A stretch of 64,000 nt of DNA, taken from assembly GCA_029834535.1 (NCBI GenBank), contig JAQMWT010000357.1:25275-89274 (forward strand), in the 5' to 3' direction. The stretch's first letter is position 1, and each line of letters starts with the position of its first letter. Of the stretch, positions 1-64,000 are shown piece by piece. The position numbers were made by a program, and so were the translations under genes. The notes below the pieces were generated by a model that was not told where the DNA came from, ran no database searches, and saw only the letters and a list, made by a program, of their open reading frames with translations. Origin of the DNA: Chrysophaeum taylorii. Its lineage: Eukaryota > Sar > Pelagophyceae > Pelagomonadales > Pelagomonadaceae.

Positions 1-240
1 CGCCGCGCCGCCGACGCGCTGTGAGGGTGCGCGCCTCGGCTGCCTGGAGCTCCATCGAGCCACCTCACGCAATCAACCAAAGGAACAACACACTCTCTTG
101 TAGAAGTGTCCGGAAGTAGGCCGGAACAGCAGCTAACTGAAGTACACATTGAAGAACGACCCGAACTTAAAGGATTACCCCCGACGTGCGAACCCAACGG
201 ACATTTCGAACTAGTTCGTTCGATCGTTCGGGGCGGCTTC
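1..240. repeat. Diverged dispersed repeat R1, copy a
   Basis: This stretch matches 3140-3370 in the same orientation. Shared blocks include GACGCGCTG, CGCGCCTCGG, TGCCTGGAGCTCCATCG and ACCTCAC, then GGCCGGAACA and TTGAAGAACGAC further on. The copies are clearly homologous but carry many substitutions and small indels. The window edge cuts this copy, so its true left end is unknown. No coding function is evident; a 93-residue open frame across it has no recognisable motif. Confidence 0.6.
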
Positions 241-440
241 AACTATGACGTCAGAATCATCTACGGAACGTTCGCCTCGCGATCCGAGAGATCAAACCCG
301 AAAAGGCTGCGAAAGGTTCTGCTGTCGATGTCATCAGTCCGAAAGAACTCGATGATGTATTTTAACTATATATCAACGCGAAGGTAGGCTACGTCTCATT
401 ACGACGCCACGATCGCTTGATCGAAAACCTGTTGAGGTTA

Positions 441-745
441 TACTAACTAACTAACTAACTAACTTACTTCAGACCTCCCCCGAGCATGGGAGCCAGGCCG
501 GACCGGTAGGAGCCGGTACGGAATCACAGAGGAAAATCACGCAGTTGGGGCAGAGGCGAGGGACGAGGACGGACTTGTTGATGGTGGACCGCCACTGCGC
601 GCGGTCTTCTGCGAGGTCGTGCAGAAGCGTCGCAGGCCGCGGACGTGTTGGTCCACGAACAATCGACCTGTCCGTCGCGTTCTGCCCAACCGAGCGAACC
701 CCATCCCAGCGCGGACTTTCCGGGTGCTAACCGGCCAGCCCGGGA
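441..745 (-). repeat. Dispersed repeat R2, copy 1, with an (ACTA)n end
   Basis: About 300 bp here is nearly identical to 21173-21460, including the GAGCATGGGAGCCAGGCCGG block. One edge is an ACTA microsatellite (read as TAGT on the minus strand). On the minus strand an open frame runs through the repeat and ends close to the microsatellite. That arrangement resembles the 3' ends of some non-LTR retrotransposons that finish in a short tandem tail. No reverse transcriptase is present, so the family is inference only. Confidence 0.6.
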
Positions 746-1665
746 GGCGAGCAGGCACCGTCTCACTCCAGGACGGCCGGTTATACAACTTGTAGTAATA
801 CATTCTTTTGCTCCGCACCAAAGCTTAATTCAGGGCGCAAGCGTAAGCGGAAGGCGTCGGCGCAGTCGGGGCGCTATGGAGGCCAGCCCAGTGTGTGGAG
901 CGCAGGCTAATCCCAGCGCCTTGGCGCGCGCGAAAAGAATCACGTAGCGTTCTGACGAGGGGGGGGGGCGGAGGTTTTAGGGCGAGTTGATGGTCTGTCA
1001 CCAGTTCTCACGGTCATGAGCGAGGGAGTACCAGATTCTTCGTTGGCACGTGCAAAATCGCGGAGTGCCGTGTTGAGACCCCGGCCGCATGTGAACTGTT
1101 GGGACCCGCGGGGGCGTTCGAGGCGCACCAGGAGGAGAAAATCTTCCGAGGGAGGCGGTTCCAGGGCATGCGGGCCACATGGCCTGCCATCGAGACAAGC
1201 GAACTGTCTACGTCGGTCCCATTCTCGTCATCCTCCTCCACGGCCGGGTCGCTGCGAGCCTTAAATCAGACATTGCTGGTCCGGTGCAACGGGCTGTGCA
1301 CCGAATCCGCGGTATGTACGTTTTTCTAAGTTGGCAGCTAAAAGCCCGCGCGAAGGATCACCCATCGCCTTTGCTGCTGGCCCTGCTGCTCAAGGAGTGA
1401 TTACATCGCCTAGATGATACAAGTAAAGTCAGAAAATTTACTACACGTCAAGACACATTGGCCGTTGTAAGTATATGCTCCAAGATAATAAAGGTTCTGA
1501 CGTTACCCTGCTGGAAAGAATGCTGGGGTCCCAAAGTGCTGACGTCCCACTTTGACGTGACACCCATCTCGGCGGCATCGTCCGAAAAAGTTGTCACCGA
1601 TCGGCTGCGAAGCAAAAACGAACTTTAAGGCTCACAAGAGAGACTGAGAACACATCAAGAAGGAA
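746..1665. other. Intergenic region, no supported gene
   Basis: Several overlapping open frames of 60-100 codons exist on both strands, but none has a recognisable motif. Their overlap in GC-rich DNA is what chance would give. Near the downstream gene there are two TGACGT motifs, described separately. A run of ten G residues occurs near 960. Confidence 0.5.
1540..1558. promoter_or_regulatory. Two TGACGT bZIP-like half sites upstream of the 1666 gene
   Basis: TGACGT occurs at 1540-1545 and again at 1553-1558, about 110-125 bp before the ATG at 1666. TGACGT is the core of CRE/TGA-type bZIP sites. Similar motifs recur in other short promoters of this window. Function is inferred from motif and position only. 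Confidence 0.3.
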
Positions 1666-2949
1666 ATGGCCTCCAAGACAGTCGCGTTTGTTGTGCTGTT
1701 TGCGCGCACGATGGGCTACCGGCCAGGCGCGATGATGATGCGTTCTACGACGCGCATGTCGGCCATGTCAGCTGTGGACGGGATGTCTCGACTCGGCGTA
1801 TCGGAGCGGCTGCAGATGGAGTGCCTCGACTCGCTTGGACGGCTCGCTGCGGCGTTCAGCCACGCCCAGATCGAGTCGATTAAGGAGGTTGCGGTGCTCG
1901 AGGTGCGCGAAACGGGTCTTGAGCTGCAAGTGTTGTCGTGCGACGAATCGAGCTGCGTGTCGCTACTCCTACCCGTGCCGTTCCCTACGCGGTGCTTCAC
2001 CGACGACGACGGCTTTGAGCAGTGCGTGTTGGATAACATCCACTTGCTGGACGCGACCGTCGTCAACGATGCGATCGCAAAGCCCGCGGAAGCAGCGCCG
2101 GCGAGCGCGAAATATGTGACTCACTACGAGAAGCCGGCGATGCCGTCGTGGTGGGTCGAGCCTATCGAGGCGGGTCTGAGCCAGGCGTGCGGCGACATCC
2201 GCGAGATCTTGAACGGTCCGGATATGCGCAAGGAGGTTTCGACAATCGCGCGATTGCTGACTCGGACTGACGTGAGCACTGTGTGGGTCGAAGCCGTCGG
2301 GCCCGCCGGCATGGTTTTAGCCGGGCCCCGCTGCGAAGCGCTGCATCTCAGATTCCGCCGCCGCGTCTGCGAGAGTGCCGACGACCTCCGCGAGGCCGTC
2401 CTCGCCGTAGTCGCCGGCGATCTGCTTGTTGATGAGGGAGCCGGGTCGCTACACGACGACGACGACGACGACGACGACGAGGTGGTCGCCGCGTTGGTCG
2501 GCACATATGACAGCCCGGAGACCCACTATGGGCTCCACGACGATGCTGGCGTCTCTCCTGGCCTGCCGAAAGAGGCAGCTGATCTCACCAACATGGTCCT
2601 CGGCTTGAAAGACGAGGGCCCCGTGACGATCGCTAGAGTCGAGGGCGGCCTTGAGCTTCGAGGTGGTGCGTCGGAGGGCGCCACGGTCGTGAATTTGCAG
2701 TTCGGCAACGTGACGGCGACGCCGGACGGGAGCGGTCAACTCCGGGCCAAGCGCCTCCAGGAGGAGGACCACCATCACCGACACACAGTGGTTGTCGACG
2801 TCAAACTGCCCCCGAGCCAGGCCCAGCTCATGCCATGCACGGTGACGCTTACCAGCGAGGCCGACGCCCTCCTCTGCCACGTCTTTGCTGGCGGGACTGA
2901 CGTCGTCGTGACCAAACGGTTCGCCCGTACCCACCCCTCGCACAGATAG
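1666..2949 (+). CDS. Unrecognised protein with an acidic Asp run
   Basis: This 427-residue open frame starts at an ATG in a purine-rich context and ends at TAG. I do not recognise the family. The first ~30 residues are hydrophobic then Met/Arg-rich, which could be a targeting peptide. Residues ~60-130 alternate hydrophobic and charged positions, with a VPFP segment and Cys pairs, like a compact alpha/beta domain. Around residue 265 there are eight consecutive Asp, from a GAC microsatellite, so the length is probably polymorphic. A His-rich patch (HHHRH) lies at ~366-370. It is the only convincing gene in the first 4 kb and sits between two diverged R1 copies, so it could belong to a duplicated or mobile segment. 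An ordinary host gene is equally possible. Confidence 0.55.
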   Translation: MASKTVAFVVLFARTMGYRPGAMMMRSTTRMSAMSAVDGMSRLGVSERLQMECLDSLGRLAAAFSHAQIESIKEVAVLEVRETGLELQVLSCDESSCVSLLLPVPFPTRCFTDDDGFEQCVLDNIHLLDATVVNDAIAKPAEAAPASAKYVTHYEKPAMPSWWVEPIEAGLSQACGDIREILNGPDMRKEVSTIARLLTRTDVSTVWVEAVGPAGMVLAGPRCEALHLRFRRRVCESADDLREAVLAVVAGDLLVDEGAGSLHDDDDDDDDEVVAALVGTYDSPETHYGLHDDAGVSPGLPKEAADLTNMVLGLKDEGPVTIARVEGGLELRGGASEGATVVNLQFGNVTATPDGSGQLRAKRLQEEDHHHRHTVVVDVKLPPSQAQLMPCTVTLTSEADALLCHVFAGGTDVVVTKRFARTHPSHR

Positions 2950-3000
2950 AAGCTGAAGCGCATCCTTAACCTCAGAACCTCAACACGAAACGCAGCACGG

Positions 3001-3094
3001 CGCTTCTCTCCCTTTCTCCGTTGACCCTGCCCCTTTCCCTACCGATCCGCTTCTCTCCCTTTCTCCGTTGACCCTGCCCCTTTCCCTACCGATC
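3001..3094. repeat. Two-copy 47-bp tandem repeat
   Basis: Positions 3001-3047 and 3048-3094 are the same 47-bp unit twice, beginning CGCTTCTCTCCCTTTCTCCG and ending ACCGATC. The top strand is strongly pyrimidine-rich. It lies about 50 bp after the stop codon of the preceding gene, so it may be part of a 3'UTR. No function is claimed. Confidence 0.85.
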
Positions 3095-3139
3095 CTATTC
3101 ACTTCCTCATTCGCGACTGACTCGAACACCGCGTTAAAC

Positions 3140-3370
3140 GCGCGCTCACTGACGCGCTGAAAGGGTTCGCGCCTCGGGTGCCTGGAGCTCCATCGGGCGA
3201 CCTCACGGTACTCGACCGGAAGAACACATTCTGGTGTTTGGTGTCTGGGAGCTGGCCACTGTCTGGCCGGAACACAGCATTCTGAAGTCCTCGTTGAAGA
3301 ACGACGAGCCCTACCTAAATAATGAAAATCCAACGGATATTTCGGGATCATTTGCTCGAGCCATCGTGAC
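3140..3370. repeat. Diverged dispersed repeat R1, copy b
   Basis: This is the partner of the repeat at 1-240, in direct orientation and about 3.1 kb apart. The best-conserved part is the GCGCCTCGG..TGCCTGGAGCTCCATCG block near 3165-3195. The pair brackets the 1666-2949 gene. That could reflect an old segmental duplication or the ends of an old element. Confidence 0.6.
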
Positions 3371-4196
3371 GAACGATTCCGCGGGGACGGAGGAGACGCA
3401 GGCCCACGTTGCCCTGATGCTAACGGCCGGCATCCTAAGAACGCGAAATGTCGTAGCGCTTCATCAATCGAGGCGAAGAACGCGAGCGGGCGAGTGTTGG
3501 TGAGCACTGTGCGGCAAGCGATGAGCGTGGGAGCTCCAAGAGGCGCGAAACGTTCGTCTGCGCCTTGAGGACCGGTGTCCGACGTGTTTTTGAGCGCATA
3601 CGTCAATCTCGGCAGCGATTTCCAGGCCTCCCGAGACAAGGGTGAGGTCATTCGGACGTCGCGGCTCGGCTTTCTATGTCAAAGAATGGCATGCTCAATC
3701 ACACTACCGAGGCGTTCGGGCAGACCTACTACTATTATACGGTATTTGCCAGACATGCGCGCTTTCGAGACGCGTGTGGACGAACGCTACGACGGCGGCT
3801 ATCGACCGAGCGCACAGGACCGATCTCATGTTTCAAGATTAAAGCACAAAGGCGACGATTGGGCCGAACACGCATCGACATTGGTAGTATCTGTTGTGCT
3901 GTACGCTGCGAAACGAGCCCTATATCCTTGCGTCGCGTGCGGTTTTGGATCATTCGTCGTCTTTTCGTCAAAGTTGCGCTAGTCCGTCCTCGTCCGGTAC
4001 CAACTCGACCCTGTTACCGACGTCCGAGACGACGGGCCCTCGCGACCGGCGTGGTTGTGTCAAGCGCATTGCGCCGGCAAGACAACTCGTCACCCAGACG
4101 TGCGTTGTAAATGCGAAGACGCATTTTATTTATGTCGGCTGGACTACTATCAACTGCGTGCCAATTGGATATCGATCGAAGAGGATGGCGTCTCCT
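3371..4196. other. Intergenic region, no supported gene
   Basis: Open frames of 60-145 codons overlap in several frames without recognisable domains. Base composition is lower in GC than the neighbouring glycosyltransferase gene. I see no RNA gene or clear repeat here apart from the end of R1. Confidence 0.5.
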
Positions 4197-7034
4197 CTAC
4201 CCGTAGGTCCCCTGGAGTTGGGCAAGGTTCGCTGAATAATGAGCGTTCGTTGGGTTCGTGCGAAACGCCTGAATCAAATAGGCGATTCCCCCGAGGCGGT
4301 CGCCGAGGCGGGCGCGCGCGACGCCGGCGTTGGCCATGGCGTCACCGTGGTTGGGTGCGCATTCAATGGCCGCCTCGTAGTACGGGAGCGCTGCCGCGGG
4401 ATGGTGGAGGTGGTCGTGGAGCACACCCAGATTGTACCTCGCGACGGCGGCGTAGGTGGCGCCGCAGCCGTTGGCGTCGACGTACGCTTCCCACGCCTCG
4501 CGGGCCTCGGCGGCACGGCCCCGACGCCACAGTTCAAGCCCGTGCATGTAAAGGTCCGGCTCGACGACCACCACGCGGCGGTCCTCGCGCGCCCGGCGCC
4601 ACGCCGCGACGACCGAACCGTACAGCGCCTTTCCGTCGCCCGCGTTGCCGTGGGTCACGCACGGTGTCGCCGCCGCCACCACCTCCGAGGTTTCTGGATC
4701 GTCGACGCGGAGCTGGCCGCAATCGTCGACCTGCGCCGCCGAGATTGATGGATGGATGGATCGATCGATCTCACGAGAGAGTGGTACAATTTTGGAACGC
4801 ACCCAGAGGTGCCTTAGGTCTCGGTGCAGCGAGTGGAAGAGCAAGCCTTGCGAGTCGACTTTCATCGCGACCCCGGGCACGCCGCGGAGATAGACGCGGT
4901 GGAAGGCGCGCTGGTCGTCGGGCCCGCACGTCGCCACAGATCCGAGCGCGAGAGCGGCGCGAAATACGGCGAGGAGCGCGGCGGCCGTTCCCGCGATCGT
5001 GCCGCTGTTTACGAAAGGTCCTCTTCTCGATCGCGTCTCGGTCGCGGGTTTGTCGCCCTGGTAGTAAAACTCGGCGACTTCCAGGTCTGGGTAGCAGGTC
5101 GCGTCGCCGCCGAAGACGACGTCGGCGTCGAACGACTCGAAGCGTTCGCCGAAATCAAGGATTGCTGGCCACACCACGACGTCGTAGGCGTCGACCAGGA
5201 GCACGAGGGACCCCGGCGACAGTTTTGCCTCGGCGGCGAGCCAGTCGCGGTAGTACTTTAGTTTCGTCTCGTGGCCCGTATACGGCGCCCCAAGCCCGAG
5301 CACGACGAGCGACTGGTTTGCGGCAGCGACCGAGTCCCGCAGATTCTGGAGGGTCTTGGTGTCCTGGCTGGCGACCGTCACGATGGCAGAGAGCCTCGAG
5401 GCGGCGTCGAAAGCGCGCCTCCGCGGCGATGCTGCCAGGCGGTGGTTGAAGAGGGGCTCGAGCGCAGCCAAGGCGCCGCGAGCATCGCCGCGTTGCGAGC
5501 GCAGGGACGCGAGGGCGTACGCTCCTTGCTCGCGCCAGGCGGCGGTTGCCGTGGCCGTCGCGAGGGCGGCGTCGAGGTCGTTCCTGGCCGTCTCGTTGAG
5601 CCGCGCCGACTCGGGGGCTTCGCCGAGGAAAAGGCGGGCGAACTCTCGCCGCGGCGCACAGCACGGCGCGTCGGCGTCCGAGGCGGCGCGCAGCGCGGAA
5701 ATTGCGGTCACAGGGGTGTCGCGCCACGTCGCGAGTGCCTCCGCGACGCGTTCTTCCGTTTCCGGCGCGCAGACGTCGTCGACTATCTCCTCCGAGGACG
5801 ACTTTATTATCATCGTCTCGAGGCGCCGACGGATCTCGTCGGACGGCCCACCGTCGCACTCGGTGTCAAAGCGGTCGACGGCACGGCGCGCTGCGGAGGC
5901 GAGGGTCGGAGCGATGATGATATCGACGGAGGAGGCCCGGAGCGCAGCGAGGACGACGCGGAGGCCGTCGCACGCGTAGGCGCCCGGGTGGTGGTAGAAG
6001 GTGCGCGTAGGCACGGGCAAGGTGGTCGCGCGGAGCGCGGCCTCGAGCGCGGGAAGGTACTGGTGTCGCGAAAGCCTGAGGCGCGCCGCCTGGAGCGGGG
6101 CCTCGGCGCGCGCGGCGTCGTACCCCTCGGCACGAACGAGCACGGCTTCAGCGTCGTCTCTTCGGTCGAGGCGGGCGTACGCGTACGCTAACTGGAGCAT
6201 CGCGACATACGTCATCTCGTCTCGCGCCGAGCCCGCGTAAACGTGACTCTCGGCGAGCGCGATGTGGCGCTCGAGGTGGTCGCGACCCCTGTCGAGAGCA
6301 GAAGAATTCCCCGGTCTGGCGAGGGCGACGTAGTCGACGCCGAGGTAGTAGTGAAGCCGGGGGTCGGCGGGGTCGTCGCGGAGATCGCGCTCGAGGAGGT
6401 CGATTTCAAAGGCATATCTCGCGGCGCTCGCCGCGTGACCGTGGGCCTTGGCGTGGTAGCTCTTCTGGTCGGCACCGGCGACCTCCTCGACGTCCCAGGG
6501 AATCGCTCGCGGGACGTATTTAGAAGGCACGACGAGGACCTCGTGCCAGCGATACTTAAAAACGACGTCTGGGCTCAGGCGGAAGCACCAGTCTAAGAGC
6601 CGTTCGGTGTTGCGGTTGCGGTCGAAGATCCGAAAAACAAAGACTGTGCACGCGTCGCACGATTGGACGGCTTCCTCGAGCGAGGCGAGCGAGGTAAAAA
6701 CCGGCCGCCAGTCGGGATCCACGAAGAGGGCGTGGGTCGCCTCGGGAAAATGCGCGCAGGCCTCGCCAATCAGGAGGGTCCGCGCCGAACCGAGCCCCGA
6801 AAAGGCGTAATAGTACAAAAAGCGGCGCTGCGGCGCCGCTTCGAGGAATGCGAGACCTGATTTGTCGGTCGATCGCTCGTCGACCGCACCCACTGCGCAC
6901 CACGCCATCCCAACCCACAGCGGGAGGTGCTCCCTGACCAACTTCTCCTCGTCGCGCATCAGCATTAGGAGCGCCAGCCGCACCTCGGCGGCGGCGGCCG
7001 CCGCCGCCGCGAAGCAGAAGAAAAAACAACGCAT
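4197..7034 (-). CDS. Two-domain glycosyltransferase with PLOD-type GT domain and TPRs
   Basis: This 945-residue protein starts at the ATG at 7034; the frame stays open further upstream but without motifs. Residues 1-17 look like a signal peptide (Cys/Phe/Ala-rich). Residues ~18-200 resemble a GT2-like glycosyltransferase, with an acceptor-loop MRDEEKLVREH and an FVDPDW patch. Helical-repeat sequence follows. Residues ~520-740 match the glycosyltransferase domain of procollagen lysyl hydroxylases and galactosyltransferases: YRDWLAAEAK, then LLVDAYDVVVW, then FGGDATCYPD and FVNSGTIAG. The last ~110 residues contain TPR repeats (ARYNLGVLHDHL, DAMANAGVA). It probably works in the ER or Golgi on glycoproteins. 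It is divergent from the transporter at 7120 with 85 bp between starts. The family call for the second domain is firm; the GT2-like call is weaker. Confidence 0.8.
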   Translation of the reverse strand: MRCFFFCFAAAAAAAAEVRLALLMLMRDEEKLVREHLPLWVGMAWCAVGAVDERSTDKSGLAFLEAAPQRRFLYYYAFSGLGSARTLLIGEACAHFPEATHALFVDPDWRPVFTSLASLEEAVQSCDACTVFVFRIFDRNRNTERLLDWCFRLSPDVVFKYRWHEVLVVPSKYVPRAIPWDVEEVAGADQKSYHAKAHGHAASAARYAFEIDLLERDLRDDPADPRLHYYLGVDYVALARPGNSSALDRGRDHLERHIALAESHVYAGSARDEMTYVAMLQLAYAYARLDRRDDAEAVLVRAEGYDAARAEAPLQAARLRLSRHQYLPALEAALRATTLPVPTRTFYHHPGAYACDGLRVVLAALRASSVDIIIAPTLASAARRAVDRFDTECDGGPSDEIRRRLETMIIKSSSEEIVDDVCAPETEERVAEALATWRDTPVTAISALRAASDADAPCCAPRREFARLFLGEAPESARLNETARNDLDAALATATATAAWREQGAYALASLRSQRGDARGALAALEPLFNHRLAASPRRRAFDAASRLSAIVTVASQDTKTLQNLRDSVAAANQSLVVLGLGAPYTGHETKLKYYRDWLAAEAKLSPGSLVLLVDAYDVVVWPAILDFGERFESFDADVVFGGDATCYPDLEVAEFYYQGDKPATETRSRRGPFVNSGTIAGTAAALLAVFRAALALGSVATCGPDDQRAFHRVYLRGVPGVAMKVDSQGLLFHSLHRDLRHLWVRSKIVPLSREIDRSIHPSISAAQVDDCGQLRVDDPETSEVVAAATPCVTHGNAGDGKALYGSVVAAWRRAREDRRVVVVEPDLYMHGLELWRRGRAAEAREAWEAYVDANGCGATYAAVARYNLGVLHDHLHHPAAALPYYEAAIECAPNHGDAMANAGVARARLGDRLGGIAYLIQAFRTNPTNAHYSANLAQLQGTYG

Positions 7035-7119
7035 GAATGAGAGAGTTCGTGTCCGTTCGAAAGTTGAAGGCGTCTCGTCTTTTATGACGTGGCGGTGAGT
7101 GGCTTTTGTGAGTTTTGCG
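7035..7119. promoter_or_regulatory. 85-bp shared promoter of a divergent gene pair
   Basis: The start codons of the glycosyltransferase (7034, minus) and the transporter (7120, plus) are only 85 bp apart, so both 5'UTRs and core promoters must fit here or overlap the genes. It contains TGACGTGG at 7085-7092, a bZIP-like core. Confidence 0.5.
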
Positions 7120-8211
7120 ATGGAGCGGGTCAGGCTGGGCTTGACCCTGGGGCTGTACGGGTGCCTCTCCATCTCGCTGACCCTCGCCTTCAAGCGCGCC
7201 TTCAAGGTGGTCAAGTACCCCGTGTCCCTGATGGCGCTGCTGCTGTTGATCGAGGCGTTCGCCATCAACGCCGTACTCCGCGTGTCAGAGTTGGTGTTCC
7301 CCCGAAAGATGACGGCGAAACCGTCCGAGTCAGAGTCGGAGTCCGAGTCTTCATCTCGGGGGTTGGTGGGCTTGATCGGGTTGTGCGTCGCGGGCGAGAT
7401 CGCGCTGTCGAACCTCGGGCTCCTACGGATGACGGTCGCCTCGCACACGATGATAAAGGCGTGCACGCCCATGTTCGTGCTGTTCGCCTCGCTCGCTCTC
7501 GGGCTCGACGCGCCGAGCGCGCGGCTTTTTTTGATTGTGGGGCTAATCACGGTCGGGACGACGCTCTGCTCGCTCGGCCGAGGTCGCCACCCGTCGTCGG
7601 CGTCGCTCTCGTCCTCCTCCCACAGCCCCGTCGGTCGCGCCGCGAGTCCGGTCGCGCAGTGGGTGGGCATCGCGCTGACGGTCGCCGCGGGCGCCGTCGG
7701 CGGTGCGAGATGGGGTCTCACGCAGCTCCTTACGCAGCGTCGCGGCGCGCGGCCGCGCGACCTCGTCGCGAAAACTCTCCCCGTGGCCGCCGCCGGACTC
7801 GCGCTCTTTGCGCTCGTCTTCGAGGCGCCCGCGATCTCCGCCGATCATCACCTCGACGCCCCGACCGTTCTCGCCGACGCCGCTCTCCTCGCCTCGATGG
7901 GCCTCGCGCTCATGTGGACCGAGGTCGAGCTCGTCGCGTCGACCTCCTCGCTCTCGCTTGCTGTCCTCGCGACGGCCAAGGAGCTCGGATTGGTTGTCGT
8001 CTCGGTCCTCGGCCTCAAAGAGACCGTCAGCCTCCAGAGCCTCGCCGGTTTCGCCGTTACGACGGTCGGCATCGTCGGCTACAACGTCCACAACGCGACG
8101 ACGCAGCCCGACGTCGGGCTTCCGGTGGCGCGTCCGACGCCCGGTTACCGCCCCCTCAGCACTACCGACGCCGAACTCACCGCCGATCCGGCGGCTTCTT
8201 CCCAAAACGAC

Positions 8212-8242
<31 letters not shown>

Positions 8243-8421
8243 TGTCTTCTCCGGCCGCACGGTCGGAGCCTCCGCCGCCAGGTCCCAACAACGACCCCGT
8301 CCCGCCGGACGCCGTCCATGTCTTCTTCGACGGTGAGCCCGCACGCAGGGGTCTACCGGCGGAGGAGGAGGAGGAGGAGGAGGAGGAGGACGACGTTAGG
8401 GTGACCGCATCGTCCAACTAG
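7120..8421 (+). CDS. Drug/metabolite-superfamily transporter (TPT/EamA-like)
   Basis: The 433-residue protein begins MERVRLGLTLGLYG. I took the first ATG rather than the upstream in-frame GTG. Residues ~5-320 hold about nine or ten hydrophobic segments in the pattern of the drug/metabolite transporter superfamily. Features include an early Lys/Arg-rich loop (FKRAFKVVKYP), GEIALSNLGL, the SHTMIKACTPMFVLFASL segment typical of triose-phosphate and nucleotide-sugar transporters, and TAKELGLVVVSVLGLKE near the end. A Ser/Glu repeat sits at ~70-80, and the long C-tail (~350-433) is acidic with Asp and Glu runs from microsatellites. The substrate cannot be predicted. It ends 30 bp before the next same-strand gene. 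Confidence 0.8.
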
Positions 8422-8451
8422 GGTTTTGTTAGTTAGTTTGAGGGTACAAAG

Positions 8452-9291
8452 ATGATTGAGCGCGGACGCGGGCGCGGTGATCGCGGTCGCGGTGAGCGCG
8501 GTCGTGGCAGAGAACAGGGGCGCGGTCGGCAGCGCGGGTCGAGCGGCGAGCAGCGATCTGTCGTGGCCGCGTCGAATCGCGCGGTGGAGAGCGCCAAGGC
8601 GCCGAGCGGCGGGGGGTGGACGACGGTGGAGGCTGAGATGCCTGCGGGGTTCGTGCCGCGGGGAGGGGCGTCGGCGGCGCCGTCGACGGTCGAGGAGGTC
8701 GTCGATGACCCCTACGACCCGTCGGTGCCGAACGACTACGTCGCGATCCAAAAGGAGCGGGAGGTGAAGCGCGCGCAAGAGCGGCGCGAGCGCCAAAGGC
8801 AGATTCACCTCGAGCGCATCGAGCGCGAGCAAGAGCGCCTCGCCGAGGAGCGACGAGAGCTCGCGAGACGAGACATGGAGCCGCCGGTAGGCCGTGGGCG
8901 CGGCGTCTCAAACTTGCCGGCATGGATGAAGACGAGGCCGCCCGCGGCCGCTCCGGCTCCAGTCGAGGAGCGACGCGACGAGGCGCCGCCGCCGAAGAAG
9001 GCGAGGCGACCCACGTGCGTCCTCGTCCTCAAAAATATGGTCGGTCCCGGCGCCCTTGACCCCGACCTGCTCAAGGAGACGAGGGCCGAGTGCGAGAAGC
9101 ACGGCCCCGTCGAAGCCTGCGACCTCAGGGAGATTCCCGACGCCCCCGACCACGAAGCCGTCAGAATATTTGTCACATTCAAGCACAAAAACGACGCGCT
9201 CAAGGCCTTCGTCAAATTCGAAGGCCGCTTCTTTGCGGGCCGCAAGGTGACCTGCGAATTCGTCGACGATCCTTCAACTTCATCCTCTTAG
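8452..9291 (+). CDS. SPF45/RBM17-like splicing factor with C-terminal UHM domain
   Basis: The 279-residue protein matches the alternative splicing factor SPF45 (RBM17; DRT111 in plants). The C-terminal ~90 residues form a U2AF-homology RRM: VLVLKNMVGPGALDPDL, ECEKHGPVEACDLREIP, EAVRIFVTFKHKNDA, then FEGRFFAGRKV. The region around residue 90 has the family signature YDPSVPNDY, followed by a long charged coiled coil. The N-terminus is RG-rich (GRGRGDRGRGERGRG), suggesting RNA binding or arginine methylation. The usual G-patch between coiled coil and RRM is not visible; the linker holds GRGVSNLPAWM instead. It should act in 3' splice-site recognition in the nucleus. Start ATG 8452, stop TAG. Confidence 0.88.
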   Translation: MIERGRGRGDRGRGERGRGREQGRGRQRGSSGEQRSVVAASNRAVESAKAPSGGGWTTVEAEMPAGFVPRGGASAAPSTVEEVVDDPYDPSVPNDYVAIQKEREVKRAQERRERQRQIHLERIEREQERLAEERRELARRDMEPPVGRGRGVSNLPAWMKTRPPAAAPAPVEERRDEAPPPKKARRPTCVLVLKNMVGPGALDPDLLKETRAECEKHGPVEACDLREIPDAPDHEAVRIFVTFKHKNDALKAFVKFEGRFFAGRKVTCEFVDDPSTSSS

Positions 9292-9465
9292 TAATATAGA
9301 CTACTTGAAAGAAAAAAATAAACAATCTTGCGCTCGAGGACGACCCGCATCTTAAGAGTGTGGTGGATTTGGAACCACCCGGAAGTTTGGCCGTTGTTCG
9401 ACGCGGCGGGATCATACCTGCGATATATGCACAGCTCCGAGAGAGATACAGAAGGTGACGACCAT

Positions 9466-11241
9466 TTATTGTTTTTGAGCTGCTGCTCGGAGAGGGCGGA
9501 CGGCGTCGACGTTGAGGCGGGACTTGGCACGGGCCACTTCGAGAGGGTCGAGGTCGGAGGTGAAGACGGCCTCGAACTTGGCGTAGTCGACCGAGCCCCA
9601 GCCCGTGACGGGGTCCCAGCCCGTGGCCGCGTCGAAGCCCTGGTCGCAGCAGAACTCGTCCTCGGCGACGCAGTTGTTTGAGCCGCTGGTGATGTCGTTG
9701 GTGAAGGAACCGTTTTGCGCGTAAATAGAAGGGAGCACGTAACCAAGACCAGAGGCGCCGGCCTCGACGCGGACGGCGTTGACGAGAGAGGCCATCGCGG
9801 CGACGGTCGGCGAGGAGCACGAGGTGCCAGAGACGTAGTACTCGGCGCCGCCTATAACTACGAGGTAATCGTAGCCCGAGAGCGCGAGGTCGGGGTAGGC
9901 ACGACCCGAGGCGTTGTAGCCAGAAACGGGCGCGACTTGGTCAAAGTAATCCGAAATCGCGGCGAGCGTGAAATTCGGCTGGGCGTAGTATGTCGAGAAG
10001 CCGCCGCCCGAAGTAATAATCGCGTCGTCGACGTCAGACTCGCAGACGACCTCGCCGACGCCCGGGTCGTCGTAGCTGCTCGCGTAGGTCGCCCCGACGG
10101 CGACGACGTAGGGCGAGGTTGCCGGGTAGGACGGCACGTAGCCGCAGTCGGCCTTGGAGTACGCGGCGAAATTCGCGACGCCGTCGTCGCCGCTCGAGAC
10201 GAAGAACGTGGAGCCCGCGAGCGTCGCCTTGACGAGCTCGACGTCGAAGGCCTCGAGGACCTCGTCGGTCATCTCCGACTCGATCGATCCCCAGCTGATC
10301 GATCCGACGAAGGGCTGGGTGTCGAGATCGGCAGCGTAGAGAGCAAACGCGACGAAGGGTGACGACGCGTCGGTGTAGTAGTAGGTCATCGGCGTCAGCT
10401 GCGAGACGGCCATCATGTACTGGACGTCGAGGTTTCCCTCGTCGCACTCGTCGGCGTCGATTTCGCACTCGATATCGCTCTCGTGGCCGCCGTAGTCTGT
10501 GTCGACCTTGTCGCTCGGAAGATCGAAGAGGCTCTGAAAGTCGCTCAGGTCGCTCCCCGAGAAGTCCATGCCGGAGGTCTCGAACACCCCCTGATAGACT
10601 TTCGACGACCCCGCGTTCGAGCTGATCTCGTAGAACGAGTTGATGACCGACGGGGTCACGATGTTGTCGAGGGTTTTGTTGGTTTTGTCTCGGCGCCGCG
10701 GGCCGCCCCACACCCGGGGCGGAAGGTCCGAGACGCCAAAGACAGCTTCCGCGGGCGCGCCGCTTTCGATCGAGTAATCCCCGTCGCACCGCAGGACTGT
10801 TTTCTTCTCTTCGTGATGATGCCACGCGTAGAACTCGCACGCGAACACACCCTCCCACGCGGCGACGGGCGCGATTGCGCGCACGTATTCGCCGTGCTTT
10901 GTCGCTTTGGTCCGCGCGCCGACGCCCAACTTTAGCCACCGCTCGGTTGCCCCGAGCTCCGATGCGCCGCCGACGCGCTTCACTTCTTCGGTGCTCATCC
11001 ACTCCCGGAATCGCGCGGATCCGGGAATGGACCGCTCCAGGAGGAGCGCCTCGAGCTCGCCGCGGCTCGCCAGCGGCACCGCGCGCACGATCACCTCGTG
11101 CAACGCCCCAGCCGGCGCGCGCGCCCCCTTCTTCCAGTACTCCAGCGGCTTGTGCGACCCGACATGCCGCTCCAGCGTCATCGCCGTCACGGTCTCCGCA
11201 ATCGCCGCCGCCACGGTGAGGCTGAGGAGCATCATCATCAT
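9466..11241 (-). CDS. Sedolisin / tripeptidyl-peptidase (S53 protease)
   Basis: The 591-residue secreted serine-carboxyl peptidase resembles TPP1 and fungal sedolisins. A signal peptide (MMMMLLSLTVAAAIAETVTA) is followed by a pro-domain to about residue 180. In the catalytic domain I see the Glu/Asp pair EGNLD (E268, D272), the oxyanion Asp in SSGDDG (~352), and the nucleophile SGTSCSSP (Ser474). The C-terminal calcium-binding part has DITSGSN and GWDPVTGWGS. All key residues are present, so it is probably an active acidic endo- or tripeptidyl-peptidase of the vacuole or secretory path. I used the ATG at 11241 because the longer frame begins at TTG before the signal peptide. Its start is 67 bp from that of the divergent coiled-coil gene. 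Confidence 0.92.
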   Translation of the reverse strand: MMMMLLSLTVAAAIAETVTAMTLERHVGSHKPLEYWKKGARAPAGALHEVIVRAVPLASRGELEALLLERSIPGSARFREWMSTEEVKRVGGASELGATERWLKLGVGARTKATKHGEYVRAIAPVAAWEGVFACEFYAWHHHEEKKTVLRCDGDYSIESGAPAEAVFGVSDLPPRVWGGPRRRDKTNKTLDNIVTPSVINSFYEISSNAGSSKVYQGVFETSGMDFSGSDLSDFQSLFDLPSDKVDTDYGGHESDIECEIDADECDEGNLDVQYMMAVSQLTPMTYYYTDASSPFVAFALYAADLDTQPFVGSISWGSIESEMTDEVLEAFDVELVKATLAGSTFFVSSGDDGVANFAAYSKADCGYVPSYPATSPYVVAVGATYASSYDDPGVGEVVCESDVDDAIITSGGGFSTYYAQPNFTLAAISDYFDQVAPVSGYNASGRAYPDLALSGYDYLVVIGGAEYYVSGTSCSSPTVAAMASLVNAVRVEAGASGLGYVLPSIYAQNGSFTNDITSGSNNCVAEDEFCCDQGFDAATGWDPVTGWGSVDYAKFEAVFTSDLDPLEVARAKSRLNVDAVRPLRAAAQKQ

Positions 11242-11308
11242 CTGATTGGTCGCCGCCGCAGGCGCTTTCGGGTCTGTCCTTCCGTTGAGGTCCTGGTGCA
11301 AAGAAGCG
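11242..11308. promoter_or_regulatory. 67-bp gap between divergent starts
   Basis: The sedolisin (minus) and coiled-coil gene (plus) have start codons 67 bp apart, the tightest head-to-head pair here. No TATA-like box is visible. Transcription starts may lie inside the opposite coding sequence, or one of the starts may be slightly further downstream. Confidence 0.4.
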
Positions 11309-12067
11309 ATGTGCGAACGGTCGTGGTCGGAAGGCGGGGGTGACCTCGACAAGCTCCCCCCTCATATCCGCGATGCGCTCGACCGCGCGGCCAAGGTGGA
11401 AGATAAGACCTCGCCGGAAAAGGAGGGGACCACCCCCATGGACCTGATCGGCGAGACGCGACAGGAGCCGTCGACGTCGTCGACCCACGAGGCGTCGTCG
11501 CTCAAGGCCGAGGTCGAAAAGCTGCGCGAGCGGTGTTCGTTGCTCGAGCGGCGAGAGGCCTCTCTCACGGCGCTAGTCAAGGAAAAGACCCGCGAAGCCG
11601 AAGATCTGCGATGTTACGTCCACGACGCGCTCAGGCTCCACGAGCGCGAACACGCCTACCTCCGCGCGACCCACCTCGACCCCGCCATAGGCCTCGAAAT
11701 CGAGCTGTTGAAGGAGCAGCTTGCGAGGTATCAGGCTGCCGACGATCCGGCAAAGCGTGAGTTATTGCGTGCGGACGATAATTCTTGTTCGCTTACCGCG
11801 CCCCCGCCGTCAGGCCCGGACGACCTCGTCTCCGAGAACGCCGAGCTCGAGAGAAAAAACAACGCTCTCGTCGCCCAGAACGACGAGCTTGCTGCGGCGG
11901 CCGCCGCGGCCGAGTGCGAGCGGAATCACCTCCGCCTCCGTTTACAAGAACTCAGGGAGGAGCTCAACGTAGCGCGAGAGTGGAACGACCAGCTCGAGGA
12001 AGAGCGCGAGGAACTCTACGGCATGTTGCACCAACCTGTCGACCCCTCCTCGGCAAAACCCACCTGA
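11309..12067 (+). CDS. Coiled-coil protein, function unknown
   Basis: The 252-residue protein starts at the ATG at 11309 (MCERSWSEGG). Residues ~70-135 and ~180-245 have clear heptad patterns rich in Leu, Glu, Arg and Lys, for example LKAEVEKLRERCSLLERRE and ELERKNNALVAQNDELA. The linker LHEREHAYLRATHLDPAIG separates them. No catalytic motif is visible. It could be a cytoskeletal or basal-body/flagellar structural protein, but the sequence alone does not show this. It ends at TGA and converges on the SGNH hydrolase with 85 bp between stops. Confidence 0.6.
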   Translation: MCERSWSEGGGDLDKLPPHIRDALDRAAKVEDKTSPEKEGTTPMDLIGETRQEPSTSSTHEASSLKAEVEKLRERCSLLERREASLTALVKEKTREAEDLRCYVHDALRLHEREHAYLRATHLDPAIGLEIELLKEQLARYQAADDPAKRELLRADDNSCSLTAPPPSGPDDLVSENAELERKNNALVAQNDELAAAAAAAECERNHLRLRLQELREELNVAREWNDQLEEEREELYGMLHQPVDPSSAKPT

Positions 12068-12152
12068 CGCCGGCGGCGGCGGAATGTTGTTTTTACACAA
12101 AAACTACATCATCATCATCTTCATCTACTTCTTCTTCTTCTTCTTCTTCTTC

Positions 12153-13454
12153 TTAAGAGAGGAGGGCGAGCCCCCACGCGGGCCACCGCCACGTAGATGT
12201 CGGAGGAGGCGCTTCTTGTTGTGGTGGTCCGCCACCACAAATCAAGGGCGACGTCGCGTCGACGACGGTGCCTGGGAGTGGCATCTTGGTGGTGGTGTCG
12301 TCTTCGACCGTGCTGCTCGCAGTGATGAGGTCGGCGACGGAGAGCAGGAGCATCGAGTACACAGGCCACATGAGGATAGAACACGCGAGGAGACCGATGA
12401 GGGTGCCGCGGCTCGGAAATAATATTAACTGCGGCTCCGATATTATTATTGGGCGATGTAGGAGTTGTTGTTTGGAACGAAAGCCTGCGGCGACGGAAGC
12501 GAGGTCTATAGGGTCGCGAAACGAGGCGACGGCGGCGCGGCCCAGGAGATCGTGGAGAAACTGATTCGGGTGGAAGAGGTCGGGCCGCCAGGCTTTAATA
12601 GCCCAGGACGCGTAATTTCCCGGGTGAGCGGCAAACGCGTCGTCGAGGGCTTGAATCTCGTCGAAAAAGACGATGTCGGTGCGCGTCTGCGCGAGCGCCG
12701 TTGCTAGTCGTTCGCGGAGGGAAAGCGAAAGCGCCGTCGCGAAGCTCGGCGCGAGGACCGGCAGGAAGCAGGTAGCGATGACGCAGTTGAGCGGGACCGC
12801 GAGCGAGAAGGGCGGAGATGCGGCGACGACAAAGCGGCGGCCTCCGAGACGCTGTCGCACGAGATTCACTTTCGCGCACACGCGTTGAGCGATCACCTCG
12901 CTCAGCGAATCGCACATTTCCCCCCCAAAAATCTCGTGGCGAGCGAACGACAGCATGTCCGCGCAGAGCACGTGCGGCGTGCGCGCAAATGTCGACAAAG
13001 CGTCGTTCCCGCCGCAATGGAATATTATAACCGTGTTTTCGGTCACCACAAGCTCCCGCGCCCTGAGCTCCTTGCCGACGCGCGACACCTGCGCGTCGAC
13101 GTGTGCCAGTTCCGCGCCGCACACGCCAGCGTTGACGTAGCTCCACCCGAATTCCTCGCACATTGTCATCGGCCACGTCTTCAAGCCGCACCACGTTCCA
13201 TCAACCCACGAATCTCCCAACAGCACGGCGTCCACCTTCTTTTTGCTCGTCCCGCGAGGCCGGCAATAGGTCAGGTAGTTCGTGCGCGAATACAAAAATT
13301 GGTCTACCTCGTACTGCAAATCCAGGGGCGTTTCGTACGACTGACCATCCTTCTTCTTATCCACCGTGCGCGCTGATCGAATGCCTTGTTGACCCCACGA
13401 CACTGAGTACCCGTTGCCGCTGCCAACCAGGAGCCCACAAACGAACATCATCAT
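12153..13454 (-). CDS. SGNH/GDSL-type hydrolase with a C-terminal membrane segment
   Basis: The 433-residue protein has a signal-like N-terminus (MMMFVCGLLVGSG). It carries the SGNH blocks: block I as LLGDSWVDG (nucleophile Ser ~82), block II near VNAGVCGAEL, block III as CGGNDAL (~149), and block V as DLFHPNQFLH (Asp and His, ~292). This predicts a lumenal or extracellular esterase, lipase or deacetylase. A strong hydrophobic stretch at ~353-382 (GTLIGLLACSILMWPVYSML) should anchor it in a membrane, which is unusual for plain GDSL lipases and more like glycan-modifying SGNH enzymes. The substrate is unknown. The ATG is in a CAT/ATG repeat. Confidence 0.8.
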   Translation of the reverse strand: MMMFVCGLLVGSGNGYSVSWGQQGIRSARTVDKKKDGQSYETPLDLQYEVDQFLYSRTNYLTYCRPRGTSKKKVDAVLLGDSWVDGTWCGLKTWPMTMCEEFGWSYVNAGVCGAELAHVDAQVSRVGKELRARELVVTENTVIIFHCGGNDALSTFARTPHVLCADMLSFARHEIFGGEMCDSLSEVIAQRVCAKVNLVRQRLGGRRFVVAASPPFSLAVPLNCVIATCFLPVLAPSFATALSLSLRERLATALAQTRTDIVFFDEIQALDDAFAAHPGNYASWAIKAWRPDLFHPNQFLHDLLGRAAVASFRDPIDLASVAAGFRSKQQLLHRPIIISEPQLILFPSRGTLIGLLACSILMWPVYSMLLLSVADLITASSTVEDDTTTKMPLPGTVVDATSPLICGGGPPQQEAPPPTSTWRWPAWGLALLS

Positions 13455-14312
13455 GGTTTTTCGTCAGTCGACTCTCGCGGAACATGCCCGGAAAACTGAA
13501 ACGCGCGAGTTTCGATTTTGAAAAAGGGTGAGGAAAAAAAGGAGAGGCCACCTCAACTGCAATGCTGCCCTCCGCCCCTATATTGTCGGTGGGGCATTGA
13601 CTAGGAGGCCTTTGACGGGTGCACCGATAGCGCGTGTCACGCGTTGCTGAGATGACCGTATGCGCGACAATGGTGACCTCCGCAACTCGCGCTGGGGTAT
13701 GCACATTTTGTTGGAAGTTCTCGCGCGTAGAGCCGACCACGGCAGGCTCTACATAATGGCACCACGGCGAGATCAACGTCAGAGACATACCTACTCATTC
13801 TACGGTAAGTCCCCAGGCAGCCTGCTTAAAACGTTACCAAATAACACTAGTGTGATGGCGCGTTTCCCTCGCTAGACCTCCACACTCCTGTTATCACCCC
13901 CCTCCACCTCTCTCAAACGAGGAGATTTTTTCTCGGAGGGGACCAAGGCCCATCAAACTATAACACCAATCAAGCGTTCGTCGGTATGGCCAGATGCTGC
14001 AAGCATGCGGAGTCGAAAGGACGATCGGCGAGCGAGCCCGAGCCCGAGCCCGAGCCCGAGCGAGCGAGAATTCATTCTGTCTCACAGCAGGCATCGTCAT
14101 CGCCATCAAAGTGGTAATTCGCAGGTATATCCTTCGACGACGAGGACGACGAGTAGCCGCCGACGTTGCAATGATGAAAGTGGAGGCTCCTCTTCTCAAG
14201 GTGGACGTCGCCGTCAAGAAGAAGAAGAAGAAGAAGAAGATGAAGATGAAGAAGCAAGAGCACACCACCGTCTGTTGTTGATGATGATGCCGGGAGCAGA
14301 CATCGATCGGCG
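13455..14312. other. Intergenic region with simple repeats
   Basis: About 860 bp upstream of the SGNH gene and downstream of ATIC. It contains a GAGCCC/CGAGCC hexamer tract around 14028-14066 and an AAG/GAT trinucleotide tract around 14213-14255. The open frames here are low-complexity or chance. No RNA gene is recognised. Confidence 0.5.
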
Positions 14313-16169
14313 TCAATGGTGGAAGAGGCGGAGGCCGGTCATGGCCATGACGATGCCGAGCTGGTCGCAGGCTTGGATGACAGTGGCGTCTTGGACGGAG
14401 CCACCGGCTTGGGCAACGTAGTGGACGCCAAACTTGGCGGCGACGTCGATGTTGTCGCGGAAGGGGAAGAATGCGTCCGAGGCAAGGCAGACCCCCTCGA
14501 GCGTCTGCATGTGGGCTTGTTTGTCCTTGAGCGGCATATCAAGCACGGGGTTTGCGAAGAAGGCGTCGAAGGCCTGGCGTTCGTGGGGAGGCATGGCGTC
14601 GAGGTCGCCTTCGATATAGCGGACGCGAGCGTTGACGCGGTCCTGGCGCTTGAGACCGTCCTTGAAGGGGAGCGCGGCAACGGTGGGCGCCTGGCGGAGC
14701 CACCAGGTCTGGACCTTGCGCGCCGCGAGCTTGACGCAGTCGACACGAGACTGTTGGCCGGCGCCGACGCCGACGAGCTGGCCGTCGACTGCGAACGCGA
14801 CCGAGTTCGACTGCGTGTACTTACACGCGATAGACGCGAGGAGGAGGTCGCGTTTTTTGTCATCAGGAATGGTTTTTGTCTGCGTGACAATGTTTTCGAG
14901 GTCGGCGAGCGAGAGGTGGCGGTCGTTGCGGCGCTGGGCGAAGCCGACGCCGTAGACTTCGCGATACTCGACCGTCGACGGCTCGTAGCGCGGGTCCATC
15001 TCGACGCAGACAAACTTGCCGCCCTTTTTGGCGGCGAGGACTTGGAGGGCGTCGGCGTCAAAGCCGGGAGCGATCACGCCGTCCGAAACCTCCTTCTGGA
15101 GGACGCGCGCAGTGGCGAGGTCGACGACGTCGGAGAGCGCGACGAAGTCGCCAAAGCTGCAGAGAGGGTCTGCCTGTCGCGCGCGGATGTAGGCCGTCGC
15201 GAGGGGGGTCAGGTTGTCTGCGTGGATGCGTGCCTCGTAGGCATCCATCTCGGCCTCGCTTAGCGGCACGCCGAGCGCCGCGCCCGCGGGGCTGACGTGC
15301 TTGAAGGAGGCGGCGGCCGGCAGGCCGCAAGCTTCGCGCAGCTCGGCGACGAGCTGGTACGCGTTGAGCGCGTCGAGCATGTTGATGTAACCGGGGGCGC
15401 CGTTTCGCACCGTGAAGGGGGAGGCACTGCCGAGGGGCGCATACAGCGCCGCAGGGAGCTGGTAGGGGTTGCACCCGTACTTGAGGCCGAGCGCCTTGGC
15501 TCCGGCGCGGACGATCGCCGAATCGTCGTAGTCGCCAACCTCGCGGGAGAACCACGAGGCGATCGCGGCGTCGTAGCGCGCCGAGTGGGCGAAGGCCGCC
15601 GCAGCGTACTTCTTGCGGAGCGCGTAGGGCGTGCCGCCCCCGTTTGCCGCGAGCGCGGCCTCGAGCTCTCCGTACTGCTTTGGCGACGTGACGATCGCGA
15701 CGTGGGCGTGGTTCTTCGCCGATGACCGGAGCATGCTCGGCCCGCCAATATCAACGTTTTCCACGCACGTCTCGAACGAAGCTCCCGAGGACACCGTCGC
15801 CTCGAAGGCGTAGAGGTTCAATACGACCAAATCGATGCCGACGATCCCTGCCGCGGCGACGGCCTTTTCGTGCTCTTCGTTCCCCCGCACGTACATGATT
15901 CCGCCGTGGACTTTGGGGTGGAGCGTCTTCACGCGCCCGTCCAGCATCTCGGGAAACCCCGTCACCTCGGAGACTTCCTTGACCGGGATCCCTGCCCCTC
16001 GGATCGCGCGCGCCGTTCCCCCCGTCGACACCAACTCGACCCCGTACGTCGTGTGCAACGTGCCCGCGAGCTCGACGATCCCCGTCTTGTCCGAGACGCT
16101 TATGACGGCGCGACGGATCGGGATAACGTCCCTCGACAACCCGCTCGTCACGGCGGCGATTGTCTGCAT
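14313..16169 (-). CDS. ATIC: Bifunctional purine biosynthesis protein (AICAR transformylase / IMP cyclohydrolase)
   Basis: The 618-residue protein matches ATIC/PurH along its length. It catalyses the last two steps of de novo purine synthesis: formyl transfer to AICAR from 10-formyl-THF, then ring closure to IMP. The N-terminal MGS-like cyclohydrolase domain shows AVISVSDKTGIVELAG, STGGTARAIRGAGIPV, VTGFPEMLDGRVKTLHP and VHGGI. The transformylase domain includes KYGCNPYQLPAALY, FKHVSPAGAALG and, near the C-terminus, ASDAFFPFRDNID and VAQAGGSVQDATVI. Length is slightly above the usual ~590. The ATG at 16169 is only 58 bp downstream of the cyclophilin stop, on the same strand. A dihydrofolate-linked enzyme of this type is normally cytosolic. 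Confidence 0.97.
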   Translation of the reverse strand: MQTIAAVTSGLSRDVIPIRRAVISVSDKTGIVELAGTLHTTYGVELVSTGGTARAIRGAGIPVKEVSEVTGFPEMLDGRVKTLHPKVHGGIMYVRGNEEHEKAVAAAGIVGIDLVVLNLYAFEATVSSGASFETCVENVDIGGPSMLRSSAKNHAHVAIVTSPKQYGELEAALAANGGGTPYALRKKYAAAAFAHSARYDAAIASWFSREVGDYDDSAIVRAGAKALGLKYGCNPYQLPAALYAPLGSASPFTVRNGAPGYINMLDALNAYQLVAELREACGLPAAASFKHVSPAGAALGVPLSEAEMDAYEARIHADNLTPLATAYIRARQADPLCSFGDFVALSDVVDLATARVLQKEVSDGVIAPGFDADALQVLAAKKGGKFVCVEMDPRYEPSTVEYREVYGVGFAQRRNDRHLSLADLENIVTQTKTIPDDKKRDLLLASIACKYTQSNSVAFAVDGQLVGVGAGQQSRVDCVKLAARKVQTWWLRQAPTVAALPFKDGLKRQDRVNARVRYIEGDLDAMPPHERQAFDAFFANPVLDMPLKDKQAHMQTLEGVCLASDAFFPFRDNIDVAAKFGVHYVAQAGGSVQDATVIQACDQLGIVMAMTGLRLFHH

Positions 16170-16227
16170 CGCTGCTGCAATGCAACTTGCGAAGAAGCAC
16201 CCACTACTACACTACCGAACAGTAGAC

Positions 16228-16779
16228 CTAAAGCTCCCCGCACTGCGAAATGAGGACGGGGAGCTTGGGTTTGCTGTCTGCCTCTGTCGGGACGTGCTCG
16301 ATTTTGTGGACCACCATCATCGACGTCGCGTCGAGGACTTTGCCAAAGACGACGTGCTTGCCGTCGAGCCACCGCGTCTCGGCGAGGGTGATAAAAAACT
16401 GGGAGCCGTTCGAGTCGGGCCCCGAGTTGGCCATCGACAGGAAGCCCGGCCCCGAGTGTCGCAGCGTGAAGTTTTCGTCTTCAAAGGATTCGCCGTAAAT
16501 CGAAATGCATCCCGTGCCGTCGCCCTTGATGATATCCCCCCCCTGGATCATGAACTCCTTGATCACCCGGTGAAACGGCGTTTTCAGATAGCCCGCGGGT
16601 TGCGAACCTCGCGTGAACTCGCCCGTGCACATCTGCCGGAAATTCTCCGCCGTCTTGGGTGCCACGTCGGCGAAGAGTTCGAACCGGATGCGACCGGAGG
16701 GGACACCACCGATCGTGATGTCGAAAAACACGACGGGGTTCCCCCGCGCAATCGCCTCGGTCACAACGCTATCCTGCAT
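16228..16779 (-). CDS. PPIH: Cyclophilin H-type peptidyl-prolyl isomerase
   Basis: The 183-residue single-domain cyclophilin is closest by eye to PPIH (USA-CYP), the U4/U6-associated splicing cyclophilin. Signatures are [68 protein letters not shown] and the C-terminal [14 protein letters not shown]. Catalytic Arg (FHRV), Phe/Met (FMIQGG) and Trp ([11 protein letters not shown]) are present. Together with the SPF45-like gene it is the second spliceosome-linked gene in the window. Its ATG is only 19 bp from the left end of a transposon, so its original upstream region has been displaced (see findings). Confidence 0.93.
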
Positions 16780-16797
16780 ATGTACCGGTTATTAATA

Positions 16798-19717
16798 CAG
16801 CGTTGGGAATTCACTTCTGCAAGTGAACGCGAACCACTTCACCAGCCACGCAATATTGGTGAAGTGATTTGAAGTGAACACGTCACCCTACGTGGCCATC
16901 GTGAACCTTTGTGAAGTGAACGCCACTTCTTTTTTTTTTTTTTAACACCAGCCCCGATCCCTGCCGTGCCCCTTCTTTTCCGCCCCCCCCGCGCGCTATT
17001 GCCTAGGTCTGGTGCTCTTAGATTCATTCGCGTTTCGGGACGAAGGAGGAGTTACCGTGGATGGGGTTCAGTGTTTCCTACTTTAGGCGATGTGAACGAC
17101 CTCGGTATCCTCGTCTGGTTCTTCCTCATCAACCTCCATCACCAAAGAGCCTCGGGGATGGTGCTCTCGGCGTTTTTGAAAAACTCGGTCTCGTGTCCGA
17201 GGTCGCTGTACTTAATCCGGGCCGCCGCAATGAAATTCTTCTTCATGCGCAGTAGGGCAACTTTGTCCGTCTCGTCCGCGCCGAGCATCGTGTTTCCCTC
17301 GGTCAGGACAAGTCTTCCAATGCCCAGGCAGCGCTCACAGTAGCTCTGCGCGCCATGTGTACCAATTGAACCCCTGGAGGCTCTCGCCATGTCCGGAAGG
17401 AACCCGTACTGCTACTTGGTGAGCGGCCGATACAGCTTTCCAACGTCGAGCACAGCCAGATCTGTGAAGCCGACTTCATCCTTCTTCTCAAGTTCAGGAT
17501 AATGCTCTTTCCAGTTGAGCGATCTCGAGAGCCTGATCCATTGAGTGAAGCCCTGTTCAAACTCCACATTGAAATCGGGCATCTGGTTCTCAGGCATAGC
17601 AAAAGAAGGCACGTCGCGACTAATGTCGTCGTCCCAAGCGTTGGGTGCGCCGAGTGCCGCCAAGAGGCTGCGGACGGGCGCAGGTTCGGAGGGCGGCGCA
17701 GACTCGGACGAAGTCTTTGCGTTTTCGTGGTGGAATGCAGTCCGTGCGTAAATCATATTTAATTCCTTGAGCAACTTCTTGGCCCGAGCTTTCTGATTGG
17801 ACGACAGGTGCCTGCAGCAGTTGATAGTCCGAAAGTCAAGAAGGAAGGCAATCAACACGCGATCGTTGAATTCGTAGTTGAAGTGACGCACGTAGTTTTC
17901 ATTATTCCCACAACACTGACGCTCACATTCGAGTGTAGCCCGCTCAAGACAGGTTTTTGCCGGTCTCGCTGAGATCGTCAACATCGAGACAGTCTTACGT
18001 GGCATGGATTTCGCAGTTATGTTTGGGAGATCAATGAATTCTAGCGTCCCAGCTCGCAGAGACTCGATCATGTTGTGCCTGATCAATGCGGCACACGCCC
18101 CCAGGTGTAAGTGTTCATGTTGCACGAAAACAACGGGGTCATCCGTTATAGCAAAAATCGCCTCGAATTTAGCCAACGCCACCCATTGCTCATCACTGAT
18201 TGTCCAGGGGAGTCCAATGTTGGTAGCCGTGTACAGTTAAAGCACGTGGTGCATACGCAGCAAGGAACGAACAAGTTGCTATCGCGCCCGGAACCTCGTC
18301 TTATTGAGGTCGAGCTTGAGCTTCGGCGATTTATTTCCCCGGCTATCATAGCAAAAGCGCATGCAGATCCTTCAAACGTGTGCCGTAAGAAAAGCACTTG
18401 GCTCCATCGTGGGCACTGTTCAGCAGCTCCTGGCGAGCTGGGAATAGATTGATCACCTGCTTGCGTCTGGATCGTGTCAAGTCGCCACATGCCGCAGCCG
18501 AGATTTTTGAGATATCATGCATGTCACACACGCTTCGACCTCAACAAAATTTCTTCGGCGACGCCGATTGCAGCCCGGTCTTGAACAATGGTTGCGGCCG
18601 CCAAATCGATATCGATTCTCGGGAGCTTCGCGACCACAGAACGGAGCAGAGAAGCCGTGCCGGAATCGGTTTCGTCGTCAGCTGGAACAAGGCCCACGCA
18701 CACCGTCTCAACGCCACTCCAATCGGGCCAGATGAAGGATAGGCCAATGACCTGTCGCTTGAACTTATCCTTGAGTGTCCCGCCGTCGTGCAGCACCTGG
18801 GCGAATGGATTGCCGAAAGCCGCCGCTTCATAACACTCCGTAACGACGTGCTTCAAGATTCGAACAACAAAACAACGATATTCAGCGTCCACCCATTCAA
18901 ACGGCGCCTTTCGAGTCATGAACGGGCACTTGCCTTTCCCGCCACCACCGCGGTAATACGCCTCAATTAGGTTGCGATGATTGTCGTCGTCAACTGTGCG
19001 CTTGGAAAAAATCCGCTGCGACGTGTACACGTAGTGCCGAGCCGAGAACGCCATCTGGGAAGAGTGCTTTCCCTGGCTGGGCATGGCCATGAAGTATCTC
19101 GCAATATCCGATTTACCCTTCGAGGCTGCCACAACGCCCACGGCCGTCATAACGCCCTCCTTTTCTTGGCTGTCTTCTGTTTCTTGGTGAGCTGTTGACG
19201 CCCCAGCTCGTCGAATCCTCCTCCGGATGCGCAGCCTTGAAGTGGGCCCCAAGAGGGCTTGGTCGTCTGCCTCGTGCCTTTCTTGAAGTCTCTCGTCACC
19301 TTCAGGCGCTCCCAGCACCGGATACACACGTGCGTCGCCTTCCCACTGACGCGGCCAGGATGATTTTCCTTCAGTCGACGCACGCAGTCCCACATCTTGG
19401 AAAAACCTGGTTGATCGTCCACTTTTGCCGGGTGTGCTCCACGTCACAACATCGACGTCGCAATCGGCTCGTTCTTGTGAACTTCCTCCTTCTGTTCCGC
19501 GTTTAAATTCTTCCTCATCATCAACTTTATCCTCCACCTCCAGGTAGCGCGGCTCGACTTCGCTCATCAGACTTGGCCGTCGTCAGCCAAAGTGAATGAA
19601 CGTGAAGTGAACATTGGACTTCGGACGAAAATTTTCGGTGAAGTGAATTGAATTGAAGTGAACAAAATTCAGTGAACCTAGTGTGGAGTGACCCCATTGA
19701 ATTAATTCCAAACGCTG
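16798..19717 (-). mobile_element. hAT-like DNA transposon (2.9 kb), decayed
   Basis: The left end is CAGCGTTGGGAATTCACTTC at 16798, and the right end is its imperfect inverse, CAGCGTTTGGAATTAATTC on the minus strand, ending at 19717. CAGxG starts are typical of hAT terminal inverted repeats. The flanks are GTTATTAATA (16788-16797) and GTTATTATTA (19718-19727), 9 of 10 identical, consistent with a slightly mutated target duplication. Inside both ends the motif GTGAAGTGAA is repeated several times, as subterminal transposase-binding repeats. The interior carries a broken minus-strand transposase. I am confident in the boundaries and fairly confident in the hAT assignment. Confidence 0.75.
17139..19567 (-). 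pseudogene. Broken hAT-like transposase
   Basis: The coding remnants are spread over all three minus-strand frames: 347 codons (19567-18524), ~60 codons (18531-18346), 256 codons (18182-17412) and ~80 codons (17390-17139). A CxxC motif (HVCIRCWERLKV) near 19330 could be a degraded BED-type zinc finger, but it lies in a different frame from the rest. Piece two reads CDMHDISKIS.. and SYGTRLKDLH, like the middle of algal hAT transposases as I recall them. The last piece, CERCLGIGRLVLTEGN, resembles the hAT C-terminal dimerisation motif. At least three frameshifts separate them, so no intact protein can be made. Introns could explain one or two of the breaks but not all. Confidence 0.6.
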
Positions 19718-19726
19718 GTTATTATT

Positions 19727-22195
19727 AGGGATCCGTCAAGTTTGGTCAAAAAGTTTGGTGAATTTCTTTCATGTTTGCTCGATTTTGATGTATGATTAAG
19801 GAAAAACTCACATGTGTGGTCACTTTCCATAGAAGTTAGGTCAGTTAAGTTTGGTCACTTCGAAGTTGCATTAAGTTTGATCAATCAACCTTTCAAGTTT
19901 GATTAATTTCCTTGTAAGTTTGGTCAACAAGTTTGATCACTACTCCTCAAACTTCCACAGTATTGACCAAACTTCGGCTTTTTAAATCAAACTTAAGGAG
20001 GCTTTTTAAGGGGGCGCGTGAGCGCTTTTGGTGCGAACATGCTTTAAAAACGAGAGCTAGGTGCTGCAGCTACGCAGAATCTACCGTGGCGTTACACGCG
20101 CGGCATGGACACCCCCCCATGACCGCCTTAGAAGGAGGTCCGTCCTAAGACAGCACGGCGATACGCAAGGAGAGCGGGCAGCGACACGCGGCCCCGAGAG
20201 CAGATTCCCACGGCTTGGCGTACTTAAGCTGGGCCCATTCTCATACCTTCCATCGTTCGTAGAAGCCACCCAAACCGCGACTCACCACGGTGGTGTTGCC
20301 GTGGTTGTGCGTCATTCTTCAACAACAAGCGGACATAGGACACCAGACTTACACGGTCTGCGTGAGACGGATCACCCCATTCTGCATCCCAAAACTCGAG
20401 AGGGAGCGCGTCTTTGATAATCGACTCGGGGTTGAGAACGCGAAACTCGACGACCTCGAGAAACTGCGCGAGCAACGCCCCTCGAGCACCCAAAGATTGT
20501 AGTCCCACACTTGTGCGGGACCGTACAGGACCACGTTCAGGAGTTCCTCACCGTCGCGTACCCGACCCGGAGTTAGCTGTCCAGCTTGATCATGGGACGG
20601 CAACGCGAGCACGTGCCGTTACGCCAGCATAAACAACTCGCACGACCGTAAGAGAACACCTCCTTATCCTCCTCCTCCTCGCGCATCTCGACAACCCCGC
20701 CCTGCCGCAAGATCTCCCCGGAGCTGCTGCTGCACCGTCGAGCACTGTACGAGAAAGTCGGCAAATACAAGCTGCGGCGCGAAGGGATGTCAAGACGTCG
20801 ACAGCCTCGTTCCGGAAGATCGCCGACACCACCCCTGTAATTCTAACCCTGTCATCCAGTACGAGTCTAAAATATGACAAGTTTGATGTGATTGTTCGAA
20901 ATTTGATCACACCAAATTGAATGCCTCCAAGTTTGACCATACACACGCATCAACATGCGAACACTCGCAGAACAACATATACAAACAAGGCCTGCGCAAG
21001 ACAACGCTGATACCACGCTGTTTCGTCGCCCAAGATTATTCGGATGCGCCTTATTAGTTCGATGTTTATGACAGACTACAGCGAACGATCCCGGTTCGTC
21101 ATCTCGTGCCTTTAGCGGATGACATTGTTGCAGATGTCTATCAAACGCATATGCCGAGAAGAGCCGCCTGACTGACTAACTAACTAACTTCAGACCTCTC
21201 CCGAGCATGGGAGCCAGGCCGGACCGGCAGGAGCCGGTACGGAATCACGGAGGAAAATCACGCAGTTGGGGCAGAGGCGAGGGACGAGGACGGACTTGTT
21301 GATGGCGGACCGCCACTGCGCCGTCTTGTGCGAGGTCGTGCAAAAGCGTCGCAGGCCGCGGACGTGTTGGTCCACGAACAATCGACCTGTCCGTCGCGCT
21401 CTGCCCAACCGAGCGAACCCCATCCCAACACGGACTTTCCGGGTGCTAACCGGCCAGCGAGCCGCCTGACTTGCCCTCCATAGAGCCCTTGATGAGGACC
21501 GACACGGCCTCGCAGAAGTGCTTCGCGCGATAGCTGGATCTTTGTCGGCAAGAAGGTTCGGAGCAGGTGTGCCTTTTAGCACACGCGACGGTATTTTCTA
21601 CTTGCACATCACAACGAGCAGCACGCACATAAACGCTGCATCTTGCATATAGCACTTGAACGACAGCGCTGTCGCGCTGTAGACCATGTTGTACACGCCG
21701 TCAACTTGCCGCCCGTGTGGAACATCATCTGCTGCAAGTCGGCCTCGAGAACACACCTGCTGAACTTGGCATCTTGGTCAGATCGAGTAAAGTGGAGCCT
21801 CGTATTTGCGCGCTCTGAGCTGCGACAGCGTACTCGGCGATCTCTCGTAGTCGTTTACCTTCGTCTGGGCACGCGACTTCTTGTTTTCTTTCTCGGCGTC
21901 GTGGTCAACCGACGTCGGCGTGTTACCACCACGCTCCCGCTCGACCTGAGCGAAGCCCGCATCGATACCGTGTTCGTTTCGAAGTCGAAGGACGATCCGG
22001 AGTCACAGCGCGACGTGCAGAACCGCTGAAAGCTTGATCACGGCGGGCCTTGTTTTGTCATCGAACCGTATGTTTGCTCTCTGAGAGTACAAGTTTAGTC
22101 AACCAAGAGACGGATTGACCAAACTTAAGTGACCAAACTTGTTGAAGGTTTACGGTGACCAAACTTATATGGTGGTTGGAAACTTGACTTTTCCC
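19727..22195. mobile_element. Second DNA transposon with AAGTTTGGTCA subterminal repeats
   Basis: The ends are AGGGATCCGTCAAGTTTGG at 19727 and, inverted, AGGGAAAAGTCAAGTTTCC ending at ~22195. The motif AAGTTTGGTCA or AAGTTTGATCA is repeated many times within 260 bp of the left end and within 110 bp of the right end in the opposite orientation. TTATTATT flanks both ends (19719-19726 and 22196-22203), an 8-bp target duplication, although the local TTA periodicity blurs the exact edge by 1-2 bp. No transposase is recognised, so it is probably non-autonomous. It carries a copy of repeat R2 inside. Eight-bp duplications fit hAT-type or related elements. Confidence 0.65.
21173..21460 (-). repeat. 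Dispersed repeat R2, copy 2, inside the second transposon
   Basis: This is the near-identical partner of 441-745 and has the same ACTA microsatellite at one edge. The minus-strand frame includes RTGRLFVDQHVRGLRRFC and, in this copy, a CPNC motif near its end. Presence of the copy inside the transposon means R2 inserted into, or was captured by, that element. Confidence 0.65.
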
Positions 22196-22203
22196 TTATT
22201 ATT

Positions 22204-22643
22204 ATACAAGAAGGCACGAATTTCTGGAACGGGTGCAACGGAACTTGAGTTGCCTTCTGTCGGGTCTTTCTTTACCTCACCAGCACGATGGCTTCGGGTC
22301 TGGTAAATTAGTATCTCATTCGTCATCACAGTTCTTCTTGTGTTGCAGATATTACCTCGACGACGATGGCATTTAAGGATGCGCCGCGTGGGAGTCGCGA
22401 ATCCCTGAAAAAAGCACACGCGGCAGGTGCGGACCATCCCACCTGTTGGCGATAGATAGATATTGTTTCGGACTGTGCCCCAGTCGGTGGTGCAGCAACA
22501 ACATCCTGCAGGTGCCGCAAGGGACCAGCCTAGCCTGGAGGCCGTCGAGTCGTCGTCGCAGCGGATAGGCCACGGGCATAAACGAACAGCGTTGTTGGTG
22601 TTTGTCCTCCTCCTCTGATCATCGTACGGGGGGGATGACTCAG
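22204..22643. other. Gap between transposons and the SLC35A gene
   Basis: About 440 bp. Before the two transposons inserted, this DNA lay directly upstream of the cyclophilin H gene, so it should contain the ancestral divergent promoter of that gene and the SLC35A gene. A good acceptor-like pyrimidine tract ending TTGTGTTGCAG occurs near 22346, so an upstream exon of the SLC35A gene may lie here. I could not resolve it. Confidence 0.4.
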
Positions 22644-23777
22644 GCCTCTCGAGAAGAAGCTGGAGCCCGCGCCGCGGTCGAAGAACGTACGTCAAAAGGT
22701 TGCGCGCCGTGATCCTCCTGTTCGCAGGCTGGCGTCTCGACGACGACCAAGACGCTGCTGCTGCTGGCGCTCGTGTTCCAGAACGCGACGCTCAACATCG
22801 CGGCTCGACGGTCGCGCGTCGCCGCCGCCGAAGAAGAAGAAAGATCCGGTTGTGGCCTCCGAAACACGACGGTCGTCGTCACGATCGAATCTGTTAAGAT
22901 CTTGATGGCGTTCCTGCTGTTCGCGCTCGAGCGCAAGCACGAGCACGGTGTGTTTGGAGGATAATCCACGACTTTTTGAAAACCTCCAGGCCTGAGCGTA
23001 TTCGGGACGATACGCGCCGTCGCGCGGATCACGAGCCAACACCGTTTCGAGAGCGCGAAGATTCTCGTGCCGGCGTGCCTGTACGTGTGCCAGAACAACC
23101 TCCTGCTCGTCGCGGCCGACAACCTCGAGGGACCGGTTCTCGCGCTCTTCGGCCAGATAAAGATCCTGGCGACCGCGCTATTCAGCGTCGTGCTCCTCCG
23201 ACGTACCCTCGGGTGCCGTCGCTGGGTCTCCCTCTTCGTTTTGACGGGCTCGATCGCGACCGTCCAGCTCTCTCAGATGCGGCAGACGTCTGGCGACGAG
23301 GGCTCGAAGAATCTCGTCCTCGGACTCTGCGTTACCGCCATCATCTCCACCATCTCTGGATTCTCGGGCGTCTACTTTGAGCTCGTCCTCAAGGCCTCCC
23401 CTATCTCTGTCTGGGTTCGGAACATTCACCTCGCGACGATCTCGACGTTGATCGCGCTCGCCGCTGTCTACTCCAACGACCTCGCCGCCGTCAAAGAGTG
23501 CGGCTTCTTCGCGGGCTACAACAACGTCGTCGCCGCCTACGTCGCCGTCCAAGCGGGGGGCGGCCTCCTCATCGCCGCGGTCATCAAGTACGCCGACAAC
23601 ATCCTAAAAGCCTTTGCGACCTCCGTCGCCATCATCGTCGTCTCCGCGGTCTCTGCCCTTTTCTACTCGTTCCATCTCACTCGACTCTTCTTCGTTGGCA
23701 CCTTCGGCGTCATCTACGCCGTCTTCCTCTATGGCGACCTACTCAAGGATCTCCCGCTCTGCAGGCGACTCCCGTGA
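22644..23777 (+). CDS. SLC35A-type nucleotide-sugar transporter, three exons visible, 5' end unresolved
   Basis: Exons at 22644-22686, 22728-22947 and 22990-23777 join in frame across GT..AG introns of 41 and 42 bp. The product (at least 350 codons) matches the UDP-galactose/CMP-sialate transporter family SLC35A. VFQNATLNIAARRSR corresponds to the first membrane helix. VESVKILMA-type, YVCQNNLLLVAADNLEG, FGQIKILATALFSVVLL, GFSGVYFELVLK and KYADNILKAFATSVAIIV follow in family order. It should exchange nucleotide sugars and NMPs across the Golgi membrane. The first exon and ATG are not certain: the ATG at 22635 is out of frame with the coding path. The stop TGA overlaps a perfect donor, CCC/GTGAGT, so an alternative 3' exon is possible. 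Confidence 0.82.
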
Positions 23778-24427
23778 GTTTCTTCCTCTGTTGTTCCGGA
23801 AATATATCATTGCTTCCTTCCTTCCTTCCTTCCTGTGCAGGTCATGCATTGGAGGTGCGCGCGCCCGCTTTTTCTTTTGTCTCTCTTCTCGTTGTCTGCT
23901 GTGTTGTCGTCGTCGTCGTCGTCGTCGTCGAGAAAAGGAGGAATGAATAATCAGCGGCGGCGGCGGCGGCTGTACATCCATCCACCCATCCAGCCACCTT
24001 CTCTGCAGGCCTCGCATAACACGTCCGCACGCCTATCAGGTGCGTCGCCAACAGGGCCCCCGCCTCGTTTTTTTTTTGTCGAACGAGCGGCGCTTCGCTT
24101 CGCTTCGCTTCGCTTCGCTTCCTGTGCTTTATCGTCATCATCATTTCCTAGACGTAGTATGTCGTCGTCGCCTCCGATCCGACCCCCTCCTCGCAGGTCG
24201 CGGCGGCAAGAGCAGTGTCTAGGAAGGAGTATCGACCAATCAGCCGGGTAATTATCTCGCCTTCTCACTCAAGTGCGACGGAGGGCTCCGTCCACCTTGC
24301 GTCTTTCTTCTTCGACATCTCAGTAGTGTGTCCCCCCTCCACGCGGGTTGCGGAAAGAAGAAGATCGCGGTGCGATTCAATTTGGCGTTGTTGTTGTCGG
24401 TCGAGAGAAGCTTAAATTGATTGCGAG
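23778..24427. other. Intergenic region with pentanucleotide and GAC-type repeats
   Basis: It contains a CTTCC run followed by TGTGCAG near 23814-23840 (a possible intron end of the upstream gene), a GTC run near 23910, a GGC run near 23955, and a (CTTCG)n tract near 24090-24121. Open frames are low complexity. The tail near 24380-24427 should hold the promoter of the translocator gene. Confidence 0.5.
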
Positions 24428-25542
24428 ATGCGGTGTCGCGTGGGGTTGTCGTTGTTGTTGTTGGCGTCGGCGGAGGCATTGAAGAAGGGTCGGGCCGCGG
24501 CCAAGGGCCCGCCGCCGCCGCCACTCGGGAGCGGTGCCGTCGCGACCGCACCGCGTGGCGGTGTCGACGTTGCGCTCCTCGCGTACTTTTTTTTCTGGTA
24601 CCTCGGGAATTACTACTACAACATCACGAACAAGCTCGCTCTCAAGGCCGCGGGGGGGTCCAAGGGGTTTCCGATGACGATCGCGTCGCTCCAGCTCGGA
24701 GTTGGCGTCGTGTACGCGCTCTTCGCGTGGGTCGCCCCCGACCTGCGCACGCCCCCGAGCCTCTCGCTCGACGACGTGATCAAGATGTTCCCGGTGTCCT
24801 TTTGCTCGATGATGGCGCACTGCGCGAGCGTCTTTGCGTTGAGCGCGGGGGCCGTCAGCTTTGGCCAGATCGTTAAAGCGGCCGAGCCGGCGTTTGCGGC
24901 GGTGCTGTCGACGTTCATCTACGGCCGGCCCATATCGACCGCAAAGTGGCTCTGCCTGATCCCCGTGATCGGTGGCGTCATCATCGCCTCGGTCAAAGAG
25001 CTCGACTTTGCCGTCTCGGCGCTCGTTAGCGCGTCGGCCGCCAACCTCTTCGCCGCGTTCAAGGGCAACGAGAACAAGAAACTGATGACTACCCCCGGCC
25101 TTAAGGAGCGCCTCGGCACGGTCGGGAACCAGTTTGCGATTACCACCATCCTTTCCTTTGTGATGTCGATCCCCCTCATGATCTTTACCGAGGGGAAGAA
25201 ATTTGGCGACTTTGTCGAAGTCCTCAAGACAACGCCCGCCGTCCTCAACAACCTAATCCTCTCAGGTCGGCGTGCTTGTGTTTTTATTTTCGTGTCACAA
25301 CGCTCCTTCCTTCCTTCCTTCCAGGGTTGTATTTCTATGGCTACAACGAGCTCGCGACCATGACGATCAAGAAGACCAACGCGATCACCCAGTCGGTCGC
25401 CAACACCGCCAAGAGGGTCATCATCATCATTGGCGTCGCGTTGGTCTTGGGCGAGAGCCTCCCCATGGCCAAGCTCGTCGGCTCCGCCATCTGCATCGGC
25501 GGCGTTTTCCTCTACTCCGTCATCGACCAACTCCTCGCCTAA
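24428..25542 (+). CDS. Triose-phosphate-translocator-like plastid sugar-phosphate transporter
   Basis: Two exons (24428-25265 and 25325-25542) join in frame across a 59-bp intron ending CTTCCTTCCTTCCAG. The 351-residue product is a TPT-family protein. The N-terminus MRCRVGLSLLLLASAEA is a signal peptide, followed by ~25 Gly/Ala/Pro-rich residues as in targeting to complex plastids. Family motifs include YFFFWYLGNYYYNITNKLAL, QLGVGVVYALFAW, FAL-SAGAVSFGQIVKAAEP, STFIYGRP, NLFAAFKGNENKKLM, LYFYGYNELATMTI and RVIIIIGVALVLGE. The conserved Lys and Arg of the substrate site (VKAAEP; TAKRV) are present. It should exchange phosphate for triose-phosphate, PEP or a related sugar phosphate at a plastid membrane. 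Which substrate is not resolvable by eye. Confidence 0.92.
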
Positions 25543-25819
25543 CCGGGTCCTTCTTCTTCTTCTTCTTCTTCTTCTTCTTTTATCGTCGCGCCACTCTCTC
25601 CTCCTCGGGATGTGACTGATGACTCGGACAGAAGAAGAAGGTCGGTCGGTCGGTCTGTCTGTCTCCTCCGTACGTGGAACGATAATAAACAACAAACGGA
25701 GGTCGGAGACCTGCCCGGTCTCATAATCTGGACCGAGTCGTCAAATCAAGTAGCAGGTCGGAAAGCAAGCAAGCACGCGAGAAAGGAGGGCCCATCATTA
25801 ATTAATAAGTTTTTTGCCA

Positions 25820-28800
25820 TCAAGGACGGCGGCAGGGGACTGTTTCGGCGACGATCTCGTGGAGGACGGGGTTGGTCGAGCGCGGGGGGTGCCACGAAAG
25901 AGCGTGATGAGTCTTTTTCGTAGCGCGGTGGTTTGTCGTCTGCGTCCGCGACGAGAGGGAGTCGACGCGCACGACGGCTCCCGCCTGGCCGAGCGTGGCG
26001 AGGAGGCGGGCAAATATGGAGGATTGGTTCGCGAGGACCTCGGCACACCCGACGAGCACGAGCTTTCGCTTTGCCCTCGAGAGGGCGACGTTGATACGTC
26101 GCGCGTCGTTTAGGAGCGGGCAGCGCGTAGCGTCGGTGCGCTTGGAGAAGGAAAGGATGACGCAGGGCGCGTCGCGGCCCTGGAAGCGATCGACGGTCGA
26201 GGTCTCGACGGAGGTATCGTCGCCGAGCTCGTCCTCGATCGCCTTGAGCTGGGCGCGGAAGGGGGTCAGGACGGCGAGGTCCGAGGGCTTTGCGCCGAGA
26301 CGGATGAGCTCGGCGACGCAGGCGCCGACGACGCGGGCCTCGGCGTCGTTGCGCGTCGTGCCACCAGTCGGAGCCTCCTCGGCGGACGACGACGCGGGGA
26401 CGTCGAGAAAGACGACGGGCAATTTCACGGCGGCGCGGAGCCAGGTAGCGCTAGCGTCGTCGTCGTCGTCGTCGAGGCCGAGGGTCGCCGTCGCGACCGT
26501 TTCCGAGCCGCAGGCGAGGCGGCGGACCCCCATTTCGGCGTCGGCGGCGAGGGAGGCGTTGCAGAGGTCCATGATTGGCTTGTTCATGCGGTACTGGAGC
26601 GAGAGCACGGCGACGGCATCCGGCTGGGCGTCGGCGAGGCGCTCGAACAAGGAGACCGAGGCTCCCAAAGAGCGGGCGAGGGCGCTCGTCGAGAGGGGCG
26701 CGAGCTGGTGGGGGTCGCCGACGAGGACGAAGGTCCGCGCCTCGAAGAGCGGGGCGAGGACGACGGGCTGCGAGATCTGGCCTGCCTCGTCGACGATGGC
26801 GACGTCGAACTCGGGGATCCGCGCGAGGAGCGGGTCGGCAGCGGCCGAGAGGCAGGTGCACCCGACGACGCGCGCCCGGCCGAGGCGCGACCGCAGGATG
26901 CCGAGGCGATTCGGCTGTTGCTGCGTCGCGAGACCGTCGTCGACGACGCGCGAGGCGAGGCGCGGATCGACCTTGTCGCGCGAGGCGCCGGCTGCCAAGC
27001 GCGCGACGTACCGCGGCGACATCCCGTTTTCCAGGAGTTTGAGGAGGACGTTATCGACGGCCGAGTGCGTGTACGAGGAGACGAGGACGCGCTTTCCGAG
27101 GGCGACGAGGCAGCGCGCGACGAATTCTATCGTCGACGTTTTTCCCGTCCCCGGCATCCCGAGGACGAGCGCGTAGTCCTCGGCCGCGAGCACGCGTTCG
27201 GCCGCGCGCCGCTGTTCGTCGTTCAGCCGACCCCACGCCGCTTCGAGGGCTTCGCGGCCGCACCCGTCTCCTCCCCATCGCGCGCGCCGCGAGTCGCCCG
27301 AGAATACGCCGACGTCGAGGGCGGTCCTCGCCTTATTCTCGTCGAAGCGCGGCCTCGCGCCGTCGACGATAAAGGCGCGGAGAGATCGTCTTCGCGCCGC
27401 GCGCGCCGTTTTCCGGTCCGCCAACGGCTTGGGCGGCCCTTCGGTGCCTTTTTTGTCGTCGTCGTTGTCGTCGCGCGCGTTGTCGTTTACGTCGACGAAC
27501 AGCGACGCGAGGTTGTTCCGCGCCTTGGCGATGCACGACGTCGTCTCGTCCTTGTCGACGCGCACCGACGCGTCCCGAGGAAGGTCGACGGGCGCGTGGC
27601 TCGCGAGTTCCATCGACAAGCGGCCGCCGCTCGAGTCGAGCCTCGAAATCACTCCCCTTCCCACTAGCGAAACTCGCCGCCTCGCCCCCGTCCCGCGCTC
27701 GACGCTCACCAACGCGAAGTCCCCCGCCGTCAAACTCGTTGCAGCCTCCTCCTCTTCTTCATAAAGATGATGATGATGATCGCGCTCCAACGATACCACG
27801 AACTGCGGGTCCCCGCCGAAAGAATGATCTTTTCGTACCACAGACGTGGTCCCGCGGAGGTTGGCGACGCACGGCTCGCCCGCTCGTTCGCGGTCGGCTC
27901 CGGCCCGCGAGAGCACGAGCCGCGCCGCCGGCGTCGACATTGCGGCCTCGAGGTCCAGCAGCGTCATCCACGACTTGTAGTAGGCGCGGTCCGCCTCGGT
28001 CAACAACAACGCGGGGGAAGCGGCGCCGGCGGCGGCGGAAGGCCCCGACAACGCGCGCTCCCAGACGTCGTCTCCGCACCCAAAGCTGGCAGCGTCTCCG
28101 TTCTCTGCCGCAAAGTGGTGCAACGCGCACGTCGCCAGCGAGAAGCACCGCTTGCATTCGTTGCGATTCTGGATCGGTCCCGGGAGCACCGTGGTCGTCG
28201 GCATCGTCGCGGCCGTTTTTTTATCGCGCCGGCGATGGTCCTCTTCGGCCGCGCGAGCGCGCCTTTCCGAGCGGTGCAACGCGTCGGCGACGCGGTTCCT
28301 GGCCGCCAGGATGCTCCTGGTCTCGGCGGCCGAGACGTTGACGTGGCGCATCCGCGTCCGCTCCGAGTCTTTTTCGGCGGCGGCAATTTTGTGCTTCTTC
28401 TTCGAGGCGCCGTCGAACGAGCTCGAGGCGGCGGCGGCGTACAAGAGCAAGCCGCCGAGGGCGCGTCGCGTCGCGTCGGGCGCGGCCGCGCGCCGTCGTA
28501 GCAGCTGGTTCGCGCGCTCGACGCCGACGTAGAGCGCGACCTGCGCCCCGTGCGCGACGTGTTCTCTTCCGGACTTGAGCTCGAGCGGCGTGCGCACGCC
28601 TTTATTCTCGCTACCGTTCGCCGACTCCTCCTCGAGGTCGTCGACCTCGACGGTGACGTCCACGTGCCCGGAGACCCCCAAGACCGGCGACCAGACGCCG
28701 TTCTCGATGGCGACGACGTCGCGGATGGCGAGGGTCCGAGCGCCGTCGAGGTCGCCGGCCGAGGCGGGCAAAACAAGGTCCCCTCGAAACCCCGGGTCGG

Positions 28801-30217
28801 CGGCCACAAACTTGGGGGCCCAGTCCTCGAGGACGCCGTCGACGAACTCGCGGCAGTCGCGCTCAATCTGCGCGGGACTGTCGACGCCCAGGCCGTAGAG
28901 CTGCGGGGTACCGGCGCCCACGACCTCCTTGATCAGGACGTCGCGCGCGCTCGGCGAGGCCGCGAACTTTGAGACGTTCTGGATGACCGCGCCAAAGAGC
29001 TCGTGTTTCAGGCTGCCGAGTACGAGCGCCTTGCCGCGCGATCGCGCGCTCCCGAGAATGTGGCCAAGGAGCGCCTTGCGTTCGCAGGACGTCGCGTCGG
29101 ACACGCGCGTCGGCGACACAAAGAGCTCGGGATGCGCAATCACCACGTATGGCGAGCTGCTGTCGACGACGCCGTCTCGAGAGAGCTCGGCGAACGCGTC
29201 GTCGTCTCTCGACTTCTCTCCGACGAGGGGCGCGAGGGCGACCGCGTGCACGACGTCGCCCGGCTGCAGTGCGGGCTCGGCCCACTCCTGGCGGAGTTCG
29301 AGCTCGCAAGATCGCGGTGCCCGCGCCGCCGTCTCCCGAACCGCGAGTCTCTGGTGGCGCGCGTCCGCGCTCGAAACCGATACGACCTCGAGCCGCGTCA
29401 TCGACGGGTACCGCGCGAGCGGCGCGAACAGGCACGCGTCGTCGTCGTCGTCGTCGTCGTCTTCGGGCTCTTTTTCTTCTTTCGGGGGCGCGTCGAGGCT
29501 CGAGACGAGGGCTTCGTTGTCCCAGTCGATGTCTCCGCCGTAGGGGTCGGCGAAGGTACTACTCGAGCTGGCGAGCAATCCGCTCGGCGTCGACGGCGCG
29601 TCGTCGTCGTCGTTCTCGATCTTATTGAACATGTCCTCGATTTCGGCGAGCGCGTCATCCCCGAACTCGGTGTCCCCGAACTCGTCGTCATCGTCGACCG
29701 CGTCGGTACGATCCGCAACGCGCGGAAGAACCCTCGCGGAGAGGTCGTTGTCGTCGAGCGGCCTAAGAGCGTTGCGGCGCCGCGGAGGCTTGGGCTCGAG
29801 ACGAGGCAGCGTCGGGCACGTCTCCTCGGCGGCAAACGAGAGCCGGTTCCCGAACGCCGGCGCGGGCGAGCCGACGGGCGACGACTCGAGCCAGGCCTGG
29901 CGATTTCTTTGGTTTTCCTTGGCCATTCTCTTAGAGAACGAGACGACGCCGCGCGGCGCCGACGTGGGTGGCACCATGTCCTCCTGCACGGTCGTCCAGA
30001 GTCGTGAGAGGTCGGCGTCCTCCTTGGGCACCGTCGTCTCGTTGTGGTCCTTCCACACGACGATCTCCTTGGACCGCGCCGAACTCGAGCTGCTGTTCGT
30101 CGCCAGCCCCGTCTTCAGGCTCTTCGTCACGCGCCCGCGCCCCGGCGTCCGGGCGACGGCCGGCAGCGGCGACCCGAACGACAAATCAAACTCCTCCTCC
30201 TCATTCCCGCGCTTCAT
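25820..30217 (-). CDS. DNA2: DNA2 nuclease-helicase
   Basis: The 1465-residue single-exon protein has the DNA2 architecture. Residues 1-~290 are disordered and acidic. The RecB-like nuclease domain follows, with TSCERKALL (first Fe-S Cys, ~380), a region ending LELKSGREH (catalytic Glu-Leu-Lys, ~545), then the Fe-S triplet CKRCFSLATC (~690). The SF1 helicase includes LNDEQRRAAERVL, Walker A GMPGTGKTS (~1020), motif II VDEAGQ (~1140), GDPHQLAPL, LQYRM, FQGRDAPCVILS and NVALSRAKRKL. It removes long flaps at Okazaki fragments and resects DNA ends. The ATG at 30217 gives MKRGNEEEEFDLSFG; the longer frame starts at GTG. The nearby RMI1 gene acts in the same resection/dissolution pathway elsewhere. 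Confidence 0.95.
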   Translation of the reverse strand: MKRGNEEEEFDLSFGSPLPAVARTPGRGRVTKSLKTGLATNSSSSSARSKEIVVWKDHNETTVPKEDADLSRLWTTVQEDMVPPTSAPRGVVSFSKRMAKENQRNRQAWLESSPVGSPAPAFGNRLSFAAEETCPTLPRLEPKPPRRRNALRPLDDNDLSARVLPRVADRTDAVDDDDEFGDTEFGDDALAEIEDMFNKIENDDDDAPSTPSGLLASSSSTFADPYGGDIDWDNEALVSSLDAPPKEEKEPEDDDDDDDDACLFAPLARYPSMTRLEVVSVSSADARHQRLAVRETAARAPRSCELELRQEWAEPALQPGDVVHAVALAPLVGEKSRDDDAFAELSRDGVVDSSSPYVVIAHPELFVSPTRVSDATSCERKALLGHILGSARSRGKALVLGSLKHELFGAVIQNVSKFAASPSARDVLIKEVVGAGTPQLYGLGVDSPAQIERDCREFVDGVLEDWAPKFVAADPGFRGDLVLPASAGDLDGARTLAIRDVVAIENGVWSPVLGVSGHVDVTVEVDDLEEESANGSENKGVRTPLELKSGREHVAHGAQVALYVGVERANQLLRRRAAAPDATRRALGGLLLYAAAASSSFDGASKKKHKIAAAEKDSERTRMRHVNVSAAETRSILAARNRVADALHRSERRARAAEEDHRRRDKKTAATMPTTTVLPGPIQNRNECKRCFSLATCALHHFAAENGDAASFGCGDDVWERALSGPSAAAGAASPALLLTEADRAYYKSWMTLLDLEAAMSTPAARLVLSRAGADRERAGEPCVANLRGTTSVVRKDHSFGGDPQFVVSLERDHHHHLYEEEEEAATSLTAGDFALVSVERGTGARRRVSLVGRGVISRLDSSGGRLSMELASHAPVDLPRDASVRVDKDETTSCIAKARNNLASLFVDVNDNARDDNDDDKKGTEGPPKPLADRKTARAARRRSLRAFIVDGARPRFDENKARTALDVGVFSGDSRRARWGGDGCGREALEAAWGRLNDEQRRAAERVLAAEDYALVLGMPGTGKTSTIEFVARCLVALGKRVLVSSYTHSAVDNVLLKLLENGMSPRYVARLAAGASRDKVDPRLASRVVDDGLATQQQPNRLGILRSRLGRARVVGCTCLSAAADPLLARIPEFDVAIVDEAGQISQPVVLAPLFEARTFVLVGDPHQLAPLSTSALARSLGASVSLFERLADAQPDAVAVLSLQYRMNKPIMDLCNASLAADAEMGVRRLACGSETVATATLGLDDDDDDASATWLRAAVKLPVVFLDVPASSSAEEAPTGGTTRNDAEARVVGACVAELIRLGAKPSDLAVLTPFRAQLKAIEDELGDDTSVETSTVDRFQGRDAPCVILSFSKRTDATRCPLLNDARRINVALSRAKRKLVLVGCAEVLANQSSIFARLLATLGQAGAVVRVDSLSSRTQTTNHRATKKTHHALSWHPPRSTNPVLHEIVAETVPCRRP

Positions 30218-30524
30218 TGTTTCGAGGCGAGACGAGACGAGACTAATAACCGGGCGGCGTCGCACTCGGAGTAGTCAGGAGTCGAGACCAACAACGAAAC
30301 TCAACCACCAACGAATTTCCAGGTTCAAAGTCGTCGTCAGGATACGGGGTTTAGGAGTAAACTCATCACAAAAACGCTTAGATATTGGCGGGGCGGAGAG
30401 AAGAAGTTGGGTGAGAGGAAGGACGTCGACGCAAGAAGCCGATAGATAGCAGGGCACGGCCAATCGCCGCGAGCCTAATAACCGTCACGTGACGGTGGTT
30501 CAGAATGTGATATGTTAATGAATA
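30218..30524. promoter_or_regulatory. DNA2 upstream region with a 14-bp perfect palindrome
   Basis: This ~307-bp gap lies between the DNA2 start and the stop of the FAD oxidoreductase. The palindrome CCGTCACGTGACGG at 30482-30495 contains a CACGTG E/G-box within TCACGTGA, a classic bZIP or bHLH site. It is ~265 bp from the DNA2 ATG. A (CGAGA)n run touches the ATG side at ~30222-30242, probably in the 5'UTR. Confidence 0.4.
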
Positions 30525-32213
30525 TTAGCGGACCCAGAAGCTGCCCACGCCGACGCGGTCCAAGGCGCCCTGGACGAGGCCGTTGGCACGGACAGTTGCG
30601 AGGTACTGGGGCTCGTCGTCGCGGACCGGGAGAACGCGTTTAGTGTTGGTCGCGTCGGCGCCGAGGACGCCCTTGGCGGCGAGGACGTTGGCCGCTTGAT
30701 AGCCGGAGACGAGGGCGCGCTCCTGGCAGAGACCTTTGGCGCCGTGCTCGTAATCCTTGCCCATGCGGACCCAGTCGCCGGCGCAGACGAGATTGTCGAC
30801 GGTGGTGACGAGGGGGGGGCGGTTTTGAAAGGAGCCCGGGGAGAACCAGGAGACGGCCCGGGGGAAACGCTTGACGTGGAAGTCGCGGAGGCGCGCGTTC
30901 GCAAAGGCGGGGTAGGCGCGGGGAAGGAGGTCCTCGAGGAGAATCCTTGAAATCTCGTCGTCCGAGAGCGAGAGGAGGGCGCCGGCGTTGTAGAAGTCGC
31001 ACGAGAGCACGGAGCCCCGCGGGCCGTCCTGCCCGGCCCAGGAGTCCGCGAGGGTGTCCGGGTCGAGGAGCTGGTCGAGCATAAAGAAGGTCCCGCCCGC
31101 GCCGCGGAGCGCAGGGAATTTTGAGAAGACGCCGACGGGGGTGTCGGTGTCGACGACTTTGTCGAGCCAGAGGCGGACGGCGATGACGTCGATGGCGTTG
31201 AGAGACGCGGCGCGCGAGAGCTCGGGACAGCGTTTGGCGACGGCGGGGGACCCAGCCACGACGGAACGCATGCCGTTTGCCCCCAGGGCGAGGACGACGG
31301 CGTCGCAGGCCATCGACTCGACCTGGCCGGTCGCGCGATCCTTGAACGCGACGCTCGCGATCTTGTCGCGGCGCGCGTCGTACTCGAGCGACTGGACGTA
31401 GCAGTTTCCGCGAAGCGTGACGTTGCCCTCGTCCACAAGTTTTTTGGCCAGGGGCGCAAAGAAGGTCGATTGGACGGTGCCGCGCTTGAGCCACCTCACA
31501 TCAAAGGAAGTTTGGTGCGCGAGGGCGTAGTAGTAGAGGAGTTCCATCGTGACGGCCGCCGAAAGCTCCTCGGGAGGTTTGAAAAGCCCGACGAGGAGCG
31601 TCGGCTTGAGAAAGTCATCGACGAGCCTCTTTGTGACGCCGACCCGCAGAAATAACTCGTGCGCGGTCATGCGGTCGTAGGCTTCGAAGATTTCGGGCGA
31701 GCGATTCAGGTCGGCCATCGCCCCGAAGAGACCCAAAATAGACATCCGGTCGACGATCGGCAGTCTCTTGAAGCGGTCGAACGAGGCAGCGACCTGGCCG
31801 AGAGGCGACGGCAGCTCGGGCGACCCCGAGAAGACGGGCGCCGAGCATTCGAGGCCGTAGGGACCGAAGAACGAACTCTCCGTGAACGGCGAGTAGACGT
31901 CGCCGAGTTCGAGCTCGTCGCCCAGCGCGTTGATGTTCGGGTAGTCCTTCCAGAACCCCCGCATCCCCGGCTCGAACGGCTTCCCCGTCGGGGTTCGCAT
32001 CTCCTCGACGGGGTTCCCGGCGTCAACCAGCGTCACATCGCACCCGTTCTCGGAGAGGGCCTTCGCCGCGCCAAAGCCCCCCCATCCCGCGCCGACGACC
32101 ACCACCCGAGCCTTTGATGATGAGGCATCGACGCCGGCGGTCGACATGCTCGTGGGTGCGCGGAGCGCGCTGCTGCACGGCATGGTGACGAGGTGGATCC
32201 ACATCATCATCAT
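30525..32213 (-). CDS. FAD-dependent oxidoreductase of the phytoene-desaturase/amine-oxidase fold
   Basis: The 562-residue protein starts at the ATG at 32213 (MMMMWIHLVTMPCSSAL), which could be a targeting peptide. The dinucleotide-binding motif VVVVGAGWGGFGAAKALSENG begins near residue 37 and is followed by a FAD-family DAGNPVEEMR segment. The C-terminal FAD loop reads NLVCAGDWVRMG..HGAKGLCQERALVSGYQAAN. By eye it resembles the plastid carotenoid desaturase-like (zeta-carotene/phytoene desaturase-related) proteins of algae. The exact substrate is unknown and a classical PDS or ZDS identity is not claimed. It is divergent from RMI1, with 95 bp between starts. Confidence 0.8.
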   Translation of the reverse strand: MMMMWIHLVTMPCSSALRAPTSMSTAGVDASSSKARVVVVGAGWGGFGAAKALSENGCDVTLVDAGNPVEEMRTPTGKPFEPGMRGFWKDYPNINALGDELELGDVYSPFTESSFFGPYGLECSAPVFSGSPELPSPLGQVAASFDRFKRLPIVDRMSILGLFGAMADLNRSPEIFEAYDRMTAHELFLRVGVTKRLVDDFLKPTLLVGLFKPPEELSAAVTMELLYYYALAHQTSFDVRWLKRGTVQSTFFAPLAKKLVDEGNVTLRGNCYVQSLEYDARRDKIASVAFKDRATGQVESMACDAVVLALGANGMRSVVAGSPAVAKRCPELSRAASLNAIDVIAVRLWLDKVVDTDTPVGVFSKFPALRGAGGTFFMLDQLLDPDTLADSWAGQDGPRGSVLSCDFYNAGALLSLSDDEISRILLEDLLPRAYPAFANARLRDFHVKRFPRAVSWFSPGSFQNRPPLVTTVDNLVCAGDWVRMGKDYEHGAKGLCQERALVSGYQAANVLAAKGVLGADATNTKRVLPVRDDEPQYLATVRANGLVQGALDRVGVGSFWVR

Positions 32214-32308
32214 CTTCTGCCAGCTCACCACGCTGATGACTCAGACGTGACATCATCATGATTTTGTGAATAACAACAACATTAACCCTAATAATCATTC
32301 AAAACGAG
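32214..32308. promoter_or_regulatory. 95-bp shared promoter with TGACTCA and TGACATCA
   Basis: Between the FAD oxidoreductase and RMI1 start codons are TGACTCA at 32237-32243 (AP-1/TRE-type) and TGACATCA at 32248-32255 (CRE-like), only 4 bp apart. Both are bZIP-type cores. The region then becomes AT-rich towards RMI1. Confidence 0.4.
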
Positions 32309-33403
32309 ATGCGCGCCGCCCTGGCCGCGCGCGGCATGGATGTCGACGAGGTGTGGGTCCAGAGCATGGTGCGGGCGTGCCGCGAGGAGGGTGGTCACAA
32401 GAGCGACGAGGACCTCGAGCTGGAGGTCTACTTCCAGTACCTTTACTGCGACCTGCGAACGGCGGCAAAGGCGACCGCGCGGTTGCCCGCAGGTATCGAC
32501 GCCTGGGAGGACCGCGTGCTCCAAGGCAAGTTCGTACTTCAGATCGAGGCCCTCGAGCAAATTGGCGACGAGACGGCCATCAAAGACCTCCGGACGCTCA
32601 AGCTGTTGCTAACGGACGGCGCGCGCGACGTCGCCGCCTTCGAGCTGTCGCGCGTCGTCGACCTCGAGCCCTCCACGCCCCTCGGCGCAAAGCTCTTCCT
32701 CCAGGACCCCCGCGTACGCCGCGGCGTCCTACTTCTCGCCCCCGACTGCGCCAAGTTCCTCGGCGGCATGGTGTGTCGGGCGAAAGAAACCGAAAAAAGC
32801 GATCTACTTCAGCTCGCGGAGAAAAACGAAACCGACCCCCCGCCGGACGCCACCTCTCGCATCCGGCTTAGATACGAGGAGGAGGAGGAGGAGGACGAAA
32901 GCGACGACGCGCCGGCGAGTCGACGAAAGCTCGAGACTTACGCGCTGTTGTGGGACTTTGGGTCGACGCCGGCGCCGGTTACGGCGCGCGTCTGGGCCTA
33001 CGTCTCGGCCGTAAAGAAGTACTTTTGGAGCTCCAAGCGCCATCGGTACATTTTGGTTGTCACCTTGATGGACTCCTCGGCCACGCTCGACGCGGTGTTT
33101 TCCGAGGAACTACTCGCCCACCTCCTCGGCACGTCCTCGTCCTCCGAAGTCCACCACTTGGACGAAGCGCGGCAGGCGGCGGCCCGAGAACGCGTCCAGG
33201 CCCGTCTCGAGAGCTTCGAGGGGATGATGGAGCTCTGCAAGGCCGTACCGCCAGCCACGAGCTCGCCCACCAACGCGAAACTCGACGCCCTCCCCCACAT
33301 CCTTGCCTGCCACGAAGCGCCCGCCGCCGACGTTCCGGCGATCCAGAGCATGCTCGAGGAGGCCGCCGCCGGGAAAAAACGAGGAGACCACCACAACGTC
33401 TGA
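32309..33403 (+). CDS. RMI1: RMI1-like OB-fold protein
   Basis: The 364-residue protein resembles RMI1, the OB-fold subunit of the BLM/Sgs1-TopIII-RMI1 complex that dissolves double Holliday junctions. The N-terminal helical part (residues ~5-75) ends in FVLQIEALEQIGD. The OB-fold shows DLEPSTPLGAKLFLQDPRVRRGVLLLAPDCAKFLGG, matching the RMI1 pattern of a variable region followed by RRGVLLL and LGG. A second domain (residues ~215-275) begins YALLWDFGSTPAPVTARVWAY and looks like another OB fold. The two are joined by an acidic, Glu-rich linker. The ATG at 32309 is clear. The family call rests mainly on the OB1 pattern. Confidence 0.78.
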   Translation: MRAALAARGMDVDEVWVQSMVRACREEGGHKSDEDLELEVYFQYLYCDLRTAAKATARLPAGIDAWEDRVLQGKFVLQIEALEQIGDETAIKDLRTLKLLLTDGARDVAAFELSRVVDLEPSTPLGAKLFLQDPRVRRGVLLLAPDCAKFLGGMVCRAKETEKSDLLQLAEKNETDPPPDATSRIRLRYEEEEEEDESDDAPASRRKLETYALLWDFGSTPAPVTARVWAYVSAVKKYFWSSKRHRYILVVTLMDSSATLDAVFSEELLAHLLGTSSSSEVHHLDEARQAAARERVQARLESFEGMMELCKAVPPATSSPTNAKLDALPHILACHEAPAADVPAIQSMLEEAAAGKKRGDHHNV

Positions 33404-33408
33404 TGTAA

Positions 33409-34614
33409 TTATAGTTCGGCGGCGGTTTTCCTCGTTATGTCGAATAATAATATGTGGTTGTGCGTCGTCGTCGTCGTGATGCGGAAGCGCCCGACTTCTT
33501 TTTGGCCGCGTACCCTCGCCACGAACTCGTGGCCTTCGTAGGTCCGCAACGTCGCTGCATCCCCCGCGGGAAGGTCGGCGGCGACCTCTTCGTCGCCGGC
33601 GTGGACCCAAAACAATCCCACGGTCTCGTCCAACCGGTTCACAAAGGTCGCTTCTACTTGAAGAAAGTCATTGCCCGTCATGAGGGCGCGCATGGCTTCG
33701 TCGATCCGATCTCTCGTAGGCGCGTCGAGCGGCGGGACGGCGGCGACGGCCGCGGGGGAATTCTCGGCGAGGTGCGTTACCGTCGAGGCGCGGGGAACGA
33801 CGGCAACGCCCCGTTGCGCCAGCGCCGCGAGCACGAGAGTCCCCACCGCCGTCGTCGTTCCGAGACGCTCGAGGTCGGCGTAGGCGCGGGGCGCGTACCG
33901 GCGCCGCGCGACGACGCCGTTCATCGCGTTGTACGCCTGAATCGCGACCTCGTTTTTCTCGAGGAGCTCGACGAGTTCCGGATCGAACAGATACGTCCAG
34001 AGGTTGATTTGGGCAAGGTGCGGGACGACCCTTGCGAAGCCCAGGAGATCGCGCGTGTCGCGGACGTCGAAGTTCGAGACGCCGATCGCGGCGACGAGCC
34101 CGGCGTCGTAGGCGTCTTCCAACGCGCGCCAGCTCCCGCGCCACGCCGTCTCGGGGTCCGGCGGCGGCCCCGCGCGCTTCACGCGCTCCTCGAGCTCGGC
34201 CTCCTCCTCATCGCACCGCATCCACGGAATATCCTCGCGACACCGGGGCCAGTGGATCAGGACGACGAGACGAGATCCCTCCGAGAACCCGGCAACCGCG
34301 TCAGCCACGGCGAGCCGCGTCCGATTGTACCCGAGGTGCGTGTACCAGACCTTGGTCACCACCAAAACCTCGTCTCGGCCCTCGATGATCGCGCCGGCGA
34401 TCAGGTGCTCGTTCCGCGACGCCATGGCGGTGTCGATCACGCGGACCCCGAGCTCGCGCACGCCATGCCCAACCACCCATCGAATCCTGTCGTGCGCGAG
34501 GTTCCCCACGCCGAGCCCGACGAGCGGGAGCCTTTGCCCGCTCTTCAGCACGACCTCGAGCTGCTGCTGCGCCTGGGTTGTTGTGGCGAGCAGTGATAAT
34601 AAGAAGAAGAACAT
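33409..34614 (-). CDS. Aldo/keto-reductase-like protein fused to a VHL-beta-type domain
   Basis: The 401-residue protein starts at MFFFLLSLLATTTQAQQ (signal peptide). Residues ~20-310 are an AKR barrel: LPLVGLGVGN, VRVIDTAMASRNEHLIAGAI, LVVTKVWYTHLG, LVVLIHWPR, AIGVSNFDV and VAIQAYNAMNG. Of the catalytic tetrad, Asp, Lys and His are present, but the usual Tyr of the DTAxxYxNE motif is Ser here. Residues ~335-385 read FVNRLDETVGLFWVHAGDEEV..LPAGDAATLRTYEGHEFV, matching the VHL beta-domain pattern. That fusion is unusual. The signal peptide suggests a secretory or vacuolar location, which is odd for a reductase. The stop lies 5 bp from the RMI1 stop (convergent). Confidence 0.8.
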   Translation of the reverse strand: MFFFLLSLLATTTQAQQQLEVVLKSGQRLPLVGLGVGNLAHDRIRWVVGHGVRELGVRVIDTAMASRNEHLIAGAIIEGRDEVLVVTKVWYTHLGYNRTRLAVADAVAGFSEGSRLVVLIHWPRCREDIPWMRCDEEEAELEERVKRAGPPPDPETAWRGSWRALEDAYDAGLVAAIGVSNFDVRDTRDLLGFARVVPHLAQINLWTYLFDPELVELLEKNEVAIQAYNAMNGVVARRRYAPRAYADLERLGTTTAVGTLVLAALAQRGVAVVPRASTVTHLAENSPAAVAAVPPLDAPTRDRIDEAMRALMTGNDFLQVEATFVNRLDETVGLFWVHAGDEEVAADLPAGDAATLRTYEGHEFVARVRGQKEVGRFRITTTTTHNHILLFDITRKTAAEL

Positions 34615-34702
34615 GTTTTTTGAGGCCGAAAACGTGACGTCACCTGCGGACGTACGCTTGATTTTTGGGATACCGAATTCTTGTTCCACCGGATCGATCG
34701 TC
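34615..34702. promoter_or_regulatory. 88-bp shared promoter with a perfect CRE
   Basis: A perfect TGACGTCA palindrome at 34635-34642 lies between the AKR start (34614, minus) and the permease start (34703, plus). TGACGTCA is the canonical CREB/bZIP site. An ATG further left in the permease frame (34613) would overlap the AKR start codon, so the ATG at 34703 was preferred. Confidence 0.45.
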
Positions 34703-36314
34703 ATGGAGGTCGAGTCCAAGGAGGATGGCAAGGTCCGAGCGGCGTGCGTCCCAATCCTGGAGGAGGAGGACGACACGGACTTTCTCCGCAAGCGCGAGTC
34801 CCGAAAGTACGTAATTTGTCGGAAAAAAAAAATCTTCTTCTTCTTTTCCAACCAACAAGACAAGGCATCATACATTTTAGATTGGGCCTGCGCGAGGCGC
34901 TCGGACTGAACTTCCTGAACATGTTCGGGACGGGCCCTCTGATCACGCTCCCGCTGCTGCTGCGCGCGACGCGGCCCCACGGACCTCACGCACTCATCGG
35001 GTACGCGTGCGCGGGCTTCGTCGCGACGTGCGACAGCCTGGTGTGGGCGGAGCTCGGGGCACGATTTCCCATCTCCGGTGGATCGCAGACCTATTTGAAG
35101 GAGACCCTCGGCCCCCTCGCGGCCTTTGTCTTCGTGTGGCAATTCATTCTTGCGGGACCCCTCGAGGTTGCCTCGGGCTTCGCGGCGATGGCCAACTACG
35201 TCTCGTACGTCGTCCATCTCGAGCGCGTCGAGACCGGGGTCCTCGCCTGCATCGCCTGCGCGCTGGCGGCCCTCCTCGCGCACCGCGAGCTCGCGCGCAC
35301 GACCCTCGTCGCCTCGGCGATATCGCTTCTCGCCATCGCGTTCATCCTCGTCTCGGGATTTGCTAATTTTCGCCATTTCGAATCCGCGAACGGATGGACT
35401 GGAAGGGGATCCTCCTTTTCCACCGATCGCCTCTTCGCCCCCACGGGCCTCCTCTTTTCCCTCGGCCGCACCATGCGCATCGGCATTTACGTGAGTCCCC
35501 CCCATCATCCTCCTCTCCGAGGGTCTCGCAGGACTACACGGGCTACTTCGACGTTAACTTTGTCGGCGACCAGCTCGAAAATCCTCGCCGCACGATCCCC
35601 GTCGCGTGCATTGGGTCCTGCGTCGCCACGGGCATAGTCTACTTCCTCGTCTACGTTGCCATCGTCGGCGTCCTCCCGTGGGACGGCGACGACGGCTTCG
35701 TGAAACGCTGCTCGGATCGCGACCAGTGCTACGTCGCCGCGCTCTTCGCCGAGCGAATCGTCGGACAAAACTTCGCGCGGGCCTTCGCGCTCGTCGTCTC
35801 CTTGACGATCTTTGGGTCCTGCTTTGCCCTCCTCGTCGGCTACGCGACGGTCCCCTACGCCGCGAGCCGCGACTCTCTCTTCTTCTCCTGGTTCTCTGCC
35901 AACGCGACGACCGACCGCTCCCTCTGTGTCGTGGGGACCATCGCATGCGCTCTCTGCTTCGTCGACCTCGATGTCCTCGTCGAAGCCGTCGCGACCACCC
36001 GCCTCGTCGCCCAGTTCGCCGCCCAGGCCTTTGGCCTCTGGCTCTTGAAATCGAGACCCGAGACCCGCCCGTCCTCCTCGTTTAACCTCCCGCTCCATCC
36101 AATCCCCCAACTCGTCGTGATTCTCGCCTTCGCTTTCGTCTTCGCCACCTCGCCCAACTACATCTTCCATCGCCGCGTTCCCCTCCTCGAAGCCTCTCTC
36201 GTCGTCCTCCTTACCGGCGTCGCCGCCTACTACGCCACCGCCCGCTGGCATGCCAACTTGTCCGCCGGCAAAAACACAACCAACCTCCGGGTCGTCGACC
36301 ACCACCAAGTTTAA
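34703..36314 (+). CDS. APC-family amino acid permease
   Basis: Three exons (34703-34806, 34881-35490, 35532-36314) join in frame with introns of 74 and 41 bp (GTACGT..TTTTAG; GTGAGT..TCGCAG). The 498-residue product has an acidic cytosolic N-terminus ending RKRESRK and then about twelve membrane segments. APC-superfamily features are LREALGLNFLNMFGTGPLITLPLLL in helix 1, ELGARFPISGGSQTYLKETLGP, DYTGYFDVNFVGDQLENPRRTIPVA in the middle, and SLTIFGSCFALLVGYATVPYAASRD. The pattern fits plant and protist polyamine or amino acid/proton transporters. Substrate is not determined. Confidence 0.88.
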
Positions 36315-36395
36315 TAACTCAATAGTTAGCCACACGGAATTTTATTGTTCAGAAGAAGAAGAAGAAGAACGAAGCCCTGGGTGCTCTTTTAAATG

Positions 36396-39158
36396 TCATC
36401 TAGTTTCGATGCCTCCTTCTTCGTCGTCGTCGTCGTCGTCCTCCGAGATGGTGGTGGTGGTGGTGGTGGTGGGCAAGTTCGAAGCCCACGCGCAGACGTG
36501 CTTCCAGACCGCGTCGTAGTCGTCCGCGCGTCCCGCGCCCATGGTACCGACCGCGTGGAGCTTCCAGCAAGCCGTGGGAGTCGGGCGTCGGAGCGCACAC
36601 ATGAAGACGCACGTGTGGTCGCCCGTGTCGACGCCCTCGAAGCTGTATTGGCAGAGTTCCCGCCCGGGCCCGTTATCGTCGCCGTCGTCGTCGTCGTCGT
36701 CGTCGAAGCCCGCGGCCGAATCAAGCAGATGGATCGAGGGCGCGCCATAGCTCACCATGGTGCCGAGGCTCGTGGTCCAGGCCGATATCGTAAAGCAGAG
36801 CGCGTGGACGTCGCGGGGTAGCGCGGTGAGATCGACTTGGATCGTGTGATCACCCGCGCTATTTTCCGGATCGAGCTGATCGCCCGAGTGACGGAGCCCG
36901 CGGGCGCTTTCGTGCTTGTAGTCGACGAGGCGGTATCCGAGCGGCCGACAGTCAAAGCCGAGGACGAGGCACGACGCGTCGAGATATTCGATCGCTGGCC
37001 CGTAGTACCATCTCTCCACGAGCCGGACGCGGGTCTGGAGGGGTGGTAGTCCGTACGCCTCGCCCGCCCGGAGCACGCGCGTCGGCACGACGCCGTAGAG
37101 GGTGCGGAGCAAAGATGGTGTCACCAGCACCGTCTGGATGGCTCGTCCCGCGCACGCGGCCACGCACAGGTTTTTCGCGTCGAGGAACGACAAAACGCCG
37201 ACGAGTTCTTCCCGACCGAGCGCGCACGAGGACGTCGTCGATTCTCCGCGCCGCTTCTCGCCGCCTCCGCCGCTTTCCTCGTTTCTGGTCACAACGTCGT
37301 CGGTCCAGCGCAGCAGCACGTCCTTTCGGGCGGCCGCGCGCGCTCTTTTCTTAATCCTGGCGCGACGGTGCGCGTCGCGCGTCGTCGTCGTCCTCGTCGC
37401 GTTGGCAAGCCATGCCGCGCGGCTCGAGACGTCGGCGGAAAAGGCGTCGGACCTCGCGCGCAGGGCGGCGAGCAGCGCTTGGAACTTTGAGAGATCGGGG
37501 CGCTTCTTCGCGATGCGGAAGTAGACGAGCGGCAGCCCGGCCTCGCGAAGAGCCGCCGCGAGCGGGCCGTCGCCGCCCTTCTCCCGGAACGCGACGAGCG
37601 CGATGCGGACATGGCGGTTGATTTCATCGCGATACCGTCGCGCGAGATCGACAAAGCCGCAGTACTCGTCGCCAACACGCGCGGGACAGTTCTCTTCTTC
37701 GTCGGTGACGAGGACGATCCATTCGACGCGGTGCCGCGCGGCGTAGATCGGCGCCAGCGCCGCAGCCGGGGCCGTCGCTCCCATGGCCGCGACGGCTTTG
37801 GCAAACGCGAGGACCGACGGTACGTCGCGCGGCCGCGACGCGACCATCGGTACGGGCCGGTAGTTGAAGAGCCGCAGCTGGACATCGTCGGCAATGTTGC
37901 CGAGGAGCGCGGCGACGATCGTCGAGACGCGAATAGCGACGTCCATCGACGCAGACGCGTCGCCGGCCACGACGACCGGCGTCTCGACGATCGAGGCGGC
38001 GCCCGACGAGCCACCCCCGAACTTTCGGAGCGCCTTTGCCGCCACCGGGCTCAACGCCTCCACGAGGGTTCGCGCCGTCTCGACGCTTATGCCCTCGACG
38101 GCGTCCGCGCCGTCGGCGACGCGGTCGTAGAACATGAGCCGCTGCAGCACAGCGCCGAGGCCGAGCGTAGGTGTCTCGCGGCGGTCGAGAAGCTCGAGGA
38201 TGCGAGCGGTCGTGCGGGGCGACCTCAGCTCCTCGTGCCACCACAACAGCGTGTCGAGCGACGCGCGCGCAACGAACGCGTCGCGAACTTCCTCGGTCGC
38301 CTCCTTGCCGACGCCCTTGAGCGTGCGGCAGACGTCCCACGACGCGCCCGCCTCGGCGAGCGCCGCGCATCGCTCGACTCCGAGCGGCTCCGTCTCGCGC
38401 CGCGCGGTCACCACCAGGTTCACGACCTCCGGCATCGCCGCCGACCGCCGCCCGAACTGCAACGCCAGAAACCACCCCCCGGCGAAGTCGGCCTCCTTGG
38501 GGTGGGTCAGGTCGACGATCTCGCGCCACGCCTTGCTCTCCGACACGAGCAAAGCTTCCTTCACCCAAAAGCTCTCGGGCCGCGAGCGGATGTACTCCTT
38601 CACTAGAGCACACGTTCGCGACGGCAGCGACACCGCGCAATCATCCTCGACGAGTCTCTTCGCCGCGTTCTGTTGCGCGTTTGCCCGGCGCCACGCCTTA
38701 CCCTTCGTCTTCTTTGCCGCAGCCAGTCGCGCGCGGGCCGACCGCAGCGCCCGCGGCGCGTCCAGCTTCCGCAGCGCGAGCGACAGATCCCCCGCGTGAA
38801 ACAGGTCCATACGCTCGAGGATCGATATGGACGCCGCGGGCGACGACGACGAGAGAGCTGCCGCGAGCGCGTTCGCCTTGGTCGCGCTGCCGAGATCGAC
38901 GCCCATTCCCATCACCAGCCCGACCGTCGTCACGAACAGCTCGCACGCGACGTCGCAGATTTTTCGGAGTGTCGCGAGCGACGCCGACTCAATCAATCGC
39001 TGTACGATTCCGTCCGCCGAGACATCATAAGCCTCCGAGACGTCCGAACCACTGCGCCTCGCTTCTTCCTTCTCTGCTTCGACCATTGACGCGTCTTGCA
39101 AGGCCCTTGCTTCTTGTGCCATATACACACACAATCCGTGTCCTTCTTTTTTCGGCAT
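36396..39158 (-). CDS. vWA plus F-box-like plus TerD-domain protein
   Basis: A 920-residue single-exon protein. Residues ~1-400 are helical, with no clear family. Residues ~405-600 look like a von Willebrand A domain: ETPVVVAGDASASMDVAIRV gives a MIDAS DxSxS, followed by a VLVTDEEENCP strand. A possible F-box segment (ELVGVLSFLDAKNLCVAA) lies at ~675-700. The last ~180 residues match a TerD domain: EYLDASCLVLGFD, VDYKHESARGLRHSGDQLDPENSAGDHTIQVDLTALP and a CWKLHAVGTMGAG end. TerD and vWA proteins go together in bacterial tellurite/stress (Ter) systems, but a fusion with an F-box-like segment in a eukaryote is unusual. It is convergent with the permease, with 81 bp between stops. Confidence 0.7.
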   Translation of the reverse strand: MPKKEGHGLCVYMAQEARALQDASMVEAEKEEARRSGSDVSEAYDVSADGIVQRLIESASLATLRKICDVACELFVTTVGLVMGMGVDLGSATKANALAAALSSSSPAASISILERMDLFHAGDLSLALRKLDAPRALRSARARLAAAKKTKGKAWRRANAQQNAAKRLVEDDCAVSLPSRTCALVKEYIRSRPESFWVKEALLVSESKAWREIVDLTHPKEADFAGGWFLALQFGRRSAAMPEVVNLVVTARRETEPLGVERCAALAEAGASWDVCRTLKGVGKEATEEVRDAFVARASLDTLLWWHEELRSPRTTARILELLDRRETPTLGLGAVLQRLMFYDRVADGADAVEGISVETARTLVEALSPVAAKALRKFGGGSSGAASIVETPVVVAGDASASMDVAIRVSTIVAALLGNIADDVQLRLFNYRPVPMVASRPRDVPSVLAFAKAVAAMGATAPAAALAPIYAARHRVEWIVLVTDEEENCPARVGDEYCGFVDLARRYRDEINRHVRIALVAFREKGGDGPLAAALREAGLPLVYFRIAKKRPDLSKFQALLAALRARSDAFSADVSSRAAWLANATRTTTTRDAHRRARIKKRARAAARKDVLLRWTDDVVTRNEESGGGGEKRRGESTTSSCALGREELVGVLSFLDAKNLCVAACAGRAIQTVLVTPSLLRTLYGVVPTRVLRAGEAYGLPPLQTRVRLVERWYYGPAIEYLDASCLVLGFDCRPLGYRLVDYKHESARGLRHSGDQLDPENSAGDHTIQVDLTALPRDVHALCFTISAWTTSLGTMVSYGAPSIHLLDSAAGFDDDDDDDGDDNGPGRELCQYSFEGVDTGDHTCVFMCALRRPTPTACWKLHAVGTMGAGRADDYDAVWKHVCAWASNLPTTTTTTTISEDDDDDDEEGGIETR

Positions 39159-39310
39159 CGGAATCTTCGCCGAAGCGTGGTCAGATTCCGTTCAACTGAC
39201 AAGATGCCGACAACAACTTGCTTTTTCCAATTTTTGTCAGTGCACCTTTATAATAAGTTAGTTCTACGCAAGTGAGTAAGTCGTCGGACACGGGGAACAA
39301 ACAAAACCAT
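39158..39310. repeat. Diverged dispersed repeat R3, copy a
   Basis: TCGGAATCTTCGCCGAAGCG, then ATTCCGTTxAAxTGACAxxATGCC, then GTCGTCxGACACGGGG recur in the same order at 40938-41090. The first part overlaps the start region of the vWA/TerD gene. CTTCGCCGAAG is itself almost palindromic. The role is unknown. Confidence 0.55.
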
Positions 39311-40013
39311 CGGGTACGGAGCCTTCGGGTTCCAATCCGGCGGGAAAATACCTCGTCGCTGACAAGGTGCTTCTCACATAGACTGAAGATGTTTGATCAC
39401 CGTTCCTCACTTTGATACCGACGCATCTTTTTTTTCTGCAACGCGCCGATTTATTTTTTGTGCAGAGCCGATGCTCTGCTCGTACTAGCCGTTGTGTGAT
39501 CGTGAGTGTGAACGGAGTGTGTGTGGTTGTGCAACCTACTTTCACTCGTTCGCGGTAATGTCGAGCTTGGCGGAGGCTTCGCTGGGGACGCCGGGGTTGG
39601 GTAGTACCTGCATCGTGTTCTCCACGGATCCATCATATATGGTTTAGGAGAATGCACCGCAGTCGGGTACGAAGCGAAGGGCCAGAGAGGAAGACGGTTT
39701 TGGGTTGGGAAAGGTTTAGGAAACTGAGGCGCACAGCCAACCGCCTCGAGCATGGAGTGGGTTATGTGATCCGGCTCTGAGGGTGAGCGCGACGCTCACC
39801 ACCTATTGTGGACAGCTTCAAAATACGGACGTGAGGGTCGACGACGGGGGTGCAGTGGGAGAAGTGCGCAGGCACGGCCGCGATGGGTGGTGAGCGTGCG
39901 AAAGAGGTGAGTTTCGGGTGCGAAGTATACGAGGCTGCGAGCCCCCATTTGTCGCCAATCATGATCAGCTATGCGCTGAGCAACTAGAGGTACAAGGGCC
40001 GAGAAGGGCGGTG
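39311..40013. other. Relic-rich intergenic region
   Basis: Several minus-strand open frames of 60-100 codons overlap or follow one another (39451-40038) but do not join into one frame or match a family I recognise. The base composition is lower in GC than the surrounding genes, consistent with an old mobile element. Confidence 0.35.
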
Positions 40014-40641
40014 CTACATTCGCCGCAGGTACCAACAACGATGATTCGCCGTGGCCTTGGAGGCGCAGTTGGACAGGTCCAGGGGTGACGTTGTTGTCAG
40101 GGAGGCCAGCATGCGTGTCAAGATCGCAATATAACGAGCATATTCCGGCGCGACGAGGGAGGCGCGGTGGCCGATAGCTTGTCGTCCGTTGGTTTGGTAG
40201 GAGTCCGCCGAGTAGTTGTTCCTAGACGAAGCGAAGATCATCACGTCTGCGATTCGGCGGCGCTCATTGCGAGTCGGGTGTTTATAGAAGGAGTCGAGGA
40301 CCATGCGTTTCCAACCACCTGTGGATGTGACTGCGGTGACCAAGCGACGCCGATAAGCGACCGGGAAGGTGGAGTTCATCTCTAGAAACGGCTCGAGGTC
40401 GTACTGCATGCGCTTCTCCGTGAAGATGGCGGCTGTTTTATAGAGGGCTGGATCGCGCCTTTGAATAGCGCGAATGGAGTTGATGCTGACAAAAGAGGAG
40501 GTGCTTTGCAGGATCTCCATAGGGGTCGATCACGTCGGGTGCTGGAAGGAAATTGACCTGCACACCAACGAGATCAGCGAGAGCTGATTGAGATGCCACA
40601 AAGTATGTACGAACGGCGCTCGCCCACTCGTCAGTTGCCAA
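40014..40641 (-). pseudogene. Unrecognised minus-strand ORF pair, possibly an element remnant
   Basis: A 168-codon frame (40520-40014) and a 67-codon frame (40641-40438) overlap in different frames. They look like two parts of one protein separated by a frameshift: the upstream part contains VGVQVNFLPAPDVIDPYG and the downstream part RRLVTAVTSTGGWKRMV and RRIADVMIFASSRNNY. No reverse transcriptase, integrase or transposase motif is seen. It lies between the two R3 repeat copies, which suggests an old element, but the case is weak. Confidence 0.3.
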
Positions 40642-40937
40642 CGCACGGGGGTGGGTGGGGATGCCGGGAGATTCGGAGTGTGCTGCGGCGGTCCTTGGCT
40701 GAGAAGGCCGTGCGAGCTATGCTGAAATCAAATGGGGTTCGGACCAGCCCAGGTAAATATGTAAGTAAGTAAGTCAGTCTAGACGTCAGCGGTGTCAGCC
40801 ATCCTATATCCCCCGGTCAATCGTCTCGTCAAGTCGGGACAAATTATTTGTTGATCCGAGTTTGGGATCTGTTGGGAAGGGAGTCAAGTGGGCCGAGCTT
40901 TATTACGAAAACTTTAGGAGCATTACCTTTTCGATTC

Positions 40938-41090
40938 GGAATCTTCGCCGAAGCGCATTTTCTTCCTTAGAATTAAATTCCGTTAAATTGACACAATGCC
41001 AAAAAAAACGCGATTCTGAAATGTTATGTCTTTATACAAGGCTTTTTTTTTTTACCACAGATTAATATGTCGTCAGACACGGGGGACGAT
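40938..41090. repeat. Diverged dispersed repeat R3, copy b
   Basis: This is the partner of 39158-39310, same orientation, 1.78 kb away. The pair brackets the region of unrecognised minus-strand ORF fragments. From here to the amine oxidase stop at 41590 I see no supported gene. Confidence 0.55.
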
Positions 41091-41589
41091 CGCACAAGCT
41101 TGCTGTGGATACGGTGACCACTGCGCCCCGATCACATCGTGTCGATACCGATACTTTGTGTTCCCAACGTAATGAGCTTAAGTACCTCGAGAAGCTTCAG
41201 ATGGCTCCGGGTGGCGAATGAGCCTCGATCCCTGAAGCCGGTGTCCTAAGGAGTGTCCCGGCTCAGTAAGTGTGGATGCCATTAGTACGACCCAATACTG
41301 TTGTGAACATCGAGTCGGGTGTCTCTTACACACGCTTCCAACCGAAAGCGCTTCCGACCCGAGGATCTGATGTCCCCTGCATCCAAATCTAACCGTAGAA
41401 ACTCCGGTGCGCTCTCGCAGATCTCGTCCCTCGCCTCGATACCGAAGCTCACCTCACTTTTTTAATGGGGAAAATGTGCGGTACATTAATGAATCGCACG
41501 ATCAAAAACCTGCTCGCACACGAAGCGCACGCTACTTTTCATGTTCGGGTCTTGTCAAAGACCAAGAAGTATATGGGCGCCTACAATCA

Positions 41590-42924
41590 TCACGATTTCA
41601 TAGGAAGCTTCGGGCTCGCCGCCGCCGCACCCCCGCGGAGCGAACCGAGGACTTCGCTGGCGACCCGAAGGCCAGTTTCGAGTGCACCGGTTAGGGAACC
41701 CTGGTATTCGACGGAGGTGGCCTCGCCGGCGAAGAAGAGGGGGTCGAGGGGCTGGGCGAGGGTGTCGACGTCGGTATCCTCGGCGCCTCGACGCCAATAA
41801 GAGTAGGCTCCGCGGGCGTGCGGATCTTGGGTCCACCTCGTGACTATCGTTTTCACCGGATCGGGAAAAACAACGCCAAAGGTGCGTCGCAAACAAGCTA
41901 GGACCTGCGCGACGCACTCCGCTTCTGGGAGAGCGTCCATCACGCGCGCTTTATCGCCCGCGACGGTCGCCTCGAGGAGCGGCTCAGCGTCCTTATTTTT
42001 GAGGGACCAGGCGTGATCGACCAAGACGAAGGCGACGGCGTCGTCGTCGTCGAGGCACACGAGGAACGAAGAGTGGGAGGGCCACCAGCGGTCGCGCCAG
42101 AAGAGTAGTATCTTGGCGTAGGCGCCAAACCCGAGGCGGTCGATCGCGCCTCGCTTGGCCGCGGGGAGCGGCGGGTCGAAGACGACGTCATTCCGCTGGA
42201 GAACGCCGAGGGGGAGCGTGACAACAACGCAGCGCGCGCGCACGCGGCTTCGACGTCCGTCAACGACGTAGTCGACGTCGACGGCGCCGTCTCGAGTTTT
42301 AATTCGGTCGACGCGCGCACCGAGGACTGCCACCTTGGTGGCCTCCGTGATAAGCGCCGACAGGACGCGCCCCATGCCGCCCGCGGGGAGCGCGTGGGGT
42401 CCGGGGTGGTCGCCCCACGCGACGTCGTCCTGCGCGAATTCCCTGAGCTGAAGGTCGTCTAACGAGGCACCCATCCAAAGCTCGACGAGGGACCCGTGCA
42501 TCGCTGCGAGCGGGGACACCCGAAGCGCGGGGCCGAACGCGGCGTTGGCGTCGGTGACCTCGCTGAGGCTCTCGACGGCGTTCGCCCATTCGCTCGCCGC
42601 CGCGCGAAGCTCGGCGTCGCGCACCCTCTCGCCACCCGGCCGCCACACCGTCGCGACGCCGCGCCAGGCTTGGGGGTCGCACCACGGGTTGCTCGCGCAC
42701 ACCTCGGCGAGCGCGACCCCGCGCGCCTGCGCCTCTTTCGCGAGCGGCGAGTCGGACGTGCCGTGGACCCACGCGGCGCCGGCGTCGTGCGCTGGTGCGT
42801 CCTCGAACGATCGCACGCGACCGCCGAGCTCGCGCCGCGCCTCGAGGAGCACGCACGACACCCCGCGTAGCTCGCGGACACACGCGAGCCCCGCCGCACC
42901 CCCGCCGACGACCACAACATCCAT
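41590..42924 (-). CDS. Flavin-containing amine oxidase (polyamine-oxidase/LSD1-like)
   Basis: The 444-residue protein starts MDVVVVGGGAAGLACVREL, the FAD Rossmann motif, at the ATG at 42924; the frame is open upstream without an ATG. Family features are LLEARRELGGRVRS, AHDAGAAWVHGTSDSPL, LPAGGMGRVLSALI, VVVTLPLGVLQ, FGAYAKILLFW and the C-terminal FAD loop PLFFAGEATSVEYQGSLTGALETGLRVA. It should oxidise polyamines or another secondary or tertiary amine. It lacks SWIRM or tower insertions, so a histone demethylase role is less likely. A (GCCTC)n pentamer run (42930-42956) lies directly 5' of the ATG. It is divergent from SFT2, with 89 bp between starts. Confidence 0.9.
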   Translation of the reverse strand: MDVVVVGGGAAGLACVRELRGVSCVLLEARRELGGRVRSFEDAPAHDAGAAWVHGTSDSPLAKEAQARGVALAEVCASNPWCDPQAWRGVATVWRPGGERVRDAELRAAASEWANAVESLSEVTDANAAFGPALRVSPLAAMHGSLVELWMGASLDDLQLREFAQDDVAWGDHPGPHALPAGGMGRVLSALITEATKVAVLGARVDRIKTRDGAVDVDYVVDGRRSRVRARCVVVTLPLGVLQRNDVVFDPPLPAAKRGAIDRLGFGAYAKILLFWRDRWWPSHSSFLVCLDDDDAVAFVLVDHAWSLKNKDAEPLLEATVAGDKARVMDALPEAECVAQVLACLRRTFGVVFPDPVKTIVTRWTQDPHARGAYSYWRRGAEDTDVDTLAQPLDPLFFAGEATSVEYQGSLTGALETGLRVASEVLGSLRGGAAAASPKLPMKS

Positions 42925-43013
42925 TTGTTTCGCCTCGCCTCGCCTCGCCTCGCCTCGAGGGTAAAAGTTGCAAGGGCCAGCGTGAGGGTAATTATTAAAC
43001 ACGTCCCCCCGCT

Positions 43014-43888
43014 ATGAACAGCCTCTTCGGGTCGGGCGAGGAGAAGAAAGAGGCGTCGACGTCGTCGGCGACGACCACGTCCAACGTGCTGCAGTCGTAT
43101 GCCGACGACCTGTCGGCGAGGACGTCCAAGCTTTTGGGCCTCGAGCCCAAGTCGCAGCTCGAACAGCTAGAGGACGAGGTGTGCGCGTGTTGCCCGACCT
43201 TGACGTACCAGCAGCGTATCGGTGCGTGTTATTTCCGCGATTCGGCTGGCTCATCGTGTGCCGCAGGCGGCTACTGCTTTTGCGTCTTTGTGTCGTTTTG
43301 CCTGACGATCGGCGCCGCGACGCGGCTCGGCGAGCTGCTCAAAGGAGACCCCGCGCCCTTCGTGAGTATTACCACCACCACCACCACCACAAAAGTCGTT
43401 TGCGCTCACGCGGTGGTACCCAGGCCATCTTCTACACGCTCCAGAACATTTTTGCAATCATCGCGAGTCTCTTTTTGGTCGGACCCGCCAGCCAGTGCAA
43501 GAAGATGTGCGACAAGACGCGCTACGTGAGCAGACAGACAGACTGACTGAAAAAAATGGCTGGCCAAACGTGACCCCCCGCAGATCGCCACCCTCATCTA
43601 CTTCCTTGCGATCATCGCGACGCTCTTCTTCGCTTTTTACGAAGGTCTCCCGGCGGGAGCGCGAATTGGCCTCGTCATTGCGGCCGTCTTCTTCCAGTGG
43701 TGTGCGCTTCTCTGGTACACGCTCTCCTACATCCCCTACGCGTACGTCGATCGCCCCCATTCCAATGTGCAGCAAATACCTATATTCTTCTTCTCCGCAG
43801 GCGCGAGTACATCTGCGGCTGCTGCCAAGAGTGCTGCAAGGACGCGGTCTGCTGCTGCGGCGATTGCGAAAAAGGCAACAGTGAGTAA
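43014..43888 (+). CDS. SFT2: SFT2-family vesicle transport protein (five exons)
   Basis: Exons 43014-43221, 43267-43361, 43424-43525, 43584-43741 and 43801-43888 join in frame across introns of 45-62 bp with GT..AG ends, giving 216 residues. The product matches SFT2/GOT1-like proteins that help fusion of endosome-derived vesicles with the Golgi. Shown by LTYQQRIGGYCFC at helix 1, the loop FAIFYTLQNIFAIIASLFLVGPASQCKKMCDKTRYIATL (helices 2-3), then QWCALLWYTLSYIPYAREYI near helix 4. The C-tail is Cys-rich (CGCCQECCKDAVCCCGDCEK), probably palmitoylated. The N-terminus is polar and may bind SNARE partners. It has more introns than any other gene here. Confidence 0.92.
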
Positions 43889-43923
43889 GCTCCAAGCTAA
43901 TAAAAGCCCTTGTTCGAATACCC

Positions 43924-44754
43924 ATGATACCCATGATCGAGGGTGCGTGGTCGAGCGGCCTCGCCTTGGCGGCGGCGGCGGCGGCGTTCCAGGGGTCGTC
44001 GAATTGTCTGGAGGGTCGGGATGTCGAGCTGCCCCCACCCCCGGATGTGGGCGAGCTGACATACAAGAGCGTGCGGCATCGATGGCCCACGGATTCGGCG
44101 GGCATGAAGGGAATCCCGCGGCGGTCGTGGCCCGAGGTGCAGCCCGAAGCTCGGGAGATCCCCAGCCTTGAGCGCGCCCTGATGGCGTGCCGCGCGAGCA
44201 AGCGAACGTGCGACGCCGAGCGGTTCGTTCTTGCGACGACGGTCCTCGGAGTCGACGCGGCGCGAGGCGCGGCGATGTACTCCGAGGGCTCGGATGCCGA
44301 CAGCGTGTGCGCGCTCGGGCAGTGCGCGCAGGACGGGAACGGTGTCGAGCAGAGCGACGCGATGGCCGCCGCTTGCTACCGGCGCGCGGCGAGCCTCGGG
44401 CACGCGCAGGCGTCGTACGCCTTGGGGGCGCTCTACTACGTTGGCGACGGCGTCGACGAGGACGAGCGCGAGGCCGTGCGACACTTTGCCCTCGCCGCGC
44501 AGCAGCGGCACCCTTCGGCGATGTACCTGCTGGGTGACTGCCTGCTCGAGGGCTCGGGCGTCAGGCCCGACCGCGACGCCGCGCTCCGGTGGCTCGTCGC
44601 CGCGGGCGACCTCGGCCACCGCGGCGCGCGGTCGCGCGCCTTCGCGATCCTCGACCCCACCTCCATGTCGGACGACGCCTCGGAGACCTGGGACCCCAAC
44701 TTCACGGACGCCTCCCGCCAGACGCTCCGCCGCCGCAAGACCCAACAAAATTAA
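43924..44754 (+). CDS. Sel1-repeat (TPR-like) protein
   Basis: The 276-residue protein starts at the ATG at 43924, 35 bp after the SFT2 stop. Residues ~115-235 form Sel1-like repeats: ALGQCAQDGNGVEQSDAMAAACYRRAASLGHAQASYALGALY, then YVGDGVDEDEREAVRHFALAAQQ, then LGDCLLEGSGVRPDRDAALRWLVAAGDLGH. These solenoids bind partner proteins, often in ER-linked degradation or signalling. The N-terminal ~100 residues are not recognised and may be disordered. Its stop codon TAA overlaps the stop of the minus-strand ARM-like gene (convergent, TTAA shared). Confidence 0.8.
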   Translation: MIPMIEGAWSSGLALAAAAAAFQGSSNCLEGRDVELPPPPDVGELTYKSVRHRWPTDSAGMKGIPRRSWPEVQPEAREIPSLERALMACRASKRTCDAERFVLATTVLGVDAARGAAMYSEGSDADSVCALGQCAQDGNGVEQSDAMAAACYRRAASLGHAQASYALGALYYVGDGVDEDEREAVRHFALAAQQRHPSAMYLLGDCLLEGSGVRPDRDAALRWLVAAGDLGHRGARSRAFAILDPTSMSDDASETWDPNFTDASRQTLRRRKTQQN

Positions 44755-45881
44755 GCGACCGCGCAATAAGAGGAATGCCGCGGGGCCGCCTCGTCGAGGG
44801 CGCGGGAGAGCTGGGCCCGGGCGAGGGCCGCGTTGCGCGCGGCGTAGGTGTTCGGGAAGCGGGCGAGGGTTTCTGCGAAGAGGTCGGGGGCGCCGGCGTC
44901 GCGGACGGTGGTCGCGAGGCAAACGCGGATCGCGTCGGCGCGGAGGCCCGAGAGCGTGGCGATGGTGCCGAGGGCCCAGCAGCCGGCGGCGAGGGCGGCG
45001 CGGACGTCGTCGTCGGGGGCGGAGAGTCGGAGAAGCGAGGCGACTATCCGTCGGCAGCCGCCGGCGTCGGCGAGGGCCGCCGCAGCCCGCGAGTCCCGGT
45101 GTGCAAAGGTCGCCGCCGCAACGACGGCGAGACCGACGAGACGCGGGCTCGCGCGGCGCCGTAACGCGTCGAGACTTTGCTCGACGACGGCCTTGGCCGA
45201 GCACCGCGCGACGATCGAGCGGTCGAGGAGCCGCGAGTGGCCGAGGACGCAGAGGCAATGGACGGTCGACGCCTCGTCGGCGTCGGCGAGCGACTCGAGG
45301 AGCGTCGCCAAGCCGCCGAGGGCGGCGACGCGTTCCACGAACGCGCCGCCGTGCGGCGACCCGACGGCCGCGGCGAGGGCCTCGAGGGCCGCGCTTTTCC
45401 GGCCGCGCGGCGACCGCACCGACGCCAATAGCGACGACACGACGCTGTGCGCCTCGCGGTGGTCGTGCTGCGCCTCGGAGGCGGCATTCTCCTCGATAGT
45501 CGCCTCCCCGTCGTCGCTCTCCGATGATTCCGGCGGCTCTTCTGAAAATCGTGCGAGCGCGGCCGTCGCCGCAACCACGGCCTCCGCCTCCGAGTCGGCT
45601 TCCGCGACCGCGCGAAGAAAGGCACGCATCATCTGGACCTGGAGGAGAATGCCCTCGAGGCAGACGAGGGCTTTTTTTGGGGGGAGAGCCGCGGCGACGA
45701 GGCGAGGGGCCTTGGAGTCGAGAAGCCTGGTAATCTCGTAAGATTCGACGACCGGGTCGGGGGCCGACCGAAACGGACACGCCAATATCATCGCCCCCAG
45801 CGCGTCGACGGCCTCGATGAGGGTCCGCATTCGGCGGGCGGGCGCTAATAATAAAATCCTGTAGTGGTATACAAAATCCAT
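44751..45881 (-). CDS. Armadillo/HEAT-like repeat protein
   Basis: The 376-residue frame begins MDFVYHYRILLLAPARRM; the second in-frame ATG (45830, MRTLIEAVDALGAM) may be the real start because the first 17 residues are AT-rich, hydrophobic and atypical. From ~155 the sequence shows ARM-type helical repeats: ALEALAAAVGSPHGGAFVERVAALGGLATLLESLADADEASTVHCLCVLGH, then later ALAAGCWALGTIATLSGL. The Glu/Ser-rich region at ~112-140 is disordered. This is a protein-binding solenoid. A specific role is not recognisable. It converges on the Sel1 gene with 4 bp of overlap. Confidence 0.65.
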   Translation of the reverse strand: MDFVYHYRILLLAPARRMRTLIEAVDALGAMILACPFRSAPDPVVESYEITRLLDSKAPRLVAAALPPKKALVCLEGILLQVQMMRAFLRAVAEADSEAEAVVAATAALARFSEEPPESSESDDGEATIEENAASEAQHDHREAHSVVSSLLASVRSPRGRKSAALEALAAAVGSPHGGAFVERVAALGGLATLLESLADADEASTVHCLCVLGHSRLLDRSIVARCSAKAVVEQSLDALRRRASPRLVGLAVVAAATFAHRDSRAAAALADAGGCRRIVASLLRLSAPDDDVRAALAAGCWALGTIATLSGLRADAIRVCLATTVRDAGAPDLFAETLARFPNTYAARNAALARAQLSRALDEAAPRHSSYCAVA

Positions 45882-46368
45882 AATATAAAATCCTGTTAAT
45901 ATTTTAATCGCCGCCTCTAATAACTCACCTAAATCCTTATTAAATATCGACTTATAATAATTATTACGACGTAGTAGTAGTCAACAACTTCTATACCTGA
46001 TCTCATCGCTGTACAAGTTAGTCCGCATCTTCAGAATCACAACACGGGCGTGCGGACGATGGACGCTCAATGGAGGGGAGCGTCGGGGGAGAGTTGACGC
46101 CTGTCGCCATGCGGCGCGGAGACGACCGCGCTTTGACTGACAAAAATCTCGCAGTTAACTTCAGCGTTCCCCGGTCATAAAACGCCCCCCTGCGAACGTT
46201 TCGGCTTCAAACCGGCCTGCCCAGGATGCGAACAGGTGCCGCCAACCCACGCGCCGGGATGAGGGATATGCCTGCCCATATGCCCAAAACAAGGCGTGCC
46301 GATCAGGGTAAGGGTTTTAATGGTCACCTTTCGATGACAAAACCCTAGTGAGTAAGCAAAAGTGCGTG
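45882..46368. other. AT-rich intergenic region
   Basis: The first ~120 bp (45880-46000) is unusually AT-rich for this window (AATAATATTTTAATC-type sequence). No gene or RNA is recognised. The right end holds the promoter and 5'UTR of the acidic protein at 46369. Confidence 0.5.
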
Positions 46369-47424
46369 ATGTTTTGGTCTCACCAGGAGACGAAGAAAGA
46401 GGAGGAGGAGGATTACGAGGAAGACGATTACGAGGAAGACGAGTACGAAGACGAAGACGAAGAGTCGGAGGAAGAAGAGGGCGAGGAGGAGAACGCGGCG
46501 GCCAAGGTGAAGTCGTACTATGATGAGGAAGACGATTACGAGGAAGAGGCGACAGACGCCGAGGAGGAGAAGCCCGAGGCCGACTCGACGATGCTGTACT
46601 CGCGGCCGGATGAAGCCGAAAAAGTTCCGGACGAGGAGTTCATGTTTTCCGACGAATTTGAAAACCACGGCAGAGTCGAAGACGACGAGGACGAGGAAAA
46701 GGGGGAGGACCCGTCGAGGGACGAGGAGCTCGATACGCGCTTACATCTCGCCTTTCAGCTCGCGACAGCCAAGACGAGCGGGCGCATGGACCGCGAGCAC
46801 TTCCGCCAGGCGCTCGCCGCGCTCGGCAAGGTGTTTACTCACGAAGAAACGGACACGTTTTTCCGCGAAGCTATTCTCAACGAACAGGACCCTAAATATC
46901 TCAGGCCCCTGTCGAACGAACGCGACGCGCGCGGTCTCCTGCGCCGGAGCATGCTCGTCAGCGTCAGCAGGCACCACTTGAAGGAAAAGGTCCTGTCGGA
47001 GAAAGGATTCAAGGAGTACTACGTCAAGTACTTGACGCGAAAAATTGACGTCGACGAGGCCCAGGAGCACTTCCGCGCCCTCGTCGAGGGTGCGGCCGAG
47101 ATCGCACTCCGTGCGGCGCGTCCGGACGCCACGGCGGCCGCAGCCAGCGCCGACGACAAGGACGGCAAGGACCACCGCGGCGTCACCAACAAACACCTCG
47201 AGGCGATGGCCGACACTAAGCACCGCCACATCAACGAGATTTTCATCTACGCTCGCGACCTCCGCCGCGTCATGGTCACGCTCTCCGAAAAACTCACTGA
47301 TGAAGAGGCAGACCAGCTCATACGCGAGTGTCGCCCGCGCCCCGAACCCCGAGCCGGCGACGGCGGTCTCGAGCGCATATATTTCAAGCAGTACCTCGCC
47401 ATGCTCCGCGATGAGACCCTCTAA
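46369..47424 (+). CDS. Acidic protein with degenerate EF-hand-like C-terminal part
   Basis: The frame is open from a GTG at 46348 (which lies in a donor-like GTGAGT context), but the first ATG is 46369, giving 351 residues. The first ~130 residues are extremely acidic (runs of Glu, Asp, Tyr, such as EEEEDYEEDDYEEDEYED). The remainder (~140-350) is helical and charged, with segments resembling calmodulin-like helix-loop-helix elements (MDREHFRQALAALGKVFTHEETDTFF; MVTLSEKLTDEEADQLIREC). The loop positions do not match a canonical EF-hand, so calcium binding is doubtful. An upstream exon is possible. Confidence 0.6.
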   Translation: MFWSHQETKKEEEEDYEEDDYEEDEYEDEDEESEEEEGEEENAAAKVKSYYDEEDDYEEEATDAEEEKPEADSTMLYSRPDEAEKVPDEEFMFSDEFENHGRVEDDEDEEKGEDPSRDEELDTRLHLAFQLATAKTSGRMDREHFRQALAALGKVFTHEETDTFFREAILNEQDPKYLRPLSNERDARGLLRRSMLVSVSRHHLKEKVLSEKGFKEYYVKYLTRKIDVDEAQEHFRALVEGAAEIALRAARPDATAAAASADDKDGKDHRGVTNKHLEAMADTKHRHINEIFIYARDLRRVMVTLSEKLTDEEADQLIRECRPRPEPRAGDGGLERIYFKQYLAMLRDETL

Positions 47425-48109
47425 CTATTTTTTTTCTTGCTCATAAGACAAGGGTATCTATTGCCATGATATATATGCTCGCCCTCTTGCCGCAGGAAGT
47501 GTGGTGGTTGCCGGGTTTTTGTTGTTGTGCTGGAAGATGTGCTCGGCCGCAGACATCTACGTCGACATCGAAGACTTTTTTGACCCGCACACATCGCACA
47601 CACGAGACCCAGAACGAGGATAGGGCCACTGGAAGTGCCCCATGTGTGGAAATCATACAAAGCCGCGGCGGCGAGTGCCGGCCGTGGTTGTTTATGAGCC
47701 CTCGCTAGTGCGCTCACGGACGATAGATGCTCCTACCTAGGTACTACCTCGGGAATCCCGCAGGGTGGTTCAGTTCGAACCGTTAGTAAGCGTGCCGACT
47801 CGGAGTGTTTGCCGCCACCTCGTGGTAGCGCGCATGTGAGGGGGTCCTGCGTGGTGGTACCACCTGATGGATAGTAGCTAGTTGTTATTACTGCCCTGCG
47901 GTAGCATCGATACTACTGCAATAGAAAAAGGAGCCCTGGGACACCACCATCATCATCATCATCATCATCATCATCGTTGACAATGCGCTGCTAGAAGGAC
48001 GCGCGACGAAGAGAAGATGTTTCATACGTAGTGGGAAAAAAAAAAGGCAGACAGACATGGCAAGACCCAACGGGGGGTCGCCGCCACTCCGCGCGAAATT
48101 TCGCGTCGT
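47425..48109. other. Intergenic region with a (CAT)n tract
   Basis: It lies between two convergent genes, so it should hold two 3' ends. A CAT/ATG repeat runs near 47945-47977. Open frames of 60-100 codons on both strands have no motif. I checked for a tRNA around 47775 and found none that folds. Confidence 0.5.
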
Positions 48110-51100
48110 TCACACGGTGCTCCGTGGACGCGCTGTCTGGGGTGTCGTTTCAATCACGGCGTCGTAGTCTGTTGTTCCCTCGTCGTCCTCCTCCTCCTCG
48201 TCGCAATGGACTTTGATTGCCGAGGCGCGGTCGGTCGAAAGCTCGGTCATCGAGGTGACCTGCGTCGCCTGGCGCGCGATGATCGACGAGGTGCTGGACC
48301 CAAAGGTCGTCGCGAGCGCAAGTCGACGGCGTTGTTGTCGCGCGAGGCGTGACCGGTGGGCGCATCGGTACAGCAGGTCACAGAGGAGACCGAAGACGAG
48401 GACGCCGCCCCACCCGAGGACGATCGATGAGATGATTATGTTGACGCTCGCCGGAAGCCTGCCGGCGCCAAAAAAAGCAGTCGAAATCGCAAACGCGAGG
48501 ATCGGAATGAAGAGAGCCATTTCTTCCATCACGAGTTCCTGGATCTCAGCGGGGAGCCGAAGGAAGAGGGCAGCGACGCCGAGGATCGCCGTCGAGGTCC
48601 AGAGCGGTCGCCACGTGGTGTGGTCGTAAATTTCTTCGAGCTCGTCGTGCGTCGGAAGATTAATTCTCTCGTCGTCGCCGAGCCGGCGCGCGTCGAGCCG
48701 CCCGGGGCTGCCGCGGGCGGTCATCGCGAGACCGCGCAGCGAGGCGCGCACGGCGGGCAACTCGTCGAGGAGGTAGTCGAGGGCGTCCTCCTTGAGGGGC
48801 TGGGCGTACGGATAGGTCGCCGTATCAGAGACCGAGGCGAGTCTGGCGACTTTGTCGACGACGAGCGCCGGGAAGAAAACGAATCGGACGAGGAGCATAA
48901 AGGGTATGACGACGAAATAGACGAGGACGATCTCGACTGCCGCGTCGACAAAGAATGCCACCGTGAGGCGCCTGCCGACGTCGCTCGCGAAGAGAGCGAG
49001 ATAGACGACCGGCACGGCCACGGCGGCCGCGCACACCAGGGACGCGAGACAAAACTCGGGCGAGTAGGGTTCGACGGGCGGCGCGGCAAACTCGATCTCG
49101 TAGAGCTGCTGGTAAATTCGTCGCTCGGTCGCGCGGAGTTTTTGGAGGCGTCCCTTGTTCGCGATCCAGAGCGCGCGGAGCTCGTGGTCTCGCGCGGGAA
49201 TTGCCTCGAGCTCGTCGCGCCAGGTCTTGGCGACGCGGAGGTGCGTAAAGACCTCCAAGGTCACGCGTCGTTCGAAGACCTCTTGATTCTCGACGACGCT
49301 CCACCGCTGCACCAAGTCCTCCTCGAGTTTGTGGAGAATGAACGCCATTCTGCGACCGCGTTCGGTTCCGCGGAGATCCGCTTCGCGCGCGGCCGCCCGG
49401 AGCTCGTCGCGTCGGGCGAGCACGGCGGCCGCGACCTCCGGCGCCAGAGCCTCGGCCTTCTCGAGAAGAAGACCATCGGCGCGTCTGGCCTTGGCGATCC
49501 GCCGCCGGCCCACGAGATCGACTGCTTCCATTTTTTCGCTCGGCCGGACGGCGGGCCCCTCGATCTTCGCCTCCTCCTCGACGAAGTATGCGTTTTCGGC
49601 GCTCGACGGCCCCCCGCCGGTCGTCGGCGATTCCGTCTGGCGCCAAATCGTCGCGGCTGTTGTGCCCCACATCACGTTACAGAGAACGCCGACGGTCGCC
49701 CACTCGAAAGCCGTGACGCACGGCAGAAAGACGGCCGTGGCCGTCAGGACCGCGAACGCGTGGTCGACCGAATAGAGCGAATCCGACGGAGGGCCTCTGT
49801 ACTCGCACTCGCCGGCAGACTGCGACCACTTGCACATCCGACGGCCGCTCGGATTCTCGAACTTGAGGCAGCGATCGCTCGACTTGCGGTCGTCGCAGCC
49901 CGGATCGGGGAACTGGTAAGCGCACTCCATCGCGACCGTTGCCAGGAGTATCAGGATCTCGACGCCGAGCACGGCGATTCTGAGGGGCCTCGACACCGAA
50001 TGCTGCTGCGCGCTGGGACGCTGCCACAAGAAAAATAACGGATGCCTTGTCAGCGCGACCGCGACGGCGCGCTGCCACCAGCGTTTCCCGTGGCGAACGT
50101 GCGCCGCCTCGAGCACCGTCTCGAGTTGGGCTTTGGTCGCGTCGCGACGCGCCTTCTCCGCGCGATACGCGCGCTGGCGGCGCGAATCATCATCATCATC
50201 GACGGCCGCATCCTCCTTGGCTGCTGCTGCGAAGCTGCTGCTGCTGCTGAAGCTGCTGCTGCTTTGGCGAACCTCGCGGTCGTCTCGACGTTTTCCCGAG
50301 TATGCCGCGACGGCGAAGACCGCGACGTAGGCGGCGAGAAACAAGATCATGATAAAAGATCGGCGCGGATTAAAGCCGCCGACCTTGCTGAACTGGCGGA
50401 GTAGGGTCTTTCCGTAGGCTTCGACGACGGTCCGCGTCGAGTAGTCGGTCGCGGGTTGGTCGGCGTCTACTCGACAGACGCAATAGTCGGAGTCTTTGGT
50501 CGAGCGGGCGTCGTCGCGGACGCATTGGCTTTCGGTCCAGGTATTGTTCGCCTCGTGGTAGCTGACGCATCCGCGCGCGGCGACGCCGCCGCAGCCCTTG
50601 ACGATCTCCTCGTAGTCTCGGGTAGCGCACTCGTGCCTCACGACGGAACCGTCGGGGCACGTCGCCTCGACCGTTCCGAGGTAATTCCAGTCGCACGCGA
50701 GCGTGACGTTCGTTGTTGTCGTCGTCAAGGACTCGTCGACCGTCGCGTTCTCGCGGGCCGGGACCACAAAGTCGACCTCGGTGGTGGTGGTGGTGGTGGT
50801 GGTGGCCGCTAGCTCGAAGCGCAAGACCGAACCTAGAGTGTCGCCGCCGGCGTAGCGACTCGCCTCGAGCTCGACGAGAGAAACGTCCGCCTCGTCGTCG
50901 AGCCGGGGCACAACGGCTCGGGCAGAAGTCGCCGCCCCGTCGTCGTCGTCGTAGTATTCCGCCGCCACCGCGAGACGGCGTTGCTGTTTGGAGTTGGAGA
51001 GGTCTATGACGGTGGGCGCGGTGCCCGAGACGCGTCTCGTCGCGAGCCGGATGTTGGAGCTGACGACCAGAACCGCGTCTTCGTCGGGGGTTCGGGCGCG

Positions 51101-53275
51101 GAGCTGCGCCGCGGCGACCGAATCGACGAGGTCCGTCAACTGGGCGGTCGCGTTCGATTCTTGCAATTCGTCGTCGTTGTCGTCGAAGAGCGTCGAGTCG
51201 AGGAGAAGTGAGCCGATCGAGACGAGATCGTTTGCAGAGAGCTGGTCGATCGTCTCGTCGACGTCGGCCGTCGAAAAGCGCCGCGCGACGACCGTCGATT
51301 GGTCGAGGGCCTGTGCCGCAGCCCTCGACCCCAAAGTTTCCGGCTCGCTCACGGGGGCCAACATGCCCGAGGCGAACTGCGCGATCTGGTCGGCGGTGAA
51401 GTCGTAGAATTCCCAAGAGTCGACGACGAGCGAAATCATAGTCTCTCGCGTCTCGACGTCGACGCTGTTCGCTTTGGTCGCCGCGACCGCCACCTGGCTC
51501 ACGACCTCCTTGACGTAGTTGGAGAGGGCTTCCGTCGCCAGGGCGGTCGCCGTCGCTGCGAGGTCGTCGCCTCCGAACTCGCGCACGGTCGCGGTCGTTT
51601 TCGCTTCGCCCGTCGCGCCTAAACTGTCGGTCGCGACGGCCGCGAGGAACGCGGGGTCGGCCGCCCGGAGGGTCGCGCCCGCCATCCTCGTCTCGAGGGA
51701 GGCCGACCGCAGCACCTTCATCGGCTCGTCGTCGTCGTCCCGGGTCTCGAAGCGATAAACCAGCGGCGGCTCGGTCGTGGCCCAGCCCGACGTGACGAGC
51801 TCGAAGCTCGTCTGGATCGCCGTGCCGTTCCGAGGAATTACCTCGAGCAGACCCGAGGAAGGTCGGCGCGCGACGACCAAATCGACGAAGGCTGTGGCGC
51901 TGCCGCCGGAGGCACTTATCTCGAACCGGTACGAGGCGCCCTCAACGAGAAATGTCGCGGCGACAACGAGCGATTGTCCGTCGAGCGGCGAGAGCGCCGC
52001 GTCGACGAGGCTCGAGCCTCCGCTCAACTCGCCGTCGACCGACCACGTCGTGTTCGACGACGAAGCAGTCACGGCGTCCACAATCAACCGGGTCTGCGGG
52101 AGGGCAACCAACGGACTCCTCGCAACGATCGCGACGACCGAATCGTCGTCGTTATTATTGCTGGCGGCGACGACGACGATCGCGGCGGCCGCGGTCGCCG
52201 ATCGGTCGTCGGGCGTCGTCGCGACGAGCTCGACCGAGTAGTTTCCCGGGGCAACAACCTCCAAGCTCAGGGAGGCGGCCGTCGGGTCGAAGGGAGGGCA
52301 CGCCGGCGCGCAGGTCCAAAAGTACGAGAGCGGTTCGCCGTCGGGATCGTAGGACCGGTTCCCCCACACTTCGAGCGCGCTCGACGTCCTGTTGCCGCCG
52401 TCGAGGAGCGCGACGACGCGCGACGCTTCGACCTCCACGAACACCGAAGCCGTGTTTTCGAGGCCAGAGCTCCTGTCGGTCGCGGTGGCCACCAGCTCGT
52501 AGCTCCCTAAATCCAGATTTTCGACTTTATAGACGCGCGGATCCCGCGACGTCGAAGAGCGGCCAGAGGCGCGACCGCCCGCGCGCGTCAGATTGAACGA
52601 GTAGTCGACGCCGGCGCCGCCGCACGACTCGCCGCGGAACTGGACCTCGAGGGTCTCGGCTCGCGTGGTTGTCCTCGAACGCGGCCCGATCGCGGTCAGC
52701 GAGGGGATCTCCAAGGGACTGATTTCGACGGCGATCGACGCGTTGCCCGATTCTCCGAAAAAATTCTCGATCCTGACCCGGACGACCCCGGTCTCGTTTA
52801 CCGGAATTAAAAGCTCCGACGAAGGAACCCCCGTCTCCAAAGAATGCATCGTCTCGGTCCACCACTCCAAGGTCGCGCCGCGCCCCCCGAGTCCCGTCGT
52901 CTGCCGCGCGTCCACCTTTCTATTACCGCACCGCGCCGCGACGTCGGGAGCCTGCAGCACGACCGACGGCACGACCGGCGTCGAGGGCGCCGCGACCACA
53001 ACCGACGACTCGCACCCCGTCAACGTGGACCCGGGAACGATGTCGGGGGACCCACTCACGAAAGCGCGGACGCGCCGCGCGTCCACTTTATAGCACGATG
53101 ACAAAATCTCGACCACCACCTCTTCGCAATCAAAGGTGGCCCCCGCGGTGTAGGATACGAGGTCGGCGTCGAATTCTAGCAGAAGAGAGTCCCCCGCCGC
53201 CTCGAACCCGGCGCGAACCACGCACTGGCCCGCGGCGAACGGCAACAACAACAACGTCGTCATCATCATCATCAT
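48110..53275 (-). CDS. Large REJ-domain multi-pass membrane protein (polycystin-1-like)
   Basis: The 1721-residue single-exon protein starts at the ATG at 53275; the GTG two codons upstream was rejected. It has a signal peptide (MMMMMTTLLLLPFAAG). The ectodomain of ~970 residues contains a receptor-for-egg-jelly (REJ) region: YDPDGEPLSYFWTC, ISASGGSATAFVDLVV, ATDSLGATGEA. Then come a Cys-rich patch (~905-965; CDWNYLGTVEATCPDGSVVRHECATR) and ~8 membrane segments from ~990 to ~1660, with a large cytosolic loop of ~220 residues between the third and fourth. REJ plus multi-pass C-terminal regions resemble polycystin-1-type mechanosensors of protists. I do not see a clear PLAT domain or ion-channel pore. 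Confidence 0.72.
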   Translation of the reverse strand: MMMMMTTLLLLPFAAGQCVVRAGFEAAGDSLLLEFDADLVSYTAGATFDCEEVVVEILSSCYKVDARRVRAFVSGSPDIVPGSTLTGCESSVVVAAPSTPVVPSVVLQAPDVAARCGNRKVDARQTTGLGGRGATLEWWTETMHSLETGVPSSELLIPVNETGVVRVRIENFFGESGNASIAVEISPLEIPSLTAIGPRSRTTTRAETLEVQFRGESCGGAGVDYSFNLTRAGGRASGRSSTSRDPRVYKVENLDLGSYELVATATDRSSGLENTASVFVEVEASRVVALLDGGNRTSSALEVWGNRSYDPDGEPLSYFWTCAPACPPFDPTAASLSLEVVAPGNYSVELVATTPDDRSATAAAAIVVVAASNNNDDDSVVAIVARSPLVALPQTRLIVDAVTASSSNTTWSVDGELSGGSSLVDAALSPLDGQSLVVAATFLVEGASYRFEISASGGSATAFVDLVVARRPSSGLLEVIPRNGTAIQTSFELVTSGWATTEPPLVYRFETRDDDDEPMKVLRSASLETRMAGATLRAADPAFLAAVATDSLGATGEAKTTATVREFGGDDLAATATALATEALSNYVKEVVSQVAVAATKANSVDVETRETMISLVVDSWEFYDFTADQIAQFASGMLAPVSEPETLGSRAAAQALDQSTVVARRFSTADVDETIDQLSANDLVSIGSLLLDSTLFDDNDDELQESNATAQLTDLVDSVAAAQLRARTPDEDAVLVVSSNIRLATRRVSGTAPTVIDLSNSKQQRRLAVAAEYYDDDDGAATSARAVVPRLDDEADVSLVELEASRYAGGDTLGSVLRFELAATTTTTTTTEVDFVVPARENATVDESLTTTTTNVTLACDWNYLGTVEATCPDGSVVRHECATRDYEEIVKGCGGVAARGCVSYHEANNTWTESQCVRDDARSTKDSDYCVCRVDADQPATDYSTRTVVEAYGKTLLRQFSKVGGFNPRRSFIMILFLAAYVAVFAVAAYSGKRRDDREVRQSSSSFSSSSSFAAAAKEDAAVDDDDDSRRQRAYRAEKARRDATKAQLETVLEAAHVRHGKRWWQRAVAVALTRHPLFFLWQRPSAQQHSVSRPLRIAVLGVEILILLATVAMECAYQFPDPGCDDRKSSDRCLKFENPSGRRMCKWSQSAGECEYRGPPSDSLYSVDHAFAVLTATAVFLPCVTAFEWATVGVLCNVMWGTTAATIWRQTESPTTGGGPSSAENAYFVEEEAKIEGPAVRPSEKMEAVDLVGRRRIAKARRADGLLLEKAEALAPEVAAAVLARRDELRAAAREADLRGTERGRRMAFILHKLEEDLVQRWSVVENQEVFERRVTLEVFTHLRVAKTWRDELEAIPARDHELRALWIANKGRLQKLRATERRIYQQLYEIEFAAPPVEPYSPEFCLASLVCAAAVAVPVVYLALFASDVGRRLTVAFFVDAAVEIVLVYFVVIPFMLLVRFVFFPALVVDKVARLASVSDTATYPYAQPLKEDALDYLLDELPAVRASLRGLAMTARGSPGRLDARRLGDDERINLPTHDELEEIYDHTTWRPLWTSTAILGVAALFLRLPAEIQELVMEEMALFIPILAFAISTAFFGAGRLPASVNIIISSIVLGWGGVLVFGLLCDLLYRCAHRSRLARQQRRRLALATTFGSSTSSIIARQATQVTSMTELSTDRASAIKVHCDEEEEDDEGTTDYDAVIETTPQTARPRSTV

Positions 53276-54157
53276 AGGCACGATGCGCGAATTTCATACA
53301 CAGTTGTTTCTACGAACACCCAGAACCCTATTACTATTTCTTCCCACCACCAAAAACCCTCAAGGGCAGTCAAAACCCTCATTTATTGCCCGGCGCGGCA
53401 TTTGGTTCGTTCAAGAGAGGTCAAGGTTCGTCTGCTCGAAGGCGATGGCATCGCGTGACGCTGGGAGCAGCGGCTCCATCATTATCAAGTGTCCGAGTAG
53501 ACGCATAATAAGAGGCTGTGATCAACACGGTGTTAAGAAGCGTTTTGGTCATCTCCTCCTTAAGCGTTTTTAACTTCCTCCTGCGTTATGAGTAGGATTT
53601 TGGCGTCCTGGAGCTTGCAAAAGAGATGTTTCAAGCGCTCAAAGTGTGATAAGACGCACGCTCCATCATGGTCTTATTTGTCCTGGTACTGCGATCACCA
53701 GACCGAGGATATAATAAAGGGCGGACATGGCTGGTGCCAGTAATGAATTTGCTTGGCGGCCGAGAATAACTCGTGTCCCGAGGCGAGATAGGAGATGCCT
53801 TATCTTTGGCATTGCGCAACTTGCGCGCGTTTTGAAACCAGAGTTACCAGCAACTGTAGCCAAGAGAGAATACGTAGCATCAAGGATGTTCTTGGACCCT
53901 GCTTTATTATAGTGTCCAATAAAAGGACCTTATGAGATTTCGTGGAAATAAAAGGACCTTATGAGATTTCGTGGAAGTAGTACCAGAAATATAGGGAATC
54001 CATGTTACGGGTTTGTCTAAGCGGCGCTGACTTGAGTACTTTGTATCATTATAATCCTGAAGTGGAAACTCCAGGAAAGGATGTACGTCGGTGGGGCTAG
54101 TTGGTCAAGTAACTTCCTCCTCGTCGTGGTTGGTTAAAGTCCTAGTCTCATACTATC
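53276..54157. other. Intergenic region with a 29-bp tandem duplication
   Basis: The unit AATAAAAGGACCTTATGAGA... is repeated at 53918-53946 and 53947-53975. No supported gene. It contains the likely promoter of the REJ gene on its left side and the target-site side of the LTR retrotransposon at its right edge. Confidence 0.5.
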
Positions 54158-54471
54158 TGTGGCGGCAACTCCTGACCGCTAAGGCTTACCCCCCCTCTCT
54201 CGAGGCTTGATACCCTTTCAACGGGACGCCTTTCCCTATCTTCCTAGTGACATCATACCTCTCTCTTGTGAGAAGCATTCTTGCTGTATTCTTGTAGCAT
54301 TCTTGCTATCATATACCATCCCTGAGAGGCTTGGTGAGCGTGAGCAAGGTGTGTGGCGAGCATATCCGACCCCGAGTCCGTGTTTTCCTCGTTCAGTGAG
54401 GTCTAGGGCGAGTCTGTGAGTACCCCCTTTGTCACCCGGGGGTCGGGAGTTTTTTTTTCTGTGCCGCCATA
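54158..54471 (+). repeat. 5' LTR
   Basis: 314 bp. It begins TGTGGCGGCA and ends TGCCGCCATA, whose ends are nearly inverse to each other. It matches 62710-63013 with a few indels and substitutions, including an extra TTCTTGTAGCATTC-type duplication here. The end is ATA if the target duplication is 5 bp; the exact edge can shift by 2-3 bp because flank and LTR share CATA. Confidence 0.9.
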
Positions 54472-54473
54472 CG

Positions 54474-54491
54474 TGGTGGAGTACACGAGAT
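54474..54491 (+). other. Candidate tRNA primer-binding site
   Basis: TGGTGGAGTACACGAG begins 2 bp after the LTR. TGG is expected where the CCA end of a tRNA pairs. I cannot identify the matching tRNA. Confidence 0.35.
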
Positions 54492-54782
54492 CGTGCGACT
54501 ACATCGGTCGCCGACGAGCGAGTGCTGCCGTACGTATTGTATTACGTGGTCCGGATTTGTACGTGCGCCCTGATCAAGCACACGGAGTTCCAGTGGACCG
54601 GTTTGCGTTGAGAATATACGCGAACGTTGTTTGTGTTCGTGCGATCCGAGTGACGACGAACACGCGCGCGAGTTGGAAACCGCAGCGCATTCTCCCGGCA
54701 ATTGATTTTGGTATAGCTGAACGGCGGAAGCTGTTTAGCGAGTGGGATCGCTACAAACGGGCATTTTTGAATTGCCAGCGGA

Positions 54783-55484
54783 TTGGAATTCCGCGAGTGC
54801 TGTTTTTACAACGACAGACAGCGTAGTTGGATTCAACGTGCATTACTTCGAGTGATCGGATCCGGACGTGTTTCGAGATTCTTGATCGATGTTTCGATAC
54901 AGATGGATATAAACGCAGACGTGCGTGAGGAAGAATCTCCACCAGTTCTTCCCGCCGCCCCTGAGATAGGCCGCGAGGAAGGTGAATTAAGAGAGGCCGA
55001 TGCAGTCGACGTTGCTGACGTGCCCCCTGACGTGCCTCCGGATACTGCCATTTTTTCGCCGTTGAGTCCAACGACCCCGGACCGTGGCGAGCGTGTTACG
55101 ATTGAGCGCGGATCTGCAGCCCGAAGTCGACTTCGTGAAGACCTCGAGCGGAGACGTCGCGAAAATGAACGATTAGCTGAGCGTTTTGCCAGCAAGATGC
55201 GGATAAACCGTCTGGGAATGCGGATCCGCTGATCTTACGAGATCCTTTTTTTGTGGGGCAAGAAGACGTGCAAGCACTGCGGGTTCTTCTGGACCACCCA
55301 TGGTGAAGATGAACAGAGAAATCGCGTGGTTTGCAACCGCGATCCGGATCGTTACTACTGTGCGATGTGGGAGCGTATTCGTAAGCAGAAGAAGCAGCCC
55401 ATATCGCGTTCCGATTGGGCGAAGCGTGATGATGCATCTCATGCGAACGCCACGCGCGGATCGGAGCCTTCTAAAGAACTTTAA
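54783..55484 (+). pseudogene. Gag-like region of the LTR element
   Basis: Two frames in the same phase (54783-55232 and 55251-55484) are separated by one TGA. The first is rich in Asp, Glu, Pro and Arg with a possible helical C-terminal part (RSRLREDLERRRRENERL). The second has CKHCGFFWTTH and later CNRDPDRYYCAMW, a CxxC...C...C pattern that may bind zinc. An overlapping frame from 54472 contains ERRKLFSEWDRYKRAFLN. A following Ser/Arg-rich stretch (55512-55730) is probably also gag or linker. The nature as gag is inferred from position, not from a recognised capsid motif. Confidence 0.4.
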
Positions 55485-55815
55485 ACGGCCCTCACCGATC
55501 TTGGAACCACAATGGCGACCATGGTGAGCGAGGTCAGAGGCATCAAGAATACTACGTCGTTTTCTACACGACAGCGAGACGGACGATCACCTTCTAGACG
55601 ATCGTCGCGACGACATCGAAGCCAGAGCCCTGATCGAAAGGCCAATACTCCTCAAAGCAGCCCGAGTCCTCGCCGTCACCGGAGCTCTAGTTGCAATTCG
55701 CGCCGGCGCCGGTCATCGACATTACGATGAGGAGTATGACGGAGGCAGATATCAGGATAGTTCGGGACATTCGAGCGCAACTTTCGCGTTCCAATCTTTA
55801 TGCGACGCGCCGCCA

Positions 55816-57795
55816 TTGTCGGGGGTTGTCTTTTACCCGACGGCGCGCCCCGCCCGAGTCTCCGATGATGTTGCCGATGTCGCTGTGACGAGCAGCCAGC
55901 GTTTGCAACAGGAGCAAAATACCACCAACGCTCGGATCGTTCGGTGGCCTTCTACATCGTATGTGGAAGCAATGTCAGATGCTACTTGGGATTCTCCGCA
56001 CTACTGGGAAGACTCAGATTCGGAGACCGACGAACCCATGCCGCAGGTTCCAGTGTCCCCCCATTCGTCAATGTGCATGTCTTGCAGGGCAGTTCACGAT
56101 GATGACGTTAGACCTTTTGAGTTGACGTCGGGGACGACGTCTTCTTTTCCTACGGGGCCCCCCGAGCCCGTTTTAGCCGATACCGTTTTGGTCGCAGCAG
56201 AGCAGACCACAGCAACGCCGATGGAGGAGAAGTTGACGGGAATGTCCGATTTGATGGACGAGAAACGACGATTGCCAGAAGAGATAAAGGAGGGAGTATA
56301 TGTGCCTCCGATTGAGAAGTGTCAGAATATGTTGTCAGCGAAACTGGGGAATGAGGAAGCAGCCGAAGCGGCGAGCGCCAATATAGATTCAGCGGCGAGA
56401 TGCAGAACGCCAGATATAGCAGCGGTGACGATGCAGATGCCGGGCGATGCGAAACCGGGGATACGATGTCATTACACTGTGCTGTCGCCGAGCGATGGGG
56501 ATAAGATTGAGCAAAACCCCATCACCATCGGTTGCCTGGACCCTGGTACACTTACTTCTATAGTTGGTCCTATTTATAGACGACGAGACTTGCCGAAGTT
56601 TGCAGCGACTTTAGGCGTGGATGGAATGGCTGATGTCTCCTATATTTGTCGTGGGATGGTTGAAAAACTGGAAAAGGATAGCATCATCCTTGACCGGGGC
56701 GATCTTCCAGTCGAGCGCACCCTGTGCGGGTCAGGATTGAACAAGACGACTATCCACAAATGGGTCGCATTGCGGATTGCGCTTGCGGACGACGTGGCCG
56801 TTCCAGTTGTTGCTATTGTGGCCGATACTAATCATCTATTTTTGCTGGGAGCGCGCGATATTCGGGTGTTGGGAGCCATAGTGGACTACCCGCGAAATCG
56901 CATTGCGTTTCTACGCACACAAGTCGCTTACGGGCGCAAGAAGTTAAAGGTGCAGGATCGACGAGTAGATTCTCCGATTTTGACGTTCAGAACAACTTAT
57001 GACGAGAGCAATCCCGTGGTAGTTCAGGTTTATGGGCAACAGCACCATGCGATGCAACAAAGCCTGAACACAGTTGAGAACCGAGTCTACGCTCGCTTGT
57101 GCAAGATTGAAGACCTCCAGCGTCCACCGCCGAAACGAGCGGGAGCTTCGACGACTTGGGGAGTCCCTCCAGTTACGCCTTCTCAAAGTTCGAACAGCGA
57201 TGCCTATGAAGTGATAGCCTATGCTGCGCCCACGATGAAGGTCGAGCCTGGGCGCACCTACTGCGTGCCAGTCGCTCTTTCAGGGCCCATGGAAACTGAG
57301 CAAGTTTTCGTTGCTACGTCTTCTGGGTACGAGCAACTCGGGGTAGTCGATGGGACGTGTTCTTCTCCTGAGGATCATGATAAGTTCGCAGCTCGAGTGG
57401 CGATATCCTCTACCCAGGATGTACCGACCGTGATTACTCAAGGTGAAGTCCTTGCTTTGGGCGATATTGTTCGTTTTGATGACGAGCTGAATGCTGAGAC
57501 GGTCGACGATTTAACGAAGGATGGTGAAGCCGAATCTAACAAAGCTAACCTCTCATTCACTGTTTCGGTCGCAAGCCATCTGACTCAAGGCGATGCGGCT
57601 CCCGAACCGATGCTTTTGAGCTCGGTGCAGAAGGCGTCTCCTTCTACCGATAAGAAGAAGAATTCTCGTCAAGAATCGCTCGGTAACGACGATTTCGACC
57701 GACGAACTGACGAGGAGGAAAAGAAATGCCGAGAAGTTACAGAAGGCGTGATTCGCCGAAGGTTTGAAAAGGTCCACTGGGTGCCGATCACGTAT
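55816..57795 (+). pseudogene. Pol N-terminal region with aspartic-protease-like motif
   Basis: The frame stays open to the TGA at 57865. The first ~230 residues are Asp/Glu/Pro-rich and disordered. Near 56535 the motif GCLDPGTLTSIVG resembles a retropepsin D-T/S-G-A active site (here DPG), followed by a hydrophobic pattern with VAIVADTNHLFLLGARDIRVLGAIVDYPR, like the conserved second half of retroviral-type proteases. The middle ~300 codons are otherwise unrecognised. Confidence 0.5.
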
Positions 57796-58650
57796 CGCAA
57801 GGTTGTGATGCTCTTTAGCGGCGCCGGAGGAAGTACTTTAGGACTGCAACGAGCGAACGAGTTGTGAGGGACGTCGTTTCGAGTCGCCCTTGCTCTTGAC
57901 TCTTCAACAGCTGCCAACAAGCTTCATCAGAAGAATTTTCCGATGATACCTGTGGTTCAGCATACGCTCTGCGGGCGATATGACTCGACCCTCCGGTTTA
58001 TCAAGGCTTATTTGCCTGAAGCGGAATGGTCATCGTCGATGTGTATAGCGTCTCCACCCTGCGTTCATTCAGCACTCTGCAACTTGACTTCCAGAGATGT
58101 TGGCAAGGGTGTTACGGCCACTAACTGGACGATGAAGCTGTGCAAAATGGCTGGCTTCATGATGTGGCTGATTGAACAGGAGGCGTCCATTATTTCGTAT
58201 ATAGCGCGCTTACACCCTTACGTGTACGTCGTCAATTTTCATGATATCACGCCCACTCTGATGAGCTCTCGCGTGCGATTGTTGGTTTCCAGTCACCCAC
58301 TGCACTTTCAAGAGGCTCCGAAGACATGTGGGAACATGCAACAAAAATTTGCTGCAGCTTTAGGTTATGCTCATGAACGCCACATGCTTCAGCTGAATAA
58401 TCTTGGCTCGTCCCGAGAAGCAACAGATACGGCCTACACCGTTACGCGAGTTCCCCTTCGTTTGGGACCGCATCGCTCGGACACTCAGCCTTTGACTCTC
58501 GAGATGACCGCCGAGTTGCTCACGATGCCGGTGGATCATGATTGGGCTAGCTTGTCTAAGACAGATTCGTTCAAACATTTAGCGTCTGTCGTCCCTCCAG
58601 ACACTCTTGCGATTTTAGCAGTCGATCTGCACAACTCCGTGACCAGAGGT
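57796..58650 (+). pseudogene. C5 cytosine DNA methyltransferase domain inside the retrotransposon
   Basis: Motif I reads VVMLFSGAGGSTLGLQ (~57801-57848). Motif II reads VALALDSSTAANKLHQKNFP (~57883-57942). Motif IV contains SPPC, with the catalytic Cys (~58051-58062). The expected motif VI (ENV) is VVNF here, so its Glu is missing. Motif VIII is SSRVRLLVSS (~58267-58296). Motif IX reads PLTLEMTAELLTMPVDHDW and motif X SVVPPDTLAILA (~58487-58623). Order and spacing match DCM/DNMT enzymes. A TGA at 57865-57867 interrupts the frame between motifs I and II, but the reading frame continues unchanged after it. The domain lies between the protease region and the reverse transcriptase. A host chromatin role is not implied. 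Confidence 0.85.
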
Positions 58651-59279
58651 TTCCGCCAAAGTGGCGAAGTCCTGCCGACCGCGTTGAGCCCAACAGATCG
58701 ATCCTTTGAGCAGTATTTGCGAATCTCTGACACCACCTTTCGTCACGTACAGATTCCGCTGTTAAATACGCGTACTCGTGTCGTTAAGTGGGTGTCAAAA
58801 GATGATCTCCAGGATCCCACTAAATGGGAACCGCCAGAAGTTCCTATGCTTCCGCTTCCAACAGATGCGCCGAGGACGGCTCATGCTTTTTCTGCTGCCC
58901 CCCCCCCCGATAATCAAAAGTGGACGTTCCGCCGGATCCTGAACCTGAACAGGAGCCGAAAGTAAGGAGCGAGCCGAATGTGCGCGTCAAAGGTGAAAAG
59001 ATCAATAAGAGCCACCCTGAGGTGAGGTCCAAATACGAAGAAAAGTTCGATGTGCCATGGAAGGATGCGCCGCGCGATGCGGATGGTGTACCGTTACCGC
59101 AGACTCCCGAGCACGTCAAGGACAATGATGCGATGAAAGTCGTAATTCCGACGAAGGAAGAAGTTGAAAAGGTTGTTCGAGATCTGGGAATTCCCGACAA
59201 CCCGCATCTGGATGATGATGCGAAGATGATGTTGAGCCACTGCGTGCAATACGCGTGGGCTTTCTTTGATCCGATTATG

Positions 59280-60174
59280 AGGCCCGTGGACTCGCCACCG
59301 GTTTCTCTACGATTTAAAGACGCAAACCCACGACCGATCAAGATGACGCCTTATAGGTTGACGCCAGCAAAGCTCGAGTGTCTCAGAAAACAGATCACTG
59401 AGTGGTGTCATTATATTATGGAGTCATCCGACCGGCGAACTCCCCGTGGGGATTCCCTATACTGATGCTGCCTAAGAAGGGAGCAGAGGCCGGAACGTCG
59501 AATGCTTTCGTGCTGCAGTTGACTTGCGTCAGCTCAATGATCAGCTGGTCAATGACAGTTGGCCGAATATTCGTCAAGATGATGATTTGGCTTTTCTTGC
59601 CATGCGCCGTTGGCGGACGTGCATTGATATTCGATGGGGTTATCATAACCTACGTTTGGACGCCGCTGCTCAGGACGCTGTTACGATGGTTAGTCCACTT
59701 GGAGCCCATAGTTTCTTGCGCTTGCCTCTAGGAGTAAAAACAGCATGAGCTCTCTTTTGTAAGCAGATGGCTAGCGATTTGTCCACATGGATGTATAAGG
59801 ACTTGGTCGCGTTTGTCGACGATATTATGATGGGATCGGATGAACTCCATCGACATTTACAAGTTTTGATTGAAGTGTTGTGCCATTTAGCACAGCAAGG
59901 ATATAGTGGACAAACTTCGAAATTCCACCTCCTCAAGGATGAAATCGAGTTTTTGGGACATATTTCGACTCCGGAGGGCTTGAAGCCGAATCCCAAGACG
60001 TTAGAAGCGTTGCAGCAGATGCCGATTCCCGGTACGTTGCCCAATACGTCCCCGAAGACCCAGATACGATCTTTCATTGGCATGAGCAACTATTGCTGCC
60101 GACATGCGAAGAATTATTCGAAGATTGTGGAGCCGCTTAGGCGATTGTGTCTTGAAGGCGTTAAGTTTGAGTGA
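59280..60174 (+). pseudogene. Reverse transcriptase, frameshifted
   Basis: RT motifs are present in order but in changing frames. RFKDANPRPIKMTPYRLTP is in one frame; VIRPANSPWGFPILMLPKKG follows in another. Then come AAVDLRQLNDQLVNDSWP and WRTCIDIRWGYHNLRLD with LRLPLGVKTA, and after a TGA (59746-59748) AFVDDIMMGSDELHRHLQ, which contains the catalytic FVDD box. The last part includes IEFLGHISTPEGLKPNPK and SFIGMSNYCCRHAKNYSKI, the thumb region. At least two frameshifts (near 59415 and 59500) and a TGA at 59746 break it; another TGA at 60172 separates it from RNase H. Ty3/gypsy-type. Confidence 0.88.
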
Positions 60175-60720
60175 ACGCCTGAGTGCCAAAAGGCATGGGA
60201 CACGATCATCAAAGCTTTGGTGGACTCTCGCGGAGTTTATCATCCTGATTGCGACCTTCTTTTTCAGATCCGCTCGGATGCTTCCAAGGATGGTCTGGGT
60301 GCGTATCTTTTTCAGCTCGTGGAAGTCAAGGACGAAACCGGCAAGGTGACACGAGAGGAACGAGTAATTGAGTATTGGAGCCGAGCTGTGCCGAAAGAGA
60401 TGCGGAACTATGAGCCTCGCCGGCTAGAGCTACTGGCAGTTATTCTTTCTCTTGAGCATTTCCGCTCTTATATCGAAGGTCGCAAGACGATCCTTGAAAC
60501 CGATCATCGCAACTTGACGTTTTTACGAAAGGCGAAGCACTCGTCTGGGCAGTTGGCTCGATGGGCGATGCGGCTCGCCAATTTTGATCCTGAATTGGGT
60601 TACAATCCTGAGAAGTTGCCGGGAATGAGTATCCCTGACTGTCTCTCTCGCAATCCTATGGATCATGTCATTGAGACGGACGAGTTTGGTGAACCCTTGA
60701 ACCACGCGTATCTAGTGTGC
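60175..60720 (+). pseudogene. RNase H domain of the LTR element
   Basis: The frame is the same as the RT C-terminal piece. IRSDASKDGLGAYLFQ (catalytic Asp), YWSRAVPKEMRNYEPRRLELLAVILSLEHFRSYIEG (Glu) and ILETDHRNLTFL (Asp) match the RNase H of gypsy elements. The segment ends IPDCLSRNP, typical for the linker to integrase. After this the frame changes twice before integrase (~60770 and ~61110). Confidence 0.88.
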
Positions 60721-61099
60721 CAAGAACTCCCTCGCCCTGTCAGTGATGAAGGAGTACATTTACCTGGGTGCCATGTCATTCGTCGTTTGTTACGACTGAG
60801 TTGCCTGTGGAGAAAGAGGAAGAAGACCTCGATGATCCGATGCAATTGGTCACGTCTCATGCTACGAAACAACGTCAGAAGCAACGTCTGCAGACCCAGC
60901 CTAGTATTTTCCGTGATGCCGATGATTACCAAGAGTACATCGACAAGATTCCGGATAATTTGACTTTGGAAGAGATAGCCAAAGAGCAGATCACTGACGC
61001 TACTTGCGAGGACATTCGTTATCGCATGGCTCAGGGCCATTCTCTTCGTCGGTACGGAGCCAATTATCGCTATCAAGTGGTGAAAGGGGTTCTCTCCGT

Positions 61100-62709
61100 G
61101 CCGCACCCGACTTGCACCCGATGATAGTCGCACCCCGAACTTTACGGACGCGCATCATCCGATTGTACCATGACACACCTCTCAATGGTGGTCATATGGG
61201 TCGTCAAAGTACAGTGCAGTCGATACTTGAGCGTTTTTGGTGGCCCCACACGTCTAATGAGGTGGGTGCTTACATTGCTGGTTGCATAGTGTGCAAGAAA
61301 GCGCGCACGCCTGAACCAAAGAGAGCAGGTCTGCTTCAGCAACCGGTGTATGATGGTGATTGCGTCGTCCTTTGTATGGACTTGTTTGGACCTTTGCCCA
61401 GTGCTGGTCCAGAGACATATCTGATCATATTTTTTGATCCATGTTCTCATTTCTTGATTCTTGACGTACTACACCATAAGACTGCTGAGTCAATCCTCGA
61501 GTCTTTTGTCGCGAATATATTACTCAAAGGTTATCTACCTCAGAGGATTCGTACCGACAATGGGAAAGAGTTCGTCAACAAGTTGATGGAAGAGTTTTGT
61601 CATCTTTTCAATGTTCGGTATAGTACCACGATTCCGTATCATGCTCAGGCTAATCCTGCGGAAAGGGTCAACCGCTTTATCAAGGCTTTCCTCCGTGCGT
61701 GCCTTCAAAACCGCAAGATCACGGAATGGCCCGAATTCGCGGAGTACATTGCTCTCTGTTACAATCGTAAATTTATTCCGGGGACTCAGATCTCACCTTT
61801 CATGCTTCGTCTTAACCGGCAGCCTTTATTGCCAACCGATTACACGATCATGGATCTTGATGTCCGCCGCCTGCCGAAAACTCGCTCCGATGTTGTGGCA
61901 GAGACTCGCGAGAGGCTGAAGTTCTATACCGCTACGGTGAACGAAGCTCGTGAGAAGGCTCTTCGTAAACAACGTCTCGCCTATAATGCGGACCATGTTG
62001 ATGTGGCGTATGAAGAAGGCTCACATGTTCTGCTCTACATCCCTTTTCTTCAGAACAAGCTTCGACCGGAATGGCGCGGTCCATTCGTTATTTTGGAACG
62101 CCTGTCCCCGGTCACTTACAGGGTTGAGTCTCTTGATTCTCCTCCTGAACGCCGTTGTGTTCATGTTAGCCAGATCACCCCTGTGATGGTTTCTCCAGTG
62201 GTCGATCGAGCTGTGCCCAAGCCCAAGGAGACCTTTCGGGATGATTACAAGCATGGTAAGTTCGTTATCTTTCGGATTCCGGATAACAAACGGTCCGATT
62301 GGCGAAAGAAGATTTACGTCGCTGAAGTTTATGAACCCTATGATTTTGTGAATGACCGAGTCGCTCTGCATTTCTATGCTGATCTTGGTCCCCATGACAA
62401 GGTTTCTTATTACAAGCCTACTTCACATGTCTCTACTCGCAAGCTTAAGCCGGAATACAAGGACGTGGACGGTCGCAGTTTCACCGACAAGACCAAGGTC
62501 AACAACAGTACCACTCCTTGTGTCACCGACTTCGTCCCGCATGAGATCGATGTGTTGATTCTAAGTTCACTTTGCGTGGTGGACGCGTTCCTGAACCTGT
62601 CGTTGAACGTGTCTACAAGAAGATTCGTTCCCGAGACGCTCATTCAGCCAAGGCTCGTGCTTCTCGCCGGACTTGCCGAGGGCAGCTCGTGTTCTCACCA
62701 GGGGAGTCC
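61100..62709 (+). pseudogene. Integrase of the LTR element
   Basis: The zinc-binding HHCC region includes HDTPLNGGHMG (the His pair) and IAGCIVCKKAR (CxxC). The catalytic core has CMDLFGPLPSAGPETY (first Asp), RIRTDNGKEFVN (second Asp) and NPAERVNRF (Glu), a DDE triad with 34 residues between the last two. After the core, EGSHVLLYIPFLQNKLRPEWRGPFVILER is the usual gypsy C-terminal GPY/F region. A further ~150 residues (VAEVYEPYDFVNDRVALHFYADLG...) occupy the place where a chromodomain sits in some gypsy elements, but I cannot call it a chromodomain. This part has the longest intact frame of the element. Confidence 0.93.
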
Positions 62710-63013
62710 TGTGGCGGCAACTCCTGACCGCTAAGGCTTACCCTCCCTTTCTCGAGGCTTGATACCCGTTCAACGGGACGCCTTTCCCTACCTTCCTAGT
62801 GACATCATACATCTCTCTTGTGAGAAGCATTCTTGCTATCATATACCACCTCTCCATCTTGTTGAGAGGCTTGGTGAGCGTGAGCAAGGTGTGTGGCGAG
62901 CATATCCGACCCCGAGTCCGTGTTTTCCTCGTTCAGTGAGGTCTAGGACGAGTCGGCGAGTACCCCCTTTGTCACCCGGGGGTCGGGAGTTTTTTTTTTC
63001 TGTGCCGGCCATA
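62710..63013 (+). repeat. 3' LTR
   Basis: 304 bp. It starts TGTGGCGGCA and ends GTGCCGGCCATA. It is highly similar to the 5' copy. Just upstream is a short purine run (AGGGGAG) that may be a remnant polypurine tract. Confidence 0.9.
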
Positions 63014-63158
63014 CTATCCTCTCGCGCACTCAAATAAAGCTTGAGTGTACCTATCGTGATCGGCAAGACTGCGATAATAGCGATAAAGTTCCTCAATGTG
63101 TTTTCTGAGTAATAACGGTGTCAGAAAACTGAATATTGGCTTCATCTACATTGAGACG

Positions 63159-63846
63159 CTAAGCCTGCGTCTGGAAAGCCAGAAGTTCTTCCACGAACGT
63201 GTGGGCATACCAGGATGCGTTAAGCGACATCCTGTTAAACTGTTGCTTGAGCTCGCTGACATCGGTCGTAGTGGCCGACTCGTAATAGTATGGAGCGAGC
63301 AGCATAATCGCACGGCACTTGTTAGGATGACCAGGCAAGGCATAAAGTTCCTTGAGCTCTAGCAATATAGCCAATATCGGTTTGTCTGGTCGTTTAGATC
63401 TCGAATAACATCCTTGATCTGTTGGTCAAGCTCAGAGCGTACGAGACTATAACTGTTGCAATAAAACAGTTTGTTGCGTTTTCTTCTCGTAGAGGGATAA
63501 ATGATGATATGAAGAAATATAGAACCAATCTTTGAGAAGGTAACTCATCAATAGCAGAGAGACCCAGATCACTAACCTGTTCTTGTTGCCAAGCGACGAG
63601 TACCTCGTCAATGCACTTATCCAACAGTGTGTTTTACTCTGGGGCGGCTCGTATAAAAGCGTCCCGGGAGTCATATGAAAAGAAAGCATCGGCGTGCGCA
63701 AAAGATAAGTGTCGCCGTAGCAACTCCGATTGCAACCTGACTTTCGTGGTGTTTTCTTGGAACCGAAGGCCAACATTTAACTTATCGACCAATTTTTGCT
63801 CGAGCTTAATGATGTCGGTGATGGTGATGTGCTTGTGATAAGGCAT
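63159..63846 (-). pseudogene. Unrecognised minus-strand protein fragments at the window edge
   Basis: From 63846 to 63634 and from 63633 to 63394 the same minus frame is broken by one TAA. It reads HKHITITDIIKLEQKLVDKL, ENTTKVRLQSELLRRHL, then LLDKCIDEVLVAWQQEQ. A further piece (63374-63159) in another frame contains ALPGHPNKCRAIMLLAPYYYES and NASWYAHTFVEELLAFQ. The pieces look like one helical protein, possibly gag of a second element or a host gene with short introns. The sequence continues beyond the window on the minus strand's 5' side, so the start is not visible. No family is recognised. Confidence 0.35.
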
Positions 63847-64000
63847 GATACTATCAAGAGAGTTGACCTGGGACAGTCAGAAAGAGCAGTGAAAGAAAGT
63901 TGGATGTCAGCACATGTGAGAAAGAGGGGTTTCGCATGTGCGACTATGTACATTACGCGGTGAGCTTGCGCTCCTAAAGCGCTGGACTGCAGTCCAGCAA
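63847..64000. other. Window end, no supported gene
   Basis: The last 154 bp hold no convincing gene. An 18-bp perfect palindrome, GCTGGACTGCAGTCCAGC, sits at about 63982-63999, against the window edge. I tested it as a tRNA anticodon arm and rejected this. Confidence 0.4.

Follow-up and report, generated by a model that had tools for sequence, protein, structure and literature searches.

Transposons are the usual targets of DNA methylation and not its makers. DNA methyltransferases (DNMTs) that travel inside retrotransposons are described in the accessible parts of PMC5890265, where they are reported from DIRS and LINE elements of dinoflagellates and from a gypsy element of a charophyte; the DNMT of the DIRS retrotransposon methylates CG de novo, and the LINE-borne DNMT gave no DNA methylation in yeast. 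This precedent, to which a preliminary description of the locus treated here had pointed, is real. In the accessible excerpt of PMC12344493, Copia and DIRS elements are said to carry DNMT3, with reference to PMC5890265; copia elements of streptophytes or dinoflagellates may thus already be known to include one with a DNMT.

The wider literature, as far as its text is open, covers accessory domains of retrotransposons (PMC6338049), an N4/N6-type methyltransferase in an Ectocarpus DNA transposon (PMC12477816) and TET dioxygenases in fungal DNA transposons (PMC12730594). In the accessible part of PMC9998398, on the DNMTs of microeukaryotes, no ochrophyte retrotransposon DNMT was found, and searches of the available open literature listed no C5-DNMT from an LTR element of any red-plastid alga.

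Structure of the element

The window, i.e. the whole stretch of DNA that was analysed, covers 64 kb of a genome that totals 70.8 Mb in 697 contigs. Its positions 54158-63013 are a decayed Ty3/gypsy LTR retrotransposon, with the following features:

54153..54157, no strand: target site duplication, left copy, CTATC, 5 bp, identical to 63014-63018
54158..54471, + strand: 5' LTR, 314 bp, TG...TA, from alignment with the 3' LTR
55717..57792, + strand: gag-like and protease-like region, from tblastn of polyprotein P0002, assigned by eye and position
57793..58650, + strand: C5-cytosine methyltransferase domain with motifs I-IV and VIII-X and a probable motif VI, from Pfam and profile comparisons
58174..58176, + strand: probable motif VI Glu codon, in WLIEQE, from spacing and hhalign
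59755..59964, + strand: reverse transcriptase (RT), the part matched by Pfam RVT_1, E 3.8e-7
60256..60585, + strand: RNase H (RT_RNaseH), Pfam E 7.8e-27
61133..61309, + strand: integrase zinc-binding domain (H2C2), Pfam E 8.3e-16
61367..61642, + strand: integrase core (rve), Pfam E 1e-11
62710..63013, + strand: 3' LTR, 304 bp, from alignment with the 5' LTR
63014..63018, no strand: target site duplication, right copy, CTATC, identical to 54153..54157

The two LTRs differ by 15 mismatches over 301 aligned positions, plus indels, and RVT_1, RNase H, H2C2 and rve follow one another on the + strand in gypsy order. RT-homologous sequence starts near 59420 and changes frame within; the decay of this copy shows in several such frame changes in pol and in one TGA inside the DNMT domain, at 57865, where the preliminary description had seen a TGA between motifs I and II. 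The protease is assigned by motif only: by eye, positions ~56539-56547 read DPG in the window copy and DTG in copy L031 (the source of P0002), and neither copy gave a Pfam protease match; the gag-like and protease-like region of the window copy matched no Pfam family at all. No tRNA genes for a primer match were found within the 64-kb window.

Two further observations concern the surroundings of these domains. The last ~170 residues of P0002, behind the integrase core, are well kept. Apart from a weak Integrase_p58_C they match no Pfam family, and they may form a module that binds chromatin or a target. Elsewhere in the window, on the - strand at 48110-53293, lies a 1727-aa open frame with a REJ domain (E 7.9e-26), by its look a large membrane protein.

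The methyltransferase domain

The domain sits between the protease-like and RT regions of the element. Its motifs stand where the preliminary description had put them: motif I (LFSGAGG) at 57811-57831, motif II (ALALDSS) at 57886-57906, motif IV (ASPPCV, with PPC) at 58048-58065, with the catalytic Cys codon at 58060, a motif VIII-like SSRVRLL at 58264-58284, motif IX at 58492-58530 and motif X at 58582-58602. A search with the Pfam DNA_methylase profile (PF00145; curated cut-off 22 bits), which the same description had proposed, returned 23 bits for the window copy (E 6.2e-5, the TGA read as X) and 26.3 bits (E 6.3e-6) for P0003, the domain from a copy free of stops, and the family is listed for 17 of 17 aligned gypsy copies in a scan extending to E 10, the best at 3.2e-6.

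Could this be a chance resemblance, or an assembly artefact, with no DNMT behind it? The Pfam score is barely above its cut-off and the match is restricted to motifs I-III; moreover, with the whole polyprotein of 3026 residues as query DNA_methylase reaches 18.9 bits, below the cut-off. More specific comparisons were made with a reference profile of nine C5-MTases (seven from phages, out of 12 loci, plus the host's DNMT2 and DNMT5-type enzymes), with 60 column shuffles as the control. Residues 26-79 hold the best local stretch, at 69.3 against a shuffle maximum of 19.9 (n=60). The later motifs are each supported separately: residues 86-308 alone find motifs IX-X (28.3; best of 60 shuffles 23.8; hhalign probability 11%), and residues 81-200 alone find the PPC motif over eight columns (22.9, the highest of 60 shuffles being 16.5; probability 4.5%), so that both beat 60 of 60 shuffles. 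In global alignment, residues 81-200 alone did not rise above the shuffles, 28 of 60 of which reached the same score; for the whole domain, global hhalign gives E 5.1e-12 over 268 columns, a figure without shuffle control.

Two protein searches of the genome gave at least 112 and at least 128 DNMT matches, jointly at least 168 distinct places on many contigs. The preliminary description had named a missing profile match and an assembly error as the ways in which its claim could fail; instead, the Pfam score lies above the cut-off and the domain recurs at these many places. Chance or artefact is accordingly a very improbable account of the domain.

Motif VI is the one point on which the preliminary description was probably mistaken. 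It had reported the motif to lack its Glu, having placed it at VVNFHDI, 57-58 residues past the Cys. The Glu of WLIEQE lies 38 residues past the PPC Cys, compared with 37-41 in the references (eight of nine measurable by pattern), and global whole-domain hhalign sets it on the Glu of ENV, gap-free from motif IV. A motif VI Glu is likely present, in the form IEQE and not ENV; it is likely and not proved because a MAFFT alignment of this stretch disagrees with hhalign, and because this Glu stands 32 residues from the RxR of motif VIII, closer than in the references (37-56).

Such departures would also suit an MTase-like fold that no longer methylates and is retained in Pol for structure or for the binding of nucleic acid: the candidate motif VI reads IEQE, the stretch from motif VI to VIII is short and the match is weaker past motif III. 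Conservation argues against it. Among 44 gypsy loci, 43 hold a full or nearly full DNMT domain (L019 was left out), and conservation was counted, like the C-to-T differences below, over the 37 of these that are gapless (six with a stop). The catalytic Cys and the R-x-R are kept in 37 of 37, the F and G residues of the SAM site in 36-37 of 37 and the WLIEQE Glu in 36 of 37. The force of this argument is only moderate, because the same residues belong to the invariant positions, which make up 47% of all positions in the family. A non-catalytic role is considered unlikely. The AlphaFold model of the domain was unusable (mean pLDDT 40.3).

Copies, recent movement and selection

The preliminary description had read the locus as a DNMT built into a Ty3/gypsy element, and the genome agrees with the LTRs, the 5-bp duplication and the domain order of the window: a DNMT match lies 1.3-2.1 kb upstream of the RT in 62 of 101 scored RT copies. 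The remaining 39 have no DNMT among the at least 168 places listed; two of them were inspected, and both are shortened copies with a DNMT remnant. An intact paralogous copy, such as the preliminary description had suggested looking for, exists: in copy L031 one open frame of >3000 residues runs from gag to integrase, and the LTRs are identical over 336 of 336 bases, from which it follows that the family moved recently.

Selection was measured on pairs of copies. For comparison between domains, pairs of one subfamily with dS >0.03 were used and stop codons were skipped; the median dN/dS is 0.21 for the DNMT (77 pairs), as against 0.25 for the protease region (65 pairs), 0.18 for RT (44 pairs), 0.26 for RNase H (49 pairs) and 0.12 for integrase (36 pairs). 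Over the 31 of 43 loci that are both stop-free and gapless, DNMT dN/dS is 0.195 in one of the two subfamilies (44 pairs) and 0.214 in the other (202 pairs), with individual pairs as high as 0.78. A further alignment, A1, comprises 17 copies picked as stop-free. Against one copy of the window subfamily (L040), in a comparison in which ~70% of synonymous sites differ, dN is 0.112 for the DNMT, 0.033 for RT and 0.229 for the protease region. The gypsy DNMT is thus under purifying selection about as strict as that on the other pol enzymes, and it changes faster than RT; dN/dS does not distinguish a requirement for catalysis from some other requirement. The domain is very probably genuine and selected.

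A second family of Ty1/copia type

A scan of the genome with PF00145 gave 57 matches, which comprise two host loci (L047 and L048, see below) and 55 further places; three of these were inspected, and all three show the same DNMT type. It belongs to a different class of element:

G000:C96:62500-71500, outside the window: copia-like element (L049 and L052), a frame of 1952 residues

The frame reads, in order, a protease-like DGGAS, the DNMT, a weak rve and RVT_2. The DNMT matches PF00145 at E 5.2e-8, with TLPCQ as motif IV and VENV as motif VI; RVT_2, the copia RT, stands downstream of the integrase at E 7.7e-39, and the rve upstream of it is weak (18.2 bits; cut-off 32.6). No direct repeats or LTRs were found in this 9-kb stretch. 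A protein search of the genome with the copia DNMT returned 130 matches, seven of them apparent second pieces, i.e. ~123 places; PF00145 is matched by 15 of 18 aligned copies in a scan extending to E 1 (best 5.1e-12). The median dN/dS is 0.135 (89 pairs) over 14 of the 18 aligned copies, L056-L059 being left out for frame breaks; L054, which has a stop, stood outside the alignment. The AlphaFold model was unusable here as well (mean pLDDT 35.1).

When the gypsy and copia DNMTs were compared by hhalign, no similarity was found (probability 0.5%), and this negative comparison is the basis for regarding the two captures as independent. There is roughly an even chance that the two classes independently took highly divergent, non-DNMT3 DNMTs into the same post-protease slot within one red-plastid algal genome. 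If so, LTR elements with a cDNA intermediate would have turned to DNMT uptake repeatedly and convergently, and the phenomenon would be more than an oddity of two lineages. A spacing shared by the two domains, seen by eye, is not claimed.

Relatives of the transposon methyltransferases

Residues 1390-1700 of the gypsy polyprotein were searched against 5.8 billion proteins, those of 0.55-1.75 times its length being eligible, and none of 836 candidates reached E 0.001. The gypsy and copia domain alignments, each searched against 5.8 billion proteins, gave 4796 and 7141 candidates, none at E 0.01; such protein searches need shared short words, and distant kin can be missed. Viral contigs held no relative of the transposon DNMTs, phages nothing significant (best E 0.2), and a bacterial scan with the host DNMT2 as query found nothing.

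Among solved structures, the nearest to the gypsy DNMT are DNMT2 chains, all non-significant (E 0.066, 0.074, 0.24 and 0.26) and matched over motifs I-III only, and no DNMT3 was among the matches. The CFT motif of DNMT2 is absent from P0003. An identification as DNMT2 was rejected on these values and on the missing CFT, and the gypsy DNMT, by its sequence features, is not assignable to a known DNMT class. Its separate capture is plausible and not proved, because the domain is too divergent for a tree, with too few columns that can be aligned, and no relative was found.

The same structures bear on the possibility that the domain is an RNA methyltransferase, working in the manner of DNMT2 on the primer tRNA or on the packaged genomic RNA. 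The DNMT2 chains would point that way, and PMC5890265, in its accessible text, raises RNA methylation for the LINE-borne DNMT that was inactive on yeast DNA; given that the likeness is confined to motifs I-III and that CFT is missing, an RNA target appears rather improbable.

Host genes and DNA composition

The two host loci are a DNMT2-like gene and a gene of DNMT5 type, judging by their sequences and under names given in this analysis. The first (L047, G000:C634:8500-10100) is a single-exon gene for 360 residues. It adjoins, on the opposite strand, a gene for a light-harvesting protein, whose best match is a chain named VCPI-6 (E 9e-13) and whose leader carries an ARAF motif; this motif is typical of red-derived complex plastids. 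By this one gene the host is a red-plastid alga, perhaps an ochrophyte, and the stramenopile-type alga of the preliminary description has the same single gene in its favour; a short 18S rRNA pattern gave no hit. The second (L048, G000:C621:14500-21500) has a DNMT domain followed by a SNF2 domain in one long frame.

Host DNA at positions 1-54000 of the window has 62% GC and a CpG observed/expected ratio of 1.39, as against 52% and 1.15 for the element at 54158-63013. The ratio ranges from 1.15 to 1.34 in gypsy copies and is 1.03 in copia and 0.68 and 0.82 in the two LTRs of the window; composition alone may explain the lower values of the elements. C-to-T differences per 1000 were 33.5 at CG, 44.4 at CHG and 56.9 at CHH sites in one gypsy subfamily, and 45.5, 51.0 and 39.3 in the other, i.e. 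no CG excess among gypsy copies, in a weak test confined to the DNMT coding segment.

These figures are relevant to an action of the DNMT on the chromatin of the host or of further copies, where it would silence or mark the sites of insertion and so limit copy number and harm. The possibility is discussed in the accessible text of PMC5890265, and the high copy number would fit it. Yet this genome of 70.8 Mb already holds many copies, the copy with identical LTRs shows recent movement, and the DNMT coding segment bears no footprint of CG decay; this account appears unlikely.

Proposed function

The favoured, though unproven, reading is that the gypsy DNMT acts on the element's own cDNA. It is favoured because of the post-protease slot in Pol in two element classes, the selection on the domain and the published retrotransposon DNMT that methylates CG, and it is weakened by the lack of a CG excess of C-to-T differences among copies; its probability is put a little short of even. 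In such a scheme, a C5-cytosine methyltransferase would have been acquired between the protease and reverse transcriptase of a Ty3/gypsy element. The element protease would release it together with the other Pol enzymes, and the released enzyme would be packaged with the element RNA and would methylate the new double-stranded cDNA before or at integration. An incoming copy would thereby be methylated and resemble self DNA. With its DNMT5-type gene the host could maintain this mark, which would keep down the sensing or degradation of the DNA or the damage that the host suffers. Self-marking, as the preliminary description had suggested it, is likewise an inference. Taken as a whole, the statement that the gypsy element took up a DNMT, keeps it selected in Pol and methylates its own cDNA may be right or wrong with about equal probability.

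Both the gypsy and the copia elements hold a DNMT beside the protease, and both pass through double-stranded cDNA. Two classes of element that each keep a DNMT under selection and at high copy number would allow the benefit to a retrotransposon to be tested by comparison. For surveys of algal genomes, it also follows that mobile elements may dominate DNMT counts.

Comparison with known systems

The closest described system, according to the accessible parts of PMC5890265, is KnitGypsy-Dnmt3 of Klebsormidium nitens. Like the present gypsy element, it carries its DNMT inside the gypsy Pol polyprotein, both have copies of high identity, and purifying selection acts on both (Ka/Ks <0.2 in KnitGypsy-Dnmt3; median 0.21 here). 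The dinoflagellate elements SymbioDIRS-Dnmt3 and SymbioLINE-Dnmt (PMC5890265, same parts) are likewise many-copy retrotransposons with a DNMT, which in SymbioDIRS-Dnmt3, as here, stands in Pol alongside RT; they belong to the tyrosine recombinase and non-LTR classes, respectively, whereas the elements described here are distinguished by LTRs and rve (gypsy) or by RVT_2 (copia). The Dam-type methyltransferases of DIRS elements, in the available text of PMC5890265 and PMC6338049, also lie within a retrotransposon polyprotein, but they are of the adenine class, unrelated to C5-cytosine enzymes, and occur in another class of element. The main differences from KnitGypsy-Dnmt3 are that its domain, as characterized in the text accessible, is a recognisable DNMT3, whereas no relative was found for the present gypsy DNMT, that the present host is, by one gene, a red-plastid alga, and that its genome additionally has a DNMT-bearing copia family. 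New here are a further lineage, the presence of DNMTs in two LTR superfamilies of a single genome, and DNMTs for which no relative was found.
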